This document shows positions 1 through 5,671 of a stretch of DNA of 5,671 bases, piece after piece. Numbering within the stretch: the first letter of the stretch is position 1; every line of letters begins with the position of its first letter. Below the pieces are notes generated by a model. The model made no database searches, was not told the origin of the DNA, and saw only the letters and a program-made list of their open reading frames with translations. Source of the stretch: Gammaproteobacteria bacterium (GTDB lineage: Bacteria > Pseudomonadota > Gammaproteobacteria > HTCC5015); NCBI GenBank assembly GCA_020630145.1, contig JAHDBX010000138.1, positions 1 to 5,671 on the forward strand, written 5' to 3'. Made by a program: the position numbers and the translations under genes.

Positions 1-1
1 G

Positions 2-1372
2 AAAATAGCACGTTTACTGAGTTTGGATATGAACGATGTTGACGTAACTCAATACAATGTTGAGAAGCTAGGTTGGCACCCCAAAGTTGTACAGTTTAAT
101 CATTATCATTTATTGATGATTGATGAAAAAGTAGCTGGGCGAGATGTATTACCATGGCTGCAAGAATATATGCGCGGCGAGACAGCCTTAGCTGTCGTTT
201 TACTTTGTAAGAGCCCGGACCAGAATACGCTTAATGCGGCTAAGAAAATAGGGATTTCCGCTTGTTTGGATAAAACCGGGTTAACGCGTTCATCATTACA
301 TACGGCAGTGACTTCAGCATTAATTCCATCTGAAGAAAGCGATAGTCAAAAAGCTAATACTGCTAGTGAAGAGACTGCTAAAGCTACTCAAACTAAGTCT
401 GATACTAGTTTGAATATGTCTATTGATAACTTAACGCGGCCGTCTTTAGATGGTTATACACCATTAGATACGCAGTCAGGCAAAATAAGAAAGCCGCGGC
501 CACGGCCAGTACATGAACCTCGCAAGCGTTTTAGTACTCGTAAAAGTACTATACCTGTGATACCCGGTTATGTGGTACTTAAAAAGGTTGGTCAAGGTGG
601 TATGTCGGTTATCTATCTTGCTCACCGCAAGAGTGATAGTAAGAAAGTCGTGATAAAAGTACTTTCTTCAGGCCTGTCTGAGAATGACACGCAGGTTATT
701 CGTTCTAATCAAGAGTTTGCTTTAATCAGTCGTATTAATAGCCCTTATATTGTAAAACTCTATGACCATGGTGTAGCTGATGATTCAACTTATACGGTTA
801 TGGAATATTTCTCTTCAGGAGACCTTAAACAGCGTATGTCAAAGGGTATTACGCAAAATGAGGCTTTGACCTTTTTAAGGCAGGTATGCTCTGGTTTAGC
901 AGCTATACATGGAAGCGGGGTTATTCACCGTGACTTGAAACCCGCTAATATTATGTTTAGAGATGACGATACCTTGGCAATTATTGATTTTGGTATTTCG
1001 CGTGATATCAATAGCCAACTAGATTTGACGCAACCAGGGCAAATTATTGGTACGCCTAACTATATGGCACCTGAACAAGGTAATAGTGGTTATAAACCTG
1101 ATGCGCGTTCTGATATATATTCCGTGGGTGTTATGTTTTTTGAATTGCTTACAGGCAAAAAACCTTACCGAGCTGCAAATGCAGCATCTATTATCTATAA
1201 GCATGCTCATGACCCTATACCTAAGTTGCCTAATAATTTCTTTGAAATGCAGGGAATTATTGATCAATGTATGGCAAAATTCCCTCACCAGCGCTTTCAG
1301 TCAGCAATAGATATGATTGAGTACATTAATACAGAATTTCGCTGGGATATTACTTTAGATTTTAAAGAATAA
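2..1372 (+). CDS. Receiver-domain/Ser-Thr protein kinase fusion, kinase 1 (5' end cut by window edge)
   Basis: Likely cytosolic Hanks-type Ser/Thr kinase controlled by an N-terminal CheY-like receiver. The frame is open to base 2. A TTG at 23 and ATG at 29 lie inside the receiver fold, so the true start is off the left edge; alignment with the next gene suggests about 16 residues are missing. Counting visible residues from base 2: receiver about 1-107, with Asp41 (LLMID) at the phospho-acceptor position, Cys69 at the Thr87 position and Lys91 at the Lys109 position of CheY. A Ser/Thr-rich then Arg/Lys/Pro-rich linker follows (about 108-185). The kinase domain (about 188-430) has loop GQGGMS at 197-202, catalytic Lys219, helix-C Glu238, HRDLKPAN 309-316, DFG 329-331, GTPNYMAPE ending at 358 and SDIYS. 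All catalytic residues are present, so it should be an active RD-type kinase. No membrane segment or sensory C-terminal domain is seen. Substrate unknown. Confidence 0.93.
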   Translation, partial: KIARLLSLDMNDVDVTQYNVEKLGWHPKVVQFNHYHLLMIDEKVAGRDVLPWLQEYMRGETALAVVLLCKSPDQNTLNAAKKIGISACLDKTGLTRSSLHTAVTSALIPSEESDSQKANTASEETAKATQTKSDTSLNMSIDNLTRPSLDGYTPLDTQSGKIRKPRPRPVHEPRKRFSTRKSTIPVIPGYVVLKKVGQGGMSVIYLAHRKSDSKKVVIKVLSSGLSENDTQVIRSNQEFALISRINSPYIVKLYDHGVADDSTYTVMEYFSSGDLKQRMSKGITQNEALTFLRQVCSGLAAIHGSGVIHRDLKPANIMFRDDDTLAIIDFGISRDINSQLDLTQPGQIIGTPNYMAPEQGNSGYKPDARSDIYSVGVMFFELLTGKKPYRAANAASIIYKHAHDPIPKLPNNFFEMQGIIDQCMAKFPHQRFQSAIDMIEYINTEFRWDITLDFKE

Positions 1373-1381
1373 AAAAAATAT

Positions 1382-2629
1382 ATGAAATTTCGAGTCCTTG
1401 TCATAGATCCGGTTGAGAAAATTAGATTGCAGCTGCTTAATCTATTAAAGCAGGATATTTCTGAGCTGGTACTTTATAGCTATGATCCTATTACACGTGG
1501 GCAACCCTCAGCAAACTTTAATTGGTTAACCTATGATTTGGTTATTCTTAGTTCCTATTTAGGTAAGGATAATGGTACGGGTCTAGAGTGGTTACAAGCA
1601 ATTAAGTCCGCAGAGGGTAGCCCAGGTGTCATCATGCTATGTGCTAAAAAAGATGAAGGCTTAGATGAAACCTATAAGGAAATAGGTGCAGATGAATGTT
1701 TGGCAAAAGAAAAGCTAACGCGAAGAATGCTCACCTCAGCCGTTTCATATATTGTTAAGTTTAATCAGTTGACGCGTAGCCGCAAAGAGTCTGAACACCG
1801 TAAAGCGCGGGGGCCTGAATTACCCGGTTATAAAGTGGGTAAGGTGCTTAATACAACGGATGTGTCTTCCTTGTACTTAGTGAACTCAGAGGCTGATAAT
1901 AAGCCTTATGTGATTAAAACCTTGTTTTCAGAATGGTTAGATGATGACTCATTGGTTGAACGCTTTGTGAATGAGTATGAGCTTATTCATGCAATTGACC
2001 ATCCTAATGTAGTGAAGCTTCATCAACTGGGTTTTACAGAAGAATTCATTTATATCATTATGGATTATTTGCCAGGTGGGAGCCTGTATGAGCGAATTCA
2101 GCAATGGAATATTAAATATGCACAAGCTTTTCGTTATCTGTGGCAAATGTCAGAGGGCTTGGCATGCTTACACAAGCAAGGTATTTTGCACCGAGATTTA
2201 AAACCGTCGAATGTTATGTTTAGGAATGCTGATCAACTCATGTTGATTGATTTTGGTATTTCCAAGCATTTAGGCAATATCAATGAAGATATGACGCAAA
2301 GTAACGTGGAAATGGGTACATTACCTTATATGAGCCCTGAAGCGGTCACGGCAACTGAGCTTGATGAGCGTAGCGATGTATATAGCATGGGCATCATCTT
2401 TTTTGAAATGCTGTCTGGTAAAAAGCCTTTTAGGCCTTTAGCGCCGATTGATGTACTAAAATACCATCGAAAAGAAGAAAGTTTTATACTGGGTGAGAAC
2501 TTAAAGCAGTTTCAACCGCTGATTGATGAAATGGTCGCCACTGACCGTGAAAACCGCTTGTCGGATATGGCTAATTTGCAAGCATACATAAAAGAACATT
2601 ATTCTCAGTACCTTGATGACGATTGTTGA
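1382..2629 (+). CDS. Receiver-domain/Ser-Thr protein kinase fusion, kinase 2 (degenerate receiver and glycine loop)
   Basis: Complete 415-residue paralogue of the gene before it, starting at ATG 9 nt after that gene's TAA and in the same frame, so probably co-transcribed. No clear Shine-Dalgarno is visible in the A-rich gap. Receiver 1-125: Asp9 remains of the acidic pair, but the phospho-acceptor position is Ser57 (DLVILSSYLG); Cys87, Cys106 and Lys109 occupy the CheY 87, 106 and 109 positions. A short basic linker (about 126-145) follows, much shorter than in kinase 1. Kinase domain 148-408: the glycine loop is replaced by LNTTDVSS (156-163), but Lys179 (VIK), helix-C Glu198, HRDLKPSN 270-277, DFG 290-292, SPE 318-320 (for APE) and SDVYS are kept. 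Inference: it may bind ATP weakly, be a slow kinase, or act as a scaffold or regulator of kinase 1. No membrane segment is seen. Substrate unknown. Confidence 0.93.
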   Translation: MKFRVLVIDPVEKIRLQLLNLLKQDISELVLYSYDPITRGQPSANFNWLTYDLVILSSYLGKDNGTGLEWLQAIKSAEGSPGVIMLCAKKDEGLDETYKEIGADECLAKEKLTRRMLTSAVSYIVKFNQLTRSRKESEHRKARGPELPGYKVGKVLNTTDVSSLYLVNSEADNKPYVIKTLFSEWLDDDSLVERFVNEYELIHAIDHPNVVKLHQLGFTEEFIYIIMDYLPGGSLYERIQQWNIKYAQAFRYLWQMSEGLACLHKQGILHRDLKPSNVMFRNADQLMLIDFGISKHLGNINEDMTQSNVEMGTLPYMSPEAVTATELDERSDVYSMGIIFFEMLSGKKPFRPLAPIDVLKYHRKEESFILGENLKQFQPLIDEMVATDRENRLSDMANLQAYIKEHYSQYLDDDC

Positions 2630-2660
2630 GTAAAAATACATAAAAAAGTCATGAATCCAA

Positions 2661-2689
2661 TAGACAAGCTTTGTCTGTCTCGTTAGAAT
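2661..2689 (+). promoter_or_regulatory. Probable sigma70-type promoter for the carAB leader
   Basis: TAGACA (2661-2666) and TAGAAT (2684-2689) each match the -35 and -10 consensus at five of six positions and are separated by the optimal 17 nt. Transcription would start near 2696-2698, which leaves an untranslated leader of about 200 nt before carA. It lies just downstream of the kinase 2 stop codon and is the best promoter match I found in this intergenic region. It is predicted from sequence only. Confidence 0.55.
2662..2676. repeat. Inverted repeat overlapping the -35 box
   Basis: AGACAA-GCT-TTGTCT is a perfect 6-bp dyad with a 3-nt centre. It overlaps the -35 element of the predicted promoter and runs into the spacer, a position suited to a repressor operator. 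No T-run follows it, so it is not a convincing terminator. It does not match the ArgR or PurR consensus. It could be chance. Confidence 0.3.
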
Positions 2690-2715
2690 ATCCGCCTAGC
2701 CAAAGTGGGTTAATA

Positions 2716-2769
2716 ATGATGTGCGAAACGCTGTTTTGCCATAAATCAATCCGCAAGAAGGAAGAGTGA
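2716..2769 (+). CDS. Possible 17-residue leader peptide upstream of carA
   Basis: A short reading frame, MMCETLFCHKSIRKKEE, starts about 19 nt after the predicted transcription start; GTGGGT 6 nt upstream is only a weak ribosome site. Its TGA stop (2767-2769) is exactly the 3-nt loop of the hairpin at 2759-2777, so a translating ribosome would melt that hairpin. It ends 14 nt before the T-run stem. It has only one Arg codon, so classical arginine-codon attenuation is not evident. Short frames like this arise by chance, so the support is positional: promoter, frame, hairpin and terminator in the order expected of an attenuator. Confidence 0.3.
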   Translation: MMCETLFCHKSIRKKEE

Positions 2770-2777
2770 CTCTTCCT
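2759..2777 (+). other. Perfect 8-bp RNA hairpin in the carA leader
   Basis: AGGAAGAG-TGA-CTCTTCCT forms an uninterrupted 8-bp stem with a 3-nt loop. GC at 2753-2754 could add two pairs with GC at 2778-2779 across a 4-nt bulge. No T-run follows, so it is not an intrinsic terminator by itself. It stands 6 nt upstream of the terminator-like stem and may act as a pause hairpin or ribosome-sensing element. It also contains an AGGAAGAG stretch, resembling a Shine-Dalgarno sequence, but no start codon follows at suitable spacing. Confidence 0.5.
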
Positions 2778-2783
2778 GCAGTT

Positions 2784-2827
2784 GGGGCGTATTAATTCAT
2801 CCACATGAATCCGACGGCCCTTTTTTT
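2784..2827 (+). terminator. Intrinsic terminator or carAB attenuator
   Basis: GGGC (2785-2788) pairs with GCCC (2817-2820), followed at once by seven T (2821-2827). Inside this, GT pairs with AC across a one-base bulge. After a small internal loop, ATTCAT (2795-2800) pairs with ATGAAT (2805-2810) around a CCAC tetraloop. The stem is interrupted, so its strength is uncertain. It lies downstream of the predicted promoter and 68 nt before carA. It could attenuate carAB transcription, end a small leader RNA of about 130 nt, or terminate read-through from the kinase operon. Confidence 0.5.
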
Positions 2828-2895
2828 ATGCCCAGATTATTAAGAAATAGCTTGATAAGCTGGTTTTATAACTCATTTATAGCTAGGTTAAAAGA

Positions 2896-4083
2896 TTGAA
2901 TAGTCAACATGCAATTTTGACTCCTGCGACTGAACCCGCCATATTAGTATTAGAAGATGGTAGCGTGTTTACAGGTCGTTCCATTGGTGCACTAGGTCAA
3001 AGTGTGGGTGAAGTGGTTTTTAATACCGCCATCACCGGTTACCAAGAAATTCTCACTGATCCATCATATGCCAAGCAAATTGTTACCTTAACCTATCCAC
3101 ATATAGGTAGTGTAGGTATTAATGCTGAAGACGCCGAGTCGACAGGCGTGCATGCAGCGGGCTTGGTTATTAGAGATTTGCCGTTACTAGCTAGTAACTG
3201 GCGCAGCGAAGAGTCTTTGTCTGCATACTTACAGCGCAACAACATTGTAGCGATTGCTGATATAGATACACGCCGTTTAACACGTATATTGCGTGATAAA
3301 GGCGCACAGAAAGGCTGTATTCTTGCAGCAGATAGCATCAGTGAGGCAGAAGTGAGTTCGGCGAAGCAGGCCGCGACAGCTTTTACCGGTTTGGTGGGTA
3401 TGGACTTAGCGAAAGAAGTAAGCACTGATAAAAGCTACCCGTGGAAAAAGCGCGTTTGGTTAGGTCCAGATGAAGATGAGCCAATAACGGTTAAGGCTGA
3501 ATATAAAGTAGTGGCCTACGATTTTGGTGTTAAACACAACATATTGAGAATGTTAGCAGAGCGTGGTTGTGATATTACCGTGGTGCCGGCGAAAACACCC
3601 GCAAGTGATGTATTAGCTATGCAGCCTGATGGCGTCTTCTTATCTAATGGCCCTGGTGATCCAGAGCCCTGTGATTACGCTATTGAGGCGATTCAAGTCT
3701 TGCTTGAAAAAGAGTTACCCTTGTTTGGTATTTGCCTAGGTCACCAGTTATTAAGCTTAGCGGCCGGTGCAAAAACGGTCAAAATGAAGTTTGGCCACCA
3801 TGGTGCAAACCATCCTGTGCAAGACCTTGATAGCAAAGTGGTTATGATTACTAGCCAAAACCACGGTTTTGCTGTTGATGAAGAGAGTTTGCCTGAGAAT
3901 ATCAAAGCAACACACCGTTCATTGTTTGACGGCTCTTTGCAGGGTATAAGCCTACTCGATAAGCCAGCATTTAGTTTCCAAGGTCACCCGGAAGCGAGTC
4001 CAGGCCCGCATGATGTGGCGCCTTTGTTTGACCAATTTATCCAATTAATGAAGTCTGCCAGTAAAACGGGGGCTGCGAAGTAA
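2896..4083 (+). CDS. carA: Carbamoyl-phosphate synthase small (glutaminase) subunit
   Basis: Hydrolyses glutamine and channels the ammonia to CarB for carbamoyl-phosphate synthesis, feeding pyrimidine and arginine pathways in the cytosol. The 395-residue product has the family's usual length. The N-terminal CPSase small-chain domain includes [11 protein letters not shown] (48-58), LTYPHIG (65-71) and [11 protein letters not shown] (120-130). The C-terminal class I glutamine amidotransferase domain has LSNGPGDP (249-256), the nucleophile Cys280 in [18 protein letters not shown], and His364/Glu366 in GHPEASPGP, completing the triad. The TTG start is chosen because an in-frame stop lies 12 nt upstream, no ATG or GTG is available near the N-terminus, and TAGGT sits about 8 nt before it; E. 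coli carA also starts with TTG. The N-terminus is about 10 residues longer than E. coli's, so TTG at 2917 is a weaker alternative. It is followed 4 nt later by carB. Confidence 0.97.
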
Positions 4084-4087
4084 GAAC

Positions 4088-5671
4088 ATGCCAAAACGTA
4101 ATGATATAAAAAGTATTCTAATTATTGGTGCGGGCCCGATTGTTATCGGTCAGGCATGTGAGTTTGATTACTCAGGCGCACAAGCTTGTAAAGCGCTGCG
4201 TGAAGAAGGTTACCGAGTTATTTTGGTAAACTCTAATCCCGCTACTATTATGACAGACCCCGAAACGGCTGATGCGGTGTACATTGAGCCTATACACTGG
4301 CGCAATGTCGCTGAAATTATTAAAAAAGAACGTCCGGATGTATTGCTGCCCACAATGGGTGGTCAGACGGCATTGAACTGCGCTTTAGATTTAGATCGTG
4401 AAGGTGTACTAGCAGAATACAATGTTGAAATGATCGGTGCGAAACGCGAAGCGATTGACATGGCTGAAGATCGTGAGAAGTTCCGCGTAGCGATGGATGA
4501 AATTGGTTTAAAAACGCCGCGCTCATTTGTTGCGCATGACATGGATCAAGCAACCGAAGCGCGTGATGCATTAGGTTTTCCTATTATTATTCGTCCTTCA
4601 TTTACCATGGGAGGTACCGGTGGTGGTATTGCCTATAATCGTGAAGAATTTGAAGAGATTGTTACACGTGGCCTAGATTTGTCGCCGACAACAGAAGTAC
4701 TGTTAGAAGAGTCAGTGCTGGGTTGGAAAGAATACGAAATGGAAGTTGTACGTGATAAAGCGGATAACTGTATCATTATCTGTTCAATCGAAAATCTTGA
4801 CCCTATGGGTGTGCATACAGGTGATTCAATTACTGTAGCACCAGCGCAAACACTTACAGATAAAGAATACCAAATTATGCGTAATGCCTCGTTGGCTGTA
4901 TTGCGTAAAATTGGTGTAGAAACGGGTGGTTCAAACGTACAATTTGCCATTAACCCTGAAAACGGCAAAATGATTATCATTGAGATGAACCCGCGTGTTT
5001 CACGTTCATCGGCATTAGCGTCTAAAGCGACCGGATTTCCTATTGCAAAAATAGCCGCTAAACTAGCCGTAGGTTTTACTCTGGATGAGTTGCAAAACGA
5101 TATCACCGGCGGTGCAACACCTGCGTCTTTTGAGCCTACAATTGACTATGTTGTCACTAAAATTCCACGCTTTGCCTTTGAAAAGTTCCCAGCTGCTAAT
5201 GACCGCTTAACGACGCAAATGAAATCAGTGGGTGAAGTGATGGCCATTGGTCGAACCTTTCAGGAGTCTATGCAAAAAGCCCTGCGTGGCTTAGAAGTAG
5301 GCGCTGATGGTTTTGACCCAATAGTTGATGCCGACTTGTCAGCAGAGGAAGCATTGAAGGTAATTAAGCGCGAACTGCGCGAGCCCGGTCCAGAACGTAT
5401 TTGGTATGTGGCTGATGCATTCCGTTATGGTTTGACACAAGAAGATGTTTTTGACTTAACTAAAATTGATCCTTGGTTTTTAGTGCAGCTCAAAGAATTG
5501 CTTGATATAGAAAAAGACATTGCAGACCAAGATTTAACTAGCATACCAAGCAATATTTTATTTGCACTTAAGCGCAAAGGCTTTTCTGATCGCCGTTTAG
5601 CGAAGCTGTTAAATACAACAGAGTATGATGTGCGAGAATATCGTGCCAAGCACAAAATTCACCCAATCTAT
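4088..5671 (+). CDS. carB: Carbamoyl-phosphate synthase large (synthetase) subunit, N-terminal half; 3' end beyond window
   Basis: Makes carbamoyl phosphate from bicarbonate, ammonia supplied by CarA, and two ATP. It starts at ATG 4 nt after the carA stop ([10 protein letters not shown]), so the two are co-transcribed and probably translationally coupled. The first 528 codons are present, roughly half of the usual 1,070 or so, and the frame is open to the right edge. Residues 1-401 form the carboxyphosphate ATP-grasp domain: Arg129, Arg169, the glycine loop [11 protein letters not shown] (174-184), Glu215, His243, Glu299, Asn301 and Arg303 fall at the same numbers as in E. coli. Residues from about 402 belong to the oligomerisation domain, which is cut. 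The carbamate-phosphorylating half and the C-terminal allosteric domain (UMP, IMP and ornithine binding in E. coli) are not in the window. No frameshift or odd residue is seen. Confidence 0.98.

Follow-up and report, generated by a model that had tools for sequence, protein, structure and literature searches.

Paired receiver-Hanks kinase genes beside carAB, one of them lacking its receiver aspartate and loop glycines

The window, a stretch of 5,671 nucleotides that forms the entire contig G000:C140 in a gammaproteobacterial genome of 1.89 Mb and 73% completeness, encodes two adjacent receiver-Hanks kinases, K1 and K2, followed by carA and carB, all on the forward strand. K2 has lost both the phospho-accepting aspartate of its receiver and all three glycines of its kinase loop, keeps its core catalytic residues, and shares these features with the whole of its close lineage. 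The reading tentatively favoured here is that of a conserved pair in which K1 would be active as a kinase and would switch on K2, a kinase working more slowly or only under certain conditions, by phosphorylating it, histidine-kinase input probably having been abandoned.

The two genes lie nine bases apart and their Pkinase domains score 177 (K1) and 165.6 bits (K2) against a cut-off of 31.7, in agreement with an earlier note, which had described adjacent genes of receiver-then-kinase order. That this order is uncommon, as the same note held, proved wrong, as many of the best 120 proteins in each similarity listing carry both PF00072 and PF00069. K1 (2..1372), as judged against P0122, has lost approximately 16 N-terminal residues at the contig start, and the acidic pair of its receiver falls off the contig. 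No Pfam receiver match was found in this truncated K1, PF00072 being carried by many of its orthologues among the matches listed; its structure model has receiver-like strands and helices at the N-terminus, then a low-confidence and probably disordered linker (residues 112-181; 335..544), and then the kinase domain (569..1300 by Pfam). In the alignment, Asp41 (122..124) occupies the phospho-acceptor position, and the glycine loop is intact (GQGGMS, residues 197-202; 590..607). The loop, the VAIK lysine, HRD and DFG are kept in all 43 K1 rows, and K1 appears from these motifs to be the complete kinase of the pair.

K2 (1382..2629; open reading frame list, Pfam and alignment) likewise has an N-terminal receiver, matching Response_reg with an E value of 9.5e-6 and 26.2 bits, which is below the curated cut-off of 30.2. 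It fits the description of an Asp-less receiver, with Ser57 (1550..1552) in place of the aspartate and DP in place of the acidic pair. In the model the last receiver helix continues towards the kinase as a single 30-residue helix (residues 114-143; 1721..1810); mean pLDDT is 77 for K1 and 84 for K2, and the pTM values of 0.58 and 0.64 mean that domain placement in both models is weak. The loop, GxGGMS in the family, is remodelled to NTTDVS (residues 157-162; 1850..1867), and thus departs from the GxGxxG pattern. The alignment places the catalytic residues at Lys179 (1916..1918), HRD at residues 270-272 (2189..2197) and DFG at residues 290-292 (2249..2257), and Glu198, Lys274, Asn277 and Pro319-Glu320 are also kept. 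The best match of the kinase, both by sequence and by model (in a fold comparison over residues 145-414), is PknB. The grouping of bacterial pseudokinases by catalytic motifs presumably turns on Lys, HRD and DFG; with the lysine and both aspartates present, K2 falls outside such a definition. The earlier note's account of K2, as a protein without loop glycines or receiver aspartate and with the rest of its catalytic core kept, is therefore correct, and the two proteins may plausibly divide the work according to how intact each kinase is.

The changes in K2 are shared by its lineage, which comprises seven rows (the K2 of the window and P0002-P0007) from six lineages in an alignment of 23 K2 rows (A1), used alongside a joint K1/K2 alignment. 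All seven have Ser at the receiver aspartate, DP or EP for the acidic pair and a loop of the form N-[TS]-[TS]-[DE]-x-S with none of the three glycines, and all seven keep the VAIK lysine, the alpha-C glutamate, HRD, DFG, and both Thr305 and Thr313 of the activation loop (2294..2320). The other 16 rows retain the aspartate and an xGGMS loop, with Ala replacing the first glycine in 14 of them, and are matched in both respects by five further K2 (P0211, P0238-P0241). With the losses in 7/7 rows of one group and 0/21 of the distant one, they represent a derived, fixed feature of a single lineage; a private mutation of one strain, which would have undone the earlier note's proposal, or an assembly error is thereby ruled out. 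Change has also been selective: in the kinase lobe, 169 intact relatives share 54 conserved positions, of which 43, the core catalytic residues included, are unchanged in all seven rows.

On this evidence K2 is a plausible loop-changed but catalytically competent partner. Under the favoured reading, K1 would phosphorylate K2 on the activation-loop residues Thr305 and Thr313, and perhaps also on Ser57, and the modelled helix between receiver and kinase could carry the resulting change to the ATP site. It counts against this reading that, beyond the loop, the family-conserved Ala167, Glu228, Asp234 and Asp283, along with several other positions, are altered in all seven rows of the K2 lineage, the position of Asp234 being Thr in PknB, an active kinase. 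The loop glycines hold the phosphates of ATP in known kinases, such that the loss of all three may abolish the activity of K2, and some eukaryotic pseudokinases activate or place their partners allosterically. A catalytically dead K2 that acts on a bound K1 in this manner, activating or placing it, with Ser57 and the threonines as docking sites, is possible, if somewhat unlikely. Such a role would suit the missing glycines, a receiver as constrained as an interaction surface and the long stem of the lineage, with 1.3-1.5 changes per site followed by slow evolution; against it stands the retention of the core catalytic residues in 7/7 rows. Moreover, in the available portion of PMC12599244, pseudokinase families are sorted by how far their catalytic motifs have diverged, and K2 keeps these motifs.

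The favoured reading of a K1-driven K2 also takes account of how the two receivers have evolved. Within the window lineage, mean identity between receivers, taken from K2 residue 20 onward as K1 is cut, is 33% for K1 and 68% for K2, the kinases standing at 80% and 77%, respectively. Similarly, receiver tree lengths are 5.13 for K1 and 1.47 for K2, and kinase tree lengths 0.87 and 0.99. The K1 receiver has thus evolved approximately 3.5 times faster than the K2 receiver in the same organisms, compared with a ratio of approximately 1.2 in two hand-picked sister sets (2.86 vs 2.34; 3.22 vs 2.69). In this lineage constraint appears to have left the K1 receiver and settled on that of K2. Across 43 K1 rows the phospho-acceptor position is Asp in 34, Ser in four, Glu in four and a gap in one, and all four Ser rows belong to the seven of the window lineage; the earlier note's statement that K1 keeps both its loop and its receiver aspartate therefore stands for the window and fails, as regards the aspartate, for much of its subclade. 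On the simplest reading of the tree, Asp was replaced by Ser once in K2 and at least twice in K1. The K1 relatives P0150, P0151, P0152 and P0161 carry Glu at this position, a possible built-in phosphomimic.

This is the opposite of what would be predicted were K1 switched by a phosphorelay from a histidine kinase to Asp41, with K2 as its substrate or scaffold, which had been the proposal of the earlier note. That arrangement is now rather improbable: the aspartate is present in most K1 rows, the window included, and its retention in 3/7 close rows also weighs against the favoured reading, but no other part of the pair evolves as fast as the K1 receiver. In G002, a genome of the same family, genes for a CheA-like Hpt/HATPase protein, CheY and CheX stand in one row with a distant receiver-Hanks kinase, which comes after them (L053, G002:C26, 4927-9357). 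The row likely represents chemosensory-type input to a Ser/Thr kinase and makes His-Asp input plausible for the wider family. As the K1 receiver is not a conserved switch, the window lineage seems to have left His-Asp input. The earlier note had called for a search upstream for histidine kinase, PP2C and FHA genes. In the window this region lies off the contig, and in G001, which represents another genus of the same family and is the only relative whose flanks can be read, none of the three was found among the scanned open reading frames of 18 kb around the pair (L052). To one side of the pair this locus holds holA, greA and other neighbours of carA and carB (by Pfam; carA and carB by similarity), and to the other genes for a multihaem cytochrome, RsmI, LppC, a UPF0102 protein, SspB, a GST-fold protein and cytochrome c1 (by Pfam), its last frame, outside those scanned with Pfam, being cytochrome b-like by eye. 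PP2C and FHA genes are present elsewhere in 4/4 genomes of the order. In the source genome, a PP2C gene adjoins an FHA gene at G000:C184:1606-2838, providing a candidate phosphatase and reader of Ser/Thr phosphorylation. A more far-reaching version of events, in which a two-component relay became a pure Ser/Thr relay, the partner kinase phosphorylating the old Asp site, the glycine-free K2 working as a kinase and the pair tuning carbamoyl-phosphate synthesis, would be a long shot.

The earlier note attributed the pair to duplication, an origin at odds with the phylogeny. In a tree of 37 chosen rows, K2 (support 100/99) and K1 (96/91) form two distinct groups, and other receiver-kinases branch between the two. 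Constraining K1 and K2 to one clade costs 29 log units and is rejected with a p-AU of 0.00044, a value to be read in the knowledge that the rows were chosen from a 98-row tree, that the question was posed after the first tree and that long branches are in play. The quick 98-row tree agrees, its K2 label being broken only by P0211, itself a K2. K1 and K2 are hence not sisters, and recent tandem duplication can be dismissed.

The same note had asked whether the two always occur as an ordered pair, and such a pair is kept in both readable genomes and probably on many metagenomic contigs. In G000 and G001, the two genomes with the pair, its genes are adjacent and neighbour carAB; in the latter, the order is K1-K2-carA-carB-greA and K2 is 40% identical to that of the window. 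Among the metagenome matches listed, at most the best 120 per search, 14 of 23 K2 clusters, and 15 of 28 after a wider search, have a longest contig exactly equal in size to that of a K1 cluster; the K2 of the window itself is counted as unmatched, with its K1 absent from those matches. Conversely, 27/42 K1 and 13/28 K2 clusters among the matches listed have no equal-sized partner contig, some of them in spite of long contigs (69, 65 and 48 kb for K1; 168, 74 and 18 kb for K2); these could be single genes or have partners outside the matches listed, and a universal K1-K2 pair is not supported. The true pair is also rare, being restricted to G000 and G001 in overlapping samples of 369 genomes of the class and 398 of the phylum. 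Outside these two, the phylum sample yielded no true K2 at E <= 1e-150, and in the class sample the scores of K2 matches drop from 656 to 379 bits. A contig scan for orthologues returned 15 loci, 13 of them from Streptococcus, at 29-32% identity, none of which was a true orthologue.

Receiver-kinases with similar losses occur elsewhere. Among 237 proteins, those with the receiver aspartate have two or three loop glycines in 169 cases, one in three and none in two, and those in which it is absent or a gap in 24, 17 and 22, respectively. These raw counts are strong, but the tree (P0048 left out) has 12 changes of Asp state and five of loop state, and among independent pairs the loop follows the aspartate in approximately two of ten, does the opposite in almost none and is the same in eight. 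As the sign test on the tree gives p = 0.5, a general rule coupling the two losses is not claimed. One further group, A3, has Gly at the Asp position and no more than a single loop glycine in 20/20 rows, and is matched at E <= 1e-110 in four of the 369 genomes (G169, G369, G276, G020), representing four genera and three families. Three of these matches lack the aspartate and carry a single loop glycine or none, G276 retaining the aspartate and two glycines. Each is the sole receiver-kinase in 15-16 kb, such that degenerate receiver-kinases are not always paired. All four adjoin purF, which encodes the committed amidotransferase of purine synthesis, three directly and one approximately 1 kb away; weaker matches in G142, G236, G121 and G059 keep the aspartate and two loop glycines, and no purF was found in their searched flanks. 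The receiver-kinases at L102, L105, L106 and L113, most with poor loops, lie beside purF in four genera, with cvpA preceding purF in L105 (by Pfam) and L102 (by similarity). Single receiver-kinases also neighbour an AcrB-type RND gene (L096, L097 and L099; Pfam on L097, the rest by similarity) and a Lon-type protease (L098, L100 and L101; Pfam on L100, the rest by similarity), and those of L107 (9263-10513) and L108 (9199-10686) keep the aspartate, have the odd loops AKGLST and SKGFTT, and are found close to a large open reading frame that gives a CheA-like match.

It is suggestive that both degenerate kinds neighbour glutamine-amidotransferase genes of nucleotide synthesis. In the window, 266 bases separate K2 from carA (2896..4083; open reading frame list and Pfam, with a putative TTG start as listed), which encodes the small chain of carbamoyl-phosphate synthase and is followed by a frame open at the contig end (4088..5671), presumably carB, that strongly matches the large frame beside carA in G001. 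This gap leaves room for a separate carA promoter, and the pair need not share a transcript with carAB. Between 2500 and 3000, two promoter-like signals were found against 1.7 in shuffles and no terminator-like signals against 0.4, and no Rfam family reaches its gathering score in the window. Its position alone prompts the guess that the pair regulates carbamoyl-phosphate synthase, at the level of the genes or of the enzyme. It is very unlikely that K2, its ATP lid rebuilt, serves as a nucleotide sensor, reading nucleotide levels for the pyrimidine/arginine pair carAB: the position beside carAB in 2/2 genomes, and that of the A3 matches beside purF in 4/4, would favour it, but the K2 of G001 occupies the same place with an intact loop, so the location predates the degeneracy, one of the four purF cases, G276, keeps its aspartate and two glycines, and with samples this small the neighbourhood may reflect inheritance only. 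Despite the loss of two classes of key residues, K2 is hardly credible as a decaying pseudogene, its reading frame being intact at 69-82% identity across six lineages and its kinase domain evolving at approximately the rate of that of K1.

Here a receiver and a kinase both lack their textbook residues yet remain under constraint beside a complete partner, and the intact-looped relative in G001 provides a natural control. The degenerate pair and this control together make two open questions addressable with four proteins: whether a Hanks kinase can work without loop glycines, and whether a receiver that exchanged Asp for Ser is now the target of a Ser/Thr kinase. By family models the kinase domains of K1 and K2 resemble PknB-type Hanks kinases, such as Mycobacterium tuberculosis PknB and Staphylococcus aureus Stk1, which differ from them in that K1 and K2 have an N-terminal receiver and K2 lacks the loop glycines; the PASTA-kinase model NF033483 matches their kinase part alone, and its scores of 239 and 184 bits fall short of the cut-off of 450. 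No paired receiver-Hanks kinases, nor such kinases with carAB or purF, appeared in open-licence titles and abstract openings among the matches listed. In the available portion of PMC12599244, which covers the bacterial pseudokinases EssB/YukC, MviN/ActPs3, DLHK, DYD and others, a degraded glycine loop like that of K2 is described for EssB/YukC; K2 differs from these families in keeping the catalytic motifs, and the words 'receiver' and 'response regulator' do not occur in the main text of that article. Pseudomonas aeruginosa PA3346/PA3347, in the part of PMC12189002 available, are alike in that a receiver controls a Ser/Thr signalling enzyme, but there a histidine kinase phosphorylates the receiver, and the enzyme under control is a phosphatase. 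A close parallel to the K2 receiver, with its Ser at the Asp position, is provided by Asp-less receivers such as RitR, as presented in the available text of PMC4395418, where it is speculated that such receivers became targets of Ser/Thr kinases; in contrast to these, the K2 receiver is fused to a kinase without loop glycines and paired with a complete one.
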